DNA of 64,000 bases from Streptomyces sp. NBC_01571 (GTDB lineage Bacteria; Actinomycetota; Actinomycetes; Streptomycetales; Streptomycetaceae). The DNA lies in assembly GCF_026339875.1 (NCBI RefSeq), contig NZ_JAPEPZ010000001.1:2914001-2978000 (forward strand). Direction: 5' to 3'. Positions 1 through 64,000 of this stretch are shown here, piece by piece (the first letter of the stretch is position 1; each line of letters begins with the position of its first letter). Made by a program: the position numbers and the translations under genes. The notes beneath the pieces are model-generated. The model was not told the origin of the DNA. It made no database searches and worked only from the letters and a program-made list of their open reading frames with translations.

Positions 1-1026
1 GCCCTCGTCGTGCGGGTAGTCGCTGCCCCACATGATCTTGTCGAGGCCGATGCGGTCGCGCAGCGGCACCTCGTGCGGGCGCATGAAGCTCGCGCCGACC
101 CAGCAGTTCTCGCGCCAGACCTGGGAGGGCCGCTCGCCCATCGAGTCCCCGAGGCCCGCGCCGAACTTGGCTTCGGCGGTGGACGCCTTCGTACCGGCGG
201 CGACCAGTCGCCCGTGGTAGTAGTCCAGCATGTCGAGCACTCCGGGGATCCAGCCCGAGCCCTGCTCGGTCAGCACCAGCTTCAGACCGGGGTGCCGGCG
301 GAACGCGCCGCCGAAGACCAGGTGCCACAGCGCCCGGTGCGAGAACCATGTCGTCTCCACCATGAAGACCGCCCGTGCGGCCGGCTCGTCGCCCAGCGGC
401 GGCGACGCGGAACCCGCGTGGTGGTTCACGGGGACGCCCAGCTCGGCACAGGCCGCCCAGATCGGGTCGTACGCCGTGGAGTGCAGCTCGGGCAGGCCCG
501 ACCCCGGGGGCGTGCCGGGCAGCAGGAGACCGCCGGTGAGACCCGCGTCGGCCGCGCGGCGGATCTCCCCCACCGCCTCGTCGACGTCGTTCAGGAGGAT
601 CTGGAACACACCCGCCCGGCGACCCGGCGCGGCCGCGCAGAAGTCCGCCAGCCACCGGTTGTGGGCGCGCAGCCCGGCCCACCGCTGTGCGAACTCCCGT
701 GCCGTGGGCGCGGGCGCCGTCAGGGACGCCGACGGGAAGAAGGGCGGGATGGTGTTCGGGAAGACGACCTCCGCGACGATGCCGTCCCGCTCGAGTTCCG
801 CGAGGCGCCGCTCGGAGTTCCAGTTCCTGTCCGCGGTGTCGGCGAGCAGGTCCTGGTAGGGGTTGACGTAGGCGGCCGCCCACGCGTCGAACGCCTCGTG
901 GTGCTCCTTCTCCAGGTAGGGCCTGTAGTCGAGGAGATCCGCGCCCGCGTGGCAGTCGGCAGATATCACCGTGTACCGGTCGTCGTCCAGGGACGGCGCA
1001 GAGGTGCCGGGGGGTGCCGGGGTCAC
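1..1026 (-). CDS. ACMSD-type amidohydrolase, partial (C-terminus outside window)
   Basis: Only the first 342 codons lie in the window; the C-terminus runs off the left edge. The start is a GTG overlapping the TGA of the upstream gene (GTGA), with a G-rich Shine-Dalgarno-like run just before it. The product has the hallmarks of the amidohydrolase-related (amidohydro_2, ACMSD-like) TIM-barrel family: a metal-binding DCHAG motif at residues 24-28 and a GSDYPHDEG motif, carrying the usual catalytic Asp, at the truncated edge. Family members are metal-dependent decarboxylases or hydrolases of aromatic or dicarboxylic acids. It is a clear paralogue of the next gene upstream, so the pair may form a hetero-oligomer or act in sequence; that is inference. 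The substrate cannot be told from the sequence. Confidence 0.85.
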   Translation of the reverse strand, partial: MTPAPPGTSAPSLDDDRYTVISADCHAGADLLDYRPYLEKEHHEAFDAWAAAYVNPYQDLLADTADRNWNSERRLAELERDGIVAEVVFPNTIPPFFPSASLTAPAPTAREFAQRWAGLRAHNRWLADFCAAAPGRRAGVFQILLNDVDEAVGEIRRAADAGLTGGLLLPGTPPGSGLPELHSTAYDPIWAACAELGVPVNHHAGSASPPLGDEPAARAVFMVETTWFSHRALWHLVFGGAFRRHPGLKLVLTEQGSGWIPGVLDMLDYYHGRLVAAGTKASTAEAKFGAGLGDSMGERPSQVWRENCWVGASFMRPHEVPLRDRIGLDKIMWGSDYPHDEG

Positions 1027-2306
1027 GGGGTGGCCCCCAGTACGGGGAAGTCGTGGTCCGTGAGCCAGTGGCGGCCCACTTCGCGGGAGCGTGCCCAGGA
1101 CGCCGTCACGGCCGCCTGGTCCTCGGACTGGCCGAGGTCGGCGGGGGTCGGGCCGATGCGCCGGGCGAGCGGGGCCAGTTTCGCGGTGTCGAAGCCGAAG
1201 ACCTCGGCGGCCGCGAGACCGAGTATGCGGCGGGTCTCCGCCACCGGGATGTCGTGGAACGTTCTCGACAGCCACGCGCGCGTGTCGGGCCAGGTGCCCT
1301 CGGGATGCGGGAAGTCGCTGCCCCAGAGGATGTTGTCGACGCCGATCTCGTAGCGCTGGGCGAGTTCGCGCCGCTTGGTGTTGGTGGCGCAGACGAACAC
1401 CTGGCGGTCCAGGTACTCGTGCGGGGGACGCTTCAGCTCCGCGAAGGGCGACAGCTTCTTGCCGCCGTGCGCGCCGAGGTAGAGACGGTCCATGAACCAG
1501 AGGAGGTTCGGCAGCCACCAGCAGCCCGACTCCGCGACGCCGAACCTGAGGCCCGGGTGCCGCTCGAAGACTCCCGACCAGAGCAGGAACCACAGCGGAC
1601 GCGCCGGCCACCAGGTCACCTCGCTCACATAGATTCCGAGGTGGTCGCCGTACTCGTGGCGCGGCGCCGCCCCGGAGTGGGTGACCACCGGGAGCCCGCA
1701 CTCGGCGGCCGCGGCCCACACGGGGTCGTAGCGGCGGTCGTGGTAGGGCTCCTTGTCGACCCACATGGCGGGGATCATCAGGGCGCCGAGCCCCGACTCC
1801 TTGGCGCGGTACACCTCCGCGACGACCCGCTCGGTCTGCGCCGTGACGGGCAGCAGGGCGACCCCGCAGTGCCGTTCGGGGTTCTCGCCCACGAACTCGG
1901 CGAGCCAGCGGTTGTGCGCCTGGGCACCCGCCATGCCCAGCGCCGGGTCCTGGTCGCCGGAGAGACCGAGGCCCACGCCGAAGGGGGCGGCCGTCCGGCT
2001 GTCCACGGCGTCGGCGTCCGGGAAGACCACCTCCCCGGCCACCCCGTCGCCGTCCAGCTCCTTCAGGCGCTGCCCGGTGTCCCAACCGCCGCGCAGACCC
2101 TCCTCGTTGTCCTGGAACCACTTGTCCGCGAACGCCTCGTTGCGGACGCCGAGCCGTGTCATCTCCTCGCGGCGCCGGTCCCGGCCCGCGAGGAACTCGT
2201 CGAAGTCCCGGTGGAAACGGGAGTCGAGATAGGGCCGGTACTCCTCGGTGGGGAGCCCGGCATGGCAGTCGGAGGAGATGATCAGATAGGGATCCAGGTC
2301 GGGCAT
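1023..2306 (-). CDS. ACMSD-type amidohydrolase
   Basis: 427-residue metal-dependent amidohydrolase-related protein with a TIM-barrel fold. Visible motifs are DCHAG at 13-17 (first-strand metal ligands), VVTHSG with H210, and GSDFPHPEG with D331, the usual catalytic aspartate. Length and motif order fit the ACMSD/gamma-resorcylate decarboxylase-like branch, which removes CO2 from or hydrolyses small acids. The ATG chosen gives a normal family N-terminus; a longer open frame upstream only overlaps the neighbouring SDR gene. It is second-last in a four-gene minus-strand operon (ADC-family protein, SDR, this gene, paralogue) and overlaps the paralogue by 4 bp. Function within the family is not assignable; a catabolic or tailoring role on a keto or aromatic acid is inference. 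Confidence 0.88.
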   Translation of the reverse strand: MPDLDPYLIISSDCHAGLPTEEYRPYLDSRFHRDFDEFLAGRDRRREEMTRLGVRNEAFADKWFQDNEEGLRGGWDTGQRLKELDGDGVAGEVVFPDADAVDSRTAAPFGVGLGLSGDQDPALGMAGAQAHNRWLAEFVGENPERHCGVALLPVTAQTERVVAEVYRAKESGLGALMIPAMWVDKEPYHDRRYDPVWAAAAECGLPVVTHSGAAPRHEYGDHLGIYVSEVTWWPARPLWFLLWSGVFERHPGLRFGVAESGCWWLPNLLWFMDRLYLGAHGGKKLSPFAELKRPPHEYLDRQVFVCATNTKRRELAQRYEIGVDNILWGSDFPHPEGTWPDTRAWLSRTFHDIPVAETRRILGLAAAEVFGFDTAKLAPLARRIGPTPADLGQSEDQAAVTASWARSREVGRHWLTDHDFPVLGATP

Positions 2307-2317
2307 CGCCCGCCTCC

Positions 2318-3202
2318 TCAGTCCAGGATGAAGGGTTCGAGGTACGACGGGTCCGCGCGGTCGAGCATCGACTGCGAGCGCGCGCGGATCTGCCGGTCGC
2401 TGTGCTCGCTCTCCGGCAGCAGCCAGAAGCGGTCCGCCCCGATGCCGTCCGCCACCAGGTCGGCGACCTCCTCGACCGGTGTGAACCGCACCTCCCGACC
2501 CGCCTCCCTCATCGCGGCCTCCCACTGGTCGAGGCCGCGGTACGGGGTCCTGCGCGGCCGCTGCTTCGCGTACCGCGACGGCCGGTTGCGGTGCGACTCC
2601 CACAGCCCGGTACGGAGCATGTGCGGCCCGGGGAAGAGCACGGACGCCCCCACGCGCGACTGCTCCGCCTTCAGATGCGCGTAGAGGGACTCGGTCATCG
2701 TCACGACGGCGGCCTTGGTGACGGCGTAGACGGAGGCCGTGGGCAGCGGGGCGATCCCGCCGTCACCGGACGAGGTGTTGACGACGTGCCCCGGCTCTCC
2801 CCCGGCGATCATCCTCGGCACGAACGCCTGGATGCCGTGGAAGACACCCCAGACGTTGACGGCGAAGGCCCACTTCCAGTCGTTCGGGTCGTGCTCCCAC
2901 ATCCGGCCCTCGGCGCCGGAGCCGACCCCGGCGTTGTTGCACAGGACATGTACGGCGCCGTACCTCCCGTAGACGTCCTCGGCGAGCGCGACGACGTCCG
3001 CGCGCTCCCCGACGTCGACCACGCGCGCGTGCACGTCGGCCCCGTCCTGGCGCAGCCCGCTCGCGGCCTTCTCCAGGGCGCTCTCCTCGATGTCCGCGAG
3101 GACCACCTTCAGACCGTCGGCCGCGAACCGCCGTGCCATGGCCAGCCCGATGCCGCTCGCCGCGCCGGTGACGACGGCGACCTGTCCCGCCCGCAGCCGC
3201 AT
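2318..3202 (-). CDS. SDR family NAD(P)-dependent oxidoreductase
   Basis: 294-residue classical short-chain dehydrogenase with a Rossmann fold. The cofactor motif TGAASGIG is at 12-19, NNAG at 89-92, the active-site Ser near 144-145, and the catalytic Y159-xxx-K163. An acidic residue after strand 2 (LADIEE) suggests NAD(H) preference. The C-terminal stretch is somewhat longer than in minimal 250-residue SDRs. Its ATG overlaps the stop of the ADC-family gene by one base, and it is followed 11 bp later by the amidohydrolases, so it is probably co-transcribed and oxidises or reduces an intermediate of the same unknown pathway. The substrate is unknown. Confidence 0.9.
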   Translation of the reverse strand: MRLRAGQVAVVTGAASGIGLAMARRFAADGLKVVLADIEESALEKAASGLRQDGADVHARVVDVGERADVVALAEDVYGRYGAVHVLCNNAGVGSGAEGRMWEHDPNDWKWAFAVNVWGVFHGIQAFVPRMIAGGEPGHVVNTSSGDGGIAPLPTASVYAVTKAAVVTMTESLYAHLKAEQSRVGASVLFPGPHMLRTGLWESHRNRPSRYAKQRPRRTPYRGLDQWEAAMREAGREVRFTPVEEVADLVADGIGADRFWLLPESEHSDRQIRARSQSMLDRADPSYLEPFILD

Positions 3203-3999
3203 CAGACGCTCCCCTCGGGAGGCCCGTCGAGCAGCTGCCGCGGATCGTCGTAGCGCTGGTGGGCGTAGGGCAGCAGGGCCCGCGCGTCGACGCGCTCGAC
3301 GACCTTGCCCCGTTGGTCGGTGGTCTTCTCGCCGAGGGTGATCCCGACGAGCTCGCGGACGGGAAGGTCGGCCACCGGGTCGTACATCGACTCGCGCAGG
3401 ACCACGTCCCCGGTGACGCGCTCCAGCCGGCGCACTCTCTCCTCGCGCACGCAGTGCACGAGGACGGGGTCGGCGTCGAAGCCCGAACCATCCACGGCGG
3501 GGAGGAACTTGAAGTAGAAGTCGGTCCTCCGGGAGGGCTCGGGCAACGGCAGGTCACCGCTCACCGCGCCGCGCACCTCGACGAACGCGATGCCGTGCCG
3601 GGCGAGCGTGGCGCGCACCACGAGACCGTCCCGCTCGACCGTCACCTCGCCGAGCTTCTTGGGCTCGCCGAAGACCTCGCGGCCACCGGTCAGGGCGCGT
3701 TCGTGGGTCATCGGCATCACGAGCGGGTACCAGCCCTCGACCCCGTCGTGCGCCGCGGCGACGGCGAACGAGCCGGCGCCCAACGGGTATCCGGGCAGGT
3801 CGACCTTGCTGATGTTCACCCGCGCCAGCGGCCGCGCGGTGGGTTTGAGCGGGGGCGGCAGGACCGCCGCGACCGCGTCCGGATCGCTCTCCCAGACGGC
3901 CACCACACCGGTGGACCAGATGTCGGGGAGCCTGGCGCTCGCGGCGCGCGCGGCGGTGATCTCCGCCTCGCTGCGCGCGCCGTACCTCACTCGTGCCAT
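3202..3999 (-). CDS. Acetoacetate decarboxylase (ADC) family protein
   Basis: 265-residue member of the acetoacetate-decarboxylase-like fold. The segment EPKKLGE at 112-118 matches the family's Schiff-base lysine region (Lys115-Lys116 in the clostridial enzyme), so catalysis through a lysine imine is plausible. Proteins of this family include true decarboxylases and many aldolase or dehydratase-like relatives, so the reaction here is open. It is the first gene of the minus-strand operon and is divergent from a TetR regulator, with a perfect 19-bp palindrome in the shared 99-bp intergenic region. A purine-rich AGAAGGGCGG Shine-Dalgarno lies upstream of the ATG. ADC-like fold plus SDR plus amidohydrolases suggests turnover of a beta-keto or aromatic acid (inference). 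Confidence 0.85.
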   Translation of the reverse strand: MARVRYGARSEAEITAARAASARLPDIWSTGVVAVWESDPDAVAAVLPPPLKPTARPLARVNISKVDLPGYPLGAGSFAVAAAHDGVEGWYPLVMPMTHERALTGGREVFGEPKKLGEVTVERDGLVVRATLARHGIAFVEVRGAVSGDLPLPEPSRRTDFYFKFLPAVDGSGFDADPVLVHCVREERVRRLERVTGDVVLRESMYDPVADLPVRELVGITLGEKTTDQRGKVVERVDARALLPYAHQRYDDPRQLLDGPPEGSV

Positions 4000-4029
4000 G
4001 TCGTACCGCCCTTCTCTGATGGGCCGTCA

Positions 4030-4048
4030 GCTGTAACACAGTTACAGC
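4030..4048. promoter_or_regulatory. Perfect inverted repeat, candidate TetR operator
   Basis: The sequence gctgtaacacagttacagc consists of two perfect 8-bp arms around a 3-bp centre. This is a typical TetR-dimer site, placed between the divergent ADC-family operon and the TetR gene. It overlaps TTACAG (4042-4047), which sits 16 bp before TAAATA (4064-4069), a plausible -35/-10 for the TetR gene. Autorepression and control of the operon are inferred. Confidence 0.7.
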
Positions 4049-4098
4049 AGACCTCGCGAAGGGTAAATACGCGTGCACGAAACGGACTTGGGGGCGTC

Positions 4099-4716
4099 AT
4101 GACGAGACCGGCAGTCAGCCGCGAGACGGTCCTCGACGCTGCCGGGGCCCTGGTGAGGCTGCACGGCCCGGACGCCCTGACGATGCGCAGGCTCGCGGCC
4201 GAACTGGGCACGGCGGTCACCTCGATCTACTGGCACGTCGGCAACCGCGAGTCGCTGCTGGACGCACTGGTCGAACGGACCGTCGCCGACCTCGGCGAGA
4301 TCCGGCCCACCGGGCGCACCCCGGCGGCACGTGTCGTGTCGGTGGCCCGCGCCCTGCGCCGCCAACTGCGTGAGCATCCGCACCTCATCGCGATGGTGCA
4401 CGAACGCGGGCTGACGGAACGGATGTTCCTGCCCGCGCAGCAGGCGCTGGTGCGCGAGGTGCGCGCGGCGGGGCTGCGGGGCGCGCGCGCCGCCCGGGTC
4501 GTGCGGGCCGTGCAGTTCCAGGTCGTCGGGCACGTCCTGGTCGAACGCAACCGCGAGCGCGCTCCGGCTCAGCGTCCCGGTGAGGAGGAGCTGTGGGGGG
4601 CGCGCACCGCCGAGTGCGACCCGGCGCTCGCGCGGGCGCTGGCGGGACCGGTCGACACCGACCGGCTGTTCACGGCGTCCGTCAAGGCGCTGGTGGCCGG
4701 GTTGTTGACGCCGTAG
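4099..4716 (+). CDS. TetR/AcrR family transcriptional regulator
   Basis: 205-residue DNA-binding repressor. The N-terminal helix-turn-helix spans roughly residues 28-47, with the family pattern of LTMRRLAAELG followed by SIYWHVGNRESLL. The C-terminal helical domain is the ligand-binding and dimerisation part and resembles the TetR_C tetracycline-repressor-like type. The ATG start is preferred over the much longer upstream open frame, because that frame runs antisense through the ADC gene. It is transcribed away from the ADC/SDR/amidohydrolase operon and very likely controls it and itself through the palindrome at 4030-4048. The inducer is unknown but may be a substrate of that operon. Confidence 0.9.
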   Translation: MTRPAVSRETVLDAAGALVRLHGPDALTMRRLAAELGTAVTSIYWHVGNRESLLDALVERTVADLGEIRPTGRTPAARVVSVARALRRQLREHPHLIAMVHERGLTERMFLPAQQALVREVRAAGLRGARAARVVRAVQFQVVGHVLVERNRERAPAQRPGEEELWGARTAECDPALARALAGPVDTDRLFTASVKALVAGLLTP

Positions 4717-4785
4717 GAGGCGGCCCGGCCCCGGCGGGCGCGCGGAGTCCGGGGGCGGGGCTGTCGGTCGTGGCCCGTATCCTCA

Positions 4786-5832
4786 ATGACCATGCTCGAA
4801 GACCTGACGACCGCAGCGTCCCCAGCCTCCTGGCCGGCCGCGTATCCGCAGGGGTACGCGGTCGTCGACGTGGAGACCACCGGCCTGGCCCGGGACGACC
4901 GGATAATCTCGGCCGCCGTCTACCGGCTGGACGCGCGCGGCGAGGTCGAGGACCACTGGTACACGACGGTCAACCCGGAGCGGGACCCGGGCCCGGTGTG
5001 GATCCACGGTCTGACGAGCGACGTACTCGAAGGAGCCCCGCTCTTCCAGGACATCGCCGAGGAGTTCGCCGCCCGGCTAGACGGCCGCGTCCTCGTCGCG
5101 CACAATGCCGTCTTCGACTGGTCGATGATCGCGCGGGAGTACGCGCGCGCCGAGCGTGAGGCGCCGGTGCGTCAGCGGCTGTGCACCATCGCGCTCTCCA
5201 AGGAGCTGGGCCTTCCGCTGCCCAACCACAAGCTGGAGTCGCTGGCCGCGCATTTCGGCGTCGTGCAGCAGCGCGCGCACCACGCGCTGGACGACGCGCG
5301 GGTGCTGGCCGAGGCGTTCCGGCCGAGCCTGCGGGCGGCCGCGCGCGAGGGGATCCGGCTGCCGTTGCTGGAGTGCCGGCCGCTCAAGGAGTGGTCGGAA
5401 AGCCCCGCCGCGCCCCGCGTCGGGCGGCAGTCCGGCGGGTACGGGGACGGGTCCTCCGGAGGCGGATACGGGGGCGGCTACGGGTCCGGGGGAGGCTATC
5501 CGTCGGGGAGTTGGCGCCCCTCACGCAAACGCCCCGCATGCCCCTATCCCAACCCAGGACGTTACGAACCGGGTGAACCGCTCAAGCAGGGCATGCGGGT
5601 GGCGTTCTCCGGGGACACGTCCGTCGACCGCGAGCTGCTGGAGGACCGTGCCGTCGAGGCCGGCCTGCACGTGGCGACGAGCCTGTCCCGGCTGACCAGC
5701 CTGCTCGTCACGAACGATCCGGACTCCGGCACGTCCAAGGTGGTCAAGGCCCGGCAGTTCGGCACGCCGGTGATCGACGAGGCGGCGTTCGGCCAGCTGC
5801 TGCGGGACGTGGAAGCGGCACCGGCCAGGTGA
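4786..5832 (+). CDS. DEDDh 3'-5' exonuclease with C-terminal BRCT domain
   Basis: 348 residues in three parts. Residues 22-185 form a DnaQ-like exonuclease: D28 and E30 (motif DVETTG), D111 (HNAVFD) and H165...D170 (HHALDDA) make up the full DEDDh metal-binding set, so the nuclease should be active. Residues about 200-240 are a Gly/Ser/Tyr-rich flexible linker. Residues about 262-340 resemble a BRCT domain (GMRVAFSGDTSVDRE... LVTNDP), as in NAD-dependent ligase or replication factor C. Streptomyces genomes annotate similar proteins as DEDDh exonucleases. A role in DNA repair or proofreading is likely, with BRCT giving recruitment to DNA ends or partners; the exact pathway is inferred. Confidence 0.88.
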   Translation: MTMLEDLTTAASPASWPAAYPQGYAVVDVETTGLARDDRIISAAVYRLDARGEVEDHWYTTVNPERDPGPVWIHGLTSDVLEGAPLFQDIAEEFAARLDGRVLVAHNAVFDWSMIAREYARAEREAPVRQRLCTIALSKELGLPLPNHKLESLAAHFGVVQQRAHHALDDARVLAEAFRPSLRAAAREGIRLPLLECRPLKEWSESPAAPRVGRQSGGYGDGSSGGGYGGGYGSGGGYPSGSWRPSRKRPACPYPNPGRYEPGEPLKQGMRVAFSGDTSVDRELLEDRAVEAGLHVATSLSRLTSLLVTNDPDSGTSKVVKARQFGTPVIDEAAFGQLLRDVEAAPAR

Positions 5833-5902
5833 CCGGGCACCGCCGGCGCGCCCTCGGGTGACCGGCGCCCGCGCTGGCGACCGGGCGCACGCCGCGGTGG
5901 CC

Positions 5903-6060
5903 GACGCACGTACGGATGACCGGCGCACGTACGGATGACCGGCGACCGACCGGCGCACCGGTGACCGGTCGACTTACGAGCGACCGACCGGCCCACCCCT
6001 GACAGATCCACGTGCGGGCGACCGACCGGCGTACGGGTGACAGACCGACGTACGGGTGAT
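5903..6060. repeat. Degenerate 19-20 bp direct-repeat array
   Basis: This non-coding gap between the exonuclease and the Cys-rich gene holds several diverged copies of a unit built on cgcacgtacggatgaccgg. Two adjacent copies (about 5905-5923 and 5924-5942) are almost identical. Further variants containing gaccgaccggcgtacgggtg occur up to 6060. The GACCG and TACGG words recur through the whole 5833-6066 gap. There are no unique spacers and no coding signal. It looks like a decayed minisatellite. Confidence 0.6.
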
Positions 6061-6122
6061 TGGCGCGCGACTCGCCCGGCGCCCGCTCGCCGGTGCCGCG
6101 TCGGCCCCGCACCCTGTGGCGC

Positions 6123-6356
6123 ATGGCCAGATGCGAAGTATGCGGCAATGACTACGGCATGACGTTCGAAGTGCACGCGCAGGGCGCGGTGCACGTCTTC
6201 GACTGCTTCTCCTGCGCGATCCACCGGATGGCCCCGATCTGCGAGCACTGTCGTGTCCAGATCATCGGCCAGGGGGTCGAGGTCGAGGGCCACTGGTTCT
6301 GCGGAGCCCACTGCGCCCGCGCGGAGGGGAGGGTGGGGATCATCGACAAGGTGTGA
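6123..6356 (+). CDS. Small Cys-rich putative zinc-binding protein
   Basis: 77-residue cytosolic protein with four regularly placed metal-binding pairs: C4-C7, C28-C31, C40-C43 and C60/C64 with H63. The pattern suggests two treble-clef or zinc-ribbon-like knuckles. Similar short actinobacterial proteins are often annotated as prokaryotic-metallothionein-like or hypothetical. The ATG immediately before the first CxxC pair is preferred; a TTG further upstream would add residues coded by the repeat array. It lies between the exonuclease and SURF1, 67 bp before the latter. Function is unknown; zinc storage, a DNA/RNA-binding adaptor or a metallochaperone are all possible. Confidence 0.75.
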   Translation: MARCEVCGNDYGMTFEVHAQGAVHVFDCFSCAIHRMAPICEHCRVQIIGQGVEVEGHWFCGAHCARAEGRVGIIDKV

Positions 6357-6423
6357 GCCGGAGCCCGGCCCTCGGCGGGACCCTCCCGTCGAGGGCCGAA
6401 TCGTGCCGAGTACCGTCAATGGG

Positions 6424-7215
6424 GTGTACCGCTTCCTGTTGTCCCGGCAGTGGGTGATTCTCACCCTCGTGGCCCTCGCCCTCATCCCGACGATGATCAA
6501 GCTGGGCTTCTGGCAGCTGCACCGGCATGAGCACAAGGTCGCGCTGAACGCGGTGATCTCCGCCTCGCTGTCCGCGAAGCCGGTACCCGCCGAGTCGCTC
6601 ACCGCGCCGGGACGGCTCGTCCCGCACGACGACCTGTACCGCCGGGTGACCGCCAAGGGGACCTACGACACCGCGCACGAGGTCGTCGTACGGCGCCGCA
6701 CCAACGCGGACGGCGAGGTCGGCTTCCACGTCCTGACCCCCTTCGACCTGGACGACGGACGGGTGCTGATGGTCAACCGGGGCTGGATCCCGGCGAACGG
6801 CGCGCAGACCGCGTTCCCGAGGATCCCGGCGCCCGCGAAGGGCGAGGTCACCGTCACCGGACGGCTGATGCCGGACGAGACGACCGGTGCCAGCGGTATC
6901 AAGAACGTCGCGGGGCTGCCCGACCGTCAGGTCATGCTGATCAGCAGCGGGCAGCAGGCGAGGAGCCTCGGCAAGCAGGTCCTGGGCGGCTACATCGAGC
7001 AGACCGCGCCCGCCCCCAAGGGCGACTCGCCCGAGCTGCTCCCCGACCCCGAGCACGGCGACATCGGCCCGCACATGGCGTACGCGATCCAGTGGTGGCT
7101 CTTCTCCGCGGGCGTTCCCGTGGGCTGGGTGGTCCTGGTCCGCCGCGAACGCCGTGAGCGCGCGACGGCCGCCACCGCCGAGACAGCGCCGGAACCGGCA
7201 CCGGCCGCCGTTTAG
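6424..7215 (+). CDS. SURF1 family cytochrome c oxidase biogenesis protein
   Basis: 263 residues from the GTG chosen (MYRFLLSRQW...). One transmembrane helix near the N-terminus (about 9-27) and a second near 225-245, flanking a periplasm-facing domain, is the standard SURF1 (Shy1) architecture. GFWQLHRHEHK after TM1 and NRGWIPANG in the middle are typical family segments. SURF1 helps assemble haem a3/CuB cytochrome c oxidase. An alternative GTG at 6403 has a better-placed GAGGG Shine-Dalgarno. The 6424 start instead has TACCGT eight bases upstream and could be read from a near-leaderless mRNA. The C-terminus is Ala/Pro/Glu-rich and runs into a short tandem repeat that spans the stop codon. 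Confidence 0.88.
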   Translation: MYRFLLSRQWVILTLVALALIPTMIKLGFWQLHRHEHKVALNAVISASLSAKPVPAESLTAPGRLVPHDDLYRRVTAKGTYDTAHEVVVRRRTNADGEVGFHVLTPFDLDDGRVLMVNRGWIPANGAQTAFPRIPAPAKGEVTVTGRLMPDETTGASGIKNVAGLPDRQVMLISSGQQARSLGKQVLGGYIEQTAPAPKGDSPELLPDPEHGDIGPHMAYAIQWWLFSAGVPVGWVVLVRRERRERATAATAETAPEPAPAAV

Positions 7216-7282
7216 ACCACGCCGGAACGGCACCGGCCACCGTGCAGGCCACGCCGGAACGGCCCCGGCCCGTGCGGTCCAC
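7185..7282. repeat. Short imperfect tandem repeat across the SURF1 stop codon
   Basis: Three diverged copies of a unit containing ccggaacggcaccggcc occur at the SURF1 C-terminus and in the following spacer. The first copy encodes the Pro-Glu-Pro-Ala tail of SURF1; the other two are non-coding. This suggests expansion of a GC-rich minisatellite around a stop codon. Confidence 0.5.
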
Positions 7283-7406
7283 GCCCGCCCGCGGGAGCGT
7301 TTCTCCCCGCCCGGCGCCGCGGACGGTCCACGGCGGAACGTCCCCCGGTTCACCCGGTCGGCCCCCGACCCGATTGGCCCCGGCCCCTGCCGGGAACCCG
7401 CCCCAC

Positions 7407-9221
7407 GTGCACCCACGTATCGAGGACTACGCGCTCATCGGGGACGAACAGACGGCCGCACTGGTGGGCCGGGACGGGTCGATCGACTGGCTATGCGTGC
7501 CACGGTTCGACTCGGCCGCCTGCTTCGCCGCGATGCTCGGCGACGAGAACAACGGCCACTGGCGGATCGCACCCAAGGGAGAGGGCCCCTGTACCCGGCG
7601 CGAGTACCGGCCGGACTCCCTGGTGCTCGACTCGGAATGGGAGACGGACGACGGCGCGGTCCGGGTGACCGACTTCATGCCGCAGCGCGACAAGGCCCCC
7701 GACCTCATCCGTATCGTGGAAGGCCTCAGCGGCCGCGTCACGGTGCAGAGCACCCTGCGGCTGCGCTTCGACTACGGCTCCGTCGTGCCGTGGATGCGCA
7801 AGTCGGACGGTCACCGGGTGGCGGTCGCGGGCCCGGACTCGGTGTGGCTGCGCAGCGAGCCCGAGGTACGCACCTGGGGCAAGGACTTCCGTACGCTCTC
7901 GGAGTTCACCGTGGAGGCGGGCGAGAAAGTCGGCTTCGTACTGACCTGGCACCCCTCGCACTGGCCGCGCCCCCCGCTGATCGACCCGTTCGAGGCGCTG
8001 CGGTCCAGCGTCTCCGACTGGCAGGAGTGGGCGGCGCGCTGCCGTTACCAGGGCCCCTACCGGGACATCGTGGTCCGCTCCCTGATCACCCTCAAGGCCC
8101 TCACCTACGCGCCGACGGGCGGCATCGTGGCGGCCCCCACCACCTCGCTCCCGGAGGAGCTGGGCGGCGTCCGCAACTGGGACTACCGCTACTGCTGGCT
8201 GCGCGACTCCACGCTCACCCTCGGCGCGCTCCTGGCGGCCGGGTACCACGAGGAGGCCGAGGCCTGGCGCGACTGGCTGCTGCGCGCGGTCGCGGGCGAC
8301 CCGGCCGACCTGCAGATCATGTACGGGCTCTCCGGCGAGCGCCGGCTGCCCGAGTTCGAGCTGCCGTGGCTGCGCGGCTTCGCCGGTTCGTACCCGGTCC
8401 GGATCGGCAACGAAGCGGTGAAGCAGCTGCAGCTGGACGTGTACGGCGAGGTCATCGACTCGCTCGAACTGGCCCGGCGTTCCGGCCTGCCGTCCAAACC
8501 GCACGTGTGGCGGCTGCAGTGCGCGCTGATGGACTTCCTGCGGACCGCCTGGCGGCAGCCCGACGAGGGGATCTGGGAAGTGCGCGGTCCCCGTCGGCAC
8601 TTCGTGTACTCGAAGGTGATGGCCTGGGTGGCCGCCGACCGCGCCGTGCGCTCCCTGGAGGCGGACCCGGGGCTCACCGGCGACCTGGACGGCTGGCGCG
8701 AGATGCGCGACGAGGTGCACAAGGAGGTGTGCGAGCGCGGGTTCGACGCGGAGCGGAACACCTTCACGCAGTCCTACGGTTCACGTGAGCTGGACGCGTC
8801 GCTGCTGCTCATCCCGCGCACCGGTTTCCTGCCGCCGGACGATCCTAGGGTCATCGGCACCATCGACGCGGTCCGCGCGGAACTCGAACGCGACGGCTTC
8901 CTGCTGCGCCGCTACAGCGAGGAGGGCACGGACGTCGACGGCCTGCCCGGCGGCGAGGGCGCCTTCCTCGTCTGTTCGTTCTGGCTCGCCGACGCACTGC
9001 AGATGACGGGCCGTACGCAGGAGGCCCACGACCTGTTCGAGCGGCTGATCGGGCTCACCAACGACGTGGGGCTGCTCGCCGAGGAGTACGACCCCGTGGG
9101 GCGCCGCCAGCTCGGCAACTTCCCGCAGGCCTTCAGCCATCTCGGCCTGGTGGGCACCGCGTTCAACCTGTTCGGGGGCGAGAGCGCGGAGACGATGGGA
9201 GGGGCCGAACAGACGGAATGA
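7407..9221 (+). CDS. Glycoside hydrolase family 15 protein (glucoamylase/trehalase-like)
   Basis: 604 residues, the normal length for the two-domain actinobacterial GH15 family. An N-terminal beta-sandwich (about 1-230) begins with IEDYALIGD and the diagnostic DGSIDWLCVPRFDS. An (alpha/alpha)6 barrel follows, with PEELGGVRNWDYRYCWLRD near residue 255 and GEGAFLVCSFWLADAL near the end. In mycobacteria and streptomycetes relatives hydrolyse trehalose; others act on alpha-1,4-glucans. The GTG start immediately precedes the conserved HPRIEDYALIGD; longer frames upstream cover only the repeat-rich spacer. No signal peptide is seen, so it is cytosolic. The following SDR starts 23 bp downstream and may be co-transcribed. 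Confidence 0.9.
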   Translation: MHPRIEDYALIGDEQTAALVGRDGSIDWLCVPRFDSAACFAAMLGDENNGHWRIAPKGEGPCTRREYRPDSLVLDSEWETDDGAVRVTDFMPQRDKAPDLIRIVEGLSGRVTVQSTLRLRFDYGSVVPWMRKSDGHRVAVAGPDSVWLRSEPEVRTWGKDFRTLSEFTVEAGEKVGFVLTWHPSHWPRPPLIDPFEALRSSVSDWQEWAARCRYQGPYRDIVVRSLITLKALTYAPTGGIVAAPTTSLPEELGGVRNWDYRYCWLRDSTLTLGALLAAGYHEEAEAWRDWLLRAVAGDPADLQIMYGLSGERRLPEFELPWLRGFAGSYPVRIGNEAVKQLQLDVYGEVIDSLELARRSGLPSKPHVWRLQCALMDFLRTAWRQPDEGIWEVRGPRRHFVYSKVMAWVAADRAVRSLEADPGLTGDLDGWREMRDEVHKEVCERGFDAERNTFTQSYGSRELDASLLLIPRTGFLPPDDPRVIGTIDAVRAELERDGFLLRRYSEEGTDVDGLPGGEGAFLVCSFWLADALQMTGRTQEAHDLFERLIGLTNDVGLLAEEYDPVGRRQLGNFPQAFSHLGLVGTAFNLFGGESAETMGGAEQTE

Positions 9222-9244
9222 CGGGATGGGGGAGGATGGATGCC

Positions 9245-10000
9245 ATGGATCTTGGACTGAAGGACCGTGTGTACGTCGTCACGGGAGCCACCCGTGGTCT
9301 GGGCAACGCCGCCGCGCGCGAGCTCACCGCCGACGGCGCGAAGGTGATCGTCTCGGGACGCGACGAGAGGAGCGCCGCCGACGCCGCGTCCGCGCTCGGC
9401 CCGAACGCGGTCGGGGTGGCCGCGGACAACGCCGACCCGCGGACCCCGGCCCGGCTGATCGCGGCCGCACGCGAGCACTTCGGCGGATTCGACGGCATCC
9501 TCATCAGCGTCGGCGGGCCGCCGCCCGGGTTCGTCGCGGACACCACGGACGAGCAGTGGACGTCGGCGTACGAGTCGGTCTTCCTGGGCGCGGTCCGGCT
9601 GGCCCGCGCGGCCGTCGCGGAGCTGGGTGACGGCGGTGTCGTCGGCTTCGTCCTGTCGGGTTCGGTGCACGAGCCGATCCCGGGCCTGACCATCTCCAAC
9701 GGTCTGCGTCCGGGGCTCGCCGGCTTCGCCAAGTCCCTCGCGGACGAGCTGGGTCCGCGGGGCATCCGCGTGGTCGGTCTGCTCCCGGCCCGCATCGACA
9801 CGGACCGCGTCCGCGAGCTCGACGGTCTCTCCGCCGACCCGGAGGCCACCCGGGCGGCCAACGAGGCCCGCATCCCGCTGCGCCGGTACGGCGCCCCGGA
9901 GGAGTTCGGCCGCACGGCGGCCTTCCTGCTCTCCCCCGCGGCGTCCTACCTGACGGGCATCATGCTGCCGGTGGACGGCGGCATGCGGCACGGGTTCTAA
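9245..10000 (+). CDS. SDR family oxidoreductase
   Basis: 251-residue Rossmann-fold oxidoreductase. TGATRGLG near residues 13-20 is the cofactor loop, and C-terminal YLTGIMLPVDGG is the classical SDR substrate-lid signature. The usual YxxxK is replaced: where Tyr-x3-Lys is expected the sequence reads GLTISNGLRPGLAGFAKSL, so the catalytic Tyr is not obvious. The NNAG motif is also replaced by SVGG. This places it with the divergent SDRs annotated as FabG-like but lacking the canonical tetrad. The ATG at 9245 has a strong gggaggat ribosome site; an in-frame ATG nine bases upstream is possible. A MITE-like element begins at the base after the TAA stop. Confidence 0.85.
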   Translation: MDLGLKDRVYVVTGATRGLGNAAARELTADGAKVIVSGRDERSAADAASALGPNAVGVAADNADPRTPARLIAAAREHFGGFDGILISVGGPPPGFVADTTDEQWTSAYESVFLGAVRLARAAVAELGDGGVVGFVLSGSVHEPIPGLTISNGLRPGLAGFAKSLADELGPRGIRVVGLLPARIDTDRVRELDGLSADPEATRAANEARIPLRRYGAPEEFGRTAAFLLSPAASYLTGIMLPVDGGMRHGF

Positions 10001-10163
10001 AGGGCTGTCCCGTAATCCCCGGTGGATCAGCGCGCGGCGTCGGATGCGGTGCATCGCAAGCCGGAGGGTCGTCCTCATACCGGGGTGTGTTCGGGCGATC
10101 CGACAACGCGGCGAGGTGCCGTGGCTGTCGTCGTGCGCCCGCCGGGGATCACGGGACAGCCCT
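10001..10163. mobile_element. MITE-like element with 22-bp terminal inverted repeats
   Basis: The element starts directly after the TAA of the SDR gene. The left end begins agggctgtcccgtaatcccc (10001-10020) and continues gg. The right end (10142-10163) is its inverted complement with one mismatch, finishing acgggacagccct. The 163-bp interior has no plausible gene. I recognise the agggctgtcccg end as recurring in Streptomyces intergenic DNA, consistent with a non-autonomous element moved by a DDE transposase; the parent IS is unknown and no target duplication is clear. A 25-bp copy of one end lies at 19829-19853. Confidence 0.65.
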
Positions 10164-10301
10164 CAGCGGCAGCGGCACCGGTTCCGGCGGTACGGACGCC
10201 GGCGGCGCTTCTGGCGGTACGGGTGCCGGCGGTACCGGTTCTGACGGCACGGGGTGCCGACTGAACGGGTATCTGCGGCGGCCGGTTCTCGCGGTACAGG
10301 C

Positions 10302-10380
10302 GCCGGCGGCCGGCTCCCGCGGACCAGGTACCGACGCGGCCGGCCCTCGCGGACCAGGTACCGACGCGGCCGGCTATCGC
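10302..10380. repeat. 30-bp tandem repeats in a gene-free, low-complexity stretch
   Basis: Units at 10321-10350 and 10351-10380 share the core gcggaccaggtaccgacgcg and are nearly identical, with a partial unit before them. The rest of 10164-10537 is GC-rich, full of ggcggtacc-type words, and carries no open frame with normal amino-acid composition on either strand. I see no gene here. It lies between the MITE-like element and the 3' end of the Asp23/AmaP operon. Confidence 0.6.
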
Positions 10381-10537
10381 GGACCGGGTTCCATCCGTAC
10401 CGGTGTCGGCGGCTTCCGTCGGTCCGGTGGCGGCCGCCGGGATCATCCCCATCGGCTTCGGCGGTCGGTGGGGGCTCGGCCTGACACTGTCTTCGGCGGC
10501 AGGCGGCCGGGGAAGCCCCGGCCGCCTGCCGTCCGGC

Positions 10538-11125
10538 TCAACTCACGCGTTCCGCACGGTGCTTGACCGAGCGCAGGCGCACCTCCGCGGGGAACGCGGC
10601 GAGGCCCGCCGAGTCACGGGCGTGCGCGAGCGCCTCCGTCGTGAGCAGGTGCAGCGTGTGTCCGGGGTCCACATGGGGTTCCATCAGGAGCTGCACCCGT
10701 GCGCCCGGAGCGCCCCGCCGCCCGGTCAACTGCACCTGGGCGTGCGTGACACCGTCCAGACGCCCGGCGTCCTCGGCGAGAACGCCCTCCAGGGCCCGGC
10801 CGCGCAGCAGCGCGCCCTCACCGTCGCCGACGTCGACCAGCACCTCCGCCAGGCGGCGCCGGCGCAGCACCGCCGCCAGCCACCACAGGGCGAGCAGGAC
10901 GAGCACCGCGAGCCCGGCGATGACGGCCGGCCACCACCAGCCCTGGTCCCGCCAGCGGGTCCGTCCGGCGTCGCTCAGCAGCACGTCGTGCCGCCCGTCG
11001 TATATCCACCAGGAGGGCGGACGCACCCCCAGTCCGATGGCGAGCACGGAGCCGCCGAGGACGACCAGGGCGAGCCCGACGACTCCCAGCACCACCCGGT
11101 TGACGATCCTGAGCATCGTACTCAC
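10538..11125 (-). CDS. amaP: AmaP-like alkaline-shock membrane anchor protein
   Basis: 195-residue membrane protein. Two hydrophobic helices (about 9-31 and 65-85) flank a short extracytoplasmic loop (GVRPPSWWIYDGRHD), followed by a cytosolic C-terminal domain of about 100 residues. Layout and position at the end of an Asp23 operon match AmaP, which in staphylococci tethers the abundant Asp23 protein to the membrane. The GTG start overlaps the stop of the preceding gene by 4 bp; an ATG three codons later is an alternative. The family role is cell-envelope stress tolerance; the function in actinomycetes is inferred from the family. Confidence 0.8.
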   Translation of the reverse strand: MSTMLRIVNRVVLGVVGLALVVLGGSVLAIGLGVRPPSWWIYDGRHDVLLSDAGRTRWRDQGWWWPAVIAGLAVLVLLALWWLAAVLRRRRLAEVLVDVGDGEGALLRGRALEGVLAEDAGRLDGVTHAQVQLTGRRGAPGARVQLLMEPHVDPGHTLHLLTTEALAHARDSAGLAAFPAEVRLRSVKHRAERVS

Positions 11126-11799
11126 CCCTTCCGTCCGGGACGCCTCACGTGCACCGAGAGCGAGGGGGGCCGGGAGAGCCCCAGACCCCTGATGCCGTCG
11201 GCGAGTGTGGCGTCCAGGTCGGCACGTACCTCGTCGAGTTCACGGAAGTGCGAGACCGCGTGGACGTCCACCGTGCGCCTCCCCGTACGGACCCTGGCCG
11301 ACTGCACTCCGGAGACCTCCATGGCCCGGTCGCGCAGTGCCGTGGCGGCGGCGTCCCGGTGCAGCCCGGCCCGTACGTCGTGGTGGGTGCGCCGCATCGG
11401 CAGGACGCCGCGCAGTCCCGGGGTCACCGCGAGGACGATCAGCCAGAGCCCGACGGCCGCGGCGATCCCGGCGCCGACGAGAACCCAGGTGTCGTCGAGG
11501 GGGCGTTCCGCCAGTTGCCGGGCGAGAGACCTGCGCCAGTGCAGCGCGGGCCGGTGGGCGCGGACGGCCGCGACGTCGTACAGGAAGACGCCCGCGCCGA
11601 TCAGGAGGACCAGTGCGACGATCCCCGCGGGGACGCGGCGCGGCGACCAGAACCGTCCCTGGGCGCCGTCCTCCTCGCCGAGGGTGCGCGAGGGGTCGTG
11701 GGCGTCCGCCGACGGGGACCGGTCGAGTGGGTCCTCGGGCGGCTTCTCCATCACGGGCAAGCGTCGGGTCGTGCTGTCGGAGCCCTGAGGCTCGCTCAT
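11122..11799 (-). CDS. DUF6286-like two-helix membrane protein of the Asp23 operon
   Basis: 225 residues. A charged N-terminal cytosolic segment (about 1-60, rich in Pro/Asp/Glu) is followed by two hydrophobic helices (about 65-83 and 108-130) and a C-terminal domain of about 90 residues, containing SGVQSARVRTGRRTVDVHAVSHF, that looks like a small alpha/beta fold related to the AmaP tail. It matches what Streptomyces annotations call DUF6286 (name from memory). It overlaps the upstream Asp23 gene and downstream amaP by 4 bp each, so all are translationally coupled. It probably acts as a second membrane partner of the two Asp23-type proteins. Confidence 0.75.
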   Translation of the reverse strand: MSEPQGSDSTTRRLPVMEKPPEDPLDRSPSADAHDPSRTLGEEDGAQGRFWSPRRVPAGIVALVLLIGAGVFLYDVAAVRAHRPALHWRRSLARQLAERPLDDTWVLVGAGIAAAVGLWLIVLAVTPGLRGVLPMRRTHHDVRAGLHRDAAATALRDRAMEVSGVQSARVRTGRRTVDVHAVSHFRELDEVRADLDATLADGIRGLGLSRPPSLSVHVRRPGRKG

Positions 11800-12182
11800 T
11801 GCGTCCTCCCCTTTGCCACGCCGGGTACCGGTATCAGGTGCAGCCGTTCCACCTGGACGGTCACCTCCGGCACTTCCATCCCCGTCAACGCGCTTACCCG
11901 CTCGACGACATGACAACGCACCGCTTTGCAGCGGGCGCCGATGTCGGTGGGGTAGGCGAGTTCGAGGTGGACGTGGACGCGGGCGCTGTCGTGGCGCACG
12001 AGGACCGTCGCGTGCGGAGGCGCGGCGTCCGGGGGCAGCGGCCCGAGGGCCTCGCGGGCCGCCTGCGCGGCGGTCTTGGCCACGACGCGGTCGGCGATCC
12101 GGGTCGCGCCGCGCTCGGCCGCCGCGACAACCGTCGCAGTCCGCCGGGTGTCGCCGGCCGCCGCGCCGGTCACGGGTGTCAC
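11796..12182 (-). CDS. Asp23/Gls24 family envelope stress protein (second copy)
   Basis: 128-residue cytosolic protein. It has the Asp23/Gls24 layout of an N-terminal ATRIADRVVAKTAAQAA helix and C-terminal strands HVHLELAYPTDI and PEVTVQVERLHLI. It shares its fold with the longer Asp23 gene at 12398-12874 but is more diverged, and it lacks the acidic tail. The GTG start forms a GTGA overlap with the small membrane protein's stop, and the 3' end overlaps the next gene (ATGA). Two Asp23-type subunits in one operon suggest a hetero-polymer or separate anchoring partners; that is inference. Confidence 0.85.
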   Translation of the reverse strand: MTPVTGAAAGDTRRTATVVAAAERGATRIADRVVAKTAAQAAREALGPLPPDAAPPHATVLVRHDSARVHVHLELAYPTDIGARCKAVRCHVVERVSALTGMEVPEVTVQVERLHLIPVPGVAKGRTQ

Positions 12183-12364
12183 CGCCGCCGGTCGTCACGC
12201 GGACGGAAGAGGGCGCCCAGGTCCAGATCCCCTTCGAGGAACCGTCCGACGACGAAGCCGACGGCTCCCAGGGCGGCCACGAGCAGGAAGGCCCCGAATC
12301 CCCCGAAGTATCCGGCGAAGCCCAGCGCCATTCCGGCGATCATGCCGATCACGGCCATGCTCAT
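12179..12364 (-). CDS. Small DUF2273-like membrane protein
   Basis: 61 residues, almost entirely two hydrophobic helices rich in Gly/Ala (MSMAVIGMIAGMALGFAGYF, then FLLVAALGAVGFVVG) with a positively charged Arg-rich tail. DUF2273-type small proteins are constant members of Asp23/AmaP operons in Gram-positive bacteria. A GGAG Shine-Dalgarno lies 7 nt before the ATG. It sits between the two Asp23 genes and overlaps the following one by 4 bp. Confidence 0.8.
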   Translation of the reverse strand: MSMAVIGMIAGMALGFAGYFGGFGAFLLVAALGAVGFVVGRFLEGDLDLGALFRPRDDRRR

Positions 12365-12397
12365 GTGCGCTCCTCAGCAGTTCGGTGGCCGGCCCGG

Positions 12398-12874
12398 TCA
12401 CTGGAGGCGTGACTCCGGCTCCTCGTCCTCTTCATCGGGAAGCTTCACGTCACTCACGGCGATGTTGACCTCGACGACCTCGAGACCCGTCATGCGCTCC
12501 ACGGCCGTGATGACGTTCTCCCGGACCGCGCGGGCCACGTCCGCGATCGACACCCCGTACTCGACGACGATCTCCAGGTCGAGCGCGGTCTGCACCTCTC
12601 CGACCTCGGCCTTGACGCCCCTGGCGACGGACTTCGAGCCGCCCGGCACCCGGTCGCGCACCGCCCCGAAGGTACGGCTCAGCCCGCTGCCCATCGCGTG
12701 CACGCCGAGCACGTCCCTGGCCGCGAGTCCGGCGATCTTCTCCACGACGCCGTCGGCGATCGTGGTCCGCCCCCGGGTGGCGGGATCACCGCCGCCGCGC
12801 CGGGTGGGTTTACGGGTCTGGGGCGTCTCGCCCTCGGGGTTCTCCGTCCGGTTCCGCTCCGTCATGTCGGTCAT
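12398..12874 (-). CDS. Asp23/Gls24 family envelope stress response protein
   Basis: 158 residues; first gene of the minus-strand envelope operon. After a disordered N-terminal 35 residues, the domain begins RGRTTIADGVVEKIAGLAARDVLGVHAMG, diagnostic of Asp23/Gls24. It continues with the two conserved strands (ALDLEIVVEYGVSI and LEVVEVNIAVSDVKLP) and ends in an acidic tail (DEEDEEPE). Asp23 is one of the most abundant stationary-phase proteins of Staphylococcus and coats the inner membrane through AmaP. The ATG used is the first in-frame ATG of the Asp23 part; the long open frame upstream is antisense to the neighbouring gene. TAGTGT in the 87-bp divergent spacer could be its -10. Confidence 0.88.
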   Translation of the reverse strand: MTDMTERNRTENPEGETPQTRKPTRRGGGDPATRGRTTIADGVVEKIAGLAARDVLGVHAMGSGLSRTFGAVRDRVPGGSKSVARGVKAEVGEVQTALDLEIVVEYGVSIADVARAVRENVITAVERMTGLEVVEVNIAVSDVKLPDEEDEEPESRLQ

Positions 12875-12961
12875 CGCCGCACGTCCCTTTCGGTCGTCCT
12901 CCTCCGCCCACACTAAGTGCGCCCCCGCGATTGCGCGCCGGGGATACGGCAGGCTGGTGGA

Positions 12962-13981
12962 ATGACGGCGGACCGATGGACGCGGGCGGTAAGACAGCGG
13001 CTCGGGCTGGGGCGACTCCTCCCTCTCGGCCACCGCCGCGACGGAGCGTGGATCACCGAGGAGGCGGCCGGCACGGTGCTGCGGCGTGCGGCGGCCGGTG
13101 TCCCCGGTGTCCGCCTCGGCGCGCTGCGGGTCTCCCTCACGGATCCGGAGCAGACGTACGAGCCCGCCGTGCCGCCTCCGCCCGGCGCGCTGCCGCCCGG
13201 TCCGCTCCGGGTCACCGGGGAGTTCACCGCCTCGGCGGACCCTTCGGCACCCGGCGGCGAACCTCTCCCGACGGCGGCGGCCCGGCTGCGTTCGGCCCTG
13301 GCCACGGCGGCGACGGAACGTCTGGGGCTCATGGTGACGGAGGTGGACCTGCGGGTGACGGGACTGGTGGACACCGACGCGCCGCCCACCACCGTGGACC
13401 TCGGCGCCCCGGGTCCGACCGGCGGCCCGGCTTCGGTCGCCGGCCCGGCTTCGGTCGACGGCCCGGGTCCGCTCGAAGAGCCGAGCCCGCTCGGGGAGCC
13501 GGGTCCGCTCGGGGAGCCGGGTCCGCTCGGGGAGACGCCTCCGGCCGGTGGGGCGCGTCCGGTCAACAAACCGGCTCCCCTCGATGGGCCAGGTCCGCGC
13601 GACGAGACGGCTCCGGGCGGCGGGCCCGCTGCGGACGGCGGGCAAGGTCCGGACGGCGGGCCAGGTCCGGACGGCGGGCCAGGTCCGGACGGCGGGCCAG
13701 GTCCGGGCGGTGGGTCGGTCGCGGCCGAGGAGGAGCGTGTGGTGGCCGCCGTCCTGTCCGTCCCGGGTGTGGACGGGCTGACCGGCGCGCTGGGCCGTCC
13801 GGTCCACTTCACCGAGGTCCGCGGTACGGAGCCGGCGCTGCCGCGCCGCCATGTGCGGGTCGAACTGGCGGTCTCGGCCGCCGAACGGACGGCCGACGTG
13901 GCTCGGGCGGTCAGAGCCGGCGTCGCCGAGGTCCTGCCGGACGTCCCGTCCGTGGCCGTACTGGTGACCGACGTGCGTTAG
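12962..13981 (+). CDS. Two-lobed Asp23-like protein with Pro/Gly repeat linker (annotated 'nucleopolyhedrovirus P10 family' in Streptomyces)
   Basis: 339 residues, divergent from the Asp23 operon by 87 bp. The N-terminal lobe (about 20-145) ends ERLGLMVTEVDLRVTGLVD and the C-terminal lobe (about 245-339) has VVAAVLSVPGVDGLTG... VAVLVTDVR. Both resemble Asp23 halves in strand/helix pattern (my reading, not a database hit). Between them lies a disordered linker of about 95 residues made of GPLGEP and GPDGGP units encoded by 18-bp DNA repeats. The 'P10' name, as I recall it from Streptomyces annotation, reflects this Pro-rich region rather than real viral homology. No signal peptide or membrane helix. 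Likely a cytosolic partner of the envelope proteins. Confidence 0.65.
   Translation: MTADRWTRAVRQRLGLGRLLPLGHRRDGAWITEEAAGTVLRRAAAGVPGVRLGALRVSLTDPEQTYEPAVPPPPGALPPGPLRVTGEFTASADPSAPGGEPLPTAAARLRSALATAATERLGLMVTEVDLRVTGLVDTDAPPTTVDLGAPGPTGGPASVAGPASVDGPGPLEEPSPLGEPGPLGEPGPLGETPPAGGARPVNKPAPLDGPGPRDETAPGGGPAADGGQGPDGGPGPDGGPGPDGGPGPGGGSVAAEEERVVAAVLSVPGVDGLTGALGRPVHFTEVRGTEPALPRRHVRVELAVSAAERTADVARAVRAGVAEVLPDVPSVAVLVTDVR
13465..13717 (+). repeat. Two blocks of 18-bp coding minisatellite
   Basis: Block one, 13465-13536, has four units of gggtccgctcggggagcc type (GPLGEP). Block two, 13646-13717, has four units of ggtccggacggcgggcca type (GPDGGP). The 18-bp period keeps the frame, so copy number can vary without disrupting the protein. 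Both lie in the linker of the two-lobed Asp23-like gene. Confidence 0.8.
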
Positions 13982-14054
13982 CGGCGCTCGACGTTCGGTT
14001 CAGGGGCGCGAGGGACCGCACGAGCGGCCCCCCGTGACCGCCGCCGGAGGACGG

Positions 14055-14858
14055 TCAGTCCCCCACGCCGGCGAGGTCCCGCAGTCGCCGGGCCTGGGCG
14101 GCGCGCTCGGCGCGGCGCTGCTCCTCGTACGTGCGCTCCCGCGCCCCCCGCAGCAGCGCCTTGGTCTCGATGACGGCGTCGCGCGGCGCAGAGAGCAGGG
14201 CGGCGGCGAGGTCCCGTACCGCGTCGTCGAGCTGTCCCGCCGCGACCGCGAGGTTGGCGAGACCGGTGCGCTCGGCCTCCTCGGCCGCGACGAAGCGGCC
14301 CGTCGCGCAGATCTCGAGCGCGCGGGCATAGCCCACCAGACCGACCAGCGGGTGCGTCCCCGTGAGGTCGGGCACGAGCCCGAGGCTGGTCTCGCGCATG
14401 GCGAACTGCACGTCGTCGGCGACGACGCGCAGGTCACAGGCAAGGGCGAGCTGAAACCCGGCTCCGATGGCGTGCCCCTGCACGGCGGCGATGGACACGA
14501 CGTCGCTGCGCCGCCACCAGGTGAACGCCTCCTGGTACTCGGCGATGGTCGCGTCGAGGTCGGCATCCGTGCCGCGCGCGAGGTCGATGAACGACGGTTC
14601 GCCGTCGAAGCCCTCGGGCGTGAACGCCTGCCGGTCGAGCCCTGCCGAGAACGACTTGCCCTCGGCACGCAGCACGACCACCCGGACGGTGCCCGGCAGT
14701 GACCGTCCGGCCTCCGTCAACGCCCGCCACAGAGCGGGACTCTGGGCGTTGCGCTTGGCCGCGTTGGTCAGCGTCACCGTGGCGATCGCGTCGTCGACGG
14801 TGAGCCGTACGCCGTCCTTGTCGAGTACGGGGTCGAGATCCTTGTCGAGCGAAGCCAT
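14055..14858 (-). CDS. Enoyl-CoA hydratase/isomerase family protein (crotonase)
   Basis: 267-residue crotonase-fold enzyme acting on acyl-CoA thioesters. The oxyanion-hole segments are visible: GKSFSAGLD near residues 67-75 and AIGAGFQLALACD near 127-140. The second catalytic Glu of true hydratases (ALE/GLVPE pattern) is replaced by GLVPDLTG, i.e. Asp, so hydratase activity is not assured; isomerase, thioesterase or other crotonase chemistry is possible. It is a single gene, convergent with the two-lobed Asp23-like gene, and 136 bp separate it from a small HTH gene. It could serve fatty-acid or amino-acid degradation. Confidence 0.88.
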   Translation of the reverse strand: MASLDKDLDPVLDKDGVRLTVDDAIATVTLTNAAKRNAQSPALWRALTEAGRSLPGTVRVVVLRAEGKSFSAGLDRQAFTPEGFDGEPSFIDLARGTDADLDATIAEYQEAFTWWRRSDVVSIAAVQGHAIGAGFQLALACDLRVVADDVQFAMRETSLGLVPDLTGTHPLVGLVGYARALEICATGRFVAAEEAERTGLANLAVAAGQLDDAVRDLAAALLSAPRDAVIETKALLRGARERTYEEQRRAERAAQARRLRDLAGVGD

Positions 14859-14931
14859 GGGCTGCCTCCGATGGGTGCGGTCGGATCAGGCGCGCACCCA
14901 CAGGGGACACGCCTAAGTGACTGCACAGTAA

Positions 14932-14963
14932 CCACCCGGTCGATCACCCGACCGACCGGGTGG
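14932..14963 (-). terminator. Stem-loop terminator after the small HTH gene
   Basis: Perfect 11-bp arms, ccacccggtcg and cgaccgggtgg, surround a 10-base loop, 31 bp beyond the stop codon of the HTH gene on the minus strand. There is no strong U-run, as is usual for Streptomyces terminators. Confidence 0.55.
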
Positions 14964-14994
14964 CCACCACCGAAGCCGATGGGGACGCCCGGCC

Positions 14995-15216
14995 TCAGGC
15001 CGAGGCGGCCTTCTTGCCCCTCGTCGCTCCGCCACGCCCACGGAGCGTGACTCCCGACTCGCTGAGCATCCGGTGCACGAAGCCATACGAGCGGCCGGTC
15101 TCTTCGGCCAGCGCTCGGATGCTCGCACCGGAGTCGTACTTCTTCTTCAGGTCTGCCGCGAGCTTGTCGCGCGCGGCGCCGGTTACCCGGCTGCCCTTCT
15201 TCAGAGTCTCGGCCAC
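14995..15216 (-). CDS. Small helix-turn-helix protein
   Basis: 73 residues. The GTG start is fixed by a strong gaggagg Shine-Dalgarno just upstream; an ATG 15 codons earlier would bypass it. The middle carries a resolvase-like helix-turn-helix: DKLAADLKKKYDSG then SIRALAEETGRSYGFVHRML, followed by GVTLRGRGG. The tail is basic (RGGATRGKKAASA), suited to DNA contact. There is no partner domain, so it may be a stand-alone nucleoid or regulatory protein. Similar short proteins are widespread in Streptomyces as I recall. Its 5' region is long (15217-15612) and shared with the 3' end of the ABC-F gene. Confidence 0.75.
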   Translation of the reverse strand: MAETLKKGSRVTGAARDKLAADLKKKYDSGASIRALAEETGRSYGFVHRMLSESGVTLRGRGGATRGKKAASA

Positions 15217-15419
15217 CCGTGCCTCCTCATGGGAAGTGCGCTCTGGACTTCTCATGATCACCCCTCAAGGGCTTCATGGCCAGCCATTCGGCAAGGTCCG
15301 TGAGACAAGGTTTTGACGACAGGAGCCCGTCCCCACGAGTGGAATAACAGGTTCCGCGCTGGTCCGTCCGTACGGCCGAACGGGTTCTTCGGCAAAGTGC
15401 CAGGTCAGCGACGCACAAT

Positions 15420-15450
15420 GGCCGAGCCCTTGTGAACAAAGGACTCGGCC
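15420..15450. other. Stem-loop in the 15217-15612 gene-free stretch
   Basis: Arms ggccgagcccttg and caaaggactcggcc pair with one mismatch around a tgaa loop. It lies about 200 bp upstream of the small HTH gene and about 160 bp from the end of the ABC-F gene. It could be a terminator of readthrough or part of the HTH leader. Apart from this and the terminator at 15570-15602, I see no gene or known RNA in the gap. Confidence 0.4.
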
Positions 15451-15569
15451 GCGAATTCGATGTAGGACACACTTCGGTACGAGGAGATCTCACACAGATG
15501 ATGGATCACGGATCGGCCGAATGATCCATACGCAGTGGATCAGCCATTCGATCACGTCGTGCTGACGGC

Positions 15570-15602
15570 GGCCCCGGGGCTGTCCATGCGGTCCCCGGGG
15601 CC
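15570..15602 (-). terminator. Terminator of the ABC-F gene
   Basis: Perfect 10-bp arms, ggccccgggg and ccccggggcc, around a 13-base loop, starting 11 bp past the ABC-F stop codon on the minus strand. GC-rich hairpin without U-tract, typical of Streptomyces. Confidence 0.65.
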
Positions 15603-15612
15603 GTACGAGGGC

Positions 15613-17211
<1,599 letters not shown>

Positions 17212-17302
17212 GGACAGACTCCTGGGCAGGGTCGTTGGCGGGGTGGGCGGCTGAGGACGTTCCCGCCGTCTAATGCGCGAGGAGAATGGCCATGGGCCAA
17301 GT

Positions 17303-18238
17303 CTAACGGGGCGGTGCAACCACTTTTCCTGGGCGCGGAGGTTCGGCACCGTGACGCTCGCCCCGCTGTCCGTTGCCCAGCGGCGCGCGGTGCGGGGCGA
17401 CGACGCCCAGGTCGTCCACCGCGACGAGCCCGGCCGTCCAGCGGTCCTCGGCGGGGCAGGGCCGGGCGATCAGGAGCACCGCGCCGTGACGAACGGCACG
17501 TGCGGGCGCGAAGCGGCAGCCGGGTCGGGCGGGCAGGATCCAGCGCAGATCGCCGTCGGCGACGCGGTAGACGGCGACGCGCTCGGGGGTGATCACGGCG
17601 AGCATGCCGTCGCCCAGGAGCCGCAGCACGCCGGCCGCCTCGTGGTCCGCGAGCCAGCGGGCGGTTCCGGGCAGCGCCCGGTGCCGGCGGACGGCGCTCC
17701 CGTCGCGCCGGGTGGTGTCGGTGACCAGCCCGTCGCCCCAGAGCGCGATCGCGTCCCCGCGCGCGGGAAGCACGGCGAGCGGGCGGTGGCCCTGGCGCGC
17801 GTACGTCCAGCGGGCGCGGCCGGTCGCCGCGTCGTAGGCCTCGACGGTGGCGCCGGTCGTCCGCAGCGGGGGCCTCGACGGCAGCGGCGTGTCCTGTGGG
17901 TGCTCCCCGCGCGCGTGGAGCACGAGCCGGTCTCCGTAGGGGGCGGGACGTGCCTGGTGGGCGACGGCGAGCAGCAGCGCGACGGCGACGAGGAGCAGCC
18001 CGCGAGCCGTACGGCGGCGGACCGCGGGGGTAGGCGGCTCGGGAAGCGTTCCGCCGGCGCCCGCCGGGGCGGGCCGAGCGGACCCAGCCGTCCATGCGGA
18101 TCCAGCGGTCTGCACAGGCCCGGTGGTCTCTCCGGTTCCAGTGGTCTGCACAGGCCCAGTGGTCTCTCCAGGTCCAACGGTCCGTGCAGGCCCAACGGTC
18201 CGTCCGGACCGCGTCGTCCCGACCGGCACAGTGACCAC
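17303..18238 (-). CDS. Membrane-anchored protein with PQQ/beta-propeller-like repeats
   Basis: 311 residues from the GTG at 18238 (GGAGGGGG upstream). Residues 1-60 are a cytosolic, disordered repeat region of 12-residue units (TGPVQTTGTGET type). A transmembrane helix follows at about 72-88 (RGLLLVAVALLLAVA). The extracytoplasmic remainder has strands ending in Trp motifs such as GRARWTYARQG and DGDLRWILPA, as in PQQ-like quinoprotein beta-propellers, but with too few blades for a full propeller. Function is unknown; such domains bind ligands or assist envelope assembly. It is read towards the ABC-F gene, 91 bp away, and divergent from the zinc peptidase. Confidence 0.6.
   Translation of the reverse strand: MVTVPVGTTRSGRTVGPARTVGPGETTGPVQTTGTGETTGPVQTAGSAWTAGSARPAPAGAGGTLPEPPTPAVRRRTARGLLLVAVALLLAVAHQARPAPYGDRLVLHARGEHPQDTPLPSRPPLRTTGATVEAYDAATGRARWTYARQGHRPLAVLPARGDAIALWGDGLVTDTTRRDGSAVRRHRALPGTARWLADHEAAGVLRLLGDGMLAVITPERVAVYRVADGDLRWILPARPGCRFAPARAVRHGAVLLIARPCPAEDRWTAGLVAVDDLGVVAPHRAPLGNGQRGERHGAEPPRPGKVVAPPR
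18104..18211 (-). repeat. 36-bp coding tandem repeat
   Basis: Three consecutive units, each made of two 18-bp halves of the ggtctgcacaggcccagt/ggtctctccggttccagt type. They encode the 12-residue N-terminal repeats of the beta-propeller membrane protein. The third unit is more diverged. Confidence 0.7.
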
Positions 18239-18429
18239 CCCTGCCCCCTCCTTCACCCCTGCCCGGGCTCCGGCGCAGAGCGTAGGCGTGTCCCGGCGGG
18301 GCCTCGCGGGGACACGGGGCCTGCGGAGGTCCCCCGTTCGGCCCTCCGTCCGGAGCCGGGGGGCCGGGCGCGTACGAGGATGGCGGCACCGATCGACACA
18401 CGCGGCCGTACGCGGAGGATGGTGCGCCC

Positions 18430-19320
18430 ATGCAGTTCGACGACGACGCCGACCTGGACACCTCCGAGGTCCAGGACGAGCGCGGCAGCCGGATCCCCGG
18501 CGGCCGGGCGACCGTCGGCGGCGGCATCGCCGGCCTGGTCGCGCTGCTGCTCGGGCTGTTCTTCGGAGTGGGACCCGACCAGCTCGGACTCTCCTCCGGC
18601 GACGACCAGCCCGCGGCGACCTCCTCCTCACTCGACCAGATCAAGGAGACGTGCCGGACGGGGCGGGACGCGAACGCCAAGGAGGACTGCCGCGTCGTGG
18701 CCGTGGTCAACAGCGTGCAGGACTTCTGGACACAGGAGTTCGCGCGGCGCGACGGCGTGTACACCCGCTCGCCGACCGTCTTCTTCAGCAACCGGGTGGC
18801 CACCGCCTGCGGCACCGCGACCTCGGCCGTCGGGCCGTTCTACTGCCCCGCCGACCGCAAGGTCTACGTGGACCTGGGCTTCTTCGACGACCTGCGGACC
18901 AAGTTCGGGTCCAGCGGCGGTCCGTTCGCGCAGGCCTACGTGGTGGCGCACGAGTACGGCCACCACGTGCAGGACCTGATGGGGACGCTGGGCCGGGCCC
19001 AGGACGGTGTCTCGGGCGCGACCAGCAACTCGGTGAAGGTGGAACTGCAGGCCGACTGCTATGCCGGGGTGTGGGCGCACCACGCGACGACGACGAAGGA
19101 CCCGTCGACGGGCAGGCCGCTGCTCAGCAGCCTCACCGCGGCCGACATCCGCGACGGGATGGACGCGGCGGCGGCCGTGGGCGACGACCGGATCCAGCAG
19201 AGGTTCCAGGGGCGGGTGACGCCGGAGACCTGGACGCACGGCTCGGCCGCGCAGCGGCAGCAGTGGTTCTACCAGGGTTACCGCACCGGCGACATGGCGC
19301 AGTGCAACACCTTCCGCTGA
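18430..19320 (+). CDS. YpfJ-like neutral zinc metallopeptidase
   Basis: 296 residues. An acidic N-terminus precedes one membrane helix (about 31-47, GGGIAGLVALLLGLFFG). The extracytoplasmic domain carries the zinc site HEYGH at 174-178 and the conserved VELQADCYAG at 204-213, whose Glu is the likely third ligand. Cys75, Cys87, Cys127 and Cys139 may form disulphides. This matches the 'putative neutral zinc metallopeptidase' (YpfJ/KPN_02809) family, whose substrates are largely unknown. It is divergent from the beta-propeller gene with a 191-bp shared promoter region. Confidence 0.88.
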   Translation: MQFDDDADLDTSEVQDERGSRIPGGRATVGGGIAGLVALLLGLFFGVGPDQLGLSSGDDQPAATSSSLDQIKETCRTGRDANAKEDCRVVAVVNSVQDFWTQEFARRDGVYTRSPTVFFSNRVATACGTATSAVGPFYCPADRKVYVDLGFFDDLRTKFGSSGGPFAQAYVVAHEYGHHVQDLMGTLGRAQDGVSGATSNSVKVELQADCYAGVWAHHATTTKDPSTGRPLLSSLTAADIRDGMDAAAAVGDDRIQQRFQGRVTPETWTHGSAAQRQQWFYQGYRTGDMAQCNTFR

Positions 19321-19415
19321 CGGCCCCGTCCCGCTCGTGGGGGCGTTGTCAGTGACCGGTGCGAGACTGTGGGGCAGGTCACATTCCGGCGGCGGGACGA
19401 GAAGGAGTGGTCGGT

Positions 19416-19829
19416 ATGACGGGTATGGGCGGCGGACGTCCGAGCATCTACCCGACACTGCTGTACGCGGACGCGAAGGGGGCGATCAGGCAGCTCACGG
19501 AAGCCTTCGGCTTCACCGAGCTGTCGGTGTACGAGAGCGAGGACGGCACGGTGATGCACGCCGAGCTGGTCCAGGGCGGCGGAGCGGTGATGCTCGGCTC
19601 CAAGGGCCGCGGCGGCGTCTTCGACACCGCGATGAAGGACGCCGGCCCCACCGGGGTGTACGTGGTGGTGGACGACGTCGACGCACACCACCAGCGCGCC
19701 GTGGACCACGGCGTGGAGATCCTGATGCCCCCGACCGACCAGGACTACGGCTCGCGGGACTATCTCGCCCGCGACGCCGAGGGCAACGTCTGGAGCTTCG
19801 GCACGTACGCGCCGGAGACGGGCGCCTAA
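19416..19829 (+). CDS. VOC family (glyoxalase/bleomycin-resistance-like) protein
   Basis: 137 residues with the two beta-alpha-beta-beta-beta modules of the vicinal oxygen chelate fold. It includes IYPTLLYADAKGAIRQLTEAFGF, VMHAELVQGGGAVMLGS and the C-terminal YLARDAEGNVWSFGTYAPE, closest to PhnB/glyoxalase-like members. A metal ligand His is seen in the first module (H47 region); the Asp in DAEGN replaces the common Asp-Pro-x-Gly. The ATG has a gaaggag ribosome site. The reaction is unknown: ring-cleaving, isomerising or drug-binding roles all occur in this family. Its stop codon is fused to a lone MITE end. Confidence 0.82.
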   Translation: MTGMGGGRPSIYPTLLYADAKGAIRQLTEAFGFTELSVYESEDGTVMHAELVQGGGAVMLGSKGRGGVFDTAMKDAGPTGVYVVVDDVDAHHQRAVDHGVEILMPPTDQDYGSRDYLARDAEGNVWSFGTYAPETGA

Positions 19830-19853
19830 GGGCTGTCCCGTAATCCCCGGTGG
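19829..19853. repeat. Solo end of the MITE-like element
   Basis: 25 bases beginning agggctgtcccgtaatcccc are identical to 10001-10025, the left end of the 163-bp element. The copy overlaps the last base of the TAA stop of the VOC gene. No inverted partner is found downstream before the next gene's stop at 19891. It is a truncated copy or a remnant of excision. Confidence 0.6.
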
Positions 19854-19890
19854 GCGGGCGCTGGGGCGGGCACGGCCTGAGCGCCGCCCT

Positions 19891-21300
19891 TCAGCTCCCC
19901 CCGGTGTGCACCTGGAAGGCGGCCCGGCGGACGGCCTTGGCGAGCGCCGGGTCCGGGTGCGCGGCCGCGAGCGCGACCAGGACCTGGACGGTGCGGGGGT
20001 GGCCTACGGCGCGCACCTCGTCGAGGAGCGCGGGCACGGTCGGCTGCACGGCGGACTCCAGGTGGCGCACGAGGAGCGGTGCCTCGCCGTGGTCGGCGAC
20101 CGCGGCGGCGGTGTCGACCCACAGCCAGGTGGACTCCTCGCGGGTGAGGACCTCGTGGGCGTCCTCGGGGTCGTGGCCGTCGTGCTCGGCGAGCCACAGC
20201 AGGGCGTAGGGGCGCAGCCAGCTCTCGTCGGCCACGGAGCGCACATCGGGCTCGGCCGGGGCGCCGACCACCCGCAGTGCCTCGAAGGCGAGGCCGCGGG
20301 TGAGGGCGTCCTCGCCGCGGGCGGCCTCCAGGAGCTCGGTGACGGCGCTGCCGACGGGGCGGGCGGCGAGCCAGGCGCGGTACTCGGCGCGGGCCGCGTT
20401 GGGGCGCAGTTGGGCACAGCCGCGGAGCATGTCCGCGGCGGGCTGCTCGATGTTCCCGGCGGGGCTCTGCGCGGCGACGCAGATCTGCTCCAGCTTGACC
20501 CAGACCGCCCAGCTGCCGAGCGGGGTGAGGGTGGCCTGTCCGTCGGCGCAGGTGAGCGCTCCCACGGCGGCGAGGGCGTGCAGGGCCCAGTCGAGGAGAG
20601 GGGCGAGCGGGGCGTCCGGGTCCGGGGGCGCGGCGGTCTCCGGGGCGGGCTCCGGCTGGGGGCCGTAGGGGATTTCGCACCGCTCGGTGCGCAGCTCCGT
20701 GACCCGCTGTTCGAGGAGGTCGAGGAGCTGCTCCACGGGGACGGGCCCGGCGGAGAGCTGGAGGAAGGAGAGCACCTGGGGCATCGCGGAGACGACCTCG
20801 GCGACGGCGGACGCCTCACGGTCCGCGGGCTCCGGATGGGCGAGCGACCAGGCGTCGAAGAGGGCGACCCAGCCGCGCAGGACGGCGCTGTCGTCGCGGT
20901 TCCAGGCGCGCAGACGCCAGCCGGGGCGGGCGATGTCGCCGTGCACCTCGACGAGGCCCGCGAGGCGGGCGGTGTCCCAGTCCGCGCGGACCTGAGCCGG
21001 GGTCAGGCCCAACTCCTGGGCGGCCCGTTCGGCGGTTGACGCGGAGAGTGTGCCCTTGCCGTCGGGGGTCGCGCCGTCGCGCCCCGGGCCGAGCAGGGAG
21101 TCGGCCCAGCGGGCGACGCGGGCCGCGTCGGCGAGGCCGGCACGTGCCATGCGGGCGAGTTCCGCCGGCGGCGGGGTGCCCTCGGGGGGCCGGGGTGCGG
21201 GTCGGCGCGAGCTGCGCTGGGTCACCGCTCGGGGGGCGGCAGCCAGGGGCCGCGGGCGGACGAGTCGGAGCCTGGAGTCGCGCGGGTTACGGGACGTCAC
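19891..21300 (-). CDS. Conserved hypothetical protein with winged-helix-like and helical-repeat regions
   Basis: 469 residues from a GTG (VTSRNPRDSR...). I do not recognise a named family. The N-terminal 45 residues are basic and Pro-rich. Residues about 50-140 (AERAAQELGLTPAQVRADWDTARLAGLVEVHGDIARPGWRL) look like a winged helix with a beta hairpin. The remainder is a run of amphipathic Ala/Leu-rich helices in pairs, resembling a HEAT-type solenoid, ending AKAVRRAAFQVHTGGS. No enzyme motif, signal peptide or membrane helix. Similar long proteins occur in streptomycetes without assigned function, to my recollection. It stands alone, 269 bp from the alpha/beta hydrolase gene. Confidence 0.7.
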   Translation of the reverse strand: MTSRNPRDSRLRLVRPRPLAAAPRAVTQRSSRRPAPRPPEGTPPPAELARMARAGLADAARVARWADSLLGPGRDGATPDGKGTLSASTAERAAQELGLTPAQVRADWDTARLAGLVEVHGDIARPGWRLRAWNRDDSAVLRGWVALFDAWSLAHPEPADREASAVAEVVSAMPQVLSFLQLSAGPVPVEQLLDLLEQRVTELRTERCEIPYGPQPEPAPETAAPPDPDAPLAPLLDWALHALAAVGALTCADGQATLTPLGSWAVWVKLEQICVAAQSPAGNIEQPAADMLRGCAQLRPNAARAEYRAWLAARPVGSAVTELLEAARGEDALTRGLAFEALRVVGAPAEPDVRSVADESWLRPYALLWLAEHDGHDPEDAHEVLTREESTWLWVDTAAAVADHGEAPLLVRHLESAVQPTVPALLDEVRAVGHPRTVQVLVALAAAHPDPALAKAVRRAAFQVHTGGS

Positions 21301-21569
21301 AGGTGCAGTCTTCCGGTTGGCGGTCCGAAAACCCAAACGGAATGTCACAGCAGGCGACAGGGGTGGCCAATGCACGGGGTTTTGCGGGGGCTCGACATGT
21401 GTACGCGGGGCCCCGCGCGAGTTGACCCGATCCGAACCGGAAGCGTGCCGGTGCTTCGTCGGAGCGCCGTACGAAAGGGGCGGCACGGCACGGCGCTCCC
21501 GGACCCCGTGCGGGAGGAGCGGCGCTGTGCGCCGGAGCGGTCGCGGGGCCTCGTGCGTGAGGCCGGCCC

Positions 21570-22697
21570 CTACATCAGGGGGGTCAGGAAGCGGCGGAGG
21601 ACCTCTTCGTACTCCGTGGGGTCGGCGTTCCACAGGGCGCCGTGCGGGGCCTGCGCGACCGTGTGCAGGGTGACCAGGTCCGGGCGGCGCCGGGCGAGAC
21701 GGCGCGAGGGTCCCCAGGGGGCGAGGACGTCGTCCGGGCCGTGCAGCACCAGCGTCGGCACGTTGAGCCGGTCGGGATCGGCGGCCTGCCAGGTGCGGTC
21801 GCCGTGCAGTCCGGTGCGGCCCTGGGCGGCCCGGACCGCGAGCGGCAGCAGGGCTCTCGGGGTGTGGCGGGCGGTGGCGAGGGCACGCAGCGTGGCTTCC
21901 CAGTCGAGGACGGGGGAGTCCAGGACCAGCCCGGCGATCCGGTCCCGCAGGGCGGAGTGGGTGGCGGTGCGCAGGGCCATGGTGGCGCCGGTGGACCAGC
22001 CGTACAGGACGACCTGCGCGGCGCCGTAGCGGATCGCGTAGCGCAGCGCGGCGTCCAGATCGCGCCACTCGGTCTCGCCGAGGTGGCCGAGGCCGTCCGG
22101 GGGACGGGGGGCGCCGACGTCTCCCCGATAGGCGAGGTCGAGGACGGGGAGCCTGCTGCGGTGCAGGAACTCCATCACGTTCATCGGGAGTTCCCGGGTG
22201 GCACCCAGGCCGTGCACGGTGATCACCCAGGTGTCGCGGACGCCGGGCACGAACCAGGCGGGCAGCGGACCGAGCTCCCCGGGCACGTCCACGTCGGCGT
22301 GGTCGAGGCCGAGTGCGGTGCCCGGGTTGCCGACGTACAGGTTGGGGGTGAGCCAGACCCGGTCGCCGGGTCGCAGGGTGCCGTGGGTGACGCGTTCGAG
22401 GCGGCGTACGACCGTGTCGGCGCTGTGGGGCGCGTTCTCCAGGACCGGGCCGACGACCGCGTGCGAGCCGTCGCCGGCCAGTCCGTACGTTCCCGGTCGC
22501 CGGGAGGCCAGGGCGCGGGTGAGCGTGATCCGGCCCGGGGCCGTGGCGTGCACGGTGAGCCGTGGCTCGGTGGGCAGGGGCCTGCCGGGCGGCGCCTTGA
22601 GCGCGGCGTCGCTGGCGAACCGTCCCACCGCCACGGAGGCCGCGCTCGCGGCCAGGGCTACGGTGACGGCCGCGGCCGTCGCTTTGGCAGTACGCAC
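21570..22697 (-). CDS. Secreted or membrane-anchored alpha/beta hydrolase
   Basis: 375 residues from the GTG at 22697; an ATG seven codons earlier is possible, and neither has a strong ribosome site. The N-terminus (RTAKATAAAVTVALAASAAS) is an uncleaved anchor or signal peptide. The catalytic domain starts near residue 120. HGLGATRE supplies the oxyanion hole, GWSTG the nucleophilic Ser, and DDVLAPWG and a late APHG supply the Asp and His. It resembles the serine hydrolases annotated as S9/prolyl-oligopeptidase-like or BAAT-type thioesterases. Substrate unknown. It is followed on the same strand by the class II aldolase gene, with a repeat-rich 189-bp spacer. Confidence 0.8.
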   Translation of the reverse strand: MRTAKATAAAVTVALAASAASVAVGRFASDAALKAPPGRPLPTEPRLTVHATAPGRITLTRALASRRPGTYGLAGDGSHAVVGPVLENAPHSADTVVRRLERVTHGTLRPGDRVWLTPNLYVGNPGTALGLDHADVDVPGELGPLPAWFVPGVRDTWVITVHGLGATRELPMNVMEFLHRSRLPVLDLAYRGDVGAPRPPDGLGHLGETEWRDLDAALRYAIRYGAAQVVLYGWSTGATMALRTATHSALRDRIAGLVLDSPVLDWEATLRALATARHTPRALLPLAVRAAQGRTGLHGDRTWQAADPDRLNVPTLVLHGPDDVLAPWGPSRRLARRRPDLVTLHTVAQAPHGALWNADPTEYEEVLRRFLTPLM

Positions 22698-22830
22698 GGA
22701 TTCAGTCTCACGGCGCATCCCGTTGTCGGCCAGTGGGCGCGCGGCCCGACGACTCCGCCGTCCGGGCACGGCGAGGGGCGTCTCGCGCGGCCGTGGGGGG
22801 GGGAGGGGCTCGCTCCGCGGCGACGGTCGC

Positions 22831-22890
22831 GGAACGGACCTGCCGTCCCGCGACCGTCACGGAACTGGCCTGCCGTCCCGCGACCGTCAC
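22831..22890. repeat. 30-bp tandem repeat across the aldolase stop codon
   Basis: Units at 22831-22860 and 22861-22890 share the 20-base core tgccgtcccgcgaccgtcac and differ at three positions. A partial third unit runs into the last codons of the class II aldolase gene, whose stop lies at 22887-22889. On the minus strand the units would read VTVAGRQ, so the repeat looks like expansion of the 3' end of the coding region beyond its stop. Confidence 0.65.
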
Positions 22891-23624
22891 GGGACGGACA
22901 CACCGTCCGCGCCGGGGCCGGGCTGACCGTACCCCCGCAGTCGCTCCCCCGCCTCCTCCAACTGTTCCCGCGACAGCAGCGCGGGCGAGAGTCCCGGTAC
23001 GGACGACGCCAGGAGCCACACACGGGACATCCACTCCAACTGGGCGGTGCGGTCGTACGCCTGGTCCAGGGATTCGCCGTGGGCGACGGTGCCGTGGTTC
23101 TGGAGGAGACAGGCCGTGCGCCGGGTCAGCGCCTGAAGCATGTTCTCGGCCAACTCGGGGGTTCCATATGTGGCATAAGGGGCAACACGGACGGGTCCAC
23201 CGAGGGCGCCCGCCATGTAATGGATCAGGGGAAGTTCCGTCACGAGCGTCGACACCGCCGTCGCGTGCGCGGCGTGGGTGTGGACGACGGCGCGCGCGTC
23301 GGTGGCGCGGTAGACCGCCAGATGCATCGGCAGTTCGCTGGTCGGACGGAGAACACCGAGGGTCTGCCGGCCGTCGAGGTCGACCGCGACGGCGTCGTCG
23401 GGCGTGAGCCGGCCGTAGGGCACTCCGGTCGGCGTGACCAGGACCGTGTCGCCGACCCGTACCGAGACGTTGCCCGAGGTTCCGACGACCAGCCCGTCGG
23501 CCACCGTCCGGCGGGCCGTCGCGACGAGTTCGTCCCACGCGTCGGCCACCTCCCGCGTCCGCGCACCGCGTGCGCCCTCCCCCACGTCCCGCCCGACCCG
23601 CGCGTCCCGCCGCCGCTCCGCCAT
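22887..23624 (-). CDS. Class II aldolase/adducin family protein
   Basis: 245 residues in the zinc-dependent fuculose-1-phosphate aldolase family. The zinc ligands are visible as H115 and H117 (VVHTHAAH) and H177 (LLQNHGT), with catalytic E97 (PTSELPMH), in the order of the FucA active site. The phosphate-binding GTSGNVSVR at 48-56 is also present. It probably cleaves or epimerises a sugar phosphate, or decarboxylates/dehydrates a related acid (FucA/AraD/MtnB relatives cannot be separated by eye). The ATG at 23624 has an AGGA site. It is divergent from the GH25 muramidase. Confidence 0.85.
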   Translation of the reverse strand: MAERRRDARVGRDVGEGARGARTREVADAWDELVATARRTVADGLVVGTSGNVSVRVGDTVLVTPTGVPYGRLTPDDAVAVDLDGRQTLGVLRPTSELPMHLAVYRATDARAVVHTHAAHATAVSTLVTELPLIHYMAGALGGPVRVAPYATYGTPELAENMLQALTRRTACLLQNHGTVAHGESLDQAYDRTAQLEWMSRVWLLASSVPGLSPALLSREQLEEAGERLRGYGQPGPGADGVSVP

Positions 23625-23820
23625 GCCCGCGATCCTGTCAGCACGGACGTCAACCGGGTGGCGGCGAGGGCACTTCAGGGCGGAAGACGTACGTCCGTAA
23701 GGGTTCATATACGGACACATCACCTCTTTGAATCTATTGGTTGGCGATCGACATGTATTGAATGATCTTCCACTAACCTCTGGGGGATTTACCGTGCACG
23801 ACGCCATTCCGGGGGGAAAC

Positions 23821-24570
23821 ATGGCCCGTGGTCACCAACCGTTCCGTCGCCGCGCCCGCGCCCTCGCGGCCGCGGCCGCCCTGGCGGCGCTCGCCGCCAC
23901 CGGAGCCGCGCTCGCGGGTACGCCGGCCGCCGCGACCGGTGCGCCCAGAGGCCATGACGTCTCCTCGCACCAGAAGAACGTCGACTGGCGGGGCGCGAAG
24001 GCGAAGGGCGCCCGGTTCGTCTACGTGAAGGCCACCGAGTCCCACACGTACCGCAACCCCTATTTCGACCAGCAGTACAACGGGGCGTACGACGCGGGGA
24101 TCCTCCGCGGCGCCTACCACTTCGCACTGCCGGACAAGTCGTCCGGCGCCACCCAGGCCGAGTACTTCGTACACAACGGGGGCGACTGGCAGGCCGACGG
24201 CCGGACCCTGCCGCCGGCGCTCGACATCGAGTACAACCCGTACAGCAAGCACAAGTGTTACGGCATGAGCAAGGCCGGACTCGTGAGCTGGATCCAGGAC
24301 TTCAGCGACGAGCTCGAACGGGAGACGGGCCGCCGACCGGTGATCTACACGACCGCCCACTGGTGGGACACCTGCACCGGCGACAGTCGCGCCTTCGCCG
24401 CGGACCACCCCCTCTGGCTGGCCCGCTACGACGCACCGGACGCCGGCGCCCTGCCGGGCGGCTGGTCGTCCTGGACGTTCTGGCAGTACGACAACAACGG
24501 GACCCTGCCGGGTGACCAGAATCTCTTCCACGGATCCATGGCCCGGCTGAGGATGCTCGCGAAGGGCTAG
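23821..24570 (+). CDS. Secreted GH25 muramidase (lysozyme M1-like)
   Basis: 249 residues. The signal peptide spans about 1-38: Arg-rich start, long Ala-rich core, cleavage near AAA-TGAPRG. The GH25 barrel follows with GHDVSSHQ (D46), FVYVKATES and the catalytic LDIEYNP (D135, E137), then WLARYD and WTFWQYDNNG at the C-terminus. It cleaves the MurNAc-GlcNAc bond of peptidoglycan and acts outside the cell. C146 and C205 could form a disulphide. The upstream 196-bp spacer is the most AT-rich stretch nearby (tgaatctattgg, tgtattgaatgatc) and probably carries divergent promoters for this gene and the aldolase. No separate cell-wall-binding domain is present. Confidence 0.92.
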   Translation: MARGHQPFRRRARALAAAAALAALAATGAALAGTPAAATGAPRGHDVSSHQKNVDWRGAKAKGARFVYVKATESHTYRNPYFDQQYNGAYDAGILRGAYHFALPDKSSGATQAEYFVHNGGDWQADGRTLPPALDIEYNPYSKHKCYGMSKAGLVSWIQDFSDELERETGRRPVIYTTAHWWDTCTGDSRAFAADHPLWLARYDAPDAGALPGGWSSWTFWQYDNNGTLPGDQNLFHGSMARLRMLAKG

Positions 24571-24595
24571 CGGAGCCCGATATTCCGCCTTCGTT

Positions 24596-24658
24596 CGAAC
24601 CACGGGCCACCCCTCCGGCATCCACGCCGGCGCAAGCGGAGGGGCGATCCGTGGTTCG
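24596..24658 (+). terminator. Long stem-loop after the GH25 gene
   Basis: Outer arms cgaaccacgg and ccgtggttcg (10 bp, perfect) enclose inner arms cccctccg and cggagggg (8 bp). The structure begins 26 bp after the muramidase stop and ends 22 bp before the PHO-box-like repeat. Most likely a transcription terminator. Confidence 0.55.
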
Positions 24659-24680
24659 ATACACCCCTAAGCCTGCCTCA

Positions 24681-24713
24681 GTTCATCTTCCGTTCACTCA
24701 GGTTGCCTACGGT
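24681..24713 (+). promoter_or_regulatory. PHO box upstream of the pit transporter
   Basis: Direct repeats of 11 bp: gttcatcttcc (24681-24691), gttcactcagg (24692-24702), then a weaker ttgcctacggt. The GTTCAyy-type 11-bp unit is the PhoP-binding sequence known from S. coelicolor. It is placed 37-69 bp before the transporter start. Control of the pit gene by PhoR-PhoP is expected from the family and this site. Confidence 0.75.
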
Positions 24714-24749
24714 CCACTTGCCACTGACGTCAAACAGAAGCCTGGGTAA

Positions 24750-25994
24750 ATGGAACACATCACGCTCCTCCTCGGAATCGTGATCGTCACCGCTCTCGTG
24801 TTCGATTTCACGAACGGTTTCCACGACACTGCCAACGCGATGGCGACGACCATCTCGACCGGCGCTCTGAAGCCCAAGACGGCGGTGGCCATGTCCGCCG
24901 TGCTGAATCTCGTCGGTGCGTTCCTCTCCGTGGAGGTCGCCAAGACGATCTCCGGCGGACTCATCAACGAAGAGGGCATACGCACCGAAGTGATCTTCGC
25001 GGCGCTCGTCGGCGCCATCCTCTGGAATCTGCTGACCTGGCTCCTGGGTCTGCCCTCCAGTTCCTCCCACGCACTGTTCGGCGGCCTGATCGGCGCCGCG
25101 GTCATGTCGGCCGGCTGGTCGTCGGTGAACGGCTCGACCGTCGTCACCAAGGTGCTGCTCCCCGCGGTCGCCGCGCCCATCGTGGCCGGACTCGCCGCGA
25201 TGCTGGCCACCCGGCTGACGTACCGGATCGGCAACCGCGCCGACCCGAAGGCGACCGCCAAGGGCTACCGCGCCGGTCAGATCGCCTCGGCCGGCCTGGT
25301 CTCGCTGGCGCACGGCACGAACGACGCCCAGAAGACGATGGGCATCATCACCCTCGCCCTGGTCACCGGCGGCGTGATCGCCCCCGGCTCGAACCCTCCC
25401 ACCTGGGTCATCGTCTCGGCCGGTACCGCCATCGCGCTCGGCACCTACCTGGGCGGCTGGCGCATCATCCGCACGATGGGCAAGGGTCTGACCGACCTCG
25501 CGCCGCAGCAGGGCTTCGCCGCCCAGACCAGCGCCGCGACGGCCATCCTGGCCTCCTCGCACATCGGCTTCTCCCTCTCCACCACCCAGGTCTGCTCGGG
25601 TGCCGTGATGGGCTCGGGCCTCGGCCGCAAAAACGGTGTCGTCCGCTGGTCGACCGCGACCCGGATGTTCGTCGCCTGGGGCCTGACCCTGCCGGCCGCC
25701 GGCCTGGCCGGTGCCGCCGCCGAGTTCCTGACCAAGCAGGGCACCTGGGGCATCGTCCTCACCGGCGCGCTGCTGGTCGCCGGCGCCGGCGTCATCTGGA
25801 GGCTGTCCCGCCGTCAGCCGGTCACCGTCGACAACGTCAACGAGGCCGCCGCCGAGCCGGCCGGCATCGTCACCACCGCGATGGCCGCGGTCACCCCGCC
25901 GCCCGCGGGCCCCGTCACCGGAGACCTGTCCGGTGATCTGAAGACCACCATCCCGTCCCCGGACGCGGAGCCCACCCGCCCGGCCACGGTGTAA
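24750..25994 (+). CDS. pitH2: PiT family inorganic phosphate transporter
   Basis: 414-residue polytopic membrane protein with ten or so hydrophobic helices. The PiT duplicated signature is clear: FTNGFHDTANAMATTISTGAL at the N-terminus and SLAHGTNDAQKTMGI in the middle (each GxxDxA/N), with LPSSSSHALFGG between. It imports phosphate as a metal-phosphate/H+ symporter. The final 60 residues are a cytosolic Pro/Thr-rich tail. A PHO-box-like repeat precedes it, and a 74-residue membrane protein follows 12 bp later. The symbol follows the S. coelicolor gene that, to my recollection, sits beside the cobalamin cluster and is PhoP-regulated; orthology was not tested here. Confidence 0.9.
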   Translation: MEHITLLLGIVIVTALVFDFTNGFHDTANAMATTISTGALKPKTAVAMSAVLNLVGAFLSVEVAKTISGGLINEEGIRTEVIFAALVGAILWNLLTWLLGLPSSSSHALFGGLIGAAVMSAGWSSVNGSTVVTKVLLPAVAAPIVAGLAAMLATRLTYRIGNRADPKATAKGYRAGQIASAGLVSLAHGTNDAQKTMGIITLALVTGGVIAPGSNPPTWVIVSAGTAIALGTYLGGWRIIRTMGKGLTDLAPQQGFAAQTSAATAILASSHIGFSLSTTQVCSGAVMGSGLGRKNGVVRWSTATRMFVAWGLTLPAAGLAGAAAEFLTKQGTWGIVLTGALLVAGAGVIWRLSRRQPVTVDNVNEAAAEPAGIVTTAMAAVTPPPAGPVTGDLSGDLKTTIPSPDAEPTRPATV

Positions 25995-26006
25995 GGACAG
26001 AACAGC

Positions 26007-26231
26007 ATGAACATCGACTGGGCAGCCCTCGGCTCCGTCTTCGGAGTCAGCCTCGTGGTCACCGTGGCCCTCGTCGGCCTCTTCACCCTCGGCATCGTCG
26101 GTCTAACCAAGCGCGAGTCCGCGTCCGCCCAGGGCGGTTCGGCCGCTCTCGCGGTCACCGGCGCCTACGTCTGCTTCGCCGCGTGCGCGGCGGCGGTGGC
26201 GTACGGGATCTTCCTCATCGTCGGCAAGTGA
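26007..26231 (+). CDS. Small two-helix membrane protein downstream of pit
   Basis: 74 residues. Two transmembrane helices (about 8-32, VFGVSLVVTVALVGLFTLGIVGL, and 47-70, AVTGAYVCFAACAAAVAYGIFLI) are joined by a short polar loop (TKRESASAQGG). No motif of known function. It begins 12 bp after the transporter stop and ends just before a strong terminator, so it is co-transcribed with pit and may be an accessory subunit (inference from position). Confidence 0.8.
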   Translation: MNIDWAALGSVFGVSLVVTVALVGLFTLGIVGLTKRESASAQGGSAALAVTGAYVCFAACAAAVAYGIFLIVGK

Positions 26232-26284
26232 CCGCGCACGGGTGACCGCGCTCCGGCAAACAGCTTGAAACGGGCATCACTTCA

Positions 26285-26322
26285 CGTGGGGTGCGGGACG
26301 GATCACCGTCCCGCACCCCACG
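26285..26322 (+). terminator. Terminator of the pit operon
   Basis: Perfect 17-bp arms, cgtggggtgcgggacgg and ccgtcccgcaccccacg, around an atca loop, 53 bp after the last gene of the operon. One of the most stable hairpins in the window. Confidence 0.8.
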
Positions 26323-26410
26323 CGTATGTCGTCCCGCACCTCACGCGCACGCCCTCCACCGCCCCGCGCCATGTGGGCCTTCGCACACTCTCCCCTCGCA
26401 GGTCAACGGC

Positions 26411-26560
26411 AAGTTGACGGGTCCTGCAACCCGTGGTGGACTGCCGGAGCCAAGTACGGCGACAGAAGAGGAAGCCGGTGTGAATCCGGCGCGGTCCCGC
26501 CACTGTGACCGGGGAAGGAACTCCCCGGGAGCCAGGAACTCTCACCGCCGGTCTCGTCGA
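26411..26560 (+). ncRNA. Cobalamin (AdoCbl) riboswitch
   Basis: The conserved core gaagccggtgtgaatccggc followed by gcggtcccgccactgtgacc (26471-26510) and the B12 box agccaggaact (26530-26540) are textbook class features in the right order and spacing. It lies about 110-250 bp upstream of cobD on the same strand. The outer limits are approximate. A short caggg...ccctg hairpin follows at about 26563-26580 and may be part of the expression platform. It should repress the cobalamin operon when B12 is plentiful. Confidence 0.92.
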
Positions 26561-26597
26561 ACCAGGGCGCGGACACCCTGAGTGAGGACATATCGCC

Positions 26598-26663
26598 ATG
26601 CGCGGCTGCCCGTTGCGGGTCTTGATGAGTACGAGGGTTCCACTTCACCCCACGGCGGGCTGA
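26598..26663 (+). CDS. Possible 21-codon leader ORF between riboswitch and cobD
   Basis: An ATG with a gtgagga-type ribosome site opens a 21-codon frame (MRGCPLRVLMSTRVPLHPTAG, then TGA) that ends four bases before the cobD GTG. cobD itself has only a weak site, located inside this small frame, so translational coupling is possible. It could be chance; the peptide has no recognisable motif. Confidence 0.35.
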   Translation: MRGCPLRVLMSTRVPLHPTAG

Positions 26664-26667
26664 CCCC

Positions 26668-27639
26668 GTGCGTGCCGATCGCGTCTTCGCGTACGGCGCC
26701 GCCACCGGCCTCCTCGGCGACCTGCTGCTCGGCGATCCCCACCGGGGTCATCCGGTCGCCGCGTTCGGGCGGACCGCGGCGGCCGTGGAGCGGATGCTGT
26801 GGCGGGACCACCGCGGATGGGGAGCGCTGCACACCACCGTCTGCGTCGGGGGCGCCGGTGCGCTCGCCGCGCTCGCGAGCCGTGGCGTACGACGTTCCCG
26901 TACCGCCTCCATCGCCCTGACCGCCGCCGCCACTTGGGCCGTCGTCGGGGGCACCTCCCTCGGGCGCGAGGCGCGGGCGATCGGTGCCGCGCTCGACGCC
27001 GGTGACGTCGGGGCCGCCCGCGCGCGGCTGCCGCACCTGTGCGGGCGCGACCCCCAGTCGCTGGACCGCGACGGCATCGCGCGGGCCGTCGTCGAGTCCG
27101 TCGCCGAGAACACCTCCGACGCCGTGGTGGGCGCCCTGGTGTGGGGAGCCGTCGGCGGTGTGCCCGCACTGGTCGCGTTCCGCGCCGTGAACACGCTCGA
27201 CGCCATGGTCGGGCACAGATCCGCCAGGTACCTGCGCTACGGCTGGGCTTCCGCCCGTCTCGACGACGTCGTGGGCTGGCCGGGAGCACGGCTGACCGCG
27301 GCGCTCGCCACCGTCGCCGGCGACGACCCGCGCGGGGCGGCGCGCGCCTGGCGCACCGACGCCCGCCGGCACCCGAGCCCCAACGCCGGGCCCGTGGAAG
27401 CCTCGTTCGCCGGATCGCTCGGGGTACGGCTCGGCGGGACCCTCTCGTACTCCGGCCGCGTCGAGCACCGGCCCGTCCTCAACGACGGGGGGCGTGCCGT
27501 GCGCGTCGGCGACATCGAACGGGCCGTACGGCTGTCGCGGCGCGTCGGCTGGCTCGCCCTCGGCGTGAGCGCCGCGGGGCGGCTGCTGGCCGGGCGGCTG
27601 CTCAGCAAGGGACCTCTCACGAAGGGGCGTACGACATGA
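26668..27639 (+). CDS. cobD: Adenosylcobinamide-phosphate synthase CobD/CbiB
   Basis: 323-residue integral membrane protein that attaches (R)-1-amino-2-propanol, or its phosphate, to adenosylcobyric acid to give adenosylcobinamide (phosphate). Family features: [14 protein letters not shown] at 22-35, [31 protein letters not shown] in the middle, [29 protein letters not shown], and the [21 protein letters not shown] signature. Several helices include [29 protein letters not shown]. It is the first gene of the B12 riboswitch operon; its end overlaps cobQ by ATGA. The start is a GTG four bases after a possible leader ORF. Confidence 0.93.
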
Positions 27640-29144
27640 GTGGCGGTCTCCTCGTCGCCGGAACCACCTCCGACGCCGGCAAGAGCGTCGTGACCGCCGG
27701 GATCTGCCGGTGGCTGGTGCGGCGGGGCGTCAAGGTCGCGCCCTTCAAGGCGCAGAACATGTCCCTGAACTCCTTCGTGACCCGCGAGGGCGCGGAGATC
27801 GGGCGCGCGCAGGCCATGCAGGCGCAGGCCGCCCGGGTGGAACCGACCGCGCTCATGAACCCCGTCCTGCTCAAGCCGGGCGGCGACCGGAGCAGTCAGG
27901 TCGTGCTCATGGGCAGGCCGGTGGGCGAGATGACCGCCCGCGGCTACCACGGCGGCCGGCAGCGACAGCTCCTGGGCACCGTGCTGGACTGCCTCGCCGA
28001 GTTGCGGGGCACGTATGACGCGGTGATCTGTGAGGGGGCCGGCAGTCCTGCCGAGATCAATCTGCGGCGGACCGACATCGTGAACATGGGGATCGCGCGC
28101 AACGCGCGGCTGCCCGTGCTCGTCGTCGGCGACATCGACCGCGGCGGCGTGTTCGCCTCGTTCTTCGGGACGGTCGCGCTGCTGTCCCCCGAGGACCAGG
28201 AGTTCGTCGCCGGGTTCCTGGTCAACAAGTTCCGCGGCGACGTCGGCCTGTTGGAGCCCGGGCTCGACATGCTGAAGGACCTCACCGGACGCCGTACGTA
28301 CGGCGTCCTGCCCTTCCGGCACGGCCTCGGGATCGACGAGGAGGACGGCCTGCGTGTGTCGCTGCGGGGTGCCGTGCGGGAGTCGGCGGTCGCCGAGCCC
28401 GCCGGCGAGGACGTCCTGCGCGTCGCGGTCTGCGCGGTCCCGCTGATGTCCAACTTCACGGACGTGGACGCGCTGGCCGCCGAACCCGGCGTCGTCGTGC
28501 GGTTCGTGGACCGGGCCGCGGAACTGGCCGACGCCGACCTGGTCGTCGTGCCCGGGACCCGGGGCACCGTGAAGGCGCTGGCGTGGCTGCGCGAACGGGG
28601 CCTCGCGGACGCGATCGCCCGCCGGGCCGCCGAGGGCCGCCCGGTACTGGGGATCTGCGGCGGCTTCCAACTCCTCGGGGACCACATCGAGGACGAGGTC
28701 GAGTCGCGGGCCGGGCATGTCGACGGGCTCGGACTCCTCCCCGTCCGGGTGCGGTTCGCGCGGCAGAAGACCCTCACCCGCCCGTCCGGCGAGGCCCTCG
28801 GCGAACCCGTCGAGGGGTACGAGATCCATCACGGCGTCGCCGAGGTGACCGGTGGCGAGCCCTTCCTGGACGGGTGCCGGGTGGGTGCCGTCTGGGGTAC
28901 CCACTGGCACGGCTCGCTGGAGTCGGACGGCTTCCGGCGTGCCTTCCTGCGCGAGGTGGCGGCCGCCGCGGGCCGCCGCTTCGTACCGTCCGCCGACACG
29001 TCGTTCGGGGCGCTGCGCGAGGAGCAGCTCGACCGGCTCGGCGATCTGATCGAGGAACACGCGGACACGGACGCGCTGTGGCGGCTCATCGAGTCGGGCG
29101 CGCCGCAAGGACTGCCTTTCATTCCACCGGGAGCGCCCGCATGA
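27636..29144 (+). CDS. cobQ: Cobyric acid synthase CobQ
   Basis: 502 residues. It amidates positions b, d, e and g of adenosylcobyrinic acid a,c-diamide using glutamine and ATP. An N-terminal DTBS-like P-loop domain begins GTTSDAGKS with [14 protein letters not shown] following. A C-terminal triad glutamine amidotransferase domain has its Cys near residue 341 ([10 protein letters not shown]) and a [18 protein letters not shown] segment near 423. The ATG overlaps the cobD stop by 4 bp, and its own end overlaps cobN by 4 bp. The true start is the ATG before SGGLLVAG; a longer frame starting inside cobD is spurious. Confidence 0.95.
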
Positions 29145-32100
29145 GCACAGTGTTGTTGTTGTCGACCGCCGACACCGATCTGCTGGCGGCCCGGGCCTCC
29201 GGCGCCTCGTACCGGATCGGCAACCCGACCCGGGTGGAGGTGGGTGAGGAACTCCCCCGGCTCGTCGAGGGCGCGGACGTCGCCGTCGTCCGGCTGCTGG
29301 GCGGCAAGCGTGCCTGGGAGGACGGGCTCGCCGTGCTCAAGGCGTCCGGTGTCCCGACCGTGCTGCTCGGCGGCGAGGCCGTCCCCGACGCCGAGTTGAT
29401 GGCCGAGTCGTCGGTGCCGGCCGGTGTGGTGGCCGAGGCGCTGCGCTATCTGGTCGAGGGCGGTCCCGAGAACCTCACCGAGCTGGCCCGGTTCCTCTCC
29501 GACACCGTGCTGCTCACCGGCGAGGGCTTCGAGGAGCCGCGCGAGATGCCCGAGTACGGCATCCACGGCGAGCGCCCCTTCGTCGAGGGCCGCCCGACCG
29601 TCGGTGTGCTCTTCTACCGCGCCCACCAACTGGCCGGCAACACGGCCTTCGTCGACACGCTGTGCGACGCGATCGAGGCGCGCGGCGCCAACGCGCTTGC
29701 CGTGTACTGCGGTTCACTGCGCGGCGCCGACAACGGCCTGTACGAGATCCTCGGCAGGGCCGACACGCTGGTCGCCACCGTGCTCGCGGCGGGCGGCACG
29801 CACGCCTCGGAGGCGTCCGCGGGCGGCGACGACGAGGCCTGGGACATCGGCGCGCTCGCCGATCTCGACGTCCCCGTGCTGCAGGGGCTCTGCCTGACCT
29901 CGTCGAAGCGGGCCTGGGACGAGTCGGACGCCGCCCTCTCCCCCATGGACGCGGCGATGCAGGTCGCCATCCCGGAGTTCGACGGGCGACTCATCACCGT
30001 GCCGTTCTCCTTCAAGGAACAGGGCCCCGACGAGGTCCCGGTGTACGTGGCCGACCCCGAGCGGTCCGCGCGCGTCGCCGGGATCGCCGTACGGCACGCC
30101 CTGTTGAGGCATAAGCCGAACGCGGAGAAGAAGCTCGCGCTCGTCTTCACCGCGTACCCGACCAAGCACTCACGGGTCGGCAACGCGGTGGGCCTCGACA
30201 CGCCCGCCTCGGCCGTACGGGTGCTGGACGCGCTGCGCGACGCCGGGTACGCCCTCCCCGAATACCCCGACAACGGCGACGAGTTGATCCACCGTCTCAT
30301 CGCCGCCGGCGGCCATGACGTCGAGTGGCTCACCGAGGAGCAGCTGGCCTCCGCACCGGCGCGGGTACCGCTCGCCGACTACCGCGCGTGGTTCGACCGG
30401 CTCGACCCCGGGCTGCGGAACGGCATGCTGGAGGCGTGGGGCGAGCCGCCGGGCAACCTGTACGTGGACGGCGACGACATCGTGCTGGCGTCCCTGCGGT
30501 TCGGGAACGTCGTCGTGATGATCCAGCCGCCGCGCGGCTTCGGCGAGAACCCGATCGCGATCTACCACGACCCGGACATGCCGCCGTCGCACCACTACAT
30601 GGCGGCCTACCGCTGGCTGGAGAACAGCTTCGGCGCGGACGCCGTCGTGCACATGGGCAAGCACGGCACGATGGAGTGGCTGCCCGGCAAGGGACTCGGG
30701 CTCAGCGGCGGCTGCGCGCCCGACGCCGTGCTCGGCGAACTCCCGCTCGTCTACCCCTTCATCGTCAACGACCCGGGCGAGGGCACCCAGGCCAAGCGGC
30801 GCGGGCACGCCACCGTCGTCGACCACCTGGTGCCGCCGATGGCACGCGCCGACACCTACGGCGACCTCGCCAAGCTGGAGCAGCTCCTCGACGAGTACGC
30901 CCTCGTCTCCGACCTGGACCCGACGAAGGCCCCGGCGGTCCGCGCGCAGATCTGGACGCTGGTCAAGGCGGCCGAGCTCCATCACGACCTGCACGTCGAC
31001 GACCAGCCGGACGACGGCGACTTCGACGCGTTCGTGATGCACATCGACGGCTATCTCTGCGAGATCAAGGACGTGCAGATCAGGGACGGCCTGCACGTCC
31101 TGGGCGGCGGCCCGGAGGCCGAGCCGCGCGTCAACCTGGTCCTGGCCGTGCTGCGCGCCTCCCAGGTGTGGGGCGGCGCCGCGAACGCGCTGCCGGGTCT
31201 GCGGGCCGCCCTCGCCGAGCACTTCGGTCTGTCCGAGAAGGAGTTGCTGGGCGAGCCCGGCGCGCCGGTGAAGGTGCCGGTGGAACTGACGGACCTCGTC
31301 GGGGGCCCGGCGCGGACGGGCGCCGACGCGATCGACCTGCTGGAGCAGCTGTGCCGCCGCGCGGCCGAGGGCATGGAGGAACGCGGCTGGGACGGCGCGG
31401 CCGTGCCCGCGCTGGTGCGCGAGGTGCTGGGCACCGAACTCCCGGACGCCGTCGCGGTGCTGGAGTTCGCCTGCCGCGAGGTCGTGCCGCGACTGGCCAG
31501 GACGACGGACGAGATCACCCACATCCTGCGTGCCCTGGACGGCGGTTACGTCCCGGCCGGTCCGTCGGGCTCGCCGACCCGTGGACTGGTGAACGTCCTG
31601 CCGACCGGCCGCAACTTCTACTCGGTCGACCCCAAGGCGATTCCCTCCAGACTCAGTTGGGAGGTCGGGCAGTCGCTCGCCGACTCGCTGGTGCAGCGGT
31701 ACCTGCAGGACACCGGCGCGTACCCGAAGTCCGTCGGTCTGACGGTCTGGGGCACGTCCGCGATGCGCACCCAGGGCGACGACATCGCGGAGATCCTGGC
31801 GTTGCTGGGCTGCCGCCCGGTCTGGGACGACGCCTCGCGCCGGGTGACCGGTTTCGAGATCGTCTCCGCCGAGGAGCTGGGCCGGCCGCGCATCGACGTC
31901 ACGGTGCGCATCTCCGGCTTCTTCCGGGACGCGTTCCCGCACGTGGTCGGCCTCATCGACGACGCGGTGCGGGCGGTGGCGGAGCTGGACGAGCCGGCCG
32001 ACCTCAACTACGTCCGCGCGCACGCCGACGAGGACACCGCCGAGCACGGCGACCGGCGGCGCGCCACCTCGCGCATCTTCGGCTCCAAGCCGGGTGCCTA

Positions 32101-32794
32101 CGGGGCCGGTCTGCTGCCGCTGATCGACGCCCGCAACTGGCGCTCCGACGCGGACCTCGCCGAGGTGTACGCGGTGTGGGGCGGCTACGCCTACGGGCGC
32201 GGCCTGGACGGCCGGGCGGCGCGCGGCGACATGGAGACCGCGTTCCGCCGCATCGCGGTGGCGGCGAAGAACGTCGACACCCGCGAGCACGACCTCGTCG
32301 ACGCGGACGACTACTTCCAGTACCACGGTGGCATGGTGGCCATGGTGCGCCATCTGACGGGCGCGAGCCCGGAGGCGTACGTCGGTGACTCGGCCGTGCC
32401 CGACCAGGTGAGGACCCGCACCCTCGGCGAGGAGACGCACCGTGTCTTCCGCGCCCGGGTGGTCAACCCGCGCTGGATGGCGGCGATGCGCCGGCACGGC
32501 TACAAGGGGGCCTTCGAGATGGCGGCGACCGTCGACTACCTCTTCGGCTACGACGCCACGGCCGGGGTCGTGGACGACTGGATGTACGAGAAGCTCAGCG
32601 CGAAGTACGTCTTCGACGCGGAGAACCAGGACTTCATGAAGAAGTCCAACCCGTGGGCGCTGCGCGGGATCACCGAACGCCTCCTGGAGGCCGCCGACCG
32701 GGGGCTGTGGGCCGAGCCGGACGCGGACACCCTGGAGCGGCTGCGCGCCACCTATCTGGAGCTCGAAGGCGACTTGGAGGGCGACGACCAGTGA
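29141..32794 (+). CDS. cobN: Cobaltochelatase subunit CobN
   Basis: 1217 residues, the expected size of CobN, the large catalytic subunit that inserts Co2+ into hydrogenobyrinic acid a,c-diamide with ATP hydrolysis by partner subunits. Conserved stretches include [41 protein letters not shown] and [19 protein letters not shown]. Related to magnesium chelatase BchH/ChlH. The start is an ATG overlapping the cobQ stop; the frame open further upstream is the antisense or wrong frame of cobQ. No CobS/CobT genes are present; the next gene, a BchI/BchD-type ATPase, is the presumed partner. Confidence 0.95.
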
Positions 32795-34818
32795 GTACCC
32801 CGTTCCCGTTCACGGCCGTGGTCGGCCAGGACGACCTGCGGCTCGCGCTGCTGCTGAACGCCGTCTCACCGGCGGTGGGCGGTGTGCTGGTCCGCGGCGA
32901 GAAGGGCACCGCCAAGTCCACGGCCGTGCGCGCGCTCTCCGTGCTCATGCCGGAGGTGGACGTCGTCGCCGGGTGCCGTTTCTCGTGCGATCCGGACGCG
33001 CCGGACCCCGCGTGCCCGGACGGGCCGCACGACGGCGGCCCGTACGTGTCGCGTCCGGCCCGTACGGTCGAGCTGCCCGTCGGCGCCTCCGAGGACCGGC
33101 TCGTCGGCGCGCTCGACATCGAGCGGGCGCTCGCGGAGGGCGTGAAGGCCTTCGAGCCGGGCCTGCTGGCCGACGCGCACCGCGGGATCCTGTACGTGGA
33201 CGAGGTCAACCTCCTCCACGACCACCTGGTCGACCTGCTGCTGGACGCGGCGGCGATGGGTGCGTCGTACGTCGAGCGGGAGGGCGTCTCCGTACGGCAC
33301 GCGGCCCGCTTCCTGCTCGTCGGCACCATGAACCCCGAAGAGGGCGAGCTGCGGCCGCAGTTGCTCGACCGGTTCGGGCTGACCGTCGAGGTCGCGGCCT
33401 CCCGTGAGCCCGACCAGCGGGTCGAGGTCGTCCGGCGCAGGCTCGCCTACGACGACGACCCGGACGGCTTCGCCGCGCGGTGGGCCGACGAGGAGTCCGC
33501 GGTACGGGCCCGGATCGCGGCGGCGCGCGCGCTGTTGCCGTCGGTGCGGCTCGGGGACGCGGCGCTGCGGCAGATCGCGGCGACCTGTGCGGCGTTCGAG
33601 GTGGACGGTATGCGGGCCGACATCGTGATGGCCCGGACCGCGACCGCGCTGGCCGCCTGGGCGGGGCGCACCGAGGTGCTGCCCGAGGACGTACGGCAGG
33701 CGGCGCTGCTCGCGCTGCCGCACCGGCGCCGGCGCAACCCCTTCGACGCTCCGGGGCTCGACGAGGACAAACTCGACGACACGCTGGAGGAGTTCGGCGG
33801 TTCCGACGACGATCCGCGACCCGACACGGACACGGACCCCGACCCCGACCCGGACGGTCCCGGCGGGGGCGGGCAGCCGCCGCAGGACGGGCCGGAGGGC
33901 GACGCGCCCGCCGGTGACGTGCCGGCGCGGGGCGAGCCCTCGCAGGACGGGCGGGCACCGGCCGCGCAGGGCGCCGGTGAGCAGTCCCCGGTACGGGCCG
34001 CCGAGCCCTTTCGCACGAAGGTGCTGAGTGTGCCCGGTCTCGGCGAGGGCGCCGCGGGCCGGCGTTCCCGGGCGCGGACCGAGCACGGCCGGACGACCGG
34101 CTCGCGGCGGCCCCGGGGCACGCTCACCAAGCTGCATCTGGCCGCGACCGTGCGGGCGGCGGCGCCGCACCAGCGGGCGCGTGGACGCTCGGGTCCCGGT
34201 CTGGTCGTACGACGGGACGATCTGCGCCAGGCCACCCGTGAGGGGCGGGAGGGCAACCTGGTGCTGTTCGTGGTGGACGCCTCCGGGTCGATGGCGGCGC
34301 GGCAGCGGATGGGCGCCGTGAAGGGTGCGGTGCTGTCGCTGCTGCTCGACGCCTACCAGCGGCGGGACAAGGTGGGTCTGGTGACCTTCCGCGGCTCCGC
34401 CGCCGAGGTCGCACTGCCGCCCACCTCCTCGGTGGACGCGGCAGCCGCGCGGCTGGAGTCGCTGCCCACGGGCGGGCGGACGCCGCTCGCGGCCGGGCTG
34501 CTGCGCGCGCACGAGGTGCTGCGGGTCGAGCGGCTGCGGGACGCGGCGCGCCGGCCCCTGGTCGTCGTGGTGACCGACGGACGGGCCACGGGCGGCCCCG
34601 AACCGGTCGCGCTCGCGGGGCGCGCGGCGCGGCTGTTCGCGGCCGAACAGCTCGCCTCCGTGGTCGTCGACTGCGAGGCGGGGCCGGTGCGGCTCGGGCT
34701 CGCGGGGCGGCTCGCGGACGACTTGGGCGGGACGGCGGTGACGCTGGACGAGCTGCGCGCCGATTCCATCGCCGGGCTCGTGCGGGACGTGCAGGGAACT
34801 TCGAGGAGGGCCGCGTAA
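32791..34818 (+). CDS. Cobaltochelatase ATPase subunit (BchI/BchD-type AAA+ and VWA fusion)
   Basis: 675 residues. The N-terminal AAA+ domain (about 1-320) has Walker [10 protein letters not shown] near 33, Walker [11 protein letters not shown] near 135 and a sensor region [21 protein letters not shown]. An acidic, Pro/Gly-rich linker (about 330-420) follows. The C-terminal VWA domain has the MIDAS motif DASGSM near residue 494. This is the ChlI-ChlD fusion type of chelatase motor, used with CobN in actinobacteria in place of CobS and CobT. GTG start, 4-bp overlap with cobN; stop overlaps the cobO ATG by one base. Confidence 0.9.
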
Positions 34819-35417
34819 TGCCGCAGGGGCAGCCGAGTGTCGTACCCGACGACGGACTGACGACTCGTCAGCGGCGCAACCGGCCACTGCTCGTGGTGCA
34901 CACGGGTGTGGGCAAGGGGAAGTCCACCGCCGCCTTCGGGCTCGCGCTGCGGGCCTGGAACCAGGGGTGGCCCATCGGGGTGTTCCAGTTCGTCAAGTCG
35001 GCGAAGTGGAAGGTCGGCGAGGAGAACGCGCTGCGGGTGCTGGGCGCCAGTGGTGAGGGCGGTTCCGTCGACTGGCACAAGATGGGCGAGGGCTGGTCCT
35101 GGGTGCAGCGCGACTCTCAGATGGACAACGAGGAGAAGGCCCGCGAGGGCTGGGAGCAGGTCAAGCGGGACCTCGCGGCCGAGACGTACCGGCTGTACGT
35201 CCTCGACGAGTTCGCCTACCCCATGCACTGGGGGTGGGTGGACGTGGACGAGGTGGTCGCCGTGCTGCGCGAGCGGCCCGGGACCCAGCATGTCGTGATC
35301 ACCGGACGCAACGCCCCCGAGAAGCTGGTCGGAGCCGCCGATCTCGTCACCGACATGTCGAAGGTCAAGCATCCGATGGACGCCGGCCAGAAGGGCCAGA
35401 GGGGCATCGAGTGGTGA
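34818..35417 (+). CDS. cobO: Cob(I)yrinic acid a,c-diamide adenosyltransferase CobO
   Basis: 199 residues, the CobA/CobO/BtuR type. P-loop TGVGKGKSTAAFGLALRA near 30-47, FQFVKSAKWKVGEE, and the conserved DEFAYPMHWGWVD near 133-145. The enzyme transfers the 5'-deoxyadenosyl group from ATP to Co(I) corrinoid, forming the Co-C bond. The ATG overlaps the preceding TAA by one base; the next gene overlaps its stop. Confidence 0.94.
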   Translation: MPQGQPSVVPDDGLTTRQRRNRPLLVVHTGVGKGKSTAAFGLALRAWNQGWPIGVFQFVKSAKWKVGEENALRVLGASGEGGSVDWHKMGEGWSWVQRDSQMDNEEKAREGWEQVKRDLAAETYRLYVLDEFAYPMHWGWVDVDEVVAVLRERPGTQHVVITGRNAPEKLVGAADLVTDMSKVKHPMDAGQKGQRGIEW

Positions 35418-36835
35418 CGTCCGTCCCCCGGCTGGTCATCGCCGCGCCCTCCTCGGGCAGCGGCAAGACCACCGTCGCCACGGGGTTGATGGCGGCCTTC
35501 GCCGCGCGGGGGCTCACCGTCTCCCCGCACAAGGTGGGGCCCGACTACATCGACCCCGGGTACCACGCGCTCGCGACCGGGCGTGCGGGGCGGAACCTCG
35601 ACGCGTACCTGTGCGGCACCGAGTTGATCGCGCCGCTGTTCGCGCACGGGGCGCGGGGGTGCGATCTGGCCGTCGTCGAGGGCGTGATGGGGCTCTACGA
35701 CGGGGCGGCCGGCCAGGGGGACCTGGCGTCCACGGCGCAGGTGGCGAAGCTGCTGCGGGCGCCGGTGGTGCTGGTGGTCGACGCCTCGTCGCAGTCGCGG
35801 TCCGTGGCCGCGCTGGTGCACGGGTTCGCCTCCTGGGATCCGGAGGTGCGGGTCGCGGGGGTGATCCTCAACAAGGTGGGGTCCGACCGGCACGAGGAGA
35901 TGCTGCGGGAGGCGCTGGACGCGTCGGGGGTGCCGGTGCTCGGTGCCCTGCGGCGTGCACCGCAGGTGGACACGCCTTCCCGGCACCTGGGGCTGGTGCC
36001 GGTCGCCGAGCGGCGCGCGGACGCCGTGGACGCCGTGGCGGCGATGGCCGCGCAGGTGCGGCGCGGGTGCGATCTGGACGCGTTGTTCGCGTTGGCGCGT
36101 GGTGCGGGTGAGTTGTCCGGTGCGGTGTGGGACGCGGCTGAGGCCGTCGTGTCCGCGTCCCCTCGGAAACCGGACGGGCCGCGGGAGCGGACACCGGCCG
36201 GGGCAGAAGAGCGTGGGACAGGCCCGCTTGGGGCGCCGCGCGTCGCTGTCGCCGGAGGGGCCGCCTTCACCTTCTCCTATGCCGAGCATGCCGAGCTGCT
36301 CGTCGCCGCCGGGGCCGAGGTCGTCGTCTTCGACCCCCTGAGGGACGAACAACTGCCGGAAGGGACCCGCGGGTTGGTCATCGGTGGCGGGTTTCCGGAG
36401 GTGTACGCGCCCGAGTTGTCCGCCAACGAGCCGTTGCGCAAGGCCGTGGCCGAGCTGGCGTTCGGCGGGGCGCCCGTCGCCGCCGAGTGTGCCGGACTGC
36501 TGTATCTCGCGCGCGAGCTCGACGGACAGCCGATGTGCGGGGTGCTCGATGCCAGGGCCCGGATGGACGAACGGCTCACCCTGGGCTACCGGGACGCCGT
36601 GGCAGTCTCCGACAGCGCGCTCGCCGCGGCCGGTACCCGGATGCGCGGGCACGAGTTCCACCGGACGGTGGTGGAGCCCGGTGCCGGGGCGGCTCCCGCC
36701 TGGGGGGTGCGCGGCCCGCGACCGCGCGTAGAGGGTTTCGTACAACAAGGTGTGCACGCGAGTTATCTGCACACGCACTGGGCGTCCGGACCCGGTGTCG
36801 CCCGTCGGTTCGTGGAGAGGTGCCTGACGTCATGA
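35414..36835 (+). CDS. cobB: Cobyrinate (hydrogenobyrinate) a,c-diamide synthase CobB
   Basis: 473 residues. An N-terminal DTBS-like ATP-binding domain (APSSGSGKTTVATGLMAAF near 8-26, HKVGPDYIDPGYH) and a C-terminal glutamine amidotransferase domain with its Cys near residue 358 (VAAECAGLLYLARELDG) and a final SYLHTHW. It amidates the a and c side chains. A linker of about 45 residues between the domains (about 237-285) is variable and Pro/Glu/Arg-rich. Two adjacent GTG codons at 35411 and 35414 could start translation; both overlap the cobO end. Confidence 0.93.
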   Translation: MTSVPRLVIAAPSSGSGKTTVATGLMAAFAARGLTVSPHKVGPDYIDPGYHALATGRAGRNLDAYLCGTELIAPLFAHGARGCDLAVVEGVMGLYDGAAGQGDLASTAQVAKLLRAPVVLVVDASSQSRSVAALVHGFASWDPEVRVAGVILNKVGSDRHEEMLREALDASGVPVLGALRRAPQVDTPSRHLGLVPVAERRADAVDAVAAMAAQVRRGCDLDALFALARGAGELSGAVWDAAEAVVSASPRKPDGPRERTPAGAEERGTGPLGAPRVAVAGGAAFTFSYAEHAELLVAAGAEVVVFDPLRDEQLPEGTRGLVIGGGFPEVYAPELSANEPLRKAVAELAFGGAPVAAECAGLLYLARELDGQPMCGVLDARARMDERLTLGYRDAVAVSDSALAAAGTRMRGHEFHRTVVEPGAGAAPAWGVRGPRPRVEGFVQQGVHASYLHTHWASGPGVARRFVERCLTS

Positions 36836-37563
36836 GCAGCAAGCTGATCGGAGTCGGCGTCGGCCCCGGAGATCCGGAGCTGGTGACCGTCAAGGGCGTC
36901 AACGCACTGCGTGCCGCCGAGGTGGTCGTGGTGCCCGTCATGGACACCGGGGAACGCGGGCGCGCCGAGGCGACCGTGCTGCACTACGTGCCCGCGGAGA
37001 AGGTCCTGCGGATCGTGTTCGCGCTCAACGAGCGGACCGACCGGACGCGCCGCGAGGCCGCCTGGGACGCCGCGGGTACGCGGGTCGCGGAGCTGCTGGA
37101 GCGGCACACGACCGTCGCCTTCGCGACCATCGGCGACCCCAACGTGTACTCGACCTTCACCTATCTCGCGCACACCATCGGCGCGCTCGTGCCGGGGACG
37201 GAGATCGAGACCGTGCCCGGCATCACCGCCATGCAGGACCTCGCCGCCCGCTCGGGGGCCGTGCTCACGGAGGGGACCGAGCCGCTCACCCTGGTACCGG
37301 TGACGGCCGGGGCCGCCGTGCTCAAGGACGCCCTGAGCGGTCCCGGCACGGTCGTCGCCTACAAGTTCGGACGGCAGGCGCACGAGGTCGCCCGGGCGCT
37401 GCGGGAGACCGGGCGGATCGACGACGCCGTGTGGGGTTCGGCGCTCGGCCTGGAGGACGAGTCCATCCGGCCCGCGGCCGACCTGGACGGCGAGCCGCTG
37501 CCGTATCTCTCCACCCTCATCGCGCCCGCCCGGCGGGACGGCGGACGCGGCGGAAAACTGTGA
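36832..37563 (+). CDS. cobI: Precorrin-2 C20-methyltransferase CobI/CbiL
   Basis: 243-residue SAM-dependent tetrapyrrole methylase. GVGVGPGDPELVTVKGVNALRAAEVVVVPV at the N-terminus is the family GxGxGDP loop for C20 methylation. FATIGDPNVYSTFTYL and VPGITAMQDLAARSG follow in the standard order. It acts early in corrin ring synthesis, on precorrin-2 or cobalt-precorrin-2. It overlaps cobB by 4 bp. Its stop lies only 11 bp from the stop of the convergent ZIP gene, so it ends the first block of the cobalamin cluster. Confidence 0.93.
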   Translation: MSSKLIGVGVGPGDPELVTVKGVNALRAAEVVVVPVMDTGERGRAEATVLHYVPAEKVLRIVFALNERTDRTRREAAWDAAGTRVAELLERHTTVAFATIGDPNVYSTFTYLAHTIGALVPGTEIETVPGITAMQDLAARSGAVLTEGTEPLTLVPVTAGAAVLKDALSGPGTVVAYKFGRQAHEVARALRETGRIDDAVWGSALGLEDESIRPAADLDGEPLPYLSTLIAPARRDGGRGGKL

Positions 37564-37574
37564 GCCACGGAAGA

Positions 37575-38309
37575 TCATCCGGTTCCGGCGAGGCCGACCA
37601 CCAGCCAGATGAAGGCCGCGCCGCCGACCGTGAACAGCAGGGTCGAGCGGGCCGGGTGCTCGTGGTGCGCCTCGGGCAGGATCTCGGCGGCGGCGAGGTA
37701 CAGCAGTACGCCGCCGAAGAGGCCGAGATAGCCGCCGAGCAGGTCCACCGGGATGGTGAAGAAGAGCGTGGAGGCGGCGCCGACGACCGGGGCCGCCGCG
37801 TCGGCGAACAGCATCGTGATCGCCTTGCGGCGCGCGTTCCCGTACAGGCTCGTGATCGTGTATGTGTTGAAGCCGTCCGCGAAGTCGTGCGCGACCACCG
37901 CGAGGGCGACCGCCAGGCCCATGCCGCCACCCACCTGGAAGGCGGCGCCGATCGCGACGCCGTCCATGGCGCTGTGGCCGACCATCGCGGCGGCGGCCGT
38001 CAGGCCCACCTCCGGCGCCCGGCCGGTGCACTCCTCGCCGCCGTGCGCGGCCTGCCGGGCCGCCAGCAGCCGTTCCACCAGATGGGCGAGGAGGAACCCG
38101 GCGACGAACAGCAGCAGCGCGGCCGGTACGCCGAAGACCTCGTCGCCCGCCGTGCGCAGCGCCTCCGGCAGCAGGTCCAGGCCGACCACGCCCAGCATCA
38201 GCCCACCGGCCAGACCGAGCACCAGATGACGGCGGTCGGTCACCCGCTGTGCCGTCCAGCCGCCGGCCAGCGTCATCAGGAACGCGCCGAGCGCGACGAG
38301 GACCGCCAT
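37575..38309 (-). CDS. ZIP family divalent metal transporter inside the cobalamin cluster
   Basis: 244-residue membrane protein with about seven to eight helices and the ZIP metal-site motifs on helices 4 and 5: GHSAMDGVAIGAAF (His, Asp) and AHDFADGFNTY (His, Asp). EILPEAHHEHPA near the end provides a His cluster. ZIP proteins move Zn, Fe, Mn, Co or Ni into the cytosol. The gene is on the opposite strand to the cobalamin genes, between cobI and cobM, sharing the 118-bp upstream gap with cobM. Location makes cobalt uptake for CobN attractive, but substrate cannot be read from the sequence. Confidence 0.85.
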   Translation of the reverse strand: MAVLVALGAFLMTLAGGWTAQRVTDRRHLVLGLAGGLMLGVVGLDLLPEALRTAGDEVFGVPAALLLFVAGFLLAHLVERLLAARQAAHGGEECTGRAPEVGLTAAAAMVGHSAMDGVAIGAAFQVGGGMGLAVALAVVAHDFADGFNTYTITSLYGNARRKAITMLFADAAAPVVGAASTLFFTIPVDLLGGYLGLFGGVLLYLAAAEILPEAHHEHPARSTLLFTVGGAAFIWLVVGLAGTG

Positions 38310-38378
38310 AAGCCCTTGCTATCCGATCAGGCCCCGGTCTCGCATGTCCAACGGCCGGGAAGCCACCGATCCGGCTAC

Positions 38379-38391
38379 CGAAATCTTTTCG
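38379..38391. promoter_or_regulatory. Short inverted repeat between ZIP gene and cobM
   Basis: cgaaatcttttcg has perfect 5-bp arms and a 3-bp centre. It sits in the 118-bp divergent region, the only AT-rich patch there. It is a possible operator or promoter element for either gene; not matched to a known metalloregulator box. Confidence 0.35.
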
Positions 38392-38427
38392 CAGCACCCG
38401 AGTTTTCGTAGGAGAGGACCGATTCCC

Positions 38428-39252
38428 ATGGCCGATGCCCCCACCGGCAAGGTGACCTTCGTCGGGGCCGGGCCCGGCGCCGCCGACCTGCTGACGTTCC
38501 GCGCCGCGCGCGCGATCGCCGAGGCCGACGTCGTGATCTGGGCGGCCAGCCTGGTGCAGGCCGAGGTCCTCGAACACGCGCGAGAGGGCGCGGAGATCCT
38601 GGACTCGGCGACGATGTCCCTGGAGGACGTCGTCGCCGTGTACGAGCGCGCCGCCCGTGAGGGCCTGAAGGTGGCCCGGATCCACTCCGGCGACCCGGCC
38701 CTGTGGGGCGGCACGCAGGAGCAGCTCGACCGGTGCGCGGACCTGGACGTCGAGACCGAGATCGTGCCCGGTGTCTCCTCCTTCTCCGCGGTGGCCGCGC
38801 TCGCCCTGCGCGAGCTGACGATTCCCGAGGTCGCGCAGTCCGTGATCCTCACCCGGCTCGGCGGCGGCAAGACGCCGATGCCGCCCGGCGAGGAGGTGCG
38901 GGAGTTCGCCCGGCACGGGACGACCATGGCGCTGTTCCTGTCGGCGGCCCGCAGCGGCCAGCTGGTACGGGAACTGCTGGAGGGCGGCTATCCGACCTCG
39001 ACACCGGTCGTGGTCGCCTACCAGGCGACCTGGCCCGAGGAGCTGGTCGTCCGGTGCACGATCGGGACCCTGGAGGAGACGGTCAAGGAGCACAAGCTCT
39101 GGAAGCACACGCTGTTCCTGGTCGGTCCGGCGCTCGACGCGAGCGGCACCCGTTCGCACCTCTACCACCCCGGTCACTTCCACGGCTTCCGCAAGGCCGA
39201 CCCGCGGGCCCGCGCGGAGCTGCGTGCGGCGCGGCGCGGCAGCACGTCGTGA
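38428..39252 (+). CDS. cobM: Precorrin-4 C11-methyltransferase CobM/CbiF
   Basis: 274-residue SAM-dependent tetrapyrrole methylase. GKVTFVGAGPGAADLLTFRAARAIAEADVVIWA, ARIHSGDPALWGGTQEQ and VPGVSSFSAVAALALRELTIPEV are the family blocks. It methylates C11 after ring contraction. The ATG has a strong taggagagg site. It starts the second block of cobalamin genes after the ZIP interruption, so it needs its own promoter within the 118-bp divergent region or read-through across the ZIP gene. It overlaps cobL by 4 bp (GTGA). Confidence 0.93.
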   Translation: MADAPTGKVTFVGAGPGAADLLTFRAARAIAEADVVIWAASLVQAEVLEHAREGAEILDSATMSLEDVVAVYERAAREGLKVARIHSGDPALWGGTQEQLDRCADLDVETEIVPGVSSFSAVAALALRELTIPEVAQSVILTRLGGGKTPMPPGEEVREFARHGTTMALFLSAARSGQLVRELLEGGYPTSTPVVVAYQATWPEELVVRCTIGTLEETVKEHKLWKHTLFLVGPALDASGTRSHLYHPGHFHGFRKADPRARAELRAARRGSTS

Positions 39253-40541
39253 TCACCGTCGTCGGTACGGGGACGGGGGCGCCGCTGCCACCGGACGCCG
39301 AGGCCGCCGTGGCGCGGGCCGACCTGGTCGTGGGGGCCCGGCGCCATCTGGCGGCCGCGCGGCCGCCGGCGGCCGCCGAACAGGTCGTCCTCGGGCCGCT
39401 CGCCCCCGCCCTCGACACCGTCGAGCGGTACGTGGCGAAGACGGAGCACGAGGACCGGGGAGAGGGCGCGGAAGGGGCGCGGGGCGGCCGGGTCGTCGTG
39501 CTCGCCTCCGGCGACCCCGGGTTCTTCGGGATCGTGCGGGCACTGGCCGAGCGGTTCGGGCCGGAGCGGCTGGACGTCCGGCCCGGTGTCTCGTCGGTCG
39601 CGACCGCCTTCGCGCGGCTCGGGCTGCCCTGGGACGACGCGGTGGTGGTGAGCGCCCACGGGCGTGACCTGCGCACCGCCGTACACGTCTGCCGGTCCCA
39701 CCCGAAGGTGGCCGTGCTGACCGGGCCCGGCTCCGGCCCCGCCGAACTCGGCGCCGCCCTCACCCACCGCTCCGACGCACGCGTCCTCGTCGTGGCGAGC
39801 GCCCTCGGCGATCCCGCGCGCGAACGCGTGGAGCGGGTCACGCCCGCCGAGGCCGCGGCCCGCGACTGGGGTACGGCGGTCAGCGTCGTCCTGTGCCTGG
39901 ACGAGTCGCGTGCCCTCGCTCCCGTGCGGACGGTCGCCGGGCCGGCCGCCGGCCCCGACCGCTGGGCCCTGGACGAGAGCGAGTTCGCCCACCGCGACTC
40001 GATGATCAGCAAGTTCGAGGTACGGGCGCTCGCGCTGGCCCGGATCGGGCCACGCGTCGGTGACCTGGTCTGGGACGTCGGGGCGGGCTCCGGGTCCGTC
40101 GCCGTCGAGTGCGCGCGGTTCGGTGCCGCCGTCACCGCGATCGAGAAGACGCGGGACGGCTGCGACCGGATCCGCGCCAATGCCGGGGCGCACGGGGTCG
40201 AGGTGCGGGTCGTGCACGGGGCGGCGCCCACCGTGCTGTCCCATCTGGACGATCCGGACGCCGTCTTCATCGGCGGTGGCGGGCGGGAGCTGCCCGCCAT
40301 CGTGACGGCCTGCGCGCGGCGCGCCCGGCGGGCCGTCGTCGTCGCCATGGCCGCGCTGGACCGGGTCCCGGCGGCCCGGGACGCGCTCGACGCCGCCGGG
40401 TTCGCCTGCGACGGCGTGCTTCTGCAGTCCTCCCGGCTCGCGCCGCTGCCGGGGAACGTCACCCGGCTCGCGGCCACCAATCCCGTCTTCCTGCTGTGGG
40501 GCGTCCGGCCCCCGGCCCGTACCGAAGGAGTCCCCCAGTGA
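39249..40541 (+). CDS. cobL: Precorrin-6Y C5,15-methyltransferase CobL (decarboxylating)
   Basis: 430 residues combining the CbiE-like methylase (about 1-215: VGTGTGAPLPPDAEAAVARADLVVG, LASGDPGFFGIVRAL, RPGVSSVATAFARLG) and the CbiT-like methylase/decarboxylase (about 235-430: DSMISKFEVRALALARIGPRVGDLVWDVGAGSGSVAVE, a Rossmann SAM site). It methylates C5 and C15 and removes the C12 acetate carboxyl. GTG start overlaps the cobM stop; end overlaps the cbiG-cobJ start. Confidence 0.93.
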   Translation: MITVVGTGTGAPLPPDAEAAVARADLVVGARRHLAAARPPAAAEQVVLGPLAPALDTVERYVAKTEHEDRGEGAEGARGGRVVVLASGDPGFFGIVRALAERFGPERLDVRPGVSSVATAFARLGLPWDDAVVVSAHGRDLRTAVHVCRSHPKVAVLTGPGSGPAELGAALTHRSDARVLVVASALGDPARERVERVTPAEAAARDWGTAVSVVLCLDESRALAPVRTVAGPAAGPDRWALDESEFAHRDSMISKFEVRALALARIGPRVGDLVWDVGAGSGSVAVECARFGAAVTAIEKTRDGCDRIRANAGAHGVEVRVVHGAAPTVLSHLDDPDAVFIGGGGRELPAIVTACARRARRAVVVAMAALDRVPAARDALDAAGFACDGVLLQSSRLAPLPGNVTRLAATNPVFLLWGVRPPARTEGVPQ

Positions 40542-42247
40542 TCGGCCTGATTTCCGCCACGGCGGCGGGCGCGGCTGCCCGTGACCGGCTGGCCGCCGCC
40601 TGGCCCGCTCGTACCCGCGTGTACGACGGGTCGGGCGGGGACGCCGGGTCCGTCGGGGACGCCGTACGGCGCGCCTTCGGGGAGTGCGACCGGCTGGTGT
40701 GCTTCCTCGCCACGGGCGCGGTGGTGCGGCTGATCGCACCGCTGCTGGACGACAAGACGACCGACCCCGGGGTCGTGTGTGTCGACGAGGCCGGGCGGTT
40801 CGCCGTGTCCCTCGTCGGTGGGCACGGCGGCGGAGCGAACGAACTGGCGCGTGAGGTCGGCGATTTGCTCGGCGCCGAGCCCGTGGTGACGACGGCGACG
40901 GACGCGGTGGGGGTGCCCGGCCTGGACACGCTGGGCCTTCCCGTGGAGGGAGACGTCGCCGGGGTGAGCCGGGCCCTGCTGGACGGTGAACCCGTCGGCC
41001 TGGACGCCGCAACGGTCTGGCCGCTGCCCGCGCTGCCGTTCGCGGCGGACGGTGCGTACACGGTCCGGGTCACCGACCGGGTCGTCGCGGCCGCCGAGCG
41101 TCTGGTGATCCTCCGCCCGCCTTCCCTCGTCGTCGGCGTGGGGGCCTCGAAGGGCGCCCCCGTGGACGAAGTGCTCGGGCTCGTCGAGGACGCCCTGCGG
41201 GACGCGGGGCTGTCCGCGCGGTCCGTCGCCGAGCTCGCCACCGTCGACGCCAAGGCCGAGGAGCCCGGCGTCGTCGGGGCCGCCGCGCGGCTCGGGGTGC
41301 CCCTGGTCACGTACACCGCCGGGGAGTTGGCGACGGTCGACGTGCCGAACCCCTCCGGCGCGCCGCTCGCCGCCGTGGGCACGCCCTCCGTGGCCGAGGC
41401 CGCGGCCCTGGTGCGCGGCGGTGAACTCCTGGTCCCCAAGCGGAAGTCGGCGCGGACGGACGGGCAGCCCGCCATGGCCACCTGTGCGGTCGTACGCCGC
41501 CCGGCGCGCGGCCGACTGGCGGTGGTCGGGCTCGGTCCCGGCGCCCGTGACCTGCTCACCCCCCGGGCCAGGGAGGAGTTGCGCCGGGCCTCGGTGCTCG
41601 TCGGGCTCGACCAGTACGTCGACCAGATCCGCGATCTGCTGCGGCCCGGCACCCGGATCCTGGAGTCGGGGCTCGGCGCCGAGGAGGAGCGGGCGCGCAC
41701 GGCGGTGTCCGAGGCCCGGCGCGGGCAGGCCGTCGCGCTGATCGGCAGCGGGGACGCGGGCGTGTACGCGATGGCCTCCCCCGCGCTGGCCGAGGCGTCC
41801 GACGACATCGACGTGGTCGGGGTGCCCGGGGTGACCGCCGCCCTCGCGGCGGCGGCGATCCTCGGCGCGCCCCTCGGCCACGACCACGTCTCGATCAGCC
41901 TCTCCGACCTCCACACCCCCTGGGAGGTCATCGAGCGGCGGGTACGGGCGGCGGCCGAGGCCGATATCGTCGTGACGTTCTACAACCCCCGCAGCCGGGG
42001 CCGCGACTGGCAGCTCCCGAAGGCGCTCGCGATCCTCTCCGGGCACCGGGAGCCGACGACGCCGGTGGGCGTCGTCCGCAACGCCTCGCGCCCCGACGAG
42101 AGCAGTCGCCTCACCACCCTCGCGGGACTCGATCCCGCGACGGTGGACATGATGACCGTCGTGACCGTGGGCAACACGGCGACCCGCGAGATCGCCGGGC
42201 GCATGGTGACGCCGCGCGGCTACCGCTGGCAGGAGGAGCCCAAGTGA
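40538..42247 (+). CDS. cobJ: CbiG-CobJ fusion: cobalt-precorrin-5A hydrolase and precorrin-3B C17-methyltransferase
   Basis: 569 residues. The N-terminal half (about 1-315) is CbiG-like: DRLVCFLATGAVVRLIAPLLDDKTTDPGVVCVDEAGRFAVSLVGGHGGGANELAREV and VVGVGASKGAPVDEVLGLV. The second half (about 325-569) is CobJ/CbiH: GRLAVVGLGPGARDLLTPRAREELRRASVLVGLDQYVD, IGSGDAGVYAMASP and TFYNPRSRGRDWQLPKAL. CobJ/CbiH performs C17 methylation with ring contraction; CbiG opens the lactone and loses acetaldehyde in the anaerobic route. The fusion implies channelling between consecutive steps. GTG start overlaps cobL by 4 bp. Confidence 0.92.
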   Translation: MIGLISATAAGAAARDRLAAAWPARTRVYDGSGGDAGSVGDAVRRAFGECDRLVCFLATGAVVRLIAPLLDDKTTDPGVVCVDEAGRFAVSLVGGHGGGANELAREVGDLLGAEPVVTTATDAVGVPGLDTLGLPVEGDVAGVSRALLDGEPVGLDAATVWPLPALPFAADGAYTVRVTDRVVAAAERLVILRPPSLVVGVGASKGAPVDEVLGLVEDALRDAGLSARSVAELATVDAKAEEPGVVGAAARLGVPLVTYTAGELATVDVPNPSGAPLAAVGTPSVAEAAALVRGGELLVPKRKSARTDGQPAMATCAVVRRPARGRLAVVGLGPGARDLLTPRAREELRRASVLVGLDQYVDQIRDLLRPGTRILESGLGAEEERARTAVSEARRGQAVALIGSGDAGVYAMASPALAEASDDIDVVGVPGVTAALAAAAILGAPLGHDHVSISLSDLHTPWEVIERRVRAAAEADIVVTFYNPRSRGRDWQLPKALAILSGHREPTTPVGVVRNASRPDESSRLTTLAGLDPATVDMMTVVTVGNTATREIAGRMVTPRGYRWQEEPK

Positions 42248-42846
42248 GCCAGGCCTTCCCGGAGTCCCGGGTCGTGCACCCCATCGAGCAGGAGTCCTTC
42301 CGGCGGCTGCGCGCCCGTCTGGACACCTCGCACTTCCCGCCACTGACACGTGCCGTCGTGGAGCGGGTCGTCCACTCCGCGGCGGACCTCGGCTACGCGA
42401 GCGACCTCGTCACCGACGAGGGCGCCCTGGCCGGGGCACACACCGCGCTGCACGCCGGGGCACCGGTCGTGGTGGACGTGGAGATGGTCGCGGCGGGCAT
42501 CACCCGCCGCGACACCGTCTGCCGCCTCAGGGACGCCAGGTCCGGTCCGGGGCTGACCCGGTCGGCCCACGCGATCCGGCTCGCGTACGAGGACGTCGGG
42601 CCCGGCGCGCTCTGGGTGATCGGCTGCGCGCCGACCGCCCTGGAGGAACTCCTCACCCTGCACGCCGATCCGGCGCTCGTCATCGGTCTGCCCGTCGGCT
42701 TCGTCGGCGCGGCCGAGTCCAAGGCCGCGCTGCGCGAGAGCGGACTGCCCGCTGTCAGCAACGTGTCCGAGAAGGGCGGGTCGGCGGTCGCCGCCGCCGC
42801 GCTCAACGCCCTGCTGTACCACCCCGTACCGAAGGAGAAACCGTGA
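42244..42846 (+). CDS. cobH: Precorrin-8X methylmutase CobH/CbiC
   Basis: 200 residues. It migrates a methyl group from C11 to C12, giving hydrogenobyrinic or cobyrinic acid. The catalytic His is H44 in VVERVVHSAADLGYASDL; also visible are VVVDVEMVAAGITRR, VIGLPVGFVGAAESKAALRESGLPAVSNVSEKGGSAVAAAA. GTG start within the 4-bp overlap with the cbiG-cobJ stop; the next gene overlaps its end by 4 bp. Confidence 0.94.
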   Translation: MSQAFPESRVVHPIEQESFRRLRARLDTSHFPPLTRAVVERVVHSAADLGYASDLVTDEGALAGAHTALHAGAPVVVDVEMVAAGITRRDTVCRLRDARSGPGLTRSAHAIRLAYEDVGPGALWVIGCAPTALEELLTLHADPALVIGLPVGFVGAAESKAALRESGLPAVSNVSEKGGSAVAAAALNALLYHPVPKEKP

Positions 42847-43787
42847 CCACCCCGCCCCCCGCCCTGCTCATCGCCGGACACGGCACCCGGGACGAGGCCG
42901 GAGCCGAGGCCTTCCGCTCCTTCGTAAGGGAGTTGGGCCGCCGCCACCCCGAACTTCCCGTCGCCGGCGGCTTCATCGAACTGTCGCCGCCCCCGCTCGC
43001 CGAAGCGGTGGGCGAGCTGGTGGACCAGGGTGTACGACGGTTCGCCGCCGTCCCGCTGATGCTGGTGTCCGCCGGACACGCCAAGGGCGACATCCCGGCC
43101 GCGCTGGCCCGCGAGAAGGAGCGGCACCCCGGGATCTCCTACACGTACGGGCGCCCGCTGGGTCCGCACCCGTCCCTGCTCGCGGTGCTGGAGCGGCGGC
43201 TCGACGAGGTCCTCGGCGGCACCGCCCGTACCCCCGCGGACCGGGCCGACGTCACCGTGCTGCTCGTCGGGCGGGGCTCCACCGACCCGGACGCCAACGC
43301 CGAGGTGCACAAGGCGGCGCGGCTCCTGTGGGAGGGACGCGGGTACGCCGGGGTGGAGACGGCGTTCGTGTCGCTGGCCGCGCCGGACGTGCCGTCGGGT
43401 CTGGACCGCTGTGTGCGGCTGGGCGCCCGCCGGATCGTCGTCCTGCCCTACTTCCTCTTCACGGGCATCCTGCCGGACCGGGTGCGGCAGCAGACCGAGG
43501 GCTGGGCGGCGGCGCACCCCGACGTCGAGGTGCGCTCGGCCGACGTCATCGGTCCGGAGCCGGAGCTGCTCGACCTGGTCATGGAGCGGTACCGGGAGGC
43601 CGTGCGGGGGGACCTGCGGATGAACTGCGACTCCTGCGTCTACCGCGTCGCGCTGCCCGGCTTCGAGGACAAGGTGGGGCTCCCCCAGCAGCCGCACTTC
43701 CATCCGGACGACGACGGCCACCACCACGACGGTCACCACGGGCACCACCACGGTGGTCCCGCGCACTCCCCCTCCCATGCGCACTGA
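42843..43787 (+). CDS. cbiX: Sirohydrochlorin chelatase CbiX-type protein with His-rich tail
   Basis: 314 residues. Two tandem CbiX/SirB-like lobes: the first with LLIAGHGTRDEAG (H13) and PLMLVSAGHAKGDIP, the second with VLLVGRGSTDPDANAEV and VVLPYFLFTGILPDRVRQQTEGWA. It inserts Co2+ (or Fe2+) into sirohydrochlorin. A C-terminal MNCDSCVYRVALPGFEDKVG segment carries two Cys (CDSC). It is followed by a tail of about 30 residues with many His (HPDDDGHHHDGHHGHHH). The tail probably stores or hands over the metal. Start is a GTG overlapping cobH; the next gene's ATG lies 11 bp before its stop. Confidence 0.88.
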   Translation: MTTPPPALLIAGHGTRDEAGAEAFRSFVRELGRRHPELPVAGGFIELSPPPLAEAVGELVDQGVRRFAAVPLMLVSAGHAKGDIPAALAREKERHPGISYTYGRPLGPHPSLLAVLERRLDEVLGGTARTPADRADVTVLLVGRGSTDPDANAEVHKAARLLWEGRGYAGVETAFVSLAAPDVPSGLDRCVRLGARRIVVLPYFLFTGILPDRVRQQTEGWAAAHPDVEVRSADVIGPEPELLDLVMERYREAVRGDLRMNCDSCVYRVALPGFEDKVGLPQQPHFHPDDDGHHHDGHHGHHHGGPAHSPSHAH

Positions 43788-44883
43788 CGACGCCGGGAAT
43801 CCCGGGCACGACGGGAACGCCACCCGGGCGGACGGGCACGATCTGCGGCACCACGGCGACGCCGAGGTGCGGGACGGCGGTCCGGCTCTCACCGACCTCG
43901 CGGTGAACGTCCGCGCGGACACGCCTCCGGTGTGGCTGCGCGAGCGGATCGCAGCGTCGCTGGGCGGCCTCGCCGCGTATCCGGACGGACGGGCCGCACG
44001 GGCCGCGGTGGCGGCGCGGCACGGGCTGCCGCTGGAGCGGGTGCTGCTGACCGCGGGCGCCGCCGAGGCCTTCGTGCTGCTCGCCCGCGGCCTGAAGGTC
44101 CGTCAGCCCGTCGTGGTGCACCCACAGTTCACCGAGCCGGAGGCGGCGCTGCGGGACGCGGGGCACGCCGTCGACCGGGTGCTGCTGCGCGAGGAGGACG
44201 GCTTCCGGCTTGATCCGCGGGCGGTGCCGGAGGACGCGGACCTCGTCGTGATCGGGAATCCGACCAACCCGACGTCGATACTGCACCCCGCCGCGTCGCT
44301 CACGGAACTCGCCCGGCCCGGACGGACGTTGGTCGTCGACGAGGCGTTCATGGACGCGGTGCCGGGAGAACGCGACTCGCTGGCCGGGCGGACGGACGTG
44401 CCCGGACTGGTCGTGCTGCGCAGCCTCACGAAGACGTGGGGGCTGGCCGGGCTGCGGATCGGCTACGTCCTCGCCGATCCCGGGACGATCGCGGAGCTGT
44501 CGCGGGCGCAGCCGCTGTGGCCGGTGTCCACGCCCGCGCTCACCGCGGCCGAGGCCTGTGTGTCGCCCCGGGCGCTGGCGGAGGCCGGCCACGCGGCCCG
44601 GCGGGTCGCCGCGGACCGGGCCCATCTGGTGGCGGGCCTCCGGGAGTTCGAACCGGACGGGTTGCGGGTCGTGGAGCCCGCGGACGGTCCGTTCGTCCTG
44701 GTGCGGTTGCCCCGGGCGGCGGCGGTGCGGGACCGGCTGCGCGGGCTGGGGTTCGCGGTGCGGCGCGGGGACACGTTCCCGGGGCTCGGGGAGGAGTGGC
44801 TCCGCCTGGCCGTACGCGACCGGGCGACCGTCAACGGGTTCCTGCAGGCGCTGGACCGGGCGATGGCGGCGGCGGGGAGCTGA
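43777..44883 (+). CDS. cobC: CobC-like PLP-dependent aminotransferase-fold enzyme (Rv2231c family)
   Basis: 368 residues. Fold-type I PLP enzyme with AYPDGRAARAAVAARHG, VIGNPTNPTSILHP, VVDEAFMDA and the Schiff-base Lys near residue 219 in SLTKTWGLAGLRIGY. This family covers histidinol-phosphate-aminotransferase-like proteins and L-threonine-O-3-phosphate decarboxylase, which makes the aminopropanol linker used by CobD. The position at the end of the cobalamin operon supports the second role. A His/Asp-rich N-terminal extension of about 45 residues precedes the enzyme domain. Overlap of 11 bp with cbiX indicates coupling. The symbol is used in the Pseudomonas denitrificans sense. Confidence 0.8.
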   Translation: MRTDDAGNPGHDGNATRADGHDLRHHGDAEVRDGGPALTDLAVNVRADTPPVWLRERIAASLGGLAAYPDGRAARAAVAARHGLPLERVLLTAGAAEAFVLLARGLKVRQPVVVHPQFTEPEAALRDAGHAVDRVLLREEDGFRLDPRAVPEDADLVVIGNPTNPTSILHPAASLTELARPGRTLVVDEAFMDAVPGERDSLAGRTDVPGLVVLRSLTKTWGLAGLRIGYVLADPGTIAELSRAQPLWPVSTPALTAAEACVSPRALAEAGHAARRVAADRAHLVAGLREFEPDGLRVVEPADGPFVLVRLPRAAAVRDRLRGLGFAVRRGDTFPGLGEEWLRLAVRDRATVNGFLQALDRAMAAAGS

Positions 44884-44929
44884 GACGGGGGGTGCGGCAG
44901 GGGGTTCTTTCGCCCCCGCCGCCCCTACC

Positions 44930-45206
44930 CTCCCCCAAGCTCTCGGCTTCGCTCGAACAGGGGGACCCCCATCATCCGTACCAGGGGGCTCCGCCCCCAG
45001 ACCCCCGATCGCCCGAAGGGCTCGCCCTCGAACGCCGGACGGGCTGGACAGGCGAGCCCGCGCCGAAAGTTCCCGCACTGATGACGCCGGGCACGGCCAT
45101 TCCCCCTTAAGGGGCGCGGGGAACTGCGCGACCAGCCCCCACCGGCCGGCACCCGACCACCCCACCCGCCGGGGCCGGGGCACGGGAACCGCGCGACCAG
45201 CCCCCA
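44930..45206. repeat. Streptomyces-type intergenic repeat patch
   Basis: The 352-bp gap 44884-45235 has no gene. It holds a mosaic of sequence words that I recall from many Streptomyces intergenic regions: ctctcggcttcgctcgaaca (44939-44958), a hairpin of the agggggctccgcccccag type (44982-45000) that may terminate the cobalamin operon, cgaacgccggacgggctgg, and two diverged copies of a ggggcgcggggaactgcgcg...accagccccc unit (45111-45140 and about 45171-45206). Confidence 0.55.
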
Positions 45207-45235
45207 CTCACCCGCACCCGGCGAGGACCCCGGCG

Positions 45236-46171
45236 TCAGGGACGCGTGCGGCGCCGGCCCAGAGCGATCGCTCCCGCGCCCGCGGCCAACAGCACCACCC
45301 CGGCCCCGACGGCATAGGGCGTCGCCGACGACCCCCCGGTCTCGGCCAGCCCCTCCGTCTTCGCCTTCGCCGCAGGGGGCGCCTGCGCCGCCGCCCCCTG
45401 CGGCGTCACCTCGGACACGGGCGCGGCACCGCCGCCCGGCCGCGCCGGCGCGGCCGGAGCCTCGCACGAGACACCCGCGAGGGTCAGCGTCCCCTCCACC
45501 TCGGCCACGTTCAGCTTCAACGGGTTGATGGACACCTTGAGGACGAGCGCGGACGCGGCCGCCGTACGCGACGAGGTCTGCGCCTTGGAGAAGTCGATAC
45601 GGACCTCACCCACCCCCGGCACCTTCACCTCCGTCGGGCCGCCCGCCGTGACGGTGACCTTCTTGCCGAGGACCGTCACCGCGCCCAGCACGTTCGTCGA
45701 GGCGACCGGCTTCCGGCCCGCCTCACAGGTCGCCGTGGAGGTGACCTGTGAGACCTCGACCAAGGAGAGCAGCGGAAGCCCGGGGACATGGATCCTGGCG
45801 TGCGCGAGGTTCGTGGACGCCTCCGCCTTCGACGGTGACACCGTCGCCTTCGCGGTGGCGGCGTCCGCGCGCACCACACTGAACGGCCGGCCGCCGGCCA
45901 CACCGTCCAACCGGGCTGTCAGCGCGGTGCGTTCGGCGCTCCGCGGCGCCTGCACCTCGTTGAGGGAGACGGCGAGCGGGACCTTCACCGTCTTGTTGAG
46001 CAGGGACACGTCGAGCCCGGTACGCAGGACGACGGCGCTCGCCCGGCCCTGCGCGCCGGTGGCGTGCGCGGAGCCCGCACCGGCCAGCGCCACCGGACCG
46101 GCGGCGAGGACGGTGGCCGCCGCGGTGGCGGTGAACCGGCGTGCGGGCATGCGGAAGTAGTGGGTGTTCAA
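45236..46171 (-). CDS. LAETG-anchored (sortase substrate) surface protein, SCO1860 family
   Basis: 311 residues. A signal peptide (about 1-37: MPARRFTATAAATVLAAGPVALAGAGSAHA) is followed by an all-beta secreted domain with two Cys (CEAG, SCEAP). A Pro/Ala-rich spacer leads to the sorting signal LAETG at 275-279, a membrane helix and an RRRTRP tail. Class E sortases of Streptomyces recognise LAxTG, so it should be covalently attached to the cell wall. The SCO1860-family name is from memory of the standard annotation. Function of the beta domain is unknown. Upstream is a 189-bp spacer with GAGTGAA/TTCACTC arms. Confidence 0.88.
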   Translation of the reverse strand: MNTHYFRMPARRFTATAAATVLAAGPVALAGAGSAHATGAQGRASAVVLRTGLDVSLLNKTVKVPLAVSLNEVQAPRSAERTALTARLDGVAGGRPFSVVRADAATAKATVSPSKAEASTNLAHARIHVPGLPLLSLVEVSQVTSTATCEAGRKPVASTNVLGAVTVLGKKVTVTAGGPTEVKVPGVGEVRIDFSKAQTSSRTAAASALVLKVSINPLKLNVAEVEGTLTLAGVSCEAPAAPARPGGGAAPVSEVTPQGAAAQAPPAAKAKTEGLAETGGSSATPYAVGAGVVLLAAGAGAIALGRRRTRP

Positions 46172-46360
46172 GGGTGGGACCCCCAGGAGAGAAAGCTTGG
46201 GACCCGGAAAGAATTACGTACTAAGAGTGAACGGTCAGCAACCTGGCGTGACTTCACTCCAACGTGGCGCATCCGTGAATCCATTCGATTCCCACGGCAC
46301 GGGAGTTGCCCGGCGTCCCACCACCGAGTGCGCCGCCTCGAACACCCAGGTCACCGTCCG

Positions 46361-47452
46361 CTACCCGACCGGTCGCCCGTTCAGCACCACGAGGCGCGGA
46401 GCGCGCAGCACGCGTACGTCCGCGCGCGGATCCCCCTCGTACACCACCAGGTCCGCCGGCGCCCCCTCGTCGAGCCCCGGCCTGCCGAGCCACCGCCGGG
46501 CGCCCCAGGTCGTCGCGGAGAGCGCCTCGACCCGTGGGATGCCCGCGGTCACCAGCTCGGCGACCTCGCCCGCGACCAGTCCGTGCGGGAGCGTGCCGCC
46601 CGCGTCCGTACCGACGTAGACCGGGATTCCGGCGTCGTACGCGGCGCGCACGGTGTCGTACCGCCGCTCGTACAGCCGACGCATGTGCGCGGACCAGCGC
46701 GGGAACTTGGCGTCACCCCCGTCGGCGAGCCGCGGGAAGGTGGCGATGTTCACGAGGGTGGGGACGATCGCGACCCCGCGCGAGGCGAACAGCGGGATGG
46801 TGTCCTCGGTCAGCCCGGTCGCGTGCTCGATACAGTCGATGCCGGCCTCGACCAGGTCGCGCAGGGAGTCCTCGGCGAAGCAGTGCGCGGTGACCCGGGC
46901 GCCCAGCCGGTGGGCCTCGGCGATCGCGGCCTCGACGGCGTCCCGGGGCCAGCAGGCGCCCAGGTCGCCCGTGCCGCGGTCGATCCAGTCGCCGACCAGT
47001 TTCACCCAGCCGTCGCCGCGCGCGGCCTCCCGGGCGACGTACGCGACCAGGTCCTCCGGCTCGATCTCGTGCGCGTAGTTGCGGATGTAGCGGCGGGTGC
47101 GGGCGATGTGGCGGCCCGCGCGGATGATCTTCGGGAGGTCGGCGCGGTCGTCGATCCAGCGGGTGTCGGAGGGTGAGCCGGCGTCCCGGACGAGCAGGGT
47201 GCCCGCGTCCCGGTCGGTCAGCGCCTGCTTCTCCGAGACCTCGTCGGGAACGGGCCCGTGCTGGTCGAGTCCGACATGGCAGTGCGCGTCGACGAGGCCG
47301 GGCAGCACCCAGCCTTCGACGCCGCGGACGTCACGGGCGCCGGCGGGGCGCTCGTAGGAGATTCTCCCGCCGACGACCCAGAGTTCGTCCCTGACCTCGT
47401 CGGGCCCGACGAGCACCCGCCCCTTCACGTGCAGCACCGCGCGATCGCTCAT
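46361..47452 (-). CDS. Metal-dependent amidohydrolase (imidazolonepropionase/prolidase-like)
   Basis: 363 residues of the amidohydrolase superfamily with a composite barrel. VLPGLVDAHCHVGLD near 55-69 gives the HxH metal pair, AHCFAEDSLRDLVEAGIDCIEHATGL near 193-215 gives the two further His, and GTDAGGTLPHGL near 290-300 the catalytic Asp. The C-terminal beta-sandwich strand is GAPADLVVYEGDPRADVRVL. No signal peptide. Substrate unknown; relatives hydrolyse cyclic amides, dipeptides or organophosphate-like compounds. It lies 10 bp downstream of the amino-acid ABC operon on the same strand and is likely its fourth gene, hinting at a transported cyclic or peptide-like substrate. Confidence 0.85.
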   Translation of the reverse strand: MSDRAVLHVKGRVLVGPDEVRDELWVVGGRISYERPAGARDVRGVEGWVLPGLVDAHCHVGLDQHGPVPDEVSEKQALTDRDAGTLLVRDAGSPSDTRWIDDRADLPKIIRAGRHIARTRRYIRNYAHEIEPEDLVAYVAREAARGDGWVKLVGDWIDRGTGDLGACWPRDAVEAAIAEAHRLGARVTAHCFAEDSLRDLVEAGIDCIEHATGLTEDTIPLFASRGVAIVPTLVNIATFPRLADGGDAKFPRWSAHMRRLYERRYDTVRAAYDAGIPVYVGTDAGGTLPHGLVAGEVAELVTAGIPRVEALSATTWGARRWLGRPGLDEGAPADLVVYEGDPRADVRVLRAPRLVVLNGRPVG

Positions 47453-47462
47453 GGACTGCACC

Positions 47463-48284
47463 CTAGTTCGGGCCCTGACCCTCCCGGTCCACCCGGTCCA
47501 CCCGGTCCACCTGGTCGGGAGTCCCCTCCTCCACGTCCGCCATCGCGGGGTCCAGCAGCCGGGAGAGGAAGTGGCGGGTGCGCTCGTTGGCCGGGGCGCC
47601 GATGACCTGCTCGGGGGTGCCGTCCTCGACGATCACCCCGCCGTCCATGAAGACGACCCGGTCGGCGACCTCGCGCGCGAACGTCATCTCGTGGGTGACG
47701 ACCATCATCGTCATGCCCTCGTTCGCCAGCCTGCGCATCACCGCGAGCACGTCGCCGACGAGTTCGGGGTCCAGGGCCGAGGTCGGCTCGTCGAAGAGCA
47801 TCACCTCGGGACCCATGGCGAGCGCGCGGGCGATCGCCACCCGCTGCTGCTGGCCGCCGGAGAGCGAGGCGGGGTAGGCCTCGGCCTTCTCCGACAGGCC
47901 CACCCGCCTGAGGTTCTCGGCGGCCACCTTCGCCGCCTGTTCCTTGTCCCGCCCGAGCACCCGGCGCTGCGGCAGCGTGAGGTTCTCGGTCACCGACAGG
48001 TGCGGGAAGAGGTTGAACTGCTGGAAGACCATGCCGATGCGGCGGCGCACGGCGTCGATGTCGACATCGGGGTCCGTGACCTCCGTCCCGCCGACGAGGA
48101 CCTGACCCCTGGTGGGTTCCTCCAGGAGGTTCACGCAGCGCAGCAGCGTGGACTTGCCGGAGCCGGACGGCCCGATGACGCAGACGACCTCGCCCGAGCC
48201 GATCTCCAGGTCGATGCCGCGCAGCACCTCGTTGTCACCGAAGGACTTGTGCAGGTCCTTCACTTGGATCTCGGGCCTGCTCAC
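47463..48284 (-). CDS. Amino-acid ABC transporter ATP-binding protein (GlnQ/GluA-like)
   Basis: 273 residues. Walker [10 protein letters not shown] near 38-46, Q-loop [15 protein letters not shown], signature [15 protein letters not shown], Walker [15 protein letters not shown] and switch HEM, all in the form of polar amino-acid importers. The C-terminal tail [11 protein letters not shown] is coded by a 9-bp repeat and differs from the usual family end. GTG start overlaps the permease stop by 4 bp. Confidence 0.92.
47486..47512. repeat. 9-bp microsatellite in the ATPase C-terminus
   Basis: Three tandem copies of ggtccaccc (last one ggtccacct) encode the repeated VDR of the ATPase tail. In frame, so copy number changes would alter only tail length. 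Confidence 0.7.
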
Positions 48285-49114
48285 TTGGTGGCCTCCCCGG
48301 CCTTCGCCTCAAGACGGCGTACGACGAATCCGAGCGGGATCGTGACCAGCAGATAGCACAGGCCCGCGACCAGGATCGGCGTGGAGTTGGCGGTCTGGCT
48401 GGCCAGGTCGCGCCCGAACTTGGTGAGTTCGCGCTCCTCCAGCGTGACGCCGAGGAAGAGCACCAGCGAGGAGTCCTTGAAGAGGAGCACCAGTTCGTTG
48501 GTGAGCGGCGGGATCACGATGCGGAACGCCTGCGGGATGATGATCGAGACCATGGCCCTCGCGTGCGAGAAGCCCAGCGAACGGGCCGCCTCCATCTGGC
48601 CCTTGGGGACCGCCTGGATGCCCGCCCGGATCGTCTCGGCCATGTACGCGGCCGAGACCAGGCCGAGCGCGAGCGCCACCTTGCCGTACGTACCGCCGGG
48701 AATCTCCGTCCCCGGGAAGGCCAGCGGGACCGCGACACCCACGAAGACGAAGATCAGCAGGGCGGGCAGGCCCCGGAAGATCTCGATGTAGATGCCGGCG
48801 ACCCAGCGGTAGGGGCCCACCGGGGACAGCCGCATCAGGGCGATGACCATGCCGAGCACGAGACCGACGACGAATCCGGACATCGTGTAGAGCACGGTGT
48901 TCTTCAGCGCCAGCGTGATGACGTCCGGGAACATCTGCCGGACCAGGTCCCACTGGGCGAACTGGTTCTTCAGACGTCCCCAGTCGGCCGTGACGGCGAA
49001 GGCGATCACGGCCGCGACGAAGACGACGTACTGGGCGCCGCGCGAGAGCGTGCGCTTCTGCCGCCGGGTCAGGCCGGACCTGCGGGGCTGTACTTGTGCG
49101 TCGCCGCCCCTCAT
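48281..49114 (-). CDS. Amino-acid ABC transporter permease
   Basis: 277 residues with five or six membrane helices (first at about 31-47). It has the HisM/GlnP signature [40 protein letters not shown] and the EAA loop [33 protein letters not shown], which contacts the ATPase. Only one permease gene is present, so it should act as a homodimer. The ATG overlaps the binding-protein stop and the end overlaps the ATPase gene, both by 4 bp. Confidence 0.92.
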
Positions 49115-49959
49115 GAGGCGGACGGTGAGGCCGTGGCGGCGCTCTCGTCGTACGGGCCGATCCACTTCTCGTACAGCTTCTTGTACGTGCCGTCCGCCTT
49201 CGCGTCCTTGATCGCCGTGTTGATGGCGTCGACGAGCTTGGTGTTGCCCTTCTTCACCGTGAAGCCGTACTGCTCACCGGTGTTGAGGTTGTCCACCACC
49301 TTGAAGGCGCCCGCGTTGGCCTTGTCCTTCAGCCAGCCCTGGACGACCGGGTAGTCGATGATGACGGCCTGGACCTGGCCGGTGCGCAGGCCGTTGAGCA
49401 CCGCGTCGGAGGACTCGAAGGAGACCGGGTCGAAGCCCTGCTTGCGCGCGTAGTCCTCACCGGTGGTCTGCGCCTGGGCGCCGAGCTTCTTCCCCTTGGC
49501 CTTCACTCCCGCGAGGGAGTCGATGCCGCTCTTCTTGTCGACCAGGACGGCCTGGGTGGCTTCGAAGTACGGGTCCGAGAAGTCGACGTTCTTCTTGCGC
49601 TCCGGGGTGATCGTCATGCCGGCCGCGGCGAGGTCGCACTGGCCGGAGTTGAGGAACGCGCCCGTCTTGAAGTTCTCGAAGGGCGTGTCCACGATGGCCT
49701 GCTTCACGCCGAGGTTCTTGGCGACCAGGTCGATCAGCGAGACGTCGAAGCCCTGCACCTTTCCGCCGATCTCCGACTGGAAGGGCGGGTACGGAAGGTG
49801 GGTGCACGTCGTGAGCTGCCCCGCCTTCACCAGGGGAACGCCGTGGGCGGTGGTCTTGCCCCCGCCGCCGCCCGAGGAACACCCGGCCACGAGCAGCAGC
49901 CCGGCCGTCGCGGTGGTGGCGGCCAGCATGCGCGTCCGGCGTCCGGGGACCGAGTTCAC
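49111..49959 (-). CDS. Amino-acid ABC transporter substrate-binding lipoprotein
   Basis: 282 residues. The lipoprotein signal peptide has lipobox LVAGC with C27. The periplasmic-binding-protein type 2 fold follows, with THLPYPPFQSEIGGKVQGFDVSLIDLVAKNLG and TITPERKKNVDFSDPYFEATQAVLV, the family-3 solute-binding signature of polar amino-acid receptors. The Arg that holds the ligand carboxylate is within ITPERKK. GTG start with aggaggt eight bases upstream. First gene of a binding protein, permease, ATPase and amidohydrolase operon, preceded by a well-defined promoter at 49992-50021. Confidence 0.92.
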   Translation of the reverse strand: MNSVPGRRTRMLAATTATAGLLLVAGCSSGGGGGKTTAHGVPLVKAGQLTTCTHLPYPPFQSEIGGKVQGFDVSLIDLVAKNLGVKQAIVDTPFENFKTGAFLNSGQCDLAAAGMTITPERKKNVDFSDPYFEATQAVLVDKKSGIDSLAGVKAKGKKLGAQAQTTGEDYARKQGFDPVSFESSDAVLNGLRTGQVQAVIIDYPVVQGWLKDKANAGAFKVVDNLNTGEQYGFTVKKGNTKLVDAINTAIKDAKADGTYKKLYEKWIGPYDESAATASPSAS

Positions 49960-49991
49960 GGAGACCTCCTGTGGGGGAACTAAGGCTTCCG

Positions 49992-50021
49992 ATTATAAGG
50001 AAAAGTTTGACTTACTCAAAC
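49992..50021 (-). promoter_or_regulatory. Near-consensus promoter with overlapping palindrome for the ABC operon
   Basis: Reading the minus strand, TTGAGT is followed after 16 bp by a perfect TATAAT (plus-strand attata at 49992-49997). The perfect inverted repeat gtttgacttactcaaac (50005-50021, 6-bp arms, 5-bp centre) covers the -35. This is unusually close to the vegetative consensus for Streptomyces, and the palindrome suggests a repressor site. The remainder of the 313-bp gap 49960-50272 shows no gene. Confidence 0.6.
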
Positions 50022-50272
50022 CAATCCGATGGCTGTTGCGCCGTTCGGCCTCAGAAGTCATGCCTCCCGAGGCTCCCTGACCATGACCCACGGCCCGTCC
50101 GGACGTGGGTCCGACGGTCGCCGCGGAGTCGGTCCGCACCGTCCCCATCTGCCCCGCCGGCGCCCGGCGCACACACGCGCCACCGGCGACACCGCCCGTC
50201 CTCCGGCCGCCCGGGGGTGCCGGATACGCTCGGAGCTGCGCATTGGAACCCGTGAGCGAAGAGAGCAACGCC

Positions 50273-51373
50273 GTGACCCACCCCTTCCTGGACCTCGCCC
50301 CGCTGAGCGCCGCGCACTTCGCGTCGATCGAGGACCGGGTGGCGCGGCTGCTCTCCACCGAGCAGGACGTCGTGATCACCCAGGGCGAGGCGCTGCTGCC
50401 GCTGGAGGGCGCGATCCGCGGCACCGCCGGACCCGGCACCACCGCGCTCAACGTGATCACCGGGCCGTACGGGCAGACCTTCGGGGACTGGCTGCGGGAC
50501 TGCGGGGCCACGGTCATCGATCTCGCGGTGCCGTTCCACACCGCGGTGACGGCCGCGCAGGTGCGCGACGCCTTCGCCGAGCACCCGTCGATCGACTTCG
50601 TCTCGCTGGTGCACGCGGAGGCCGCGACCGGCAACACCAACCCCGTCGCGGAGATCGGCGAGGTGGTCCGCGAGCACGGCGCGCTGTTCTACCTGGACGC
50701 CGTCGCGTCGATCGGCGCGGAGCCGGTGCTGCCGGACGCGTGGGGAGTCGACCTGTGCGTGATCGGGGCGCAGAAGGCCATGGGCGGCCCGGCCGGTGTG
50801 TCGGCCGTGTCCGTGAGCGAACGGGCGTGGGCGCGGATGGCGGCCAACCCCGGGGCGCCCCGGCGGTCCTACCTGTCCCTGCTGGACTGGAAGGAGCGGT
50901 GGGTCGACGGCGGGCGCAAGGCGTTGCTGCACGCGCCGGCGCAGTTGGAGATGCTGGCGCTGGAGGCGTGTGTCGAGCGGATCGAGGGTGAGGGGCTCGA
51001 CGCGGTGATGGACCGGCACGCCTCGGCCGCGGCGGCGACGCGGGCGGGGGCGGTGGCTCTCGGCGGGGGGCTCGAGCCGTATGTGCACCGGGCCGGGGAC
51101 GCGGCGCCGGTCGCGACGACCCTGCGGGTGCCGGCCGGGGCCGACGCGACGGCGCTCGTCGCCAGGGCGCTGGCGGCGGACCCGGTGCTGCCGCTGGTCG
51201 CGGGCGGGGGCGCGCTGGCGAAGGAGATGATCCGCGTCAACCACTACGGTCCCGATGCGACGCGGGGCGTCGTGCACTCCTGTCTCGCCGCCGTCGGCGC
51301 CGCGCTGACCGAGTCCGGACATGCGGTGGACCTGGAGGGGGCCCGGCGTGCGGTGACGGAGGTGTGGGGGTAG
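50273..51373 (+). CDS. Class V aminotransferase family protein (alanine/serine-glyoxylate type)
   Basis: 366 residues from the GTG preceded by a gaagagag site; another in-frame GTG lies 21 bp upstream. Fold-type I PLP enzyme: GPYGQTFGDWL and VHAEAATGNTNPVAEIGEVV, then the PLP aspartate in FYLDAVASIGAEP and Schiff-base K168 in VIGAQKAMGGPAGVSAVS. The pattern fits the alanine-glyoxylate / serine-pyruvate / aminoethylphosphonate aminotransferase group. It is divergent from the amino-acid importer, so a role in using an imported amino compound is plausible. Substrate undetermined. Confidence 0.83.
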   Translation: MTHPFLDLAPLSAAHFASIEDRVARLLSTEQDVVITQGEALLPLEGAIRGTAGPGTTALNVITGPYGQTFGDWLRDCGATVIDLAVPFHTAVTAAQVRDAFAEHPSIDFVSLVHAEAATGNTNPVAEIGEVVREHGALFYLDAVASIGAEPVLPDAWGVDLCVIGAQKAMGGPAGVSAVSVSERAWARMAANPGAPRRSYLSLLDWKERWVDGGRKALLHAPAQLEMLALEACVERIEGEGLDAVMDRHASAAAATRAGAVALGGGLEPYVHRAGDAAPVATTLRVPAGADATALVARALAADPVLPLVAGGGALAKEMIRVNHYGPDATRGVVHSCLAAVGAALTESGHAVDLEGARRAVTEVWG

Positions 51374-51447
51374 GCCGAGGGCGCGACCGCCCCGCCTCGC
51401 CTCGCCGGGCTCCGGGCTCCTGGCTCCTGGCTCCTGGCCCGCCGTGC

Positions 51448-52260
51448 CTACCCCTCCCCGTCGCCCTCCGAGGGCTCGCCCCCGGACCTGCGTGCCGCCT
51501 CGACGGTCTCGTCCTCGGACACCGGGCGCGCCGGCTGCCCGGCGGCCGACTCGGGTTTCGCGTGGAGGATGTCACGGGCCTGCTCGGCGGCGCGGGCGAT
51601 GCTCTCGGAGACGAAGTCGAGGAAGCGCGCGATGTTCTCCAGGCGGGTGGCGGCCGGGGTGCCCGGACCCAGGACGCGGACGCCTTGCCGGGTGGTCTCG
51701 ACGAGCTGTGCGGTGGACCGGGCGCTGGCCATCATCGACTGGTACCAGATGTCGTCGTCGACGATGTAGCGCTCGCGGCGGCGTTCGTCGCGCTCCCGGC
51801 GGACAAGGCCCTGGCTCTCGAGGAACGCGATCGCCTTGGAGACGGACGCCGGGCTGACCTGGAGGCGCTGGACGAGTTCGGACGCGGTGAGGCTGCCCGC
51901 GTCGCTGATGCAGAGGCAGGCCAGCACCCGGGACATCATCCTGGACATGCCCGACTGCATGATCACCGTGGTGAACGTCTCCTCGTACTCGCGCACCGCC
52001 TCGGCGTCCCGGCCGTGGGGCTGCGGGGGCGCTTCCGCCTCCTGGGGCGCGGTCTGCCTGCGGCGGTGGGCGCGGCGTTCGGTGGCGCGGTGGGCGAGGT
52101 CGGCGCGGTACGCGGCCGGACCGCCGTTGCGCATGACCTCGCGGGTGATGGTCGAGGTCGGACGGTCGAGACGTCTGGCGATCTCCGCGTAGGCGAGGCC
52201 GTCGGCCAGTCCCAGCGCGACCTGCTGACGTTCCTGCTGGGTGAGTCTGCCTCCCGGCAT
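51448..52260 (-). CDS. GbsR/MarR-type regulator with IS30-transposase-like N-terminal DNA-binding domain
   Basis: 270 residues from the ATG preceded by aaggaga. Residues 6-42 (LTQQERQQVALGLADGLAYA, then EIARRLDRPTSTITREV) plus RNGGPAAYRADLAHRATERR match, in order and spacing, the N-terminal HTH of IS30-family transposases as I know it. After a disordered linker (about 70-88), residues 90-240 form a MarR/GbsR-type winged helix (ASELVQRLQVSPASVSKAIAFLESQGLVRRERDERRRERYIV) with a long dimerisation helix. The protein thus has two DNA-binding domains. It is divergent from a DUF4097 gene; the 246-bp spacer has five GCAACG motifs. Characterised GbsR proteins control osmoprotectant genes; ectABCD lies 1.3 kb away, which may be coincidence. 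Confidence 0.82.
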   Translation of the reverse strand: MPGGRLTQQERQQVALGLADGLAYAEIARRLDRPTSTITREVMRNGGPAAYRADLAHRATERRAHRRRQTAPQEAEAPPQPHGRDAEAVREYEETFTTVIMQSGMSRMMSRVLACLCISDAGSLTASELVQRLQVSPASVSKAIAFLESQGLVRRERDERRRERYIVDDDIWYQSMMASARSTAQLVETTRQGVRVLGPGTPAATRLENIARFLDFVSESIARAAEQARDILHAKPESAAGQPARPVSEDETVEAARRSGGEPSEGDGEG

Positions 52261-52315
52261 CGCGGTCTCCTTCATCGTCCGTGGTGCCTCCAGCATAGCG
52301 TTCACCCCCAATTCA

Positions 52316-52445
52316 TTGCAACGCATCAAGCGATCCCTGTTGCATTAGCTTTAAACTCATTGCAACGAAATCTCACCATCTACCTGCAACGTTCGCTCTT
52401 CTACGCAACGAACCTGTTGTCAGACCATTGAACGCAACGTAGCGT
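52316..52445. promoter_or_regulatory. GCAACG repeat array and promoter between GbsR-type regulator and DUF4097 gene
   Basis: GCAACG occurs at 52318, 52362, 52386, 52405 and 52434, usually with TT or T before it, plus an inverted gttgca near 52339. Spacings are 44, 24, 19 and 29 bp. TTGTCA (52417-52422) and TAGCGT (52440-52445), 17 bp apart, form a good promoter for the DUF4097 gene, and the last GCAACG lies in its spacer. The array is a strong candidate operator for the two-HTH regulator. Confidence 0.6.
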
Positions 52446-52506
52446 TTCCAACAACAGAAACGACGACGGGCGACAGGAGTCCGCGTCGCAGAAGAAGGAG
52501 AGCACG

Positions 52507-53178
52507 ATGCAGAAGTACGACACCCCCGCCCCCGTCTCGGCCGTCCTCGACATCCCCGCGGGCCGCGTCCGGTTCGTCGCCGCCGACCGGACCGACACCA
52601 CGGTCGAGATCCTGCCCGCGGACGCCTCCAAGAGCCGCGACGTCGAGGCGGCGGAGCAGACCGAGGTCACCTACGGCGACGGCGTCCTGCGGATACGGAC
52701 CGCGGCGGCGAGGCACCGGGTCCTCGGCGCCTCCGGAGCCGTCGAGGTGACGGTCCGGCTGCCCGCCGGCTCCCGCGTCGACGCGAAGGCGGCCGACGCC
52801 GGACTCCGGTGCGTCGGACGGCTCGGCGACGTCGCCTTCGAGGGCGGCCGGGCCACGGTCGAGCTCGACGAGGCCGAGAGCACCCGCCTCACCCTCCTCG
52901 CCGGCGACATCTCGGTCGGCCGCCTGGCCGGCCCCGCTGAGATGAGCACCCGGAAGGGCGACATCCACATCACCGAGGCCGTACGCGGCACGGTCGCGCT
53001 GCGCACCGAGCACGGCGAGATCTCGGTCGGCGCCGCCCACGGGGTCTCCGCGTCCCTGGACGCCGGCACCGGCTACGGCCGGATCCACAACGCGCTCAAG
53101 AACACCGGCGGCGCCGGAGCCGGCCTGAGCATCCGGGCGACCACCACCTACGGCGACATCAGCGCCCGCGCCCTGTGA
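52507..53178 (+). CDS. DUF4097 family beta-repeat protein
   Basis: 223 residues with no signal peptide or membrane segment. The sequence is a succession of short beta strands (VRFVAADRTDTTVEILPAD, VEVTVRLPAGSRVDAKAADAGLRCVG, GDISVGRLAGPAEMSTRKGDIHITEAVRGTVALRTEHGEISVG) typical of the DUF4097 right-handed beta-helix/adhesin-like fold. Streptomyces carries many of these, commonly next to MarR- or GbsR-type regulators. The start ATG has aggagagc six bases upstream. A hairpin terminator follows 17 bp after its stop. Function unknown. Confidence 0.82.
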   Translation: MQKYDTPAPVSAVLDIPAGRVRFVAADRTDTTVEILPADASKSRDVEAAEQTEVTYGDGVLRIRTAAARHRVLGASGAVEVTVRLPAGSRVDAKAADAGLRCVGRLGDVAFEGGRATVELDEAESTRLTLLAGDISVGRLAGPAEMSTRKGDIHITEAVRGTVALRTEHGEISVGAAHGVSASLDAGTGYGRIHNALKNTGGAGAGLSIRATTTYGDISARAL

Positions 53179-53195
53179 GACGGAGAGCACCCCTC

Positions 53196-53233
53196 GGGCG
53201 GTGCGCACCGACATCCGTCGGTGCGCACCGCCC
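53196..53233 (+). terminator. Terminator after the DUF4097 gene
   Basis: Perfect 17-bp arms, gggcggtgcgcaccgac and gtcggtgcgcaccgccc, around an atcc loop, then ctttc. Very stable. Confidence 0.8.
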
Positions 53234-53589
53234 CTTTCGTGTGCGAGATCCGGGGGGACATCCACGGACTCGACACAACGTGCATTCACTCCGCTTATTC
53301 GGGTATTAATTCAGCGTAGGTTCCCATATTCTCCTGCCCGCTTTCTCTGTCGCTAAACGCAAAGATTTCGCGAACGCCAATCGACATGATTCGGGCAGAT
53401 CTCATGGCCATTACATCGCTGTGACACACTCCACAGGACGTCCGCTTCCTCCCCCAATATACGGACAGAACCGTACCTTTCGATGGCCGCCGGGCAGGTG
53501 CTTACGAGCACGGGATAACACACGACCGCTCCGCACGTAACCCCCCTCGACGATGCATTTTCAAATTTCCATCGGTAAATTCAATCCGC
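53234..53589 (+). promoter_or_regulatory. AT-rich leader and promoter region of ectABCD
   Basis: 356 bp without a gene, clearly less GC-rich than the surroundings (for example attcgggtattaattcagcg and aaattcaatccgc). TAAATT at 53576-53581 is 8 bp before the ectA ATG, so the main transcript may be almost leaderless. A gtgct-tacg-agcac inverted repeat lies at about 53500. No known riboswitch or osmoregulator site recognised. Confidence 0.5.
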
Positions 53590-54147
53590 ATGACCGCCGC
53601 ACAGACAGACCTGCCAGCGGAATTCCTGGAAATGCCAGAGGGCCTTCGGATCGACCGTCCGGAGGTGGCCGACGGGGCCGCCCTCTGGCGTATCGCCAAG
53701 GACTCCGGAACCCTCGACCTGAACTCCTCGTACAGCTATCTGCTGTGGTGCCGTGACTTCGCCGGCACCTCGGTGGTCGCCCGCGACACGGCGGACCCCG
53801 ACGGGCTCCCCGTCGGTTTCGTCACCGGGTACGCCCGGCCCGAGCGCCCGGACACCCTGCTCGTCTGGCAGGTCGCCGTCGACGCCTCGCACCGCGGACG
53901 GGGACTGGCCGCGGCCCTGCTCGACGGGCTGACCGCGCGGGTCGCCCGGGAGCGGACGATCAGCGGGGTCGAGACCACCATCACTCCCGGCAACATCGCC
54001 TCCGAACGCCTCTTCACCTCGTACGCCGCCCGCCACGGCGCGAGTGTCGAGCGCGAGGTGCTGTTCGGGTCGGGGCACTTCCCGAACAGCCCGGACGGGC
54101 CCCACGACCCCGAAGTCCTGTACCGCATCGGTCCCCTCTCCCTCTGA
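53590..54147 (+). CDS. ectA: L-2,4-diaminobutyrate acetyltransferase EctA
   Basis: 185-residue GNAT enzyme that acetylates L-2,4-diaminobutyrate at the gamma-amino group, second step of ectoine synthesis. Diagnostic segments are GTLDLNSSYSYLLWCRDFAGTSVVAR near 40-65, VWQVAVDASHRGRGLAAALLDGL (acetyl-CoA P-loop) near 91-113, and TTITPGNIASERLF. It is the first of four ect genes, 29 bp before ectB. A TAAATT -10-like hexamer just upstream suggests a short or absent 5' leader. Confidence 0.95.
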   Translation: MTAAQTDLPAEFLEMPEGLRIDRPEVADGAALWRIAKDSGTLDLNSSYSYLLWCRDFAGTSVVARDTADPDGLPVGFVTGYARPERPDTLLVWQVAVDASHRGRGLAAALLDGLTARVARERTISGVETTITPGNIASERLFTSYAARHGASVEREVLFGSGHFPNSPDGPHDPEVLYRIGPLSL

Positions 54148-54176
54148 CCCCCCACGCACCGAGGAGCGATTCCGCC

Positions 54177-55448
54177 GTGACCATCACCCCGCCCGACCTG
54201 AGCGTCTTCGAGACCCTGGAGTCGGAGGTGCGCAGCTACTGCCGCAGCTGGCCCACCGTCTTCGACCGGGCGCAGGGCAGCCGGATGTACGACGAGGACG
54301 GCCACGCGTACCTCGACTTCTTCGCCGGCGCCGGTTCCCTCAACTACGGGCACAACAACCCGGTACTCAAACGCGCGCTGATCGACTACCTGGAACGCGA
54401 CGGCGTCACCCACGGTCTCGACATGTCGACGACCGCCAAACGCGCGTTCCTCGAGACCTTCCAGAACCTCGTGCTGCGACCGCGTGACCTGCCGTACAAG
54501 GTGATGTTCCCGGGCCCCACCGGCACCAACGCCGTGGAGTCCGCGCTGAAGCTGGCGCGGAAGGTGAAGGGGCGCGAGGCGATCGTGTCCTTCACCAACG
54601 CCTTCCACGGGATGTCGCTCGGGTCGCTCGCCGTCACCGGCAACGCCTTCAAGCGCGCCGGAGCCGGAGTGCCGCTCGTGCACGGCACCCCGATGCCGTT
54701 CGACAACTACTTCGACGGCCAGGTGCCGGACTTCCTCTGGTTCGAACGTCTGCTGGAGGACCAGGGGTCCGGCCTCAACCGGCCCGCCGCGGTCATCGTG
54801 GAGACCGTCCAGGGTGAGGGCGGCATCAACGTCGCCCGGCCCGAGTGGCTGCGCGCCCTCGCCGACCTGTGCCGCCGGCGGGACATGCTGCTGATCGTCG
54901 ACGACATCCAGATGGGCTGCGGGCGGACGGGAGCGTTCTTCTCCTTCGAGGAGGCGGGGATCGTGCCCGACATCGTGACCGTGTCCAAGTCCATCAGCGG
55001 CTACGGACTGCCCATGTCGCTGTGCCTGTTCAAGCCCGAGCTGGACGTCTGGGAGCCCGGCGAGCACAACGGCACCTTCCGCGGCAACAACCCCGCTTTC
55101 GTCACGGCGGCCGCGACCCTGGAGACGTACTGGTCGGACGGCTCCGCCATGGAGAAGCAGACCCGCACCCGCGGCGAGCAGATCGAGCAGGGCCTGATCT
55201 CCATCACCGAGGAGAACCTCGCCGACGTCCGGGAGTACCGGGGGCGCGGGCTCGTCTGGGGGCTGGAGTTCCACGAGAAGGAGCGCGCGGGGCGCGTCGC
55301 GCAGCGCGCCTTCGAACTCGGGCTGCTCATCGAGACCTCGGGGCCGGAGAGCGAGGTCGTGAAACTCCTCCCGGCGCTCACCATCACCCCCGACGAACTC
55401 GACGAAGGCCTGCGCACCCTCGCCCGCGCCGTGCGCGAGACCCTCTGA
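54177..55448 (+). CDS. ectB: Diaminobutyrate-2-oxoglutarate transaminase EctB
   Basis: 423-residue class III aminotransferase converting L-aspartate-4-semialdehyde and glutamate to L-2,4-diaminobutyrate. EctB features: [32 protein letters not shown] near the N-terminus, [27 protein letters not shown] aspartate in [18 protein letters not shown] and the Schiff-base Lys in [17 protein letters not shown] start with a gaggag site. Spacing to ectC is 52 bp. Confidence 0.96.
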
Positions 55449-55500
55449 GACCCACCCCGAACCCCGCACCCGAGCCACGAGAGAGAGGCATCGCAGCATC

Positions 55501-55899
55501 GTGATAGTCCGTTCGTTCAAGGACATCGAAGGCACCGACCGGCACGTGAAGTCGGCCTCGGGCACCTGGGAGAGCAAGCGCGTCGTCCTCGCCAAGGAGA
55601 AGGTCGGCTTCTCCGTGCACGAGACGATCCTGTACGCGGGCACGGAGACGTCGATGTGGTACGCGAACCACATCGAGGCCGTCGTGTGCGTCGAGGGCGA
55701 GGCCGAACTCACCGACGACGAGACCGGGTTCACGTACACGATCACACCCGGCACCACGTACCTCCTCGACGGACACGAGAGGCACACGATGCGGATCAAG
55801 GAGGACTTCCGCTGCATCTGTGTCTTCAACCCGCCCGTCACCGGGCGCGAGGACCACGACGAGAACGGCGTCTACCCGCTGCTCACCGAGGAGGTGTGA
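55501..55899 (+). CDS. ectC: Ectoine synthase EctC
   Basis: 132-residue cupin that cyclises N-gamma-acetyl-diaminobutyrate to ectoine. Conserved parts are [41 protein letters not shown], then [24 protein letters not shown] and [40 protein letters not shown]. The predicted iron ligands (Glu in HIEAV, Tyr in TTYLLDGHE, His in DGHERH) are present. GTG start; a gagagagag site precedes it. Seven bases separate its stop from ectD. Confidence 0.96.
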
Positions 55900-55906
55900 C
55901 CCGCCG

Positions 55907-56794
55907 ATGACCACCCTCACCGATCTCTACCCCAGCCGCGGCGCCACCGAGGTGTCCGTACCCCGCCAGGACCCGGTCGTGTGGAGCGCGCCGGGCGAAC
56001 CCGGCCCGATCACCCCCTCCGAACTGCACACGTACGAGCGTGACGGCTTCCTCCCCGTGGAGGAGCTCCTCAGCGAGGACGAGGTCGCCGTGTACCGGCA
56101 GGAGTTGGAGCGGATCGTCACCGATCCCGCGATCCGGGCGGACGAGCGCTCGATCGTCGAGCCGAAGTCGCTCGAGATCCGGTCCGTCTTCGAGGTGCAC
56201 CGGATCAGTGAGATCTTCGCCCGTCTCGTCCGCGACGAGCGCGTGGTCGGGCCGGCCCGGCAGATCCTCGGCTCGGACGTCTACGTCCACCAGTCGCGGA
56301 TCAACGTCAAGCCGGGTTTCGGGGCCAGCGGGTTCTACTGGCACTCGGACTTCGAGACCTGGCACGCCGAGGACGGGCTGCCGAACATGCGGACCGTGTC
56401 CGTGTCGATCGCGCTGACCGAGAACTACGACACCAACGGCGGCCTCATGATCATGCCGGGGTCGCACCGGACGTTCCTCGGCTGTGCGGGGTCCACCCCG
56501 GAGGACAACTACAAGCAGTCGCTGCAGATGCAGGACGCCGGCACGCCGTCCGACGAGGCGCTCACCGACTTCGCCACCCGGCACGGCATCAAGCTCTTCA
56601 CGGGCCGGGCCGGTTCGGCGACCTGGTTCGACTGCAACTGCATGCACGGCTCGGGCGACAACATCACCCCGTTCCCGCGCAGCAACGTCTTCATCGTGTT
56701 CAACAGCGTGGAGAACGCGGCGGTGGAACCCTTCGCGGCGCCGGTGCGCAGGCCCGACTTCATCGGGTCCCGCGACTTCACCCCGGTGCGCTGA
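55907..56794 (+). CDS. ectD: Ectoine hydroxylase EctD
   Basis: 295-residue Fe(II)/2-oxoglutarate dioxygenase that makes 5-hydroxyectoine. The facial triad is visible as H146 and D148 (FYWHSDFETWHAEDG) and H247 (CNCMHGSGDN). The EctD consensus FYWHSDFETWHAEDG-MP(x)MR is intact. ATG with a short spacing after ectC; last gene of the operon, followed by a strong terminator shared with the convergent aminotransferase gene. Confidence 0.96.
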   Translation: MTTLTDLYPSRGATEVSVPRQDPVVWSAPGEPGPITPSELHTYERDGFLPVEELLSEDEVAVYRQELERIVTDPAIRADERSIVEPKSLEIRSVFEVHRISEIFARLVRDERVVGPARQILGSDVYVHQSRINVKPGFGASGFYWHSDFETWHAEDGLPNMRTVSVSIALTENYDTNGGLMIMPGSHRTFLGCAGSTPEDNYKQSLQMQDAGTPSDEALTDFATRHGIKLFTGRAGSATWFDCNCMHGSGDNITPFPRSNVFIVFNSVENAAVEPFAAPVRRPDFIGSRDFTPVR

Positions 56795-56810
56795 CCCCGG
56801 ACCGCGCCGG

Positions 56811-56848
56811 GACGCCCCGGACCGCCGACAGTGGCGGCCCGGGGCGTC
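56811..56848. terminator. Bidirectional terminator between ectD and the class V aminotransferase
   Basis: 16-bp arms gacgccccggaccgcc and ggcggcccggggcgtc pair with one mismatch around a gacagt loop. It lies in the 84-bp gap between two convergent genes. Confidence 0.75.
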
Positions 56849-56878
56849 GCGCTCTCCCGTGCCGGGAGTCGCCGGGTT

Positions 56879-57928
56879 TCAGGGGCGCAGGGCGTCCAGC
56901 AGCCGGTCGACGTCGGCGGACGTGTTGTACAGATGGAAGGCGGCGCGCAGGTTGCCCGCCCGGTCGGAGACCTCGACTCCGGCCTCGCTCAACTCCGGCT
57001 GCAGGCGGCCCAGTCCCGGTACGGAGACGATCGGCGAGCCGGGCGCGGGCACCGGTTCGTGACCGAGTTCCCGCAGCCCGGCGCGGAACCGGTCGGCGAG
57101 GCCGAGGTCGTGGGTGCGTACGCGCTCCACGCCCAGCTTCTCGAGGAGCTCCAGCGAATGCCGGGCGCCCGCGTACGAGAAGAGGCTGGGGCTCTCGTCG
57201 AACCGCCGTGCCGAGTGGGCGAGTTCCTCGACCGGGCCGTAGCAGCTGTCCCAGGGCGCCTGCCCCGCGACCCAGCCTGCGAACAGCGGTGTGAGCCCGC
57301 CGAAGTCCTCCGGGACGACCAGGAAGGCCACTCCGCGGGGACAGACGAGCCACTTGAAGGCGACGGAGGAGACGTAGTCGTAGGCGTCCGCCGTCAGCGG
57401 CAGCCAGCCGGCGGCCTGCGACGCGTCGACGTACGTCCGCGCGCCATGGGTCCGCGCGGCCTCGCGGATCGCGGGCAGGTCGGCGACCCGGCCGTCCGCG
57501 GACTGCGCGGCGCTGACCGCGACGAGTGCGGTGCCGGGGCGTACGGATTCGGCGAGCCGCTCCAGCGGTACGGCGCGCACCTTGAGGTCGCCGCGGGCGT
57601 GGAAGGGGTTCACCACGGAGCTGAAGTCGGCCTCGGCGGTGAGCACTTCGGCGCCGGGCGGCAGCGCGGCGGCGATCAGCCCGCTGTAGACGGCGACCGA
57701 GGCCCCGGCCGCCACCCGGGCCGCCGGGACTCCGGCCAGCCGCGCGAAGGAGGCACGGGCGGCCTCGACGTCCGCGAACATGTCGGCGGGGCGTCCGGCC
57801 GCCACGGACGCGACGGCGGTGCGCATGGCGTCCACCGCGCGGACCGGCAGCAGTCCGGTGCTCGCGGTGTTCAGATAGGTGTTCTTCGGGGCGAACTCGG
57901 CGCGTACGAGGCTCTCGAAGGTCTCCAT
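56879..57928 (-). CDS. Class V aminotransferase-fold PLP enzyme (cysteine desulfurase-like)
   Basis: 349 residues from the ATG at 57928. PLP fold-type I: NTYLNTASTGLLPVRAVDAM near 16-35, DASQAAGWLPL (D168) and Schiff-base K192 in VSSVAFKWLVCPRGVAFLVV. The SSVAFKWL pattern and the N-terminal STG loop fit the isopenicillin-epimerase/kynureninase-like branch of class V. No strict cysteine desulfurase Cys is seen. It converges on ectD and is preceded by a DsbA-like gene on the same strand, 97 bp away. Substrate unknown. Confidence 0.82.
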   Translation of the reverse strand: METFESLVRAEFAPKNTYLNTASTGLLPVRAVDAMRTAVASVAAGRPADMFADVEAARASFARLAGVPAARVAAGASVAVYSGLIAAALPPGAEVLTAEADFSSVVNPFHARGDLKVRAVPLERLAESVRPGTALVAVSAAQSADGRVADLPAIREAARTHGARTYVDASQAAGWLPLTADAYDYVSSVAFKWLVCPRGVAFLVVPEDFGGLTPLFAGWVAGQAPWDSCYGPVEELAHSARRFDESPSLFSYAGARHSLELLEKLGVERVRTHDLGLADRFRAGLRELGHEPVPAPGSPIVSVPGLGRLQPELSEAGVEVSDRAGNLRAAFHLYNTSADVDRLLDALRP

Positions 57929-58025
57929 GGGACCTACTCTGCGGCCCCGGGCACCCCCCGTCCATTGCGGACTTTTACCCGGTTCCCCTAAAGAACGCTT
58001 ATGCAAGCGCCCCGACCAGGGATTT

Positions 58026-58745
58026 TCACCGCTGGGGCACGGCGCATCCGTCCGGGCCGCAGACCTCCGCGTCGGTGGAACCCTGCTGGATCAGCCGCAG
58101 CGGCGGGCGCTCTCCCCAGGCCTGGGTCAGCGCCTGGGTGAACACCTCGGCGGGCTGGGCGCCGGAGACTCCGTACTTGCGGTCCAGGACGAAGAACGGC
58201 ACTCCGTTCGCGCCCAGCTCGGCCGCCTCGCGCTCGTCGGCGCGCACGTCGTCGGCGTACGCCTTCGGGTCGGCGAGGACCGTGCGGGCCGCGTCCGCGT
58301 CGAGTCCGGCCGCGACGGCCAGCTCCACGAGCCGCTCGTCGTCGCCGAAGACGGTCCGCTCCTCGGCGAAGTTCGCCCGGTACAACAGGCCGATCAGCTC
58401 GTCCTGACGGCCCTGCTCCTTGGCGAAGTGCAGGAGACGGTGCATGTCGAAGGTGTTGCCGTGGTCGCGGTCCCGGGTGCGGTAGGCGAGGCCCTCGGCG
58501 GCGGCCTGCGTGCCCAGGTTCTCCTCGCCGGCCTGTGCCTGCGCCTCGCTCATGCCGTACTTCTTGGTGAGCATCGCGAGGACGGGCTGGACGTCACCCT
58601 TGGCGCGGCCCGGGTCGAGTTCGAAGGAGCGGTGCACCACTTCGACCTCGTCGCGGTGCGGGAAGGCGTCGAGCGCCTTCTCGAAGCGCGCCTTTCCCAC
58701 GTAGCACCAGGGGCAGGCGATGTCGGTCCAGATCTCGACGCGCAT
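58026..58745 (-). CDS. DsbA family oxidoreductase (FrnE-like)
   Basis: 239-residue thioredoxin-fold protein with the active-site CPWC at 11-14 (WTDIACPWCYVGK) and the helical insert and cis-Pro region GVPFFVLDRKYGVSGAQP. It lacks a signal peptide, so it is cytosolic, as for FrnE-type disulphide isomerases. A C-terminal CGPDGC pair provides a second redox or metal site. It may protect against oxidative stress, as FrnE does in Deinococcus (family knowledge). ATG with gagagagccgag upstream. Confidence 0.9.
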   Translation of the reverse strand: MRVEIWTDIACPWCYVGKARFEKALDAFPHRDEVEVVHRSFELDPGRAKGDVQPVLAMLTKKYGMSEAQAQAGEENLGTQAAAEGLAYRTRDRDHGNTFDMHRLLHFAKEQGRQDELIGLLYRANFAEERTVFGDDERLVELAVAAGLDADAARTVLADPKAYADDVRADEREAAELGANGVPFFVLDRKYGVSGAQPAEVFTQALTQAWGERPPLRLIQQGSTDAEVCGPDGCAVPQR

Positions 58746-58832
58746 GTCTCGGCTCTCTCCAGGTCGTACGGGTAGGGGGGTAAGGCGGCACCCTCCACGG
58801 GTCCTCGTGCGGAAACGTTCAGGCGACCAGGT

Positions 58833-59339
58833 TCATTCCCCGGGGACGGTGTACCGCAGGAAGAGGTGGTGATCGCCCTCGGCCGGCGGGTTCTCCGGGT
58901 CCGGCACCCAGCCCTGGCGGGCGTAGAAGGCCTGCGCGCGTTCGTTGCCGACGTGCACGTCGAGCGTCGCCGTCCGCTTCCCGTCGGCCTGCCACTCCTC
59001 CACACAGGCCGCGTGCAGGGAGGTGCCGATGCCGTCCCGCCAGCGGTCGGGGGCGACGTGGAACTGGAAGAGCTTCACGGAGTCGGCGGGCGCGCCCTCG
59101 TCCGTACGGAAGGAGGCGATGCCCACGAGCCGGCCGTCGCGCACCGCGCACAGCACATGGGTGTCCGGGCGCTCGATGGCGCCCCGCCAGCGCGCCGGCC
59201 AGTCGGCTCCGTCGTCGGGCAGGCCGTCCGGGTAGTAGGTGGCACGGGCGCGGACATGCAGGTCGGCGATGGCGGCCGCCTCTCCGGCCAGCGCGGTCCT
59301 GATCACGAGGGAGCCGACGGTGCGGTGCGTTCTGATCAC
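58833..59339 (-). CDS. GNAT family N-acetyltransferase
   Basis: 168 residues. The acetyl-CoA-binding motif A is FQFHVAPDRWRDGIGTSLHAACVEEW, followed by LDVHVGNERAQAFYARQGWVPD. Substrate unknown. GTG start at 59339 is weak; a second GTG at residue 12 (VIRTALAGEAAAIADLH) would give the more usual GNAT N-terminus. It lies 87 bp upstream of the DsbA-like gene and 57 bp downstream of the DUF1349 gene, all on the minus strand. Confidence 0.85.
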   Translation of the reverse strand: MIRTHRTVGSLVIRTALAGEAAAIADLHVRARATYYPDGLPDDGADWPARWRGAIERPDTHVLCAVRDGRLVGIASFRTDEGAPADSVKLFQFHVAPDRWRDGIGTSLHAACVEEWQADGKRTATLDVHVGNERAQAFYARQGWVPDPENPPAEGDHHLFLRYTVPGE

Positions 59340-59396
59340 GTAGCGGAGGACGTGGCGGTGGGGGTTCCGGTTCCGGTCCGTCCGAACCGGCTGCGG

Positions 59397-60005
59397 TCAG
59401 CTGCCGTCCCTCAGGTCCTGGGGCCAGTGCGGGCGGAACTCGATGCCGTCGTACGTGACCACGCACCCCTCCCCCATCGGGGACTGCGTCATGAAGCCGA
59501 CCAGCGCGTCGGACGTCTCCTTCTCGTCGCCCAGCGTGAAGAGCCGGATGAACGTCCAGTTCGTTCCGTTGCGCGAGGCGTGGAAGGCGAAGGCGCGGCC
59601 GGTCCTGCTGATCCGCAGCCAGACTGAACTCCCCTCCACGGTGAAGGAGTTGGCGTCGTCGGAATGGCCCCGGGTGACCACGGTGCAGACGGTGGGCACG
59701 TCCGGGGAGTACTCCAGGCACAGCTTCGCCCAGGCCCGCTCCCCCACGTGGACGTAGAGCACGCCCGCGTCGAAGGAGGCACCGAAGCCGACCGTGACCC
59801 GGGCGATCAGCTGGAAGTCCCCCTCGGGGGCGCCGAGCAGCCGGGGCGCGTCCGAGGCGGGGTCCAGGGCCTCGCCGGTGGGCGGCACGAAACGGTCCTG
59901 GCGACCGCCGGCCCAGCCCGCGAGCACCCCGTCCTCGTAGGACCAGTGCCCGTCCGGGCCGTACGTGCGCAGCGAGAAGGGAAGTTCAGGAAGTTCCAGG
60001 TCCAT
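59397..60005 (-). CDS. DUF1349 family concanavalin-like protein
   Basis: 202 residues, all-beta, jelly-roll type. Characteristic segments: DGVLAGWAGGRQDRFVPPTG, GFGASFDAGVLYVHVGERAWAKLCLEYSPDVPTVCTVVTRGHSDDANS, FAFHASRNGTNWTFIRLF, VGFMTQSPMGEGCVVTYDGIEFRP. The family resembles carbohydrate-binding or glycosidase-like lectins and the yeast 'regulation of enolase protein 1'. No signal peptide. Function unknown. Confidence 0.85.
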   Translation of the reverse strand: MDLELPELPFSLRTYGPDGHWSYEDGVLAGWAGGRQDRFVPPTGEALDPASDAPRLLGAPEGDFQLIARVTVGFGASFDAGVLYVHVGERAWAKLCLEYSPDVPTVCTVVTRGHSDDANSFTVEGSSVWLRISRTGRAFAFHASRNGTNWTFIRLFTLGDEKETSDALVGFMTQSPMGEGCVVTYDGIEFRPHWPQDLRDGS

Positions 60006-60128
60006 CCGCCAAGTCTCCCAGGTCCACCACGGTGCGCTCGAACGGGGCGCGGGCGACCGCGTGGCCGGCCCGAGCCGGCCCGCGGCCCGCCGCCGGCCGC
60101 GGGCCCGAGGACGCTTCCCGCCGAGTTG

Positions 60129-61658
60129 TCAGCGCTCCAGCCGCCCGTTGAACCGACGCGGCAGGTCCAACGGGTTGTCGTCCCTCAGTTCGGCGGGCAA
60201 CAGCGCCTCGGGCGCGCCCTGATAGGCCACCGGCCGGAGCCACCGCTCGATCGCCGTGCCGCCGACGGAGGTCGACGTGGACGTCGTCGCGGGGTACGGA
60301 CCACCGTGGTGCTGGGCCGGGGCGACGGCGACGCCCGTCGGCCAGCCGTTGACCACCACGCGCCCGGCGAGCGGCGTCAGCTCGGCGAGGATCTCGGCGC
60401 CGCGCCCCTGGCCGGCCGCTTCCTCGGCGGAGAGCTGCACGGTGGCGGTGAGGTTGCCGGGCAGACGGGCGAGGACCGCGCCGGCCTCGGACTCGTCCTC
60501 GTAGCGGGCGATCACCGTGAGCGGGCCGAAGCACTCCTCCAGGAGCAGGTCGTGCTCACCGGCGGTCGCGAGCTTCTGCGCGGGCACGGTCAGGAAGCCG
60601 GGGCTCACCGTGTGCTCGCCGCCCGCGCCGGGCGTCACCGGGGCCTCCACGCCGGGGAGTCCGGCGCGCTCGGCGACCCCGGCGACGAAGTTGTCGCGCA
60701 TACGGTGGTCGAGGAGGACACCGGCGTCGGTGTTGCTGACGGCGTCGGTGAGCGACTTGACCAGACGGTCGCCGGCCGCGCTCGCCGGGGCCAGCACCAG
60801 GCCGGGCTTCACACAGAACTGGCCGACGCCCAGCGTCATCGAGCCCGCGAGTCCGGCACCGATCGCCTCGGCGCGCTCGGCCGCCGCGGCCTCGGTGACG
60901 ACGACGGGGTTCAGGGAGCCGAGCTCGCCGTGGAAGGGGATCGGCACGGGGCGCGCGGCCGCCGCGTCGAAGAGCGCCCGGCCGCCACGGACGGACCCGG
61001 TGAACCCGGCCGCCGCGACCAGCGGATGCCGGACGAGTTCGACGCCCGCGTCGAAGCCGTGCACCAGGCCCACGACGCCCGCCGGGATGCCGTGCCGGCC
61101 AGCGGCCCGGCGCAGGACGGCCGCGACCAGCTCGGAGAGCGCCGGGTGGTCGGGGTGCGCCTTGACCACGACCGGGCAGCCGGCCGCCAGCGCGCTCGCC
61201 GTGTCGCCGCCGGCGACCGAGAAGGCGAAGGGGAAGTTCGAGGCCGAGTAGACGGCGACGACACCCAGCGGCACCTTGTAGCGGCGCAGGTCCGGGATCG
61301 GCGGGGTCGCCGTGTCATCGGGGTGGTTGATCACGACGTCGAGGAACGCGCCCTCGTCGACGATGTCCCCGAAGGCCCGCAACTGGTAGCAGGTGCGGGT
61401 GAGTTCGCCGGTGAGCCGGACCGGTCCGAGCGCGGTCTCCGCGTCGGCGGCCTCGACGAGGTGGTCCTTGGCCCCTTCGAGCAGGTCCGCGGCGGTACGC
61501 AGGAAGGCCGCGCGCGCGGTGCGGTCCAGGAGGGCTCCCCGGGCGGCGTGCGCGGCGCGGACGGTCTCGTCGACCTCCTGGGCTGTGGCCTCCACCGCAA
61601 CCTGCTCGCGCTGCTTCCCGGTACGGGGGTCGACACTCCAGACTGGTGCTGCTGCCAC
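60129..61658 (-). CDS. NADP-dependent aldehyde dehydrogenase (alpha-ketoglutarate semialdehyde type)
   Basis: 509 residues. Catalytic N141 (YSASNFPFAF), E245 (FHGELGSLNP) and C282 (GVGQFCVKPG) are all present. The SASNFPFAFSVAGGDTASALAAG block and the GELGSLNPV context match the 2,5-dioxovalerate/alpha-ketoglutaric semialdehyde dehydrogenase branch used in sugar-acid and hydroxyproline breakdown. The GTG start follows a GGAGGGACCC site. It is divergent from an IclR regulator with a palindrome between them, so it is probably an inducible catabolic enzyme. Confidence 0.88.
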   Translation of the reverse strand: MAAAPVWSVDPRTGKQREQVAVEATAQEVDETVRAAHAARGALLDRTARAAFLRTAADLLEGAKDHLVEAADAETALGPVRLTGELTRTCYQLRAFGDIVDEGAFLDVVINHPDDTATPPIPDLRRYKVPLGVVAVYSASNFPFAFSVAGGDTASALAAGCPVVVKAHPDHPALSELVAAVLRRAAGRHGIPAGVVGLVHGFDAGVELVRHPLVAAAGFTGSVRGGRALFDAAAARPVPIPFHGELGSLNPVVVTEAAAAERAEAIGAGLAGSMTLGVGQFCVKPGLVLAPASAAGDRLVKSLTDAVSNTDAGVLLDHRMRDNFVAGVAERAGLPGVEAPVTPGAGGEHTVSPGFLTVPAQKLATAGEHDLLLEECFGPLTVIARYEDESEAGAVLARLPGNLTATVQLSAEEAAGQGRGAEILAELTPLAGRVVVNGWPTGVAVAPAQHHGGPYPATTSTSTSVGGTAIERWLRPVAYQGAPEALLPAELRDDNPLDLPRRFNGRLER

Positions 61659-61709
61659 CGGGGGTCCCTCCAGATGTGATGCCGCGGTTCTTGTGTCACC
61701 GACCAGCGG

Positions 61710-61727
61710 CGTTCGATATACTGAACG
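61710..61727. promoter_or_regulatory. Candidate IclR operator
   Basis: cgttcgatatactgaacg has 5-bp arms (cgttc/gaacg) and a near-palindromic AT-rich centre. It lies between the divergent dehydrogenase and IclR genes. TATGAT (61745-61750) about 18 bp from the palindrome's right part would be the IclR -10, so the site overlaps the promoter. Confidence 0.6.
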
Positions 61728-61789
61728 CTGTCTCTGATGGTGAATATGATGCGGAGACTATTTCCCGTCCAACGAGGGGGTCAAGGGCG

Positions 61790-62563
61790 ATGTCGGCAGG
61801 CGAGACAGGCGGCGGAGCGCAGGTCAAGTCCGCGGTACGGACCGTGGAATTGCTCGAGTACTTCGCGGGCCGGCCCGGAATGCACTCCCTGGCCGCGGTC
61901 CAGGAGGCCGTCGGTTATCCGAAGTCCAGCCTGTACATGCTGCTGCGCACCCTCGTGGAGCTCGGCTGGGTGGAGACGGACGCGACGGGCACGCGGTACG
62001 GCATCGGCGTGCGCGCCCTGCTGGTCGGTACCTCGTACATCGACGGCGACGAGGTGGTGGCCGCGGCCCGGCCCACCCTGGACCGGCTGTCGGACGACAC
62101 GACCGAGACCATCCACCTTGCACGCCTGGACGGCACGAACGTCGTCTATCTGGCCACCCGCCAGTCCCAGCACTACCTGCGCCCCTTCACCAGGGTGGGC
62201 CGCCGCCTCCCGGCGCACTCGACCTCGCTCGGCAAGGCGCTGCTCGCCACCCACACCGACGAGCAGGTCCGCAAGATGCTCCCGGAGACGCTCCCCGCCC
62301 TCACCGAGCACACGATCACCGACCGCGAGAAGCTCATCGAGGAGCTGCGCCAGGTGCGGGAGCAGGGCTTCGCCGTGGACCGCGAGGAGAACACGCTGGG
62401 GCTGCGCTGCTTCGGCGTCGCGATCCCGTACCGCACCCCGGCCCGTGACGCGATCAGCTGCTCGGTGCCGGTCGCCCGGCTCACCCCCGCGCACGAGCAG
62501 ACGGTGAAGGACGCGCTGTTCGACGCCCGCGACCGGCTGACGCTCGCCACCCGGAGGCTCTGA
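61790..62563 (+). CDS. IclR family transcriptional regulator
   Basis: 257 residues. The N-terminal winged helix spans about 12-75 (SAVRTVELLEYFAGRPGMHS, HTH about 34-55 with KSSLYMLLRTLVELGW). The C-terminal effector domain has the LGKALLATHTDEQVRKML and GFAVDREENTLGLRCFGVAIP blocks typical of IclR regulators. The ATG preceded by aaggg is used; a longer frame starts inside the promoter. Probably senses a sugar-acid intermediate and controls the divergent dehydrogenase. It is followed 3 bp later by a GNAT gene. Confidence 0.92.
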   Translation: MSAGETGGGAQVKSAVRTVELLEYFAGRPGMHSLAAVQEAVGYPKSSLYMLLRTLVELGWVETDATGTRYGIGVRALLVGTSYIDGDEVVAAARPTLDRLSDDTTETIHLARLDGTNVVYLATRQSQHYLRPFTRVGRRLPAHSTSLGKALLATHTDEQVRKMLPETLPALTEHTITDREKLIEELRQVREQGFAVDREENTLGLRCFGVAIPYRTPARDAISCSVPVARLTPAHEQTVKDALFDARDRLTLATRRL

Positions 62564-62566
62564 CCC

Positions 62567-63037
62567 ATGGAGGTCGCGCTCCGCCCGGTCCACGACAGCG
62601 ACCTGCCGGTCTTCTACCGGCAGCTGAACGACCCCGAGTCCCTCCGGACGGCCGCGTTCACCCCCAGGGACCCGGCCGACCGGGAGGCCTTCGACGCCCA
62701 CTGGAAGCGTGTCCGCGCCTCGTCCGACGTGACGCGCACGGTGCTCGCGGACGGCGACGTGGTGGGCAGCGCCGCGGTGTACGGGGAGCCCGGTGAGCGC
62801 GAGGTCACGTACTGGATCGACCGCGCCTACTGGGGCCGGGGCATCGCGACGGCCGCGCTGCGGGACCTGCTGGCCGAGGTGCCCGAGCGCCCGCTGTACG
62901 CGCGGGCGGCTGCCGACAACACCGGGTCACGGCGGGTCCTGGAGAAGTGCGGGTTCCAGGTCACCGCGCGGGCCCGGGGGTACGCGCACGCCCGGGGCGA
63001 GGAGACGGACGAGGTCGTTCTCACCCTGGCGCGCTGA
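62567..63037 (+). CDS. GNAT family N-acetyltransferase
   Basis: 156 residues in the RimJ/RimL-like branch: EVALRPVHDSDLPVFYRQLNDPES at the start, then VTYWIDRAYWGRGIATAALRDLL (acetyl-CoA loop GRGIAT) and AADNTGSRRVLEKCGFQV. Short 3-bp spacing after the IclR gene means co-transcription. Substrate unknown; RimJ-type enzymes acetylate protein N-termini or small amines. Confidence 0.88.
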   Translation: MEVALRPVHDSDLPVFYRQLNDPESLRTAAFTPRDPADREAFDAHWKRVRASSDVTRTVLADGDVVGSAAVYGEPGEREVTYWIDRAYWGRGIATAALRDLLAEVPERPLYARAAADNTGSRRVLEKCGFQVTARARGYAHARGEETDEVVLTLAR

Positions 63038-63117
63038 CCCGGACATCATGAACGGCGGATGAGAAATACCGGCGGGAGGGAACGCTTCGCCCCCGCCCGC
63101 TCGTCCTTCTGAGCGGG

Positions 63118-64000
63118 ATGAACAAGACGATCAGGCGTGCCGCCGTCTTCACCCTGCTGCTCGTGATCTCCCTGCTGGTCAGGGCGACCTGGGTGCAGTT
63201 CTACGACGGCAAGGCACTCGCGGACGACAAGAACAACCGGCGGAACGCGATCGAGCAGTACGCGAACCCGCTCGGGAACATCATCGTGGCCGGCGACGCG
63301 ATCACCGGTTCCGCGCAGACGAAGGGCAGCGACCTCAGGTACAAGCGCACGTACACCGACGGCAGCCTGTACGCGGCCGTCACGGGCTACAGCTCGCAGG
63401 TGTTCGGGGCGACCCAGCTGGAGGGCATCTACCGGAACCTGCTGGACGGCACGGACATCCAGCTCAGGAACCCCCTCGACACGGTCACCGGCAAGCGCGC
63501 CGATCCGGGTGACGTGGTCACGACGATCGACCCGGACGTGCAGAAGGCGGCGTACAGGGCGCTCGGCGACAAGAAGGGCGGGGCCGTCGCCATCGACCCC
63601 ACGACCGGCAGGATCCTCGCCGCCGTCTCCACGCCGTCGTACGACCCCTCGCTGCTGAGCACCGGCGACTCCGCCGCCTGGAAGAGGCTGACGACGGACG
63701 CGGACAAGCCGATGACCAACCGGGCGATGCGCCAGCCGCTGCCCCCGGGGTCCACGTTCAAGCTGGTCGTCGCCGCGGCCGCCCTGGAGGACGGGCTGTA
63801 CGCGGACGTGGATGCCAAGACGGACAGCCCGAACCCGTACACGCTGCCGAACACGACGACCGTCCTGAAGAACGAGAGCGCCTCCGCACCCTGTGCGAAC
63901 GCCTCGATCCGTGTCGCGCTGCAGTACTCCTGCAACAACGTCTTCGCGAAGATGGCCGTCGACCTCGGCCAGGACAGGCTGAGGGCGATGGCCGAGAAGT
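63118..64000 (+). CDS. Penicillin-binding protein, class B-like, partial (3' end outside window)
   Basis: 294 codons lie in the window; the gene continues past its right edge. An N-terminal membrane anchor (about 8-24, AAVFTLLLVISLLVRAT) is followed by a dimerisation-like region and the transpeptidase domain. The nucleophile motif S212-T-F-K215 (PPGSTFKLV) and S271-C-N273 (QYSCNNVF) are visible; the KTG motif would be beyond the end. It cross-links peptidoglycan outside the membrane. SCO1875-like by my recollection of the same gene order. The start ATG has only a weak purine-rich site upstream. Confidence 0.88.
   Translation, partial: MNKTIRRAAVFTLLLVISLLVRATWVQFYDGKALADDKNNRRNAIEQYANPLGNIIVAGDAITGSAQTKGSDLRYKRTYTDGSLYAAVTGYSSQVFGATQLEGIYRNLLDGTDIQLRNPLDTVTGKRADPGDVVTTIDPDVQKAAYRALGDKKGGAVAIDPTTGRILAAVSTPSYDPSLLSTGDSAAWKRLTTDADKPMTNRAMRQPLPPGSTFKLVVAAAALEDGLYADVDAKTDSPNPYTLPNTTTVLKNESASAPCANASIRVALQYSCNNVFAKMAVDLGQDRLRAMAEK

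Follow-up and report, generated by a model that had tools for sequence, protein, structure and literature searches.

A Streptomyces GbsR/MarR-type regulator with an IS30-type DNA-binding domain and putative operators that share a core with transposon ends

The window (the whole 64,000-nucleotide stretch of DNA that we analyzed) contains a two-domain regulator gene and, divergent from it, a DUF4097 gene that we presume to be its target, with a putative operator array in the region between them:

51448..52260, minus strand: regulator gene (ATG at 52260, stop at 51448, 270 aa), with an HTH_38 domain, a linker and a GbsR/MarR domain
52036..52260, minus strand: IS30-type DNA-binding domain, codons 1-75 (HTH_38 at residues 5-45, then the YRA..A helix, which reaches about residue 68)
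51565..52005, minus strand: GbsR/MarR winged helix and long C-terminal helices, codons 86-232 (profile match and structure model)
52261..52506, no strand: divergent intergenic region with the putative operator array (246 bp; GC 0.53, against 0.73 and 0.75 in the flanking genes)
52507..53178, plus strand: DUF4097 (Toastrack) gene (profile match of 30 bits, E = 4.4e-7; cut-off 22.9), the presumed target

The initial annotation had the coordinates of the regulator gene right and omitted its strand. A GGAGA ribosome site lies just 5′ of the ATG at 52260 and is conserved in a 75-sequence alignment; a longer start at the TTG at 52329 is possible, as the frame is open, and was judged less likely. The same annotation had read the N-terminus as an IS30-transposase-like HTH and the C-terminus as a GbsR/MarR winged helix, and the profile searches and structure models bear out both assignments. 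HTH_38 (PF13936) covers residues 5-45 (51.3 bits, E = 9.7e-14; cut-off 27) and is the top-scoring family at the N-terminus, the runner-up being HTH_23 with 30.4 bits. The likeness to IS30 transposase extends beyond the Pfam model into the NGG..YRA..A stretch, and residues 6-66 align with a transposase from the same genome at 26/65 identical positions (40%). AlphaFold2 models helices at residues 8-19, 24-31 and 35-44 and a long helix at 48-68 within residues 1-75, a segment with 58 of its 75 columns fully or almost fully conserved among the window protein and 19 relatives; none of the PDB sequences named IS30 matched this domain.

The MarR domain is intact and conserved. MarR_2 covers residues 103-160 (E = 2.5e-12, 47.2 bits against 27), the MarR profile scores 41.6 bits against 24.6, and the C-terminal part has a GbsR-type fold, with matches that span only about residues 82-233. 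The full-length model has a weak linker followed by the winged helix and then the long C-terminal helices. This domain takes up the C-terminus, and no DDE catalytic (rve) domain was found in the regulator among the best 25 of 31 Pfam and the best 25 of 33 NCBIfam families at E ≤ 1; the NCBIfam model transpos_IS30 scored 15 bits against 80, over residues 36-71 only.

Relatives of the regulator, fused or not, were found at E ≤ 1e-3 in 5754 of 8000 scored candidates, and the named near relatives are mostly from Streptomyces; the 80 related loci also include Kitasatospora, Micromonospora, Actinomadura and others. At E ≤ 1e-40, 103/150 genomes of the genus had a match, counting the window's own and a few fragments or diverged copies, and a phylum-wide sample had matches in 12/396 genomes and 2/236 genera. 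The divergent neighbor is a DUF4097 gene in 72 of the 80 loci, and four of the other eight had less than 220 bp upstream. Where a DUF4097 gene and at least 2700 bp of upstream sequence were available, it was followed by a DrrA-like ATPase and a permease in 32/62 loci. The DUF4097 gene of the window stands alone. Behind it come ect-like (ectoine) genes on the plus strand at 53590-56794; a link between ectoine and the regulator was rejected, as EctA, EctC and EctD occurred in 0/80 related loci and EctB in one (27% identity). At two other loci, L033 (~4001) and L152 (~1621), DUF4097 abuts a regulator in which the first residues (L033) or the first 84 (L152) find no match, a layout that looks as if a deletion had crossed the operator array.

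The features of the intergenic region are as follows:

52296..52321, minus strand: 26-bp putative operator unit TTGC-N18-GCTA, overlapping the putative regulator promoter
52340..52365, minus strand: 26-bp putative operator unit TTGC-N18-GCAA, an inverted repeat CGTTGC..GCAACG in the family consensus
52318..52322, no strand: GCAAC core 1
52339..52343, no strand: GTTGC core 2
52362..52366, no strand: GCAAC core 3
52386..52390, no strand: GCAAC core 4
52405..52409, no strand: GCAAC core 5
52434..52438, no strand: GCAAC core 6, within the block GAACGCAACGTAGCGTTTCC, beside the putative -10 of the DUF4097 gene
52292..52321, minus strand: putative regulator promoter TTGCAA, 18 nt, TATGCT (by eye; 8/12 matches)
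52417..52445, plus strand: putative DUF4097 promoter TTGTCA, 17 nt, TAGCGT (by eye)

Six GTTGC/GCAAC cores lie in this region, against 0.70 expected from shuffles. Both promoters were assigned by eye, and a promoter search at its set threshold called none in the regulator-DUF4097 intergenic region. When 75 intergenic regions, the window's included, were aligned (leaving out L033, L043, L075, L094 and two loci with less than 180 bp), the conserved islands were built on GTTGC/GCAAC and extended over both putative promoters. In close relatives the commonest distance from TTGC to GC(A/T)A is 22 bp, at 1.66 per locus against a shuffle mean of 0.012 per distance, and diverged relatives peak at 21 bp (0.47) and 23 bp (0.32). 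The units follow two consensus types, CGTTGCAATGaa.tG..aGTGAACGCTA and aTCgTTGCAAcgg.ct.gaa..tAAcGCAACg.

These cores match part of the ends of IS30-family elements. In elements of the same genus, the inner side of the ends is mostly GGTCGT(T/C)GCAACAC. From 16 such end strings we built a 22-column PWM and cut it into ten-column blocks, each with a threshold set to 0.05 matches per shuffled locus, leaving out three loci with less than 200 bp. Blocks 1-6 had 0.00-0.08 matches per close-relative locus, near the shuffled rate, and blocks 9-12 had 0.65-1.78; in the window, blocks 8, 10 and 11 matched 1, 1 and 3 times. Block 11 (TCGTTGCAAC) matched 66/77 close-relative regions, at 1.78 per locus, and 7/19 diverged relatives; among the controls it was found in 0/30 MarR-only, 0/77 gene-body and 1/74 downstream regions, and column-permuted versions reached the observed rate in 0/500 cases in each of the two clades. 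The operator motif is thus the inner core of IS30-family terminal repeats, which is a new result. We also considered the full-length terminal repeat as the operator and rejected it: a strict 13-column PWM matched 27/77 close and 5/19 diverged loci and none in the window, with column permutations reaching the observed rate in 1/1000 (first 25 close loci) and 5/1000 (the 19 diverged). A good match is thus confined to the inner block, and what the operators have in common with IS30 ends is the core rather than an intact terminal repeat.

For IS30 itself, the N-terminal 17-kDa part of the transposase is reported to bind the ends at their central, inner part and to overlap a promoter (PMC3299598). 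Within the family as sampled here, 46 elements of the same genus and class could be tabulated, from 57 domain-bearing IS30 loci after exclusion of three duplicates and eight without a clear repeat or a good domain. GCAAC is present at both ends in 37 of them and GCAAG in one, and the other eight end in GCGAC (GCGAT at one end), GCGAA or GCACC. The recognition helix of each of these eight is unusual as well (HH, FQ or NHTV), while 38/38 of the others have GCAA, a grouping of helix against end that was made post hoc, with eight exceptions from few clades, so that a p-value for it is not to be trusted. The exceptions are L195, L199, L203 and L204; L124, L212 and L222; and L206. Judged from these sequences, a helix-to-end specificity code in the IS30 family is possible, with PSTISRE as the helix of the GCAAC class and HHSTISRE as that of the GCGAC class; the recognition helix of the regulator, RPTSTITRE, is of the common class.

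The regulator has two candidate readers of the motif, and a comparison of fused with unfused relatives bears on which one is used. GTTGC/GCAAC is found in 19/19 diverged fused relatives (39-56% identical), at 2.79 per locus against 0.72 in shuffles; two further relatives without the N-terminus, L152 and L153, were kept out of the 19 and had 1 and 0 matches. Upstream of 30 MarR-only paralogues from the same genus (34-44% identical) it occurs in 0/30 regions at a length of 220 bp (shuffles 0.50 per locus) and in 1/30 at 330 bp. The motif therefore tracks the HTH_38 domain rather than the MarR domain. The raw numbers overstate this contrast, because the MarR-only regions are partly coding (a divergent ORF) and coding DNA is poor in the motif, with 0.05 GTTGC/GCAAC per locus in the gene-body control against 0.27 in shuffles. 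The MarR-only paralogues (L155-L184) have a different, strongly conserved upstream block, TTTCAgAAATTTGTGAAGTTAAGGAA, and their divergent ORF looks ABC ATPase-like by eye. Aligned alone, the upstream regions of eight diverged fused relatives have one layout with repeated GTTGC-type cores. The divergent genes of 12 diverged fused relatives, with translations inspected by eye, are P450-like in L141, L144, L148 and L105, serine-hydrolase-like in L138 and L150, an ABC ATPase in L139 and a membrane protein in L137 and L106, with three of the 12 of no clear type.

The best-surviving alternative is that the MarR winged helix itself reads the TTGC..GCAA repeats and that the IS30-like domain adds just non-specific affinity or oligomerization. 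Inverted TTGC/GCAA repeats are a plausible MarR-type operator, and an intact, conserved MarR domain is present to read them, but the operator motif equals the IS30 end core, and the MarR-only paralogues lack it and carry TTTCAgAAATTTGTGAAGTTAAGGAA instead, a point that their partly coding regions weaken; on balance we consider this explanation unlikely. A contribution of both domains at once was suggested by the initial annotation, which spoke of bivalent operator recognition. The motif that we found goes with the IS30-like domain, and bivalent recognition, with a part played by the MarR domain, is plausible. It could also be that the N-terminal HTH is an ordinary homeodomain-like HTH whose IS30 likeness and motif match are coincidental, as a short HTH tends to resemble those of many families and the core has only six bases. 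We regard such a coincidence as very improbable, as the HTH_38 score is above that of HTH_23 (51.3 against 30.4 bits), identity extends over 65 positions, and permuted IS30 PWMs did as well in none of 500 trials. Reading by the IS30-type domain is consistent with the behavior of an isolated domain from ISApl1, an IS30-family element. The HTH of ISApl1 on its own is reported to bind the terminal repeats of that element in EMSA (PMC10916398).

The operator unit recurs away from the regulator. Searching the regulator's own genome with TTGCAATG-N14-GCWA gave four matches. One pair is in the window, and the other, offset by 44 bp (C1:481907 and 481951), lies upstream of a second DUF4097 gene that is followed by an ATPase and a permease, with no regulator match beside it. 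This second DUF4097-DrrAB-like operon (L224:3282-5841 = C1:479281-481840) has an intact operator array, and its ATPase scores 311.9 bits against the TIGR01188 drrA cut-off of 312.45. Lone CGTTGCAATG matches without a full unit around them were seen at C1:885357 and C1:4715159. Across genomes, the 26-bp unit is present in 79/103 that carry the regulator and in 0/47 that do not, and its pattern gave 140 matches, most of them at the regulator's own promoter, against 13 for the reversed control. A DUF4097 gene adjoins 18 of the 28 off-module units that were fetched (broken in L241 and L244); two of the remaining ten (L232 and L250) are truncated where a contig stops, and the other eight lack a DUF4097 neighbor. 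Five more off-module units fall outside the 28 (G010, G109 twice, G041:C241:4196 and G146:C30), and short regulator remnants lie beside two units, residues 1-57 in L236 and 1-28 in L242.

We also started from the genes. From a homology search we chose by eye 12 DUF4097 copies that do not adjoin the regulator's own promoter (two of them, L264 and L265, within a few kb of the regulator gene), and 9/12 have at least three cores within 260 bp; as G146:C30 already had a unit match, 11 were picked regardless of the pattern, with the array in 8/11. The three without an array are L255 (55% identity) and two copies that matched in part, L259 and L263. In genomes that lack the regulator, DUF4097 relatives are all distant, the best at E = 1.7e-38, and at E ≤ 1e-25 there is no DUF4097 match in G018, G027, G031 and G086, though these have the regulator or a relative. 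That another factor, an IS30 transposase or a global regulator, binds the array while the regulator acts elsewhere is the least probable alternative. A transposase could bind sites that match IS30 ends, but the unit is absent from 47/47 sampled genomes without the regulator and IS30 presence shows no association with it (15/66 regulator-bearing against 11/35 other genomes, p = 0.35).

The initial annotation had further suggested that a transposase domain was domesticated here. The IS30-end cores in the conserved operators and the association of the motif with HTH_38 strengthen this suggestion. A transfer from transposase to regulator, and not the reverse, is inferred because IS30 is widespread and MarR-only paralogues exist. 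An unrooted tree built on 76 columns from 51 IS30 domains (an HMM-based set) and 29 regulator domains places the regulators together (support 90/97); the part of the tree in which they lie is loosely resolved and includes 12 IS30 rows as well. A single fusion event would be the simplest reading. The mean number of IS30 copies is 0.44 in regulator-bearing and 0.80 in other genomes, but one genome holds 13. Judged by IS30 presence, the idea that the regulator silences IS30 is unsupported. Two IS30 copies in the regulator's own genome, whose terminal repeats likewise contain the TCGTTGCAAC core and have GCAAC at both ends, carry GGTCGTTGCAACAC and GGTCGTCGCAACAC at their respective ends, and one putative operator reads TTTCGTTGCAATG. 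Regulator and resident IS30 may share a recognition code and engage in cross-talk, in which the regulator would bind the ends of IS30 copies and dampen their promoter or transposition and the transposase or its N-terminal fragment would occupy exporter operators, coupling element load to efflux; the shared ends speak for this and the missing association between IS30 and the regulator against it, and we hold it to be doubtful.

We propose, with a probability of roughly 0.7, that a domain binding IS30 ends became fused to a GbsR/MarR sensor, that it has retained its specificity for those ends, and that the protein acts through transposon-end-like operators as the repressor of an envelope/efflux regulon; this confidence was lowered slightly because the MarR-only regions are partly coding and because the spacing in diverged relatives is 21/23 bp. 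Through what was probably one fusion, a GbsR/MarR-type repressor would have acquired the domain with which an IS30-family transposase reads its terminal repeats. As a dimer, it would place its pair of IS30-type heads on inverted CGTTGC/GCAACG half-sites separated by about two helical turns (22 bp in close relatives) and its MarR wings in the space between the heads; the divergent region has several such putative sites, spread over both of its promoters. Residues 1-75 are expected to bind CGTTGCAA sites and IS30 ends, and the full protein to cover the 26-bp units. Binding would repress, rather than activate, the regulator's own gene and the DUF4097 (DrrAB-like exporter) operon, at the local and the unlinked copies in the same genome, and the repressor would come off the DNA when its MarR part senses a ligand or envelope signal. 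Among Streptomyces MarR proteins, SAV4189 is reported to be an activator (PMC6036246).

If this proposal is true, a widespread bacterial transcription factor uses a transposon-end core as its operator, read by a borrowed transposase domain, and has kept that operator even in relatives only 39-56% identical. Operators would then be predicted for a large family so far filed only as 'GbsR/MarR', and the regulator would point to a DUF4097-DrrAB export regulon. The suggested specificity code, recognition helix against end sequence, is testable both in IS30 transposases and in the regulator.

In the open-access literature we found no description of an HTH_38-MarR fusion or of IS30-end-like operators of a MarR regulator. 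The closest structures are PDB 1ku9 (Mj223), 4nb5 and 5jbr, presumably GbsR-like regulators, which match only about residues 82-233, the IS30-type domain ahead of them being extra here, and the GTTGC array is absent from the 30 MarR-only paralogues of the genus. The regulator and its operators have HTH_38, the YRA..A extension and the GCAAC end core in common with IS30-family transposases and their ends; unlike the transposase, the regulator has no catalytic domain that we could find, its sites form a promoter-region array, and only the inner core is shared. The lunaemycin lun25-27 DrrA/DrrB-DUF4097 self-resistance cassette likewise has a permease, a DrrA-type ATPase and DUF4097 as neighbors, and differs in that the accessible portion of the text names no regulator of HTH_38-MarR architecture (PMC9866976). 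Similarly, the Toastrack (DUF4097) envelope-stress and transport operons place Toastrack genes beside transporters and DNA-binding regulators, which in the accessible portion of that survey include PadR, GntR, RHH and two-component types, the term MarR being absent from it (PMC11237479).
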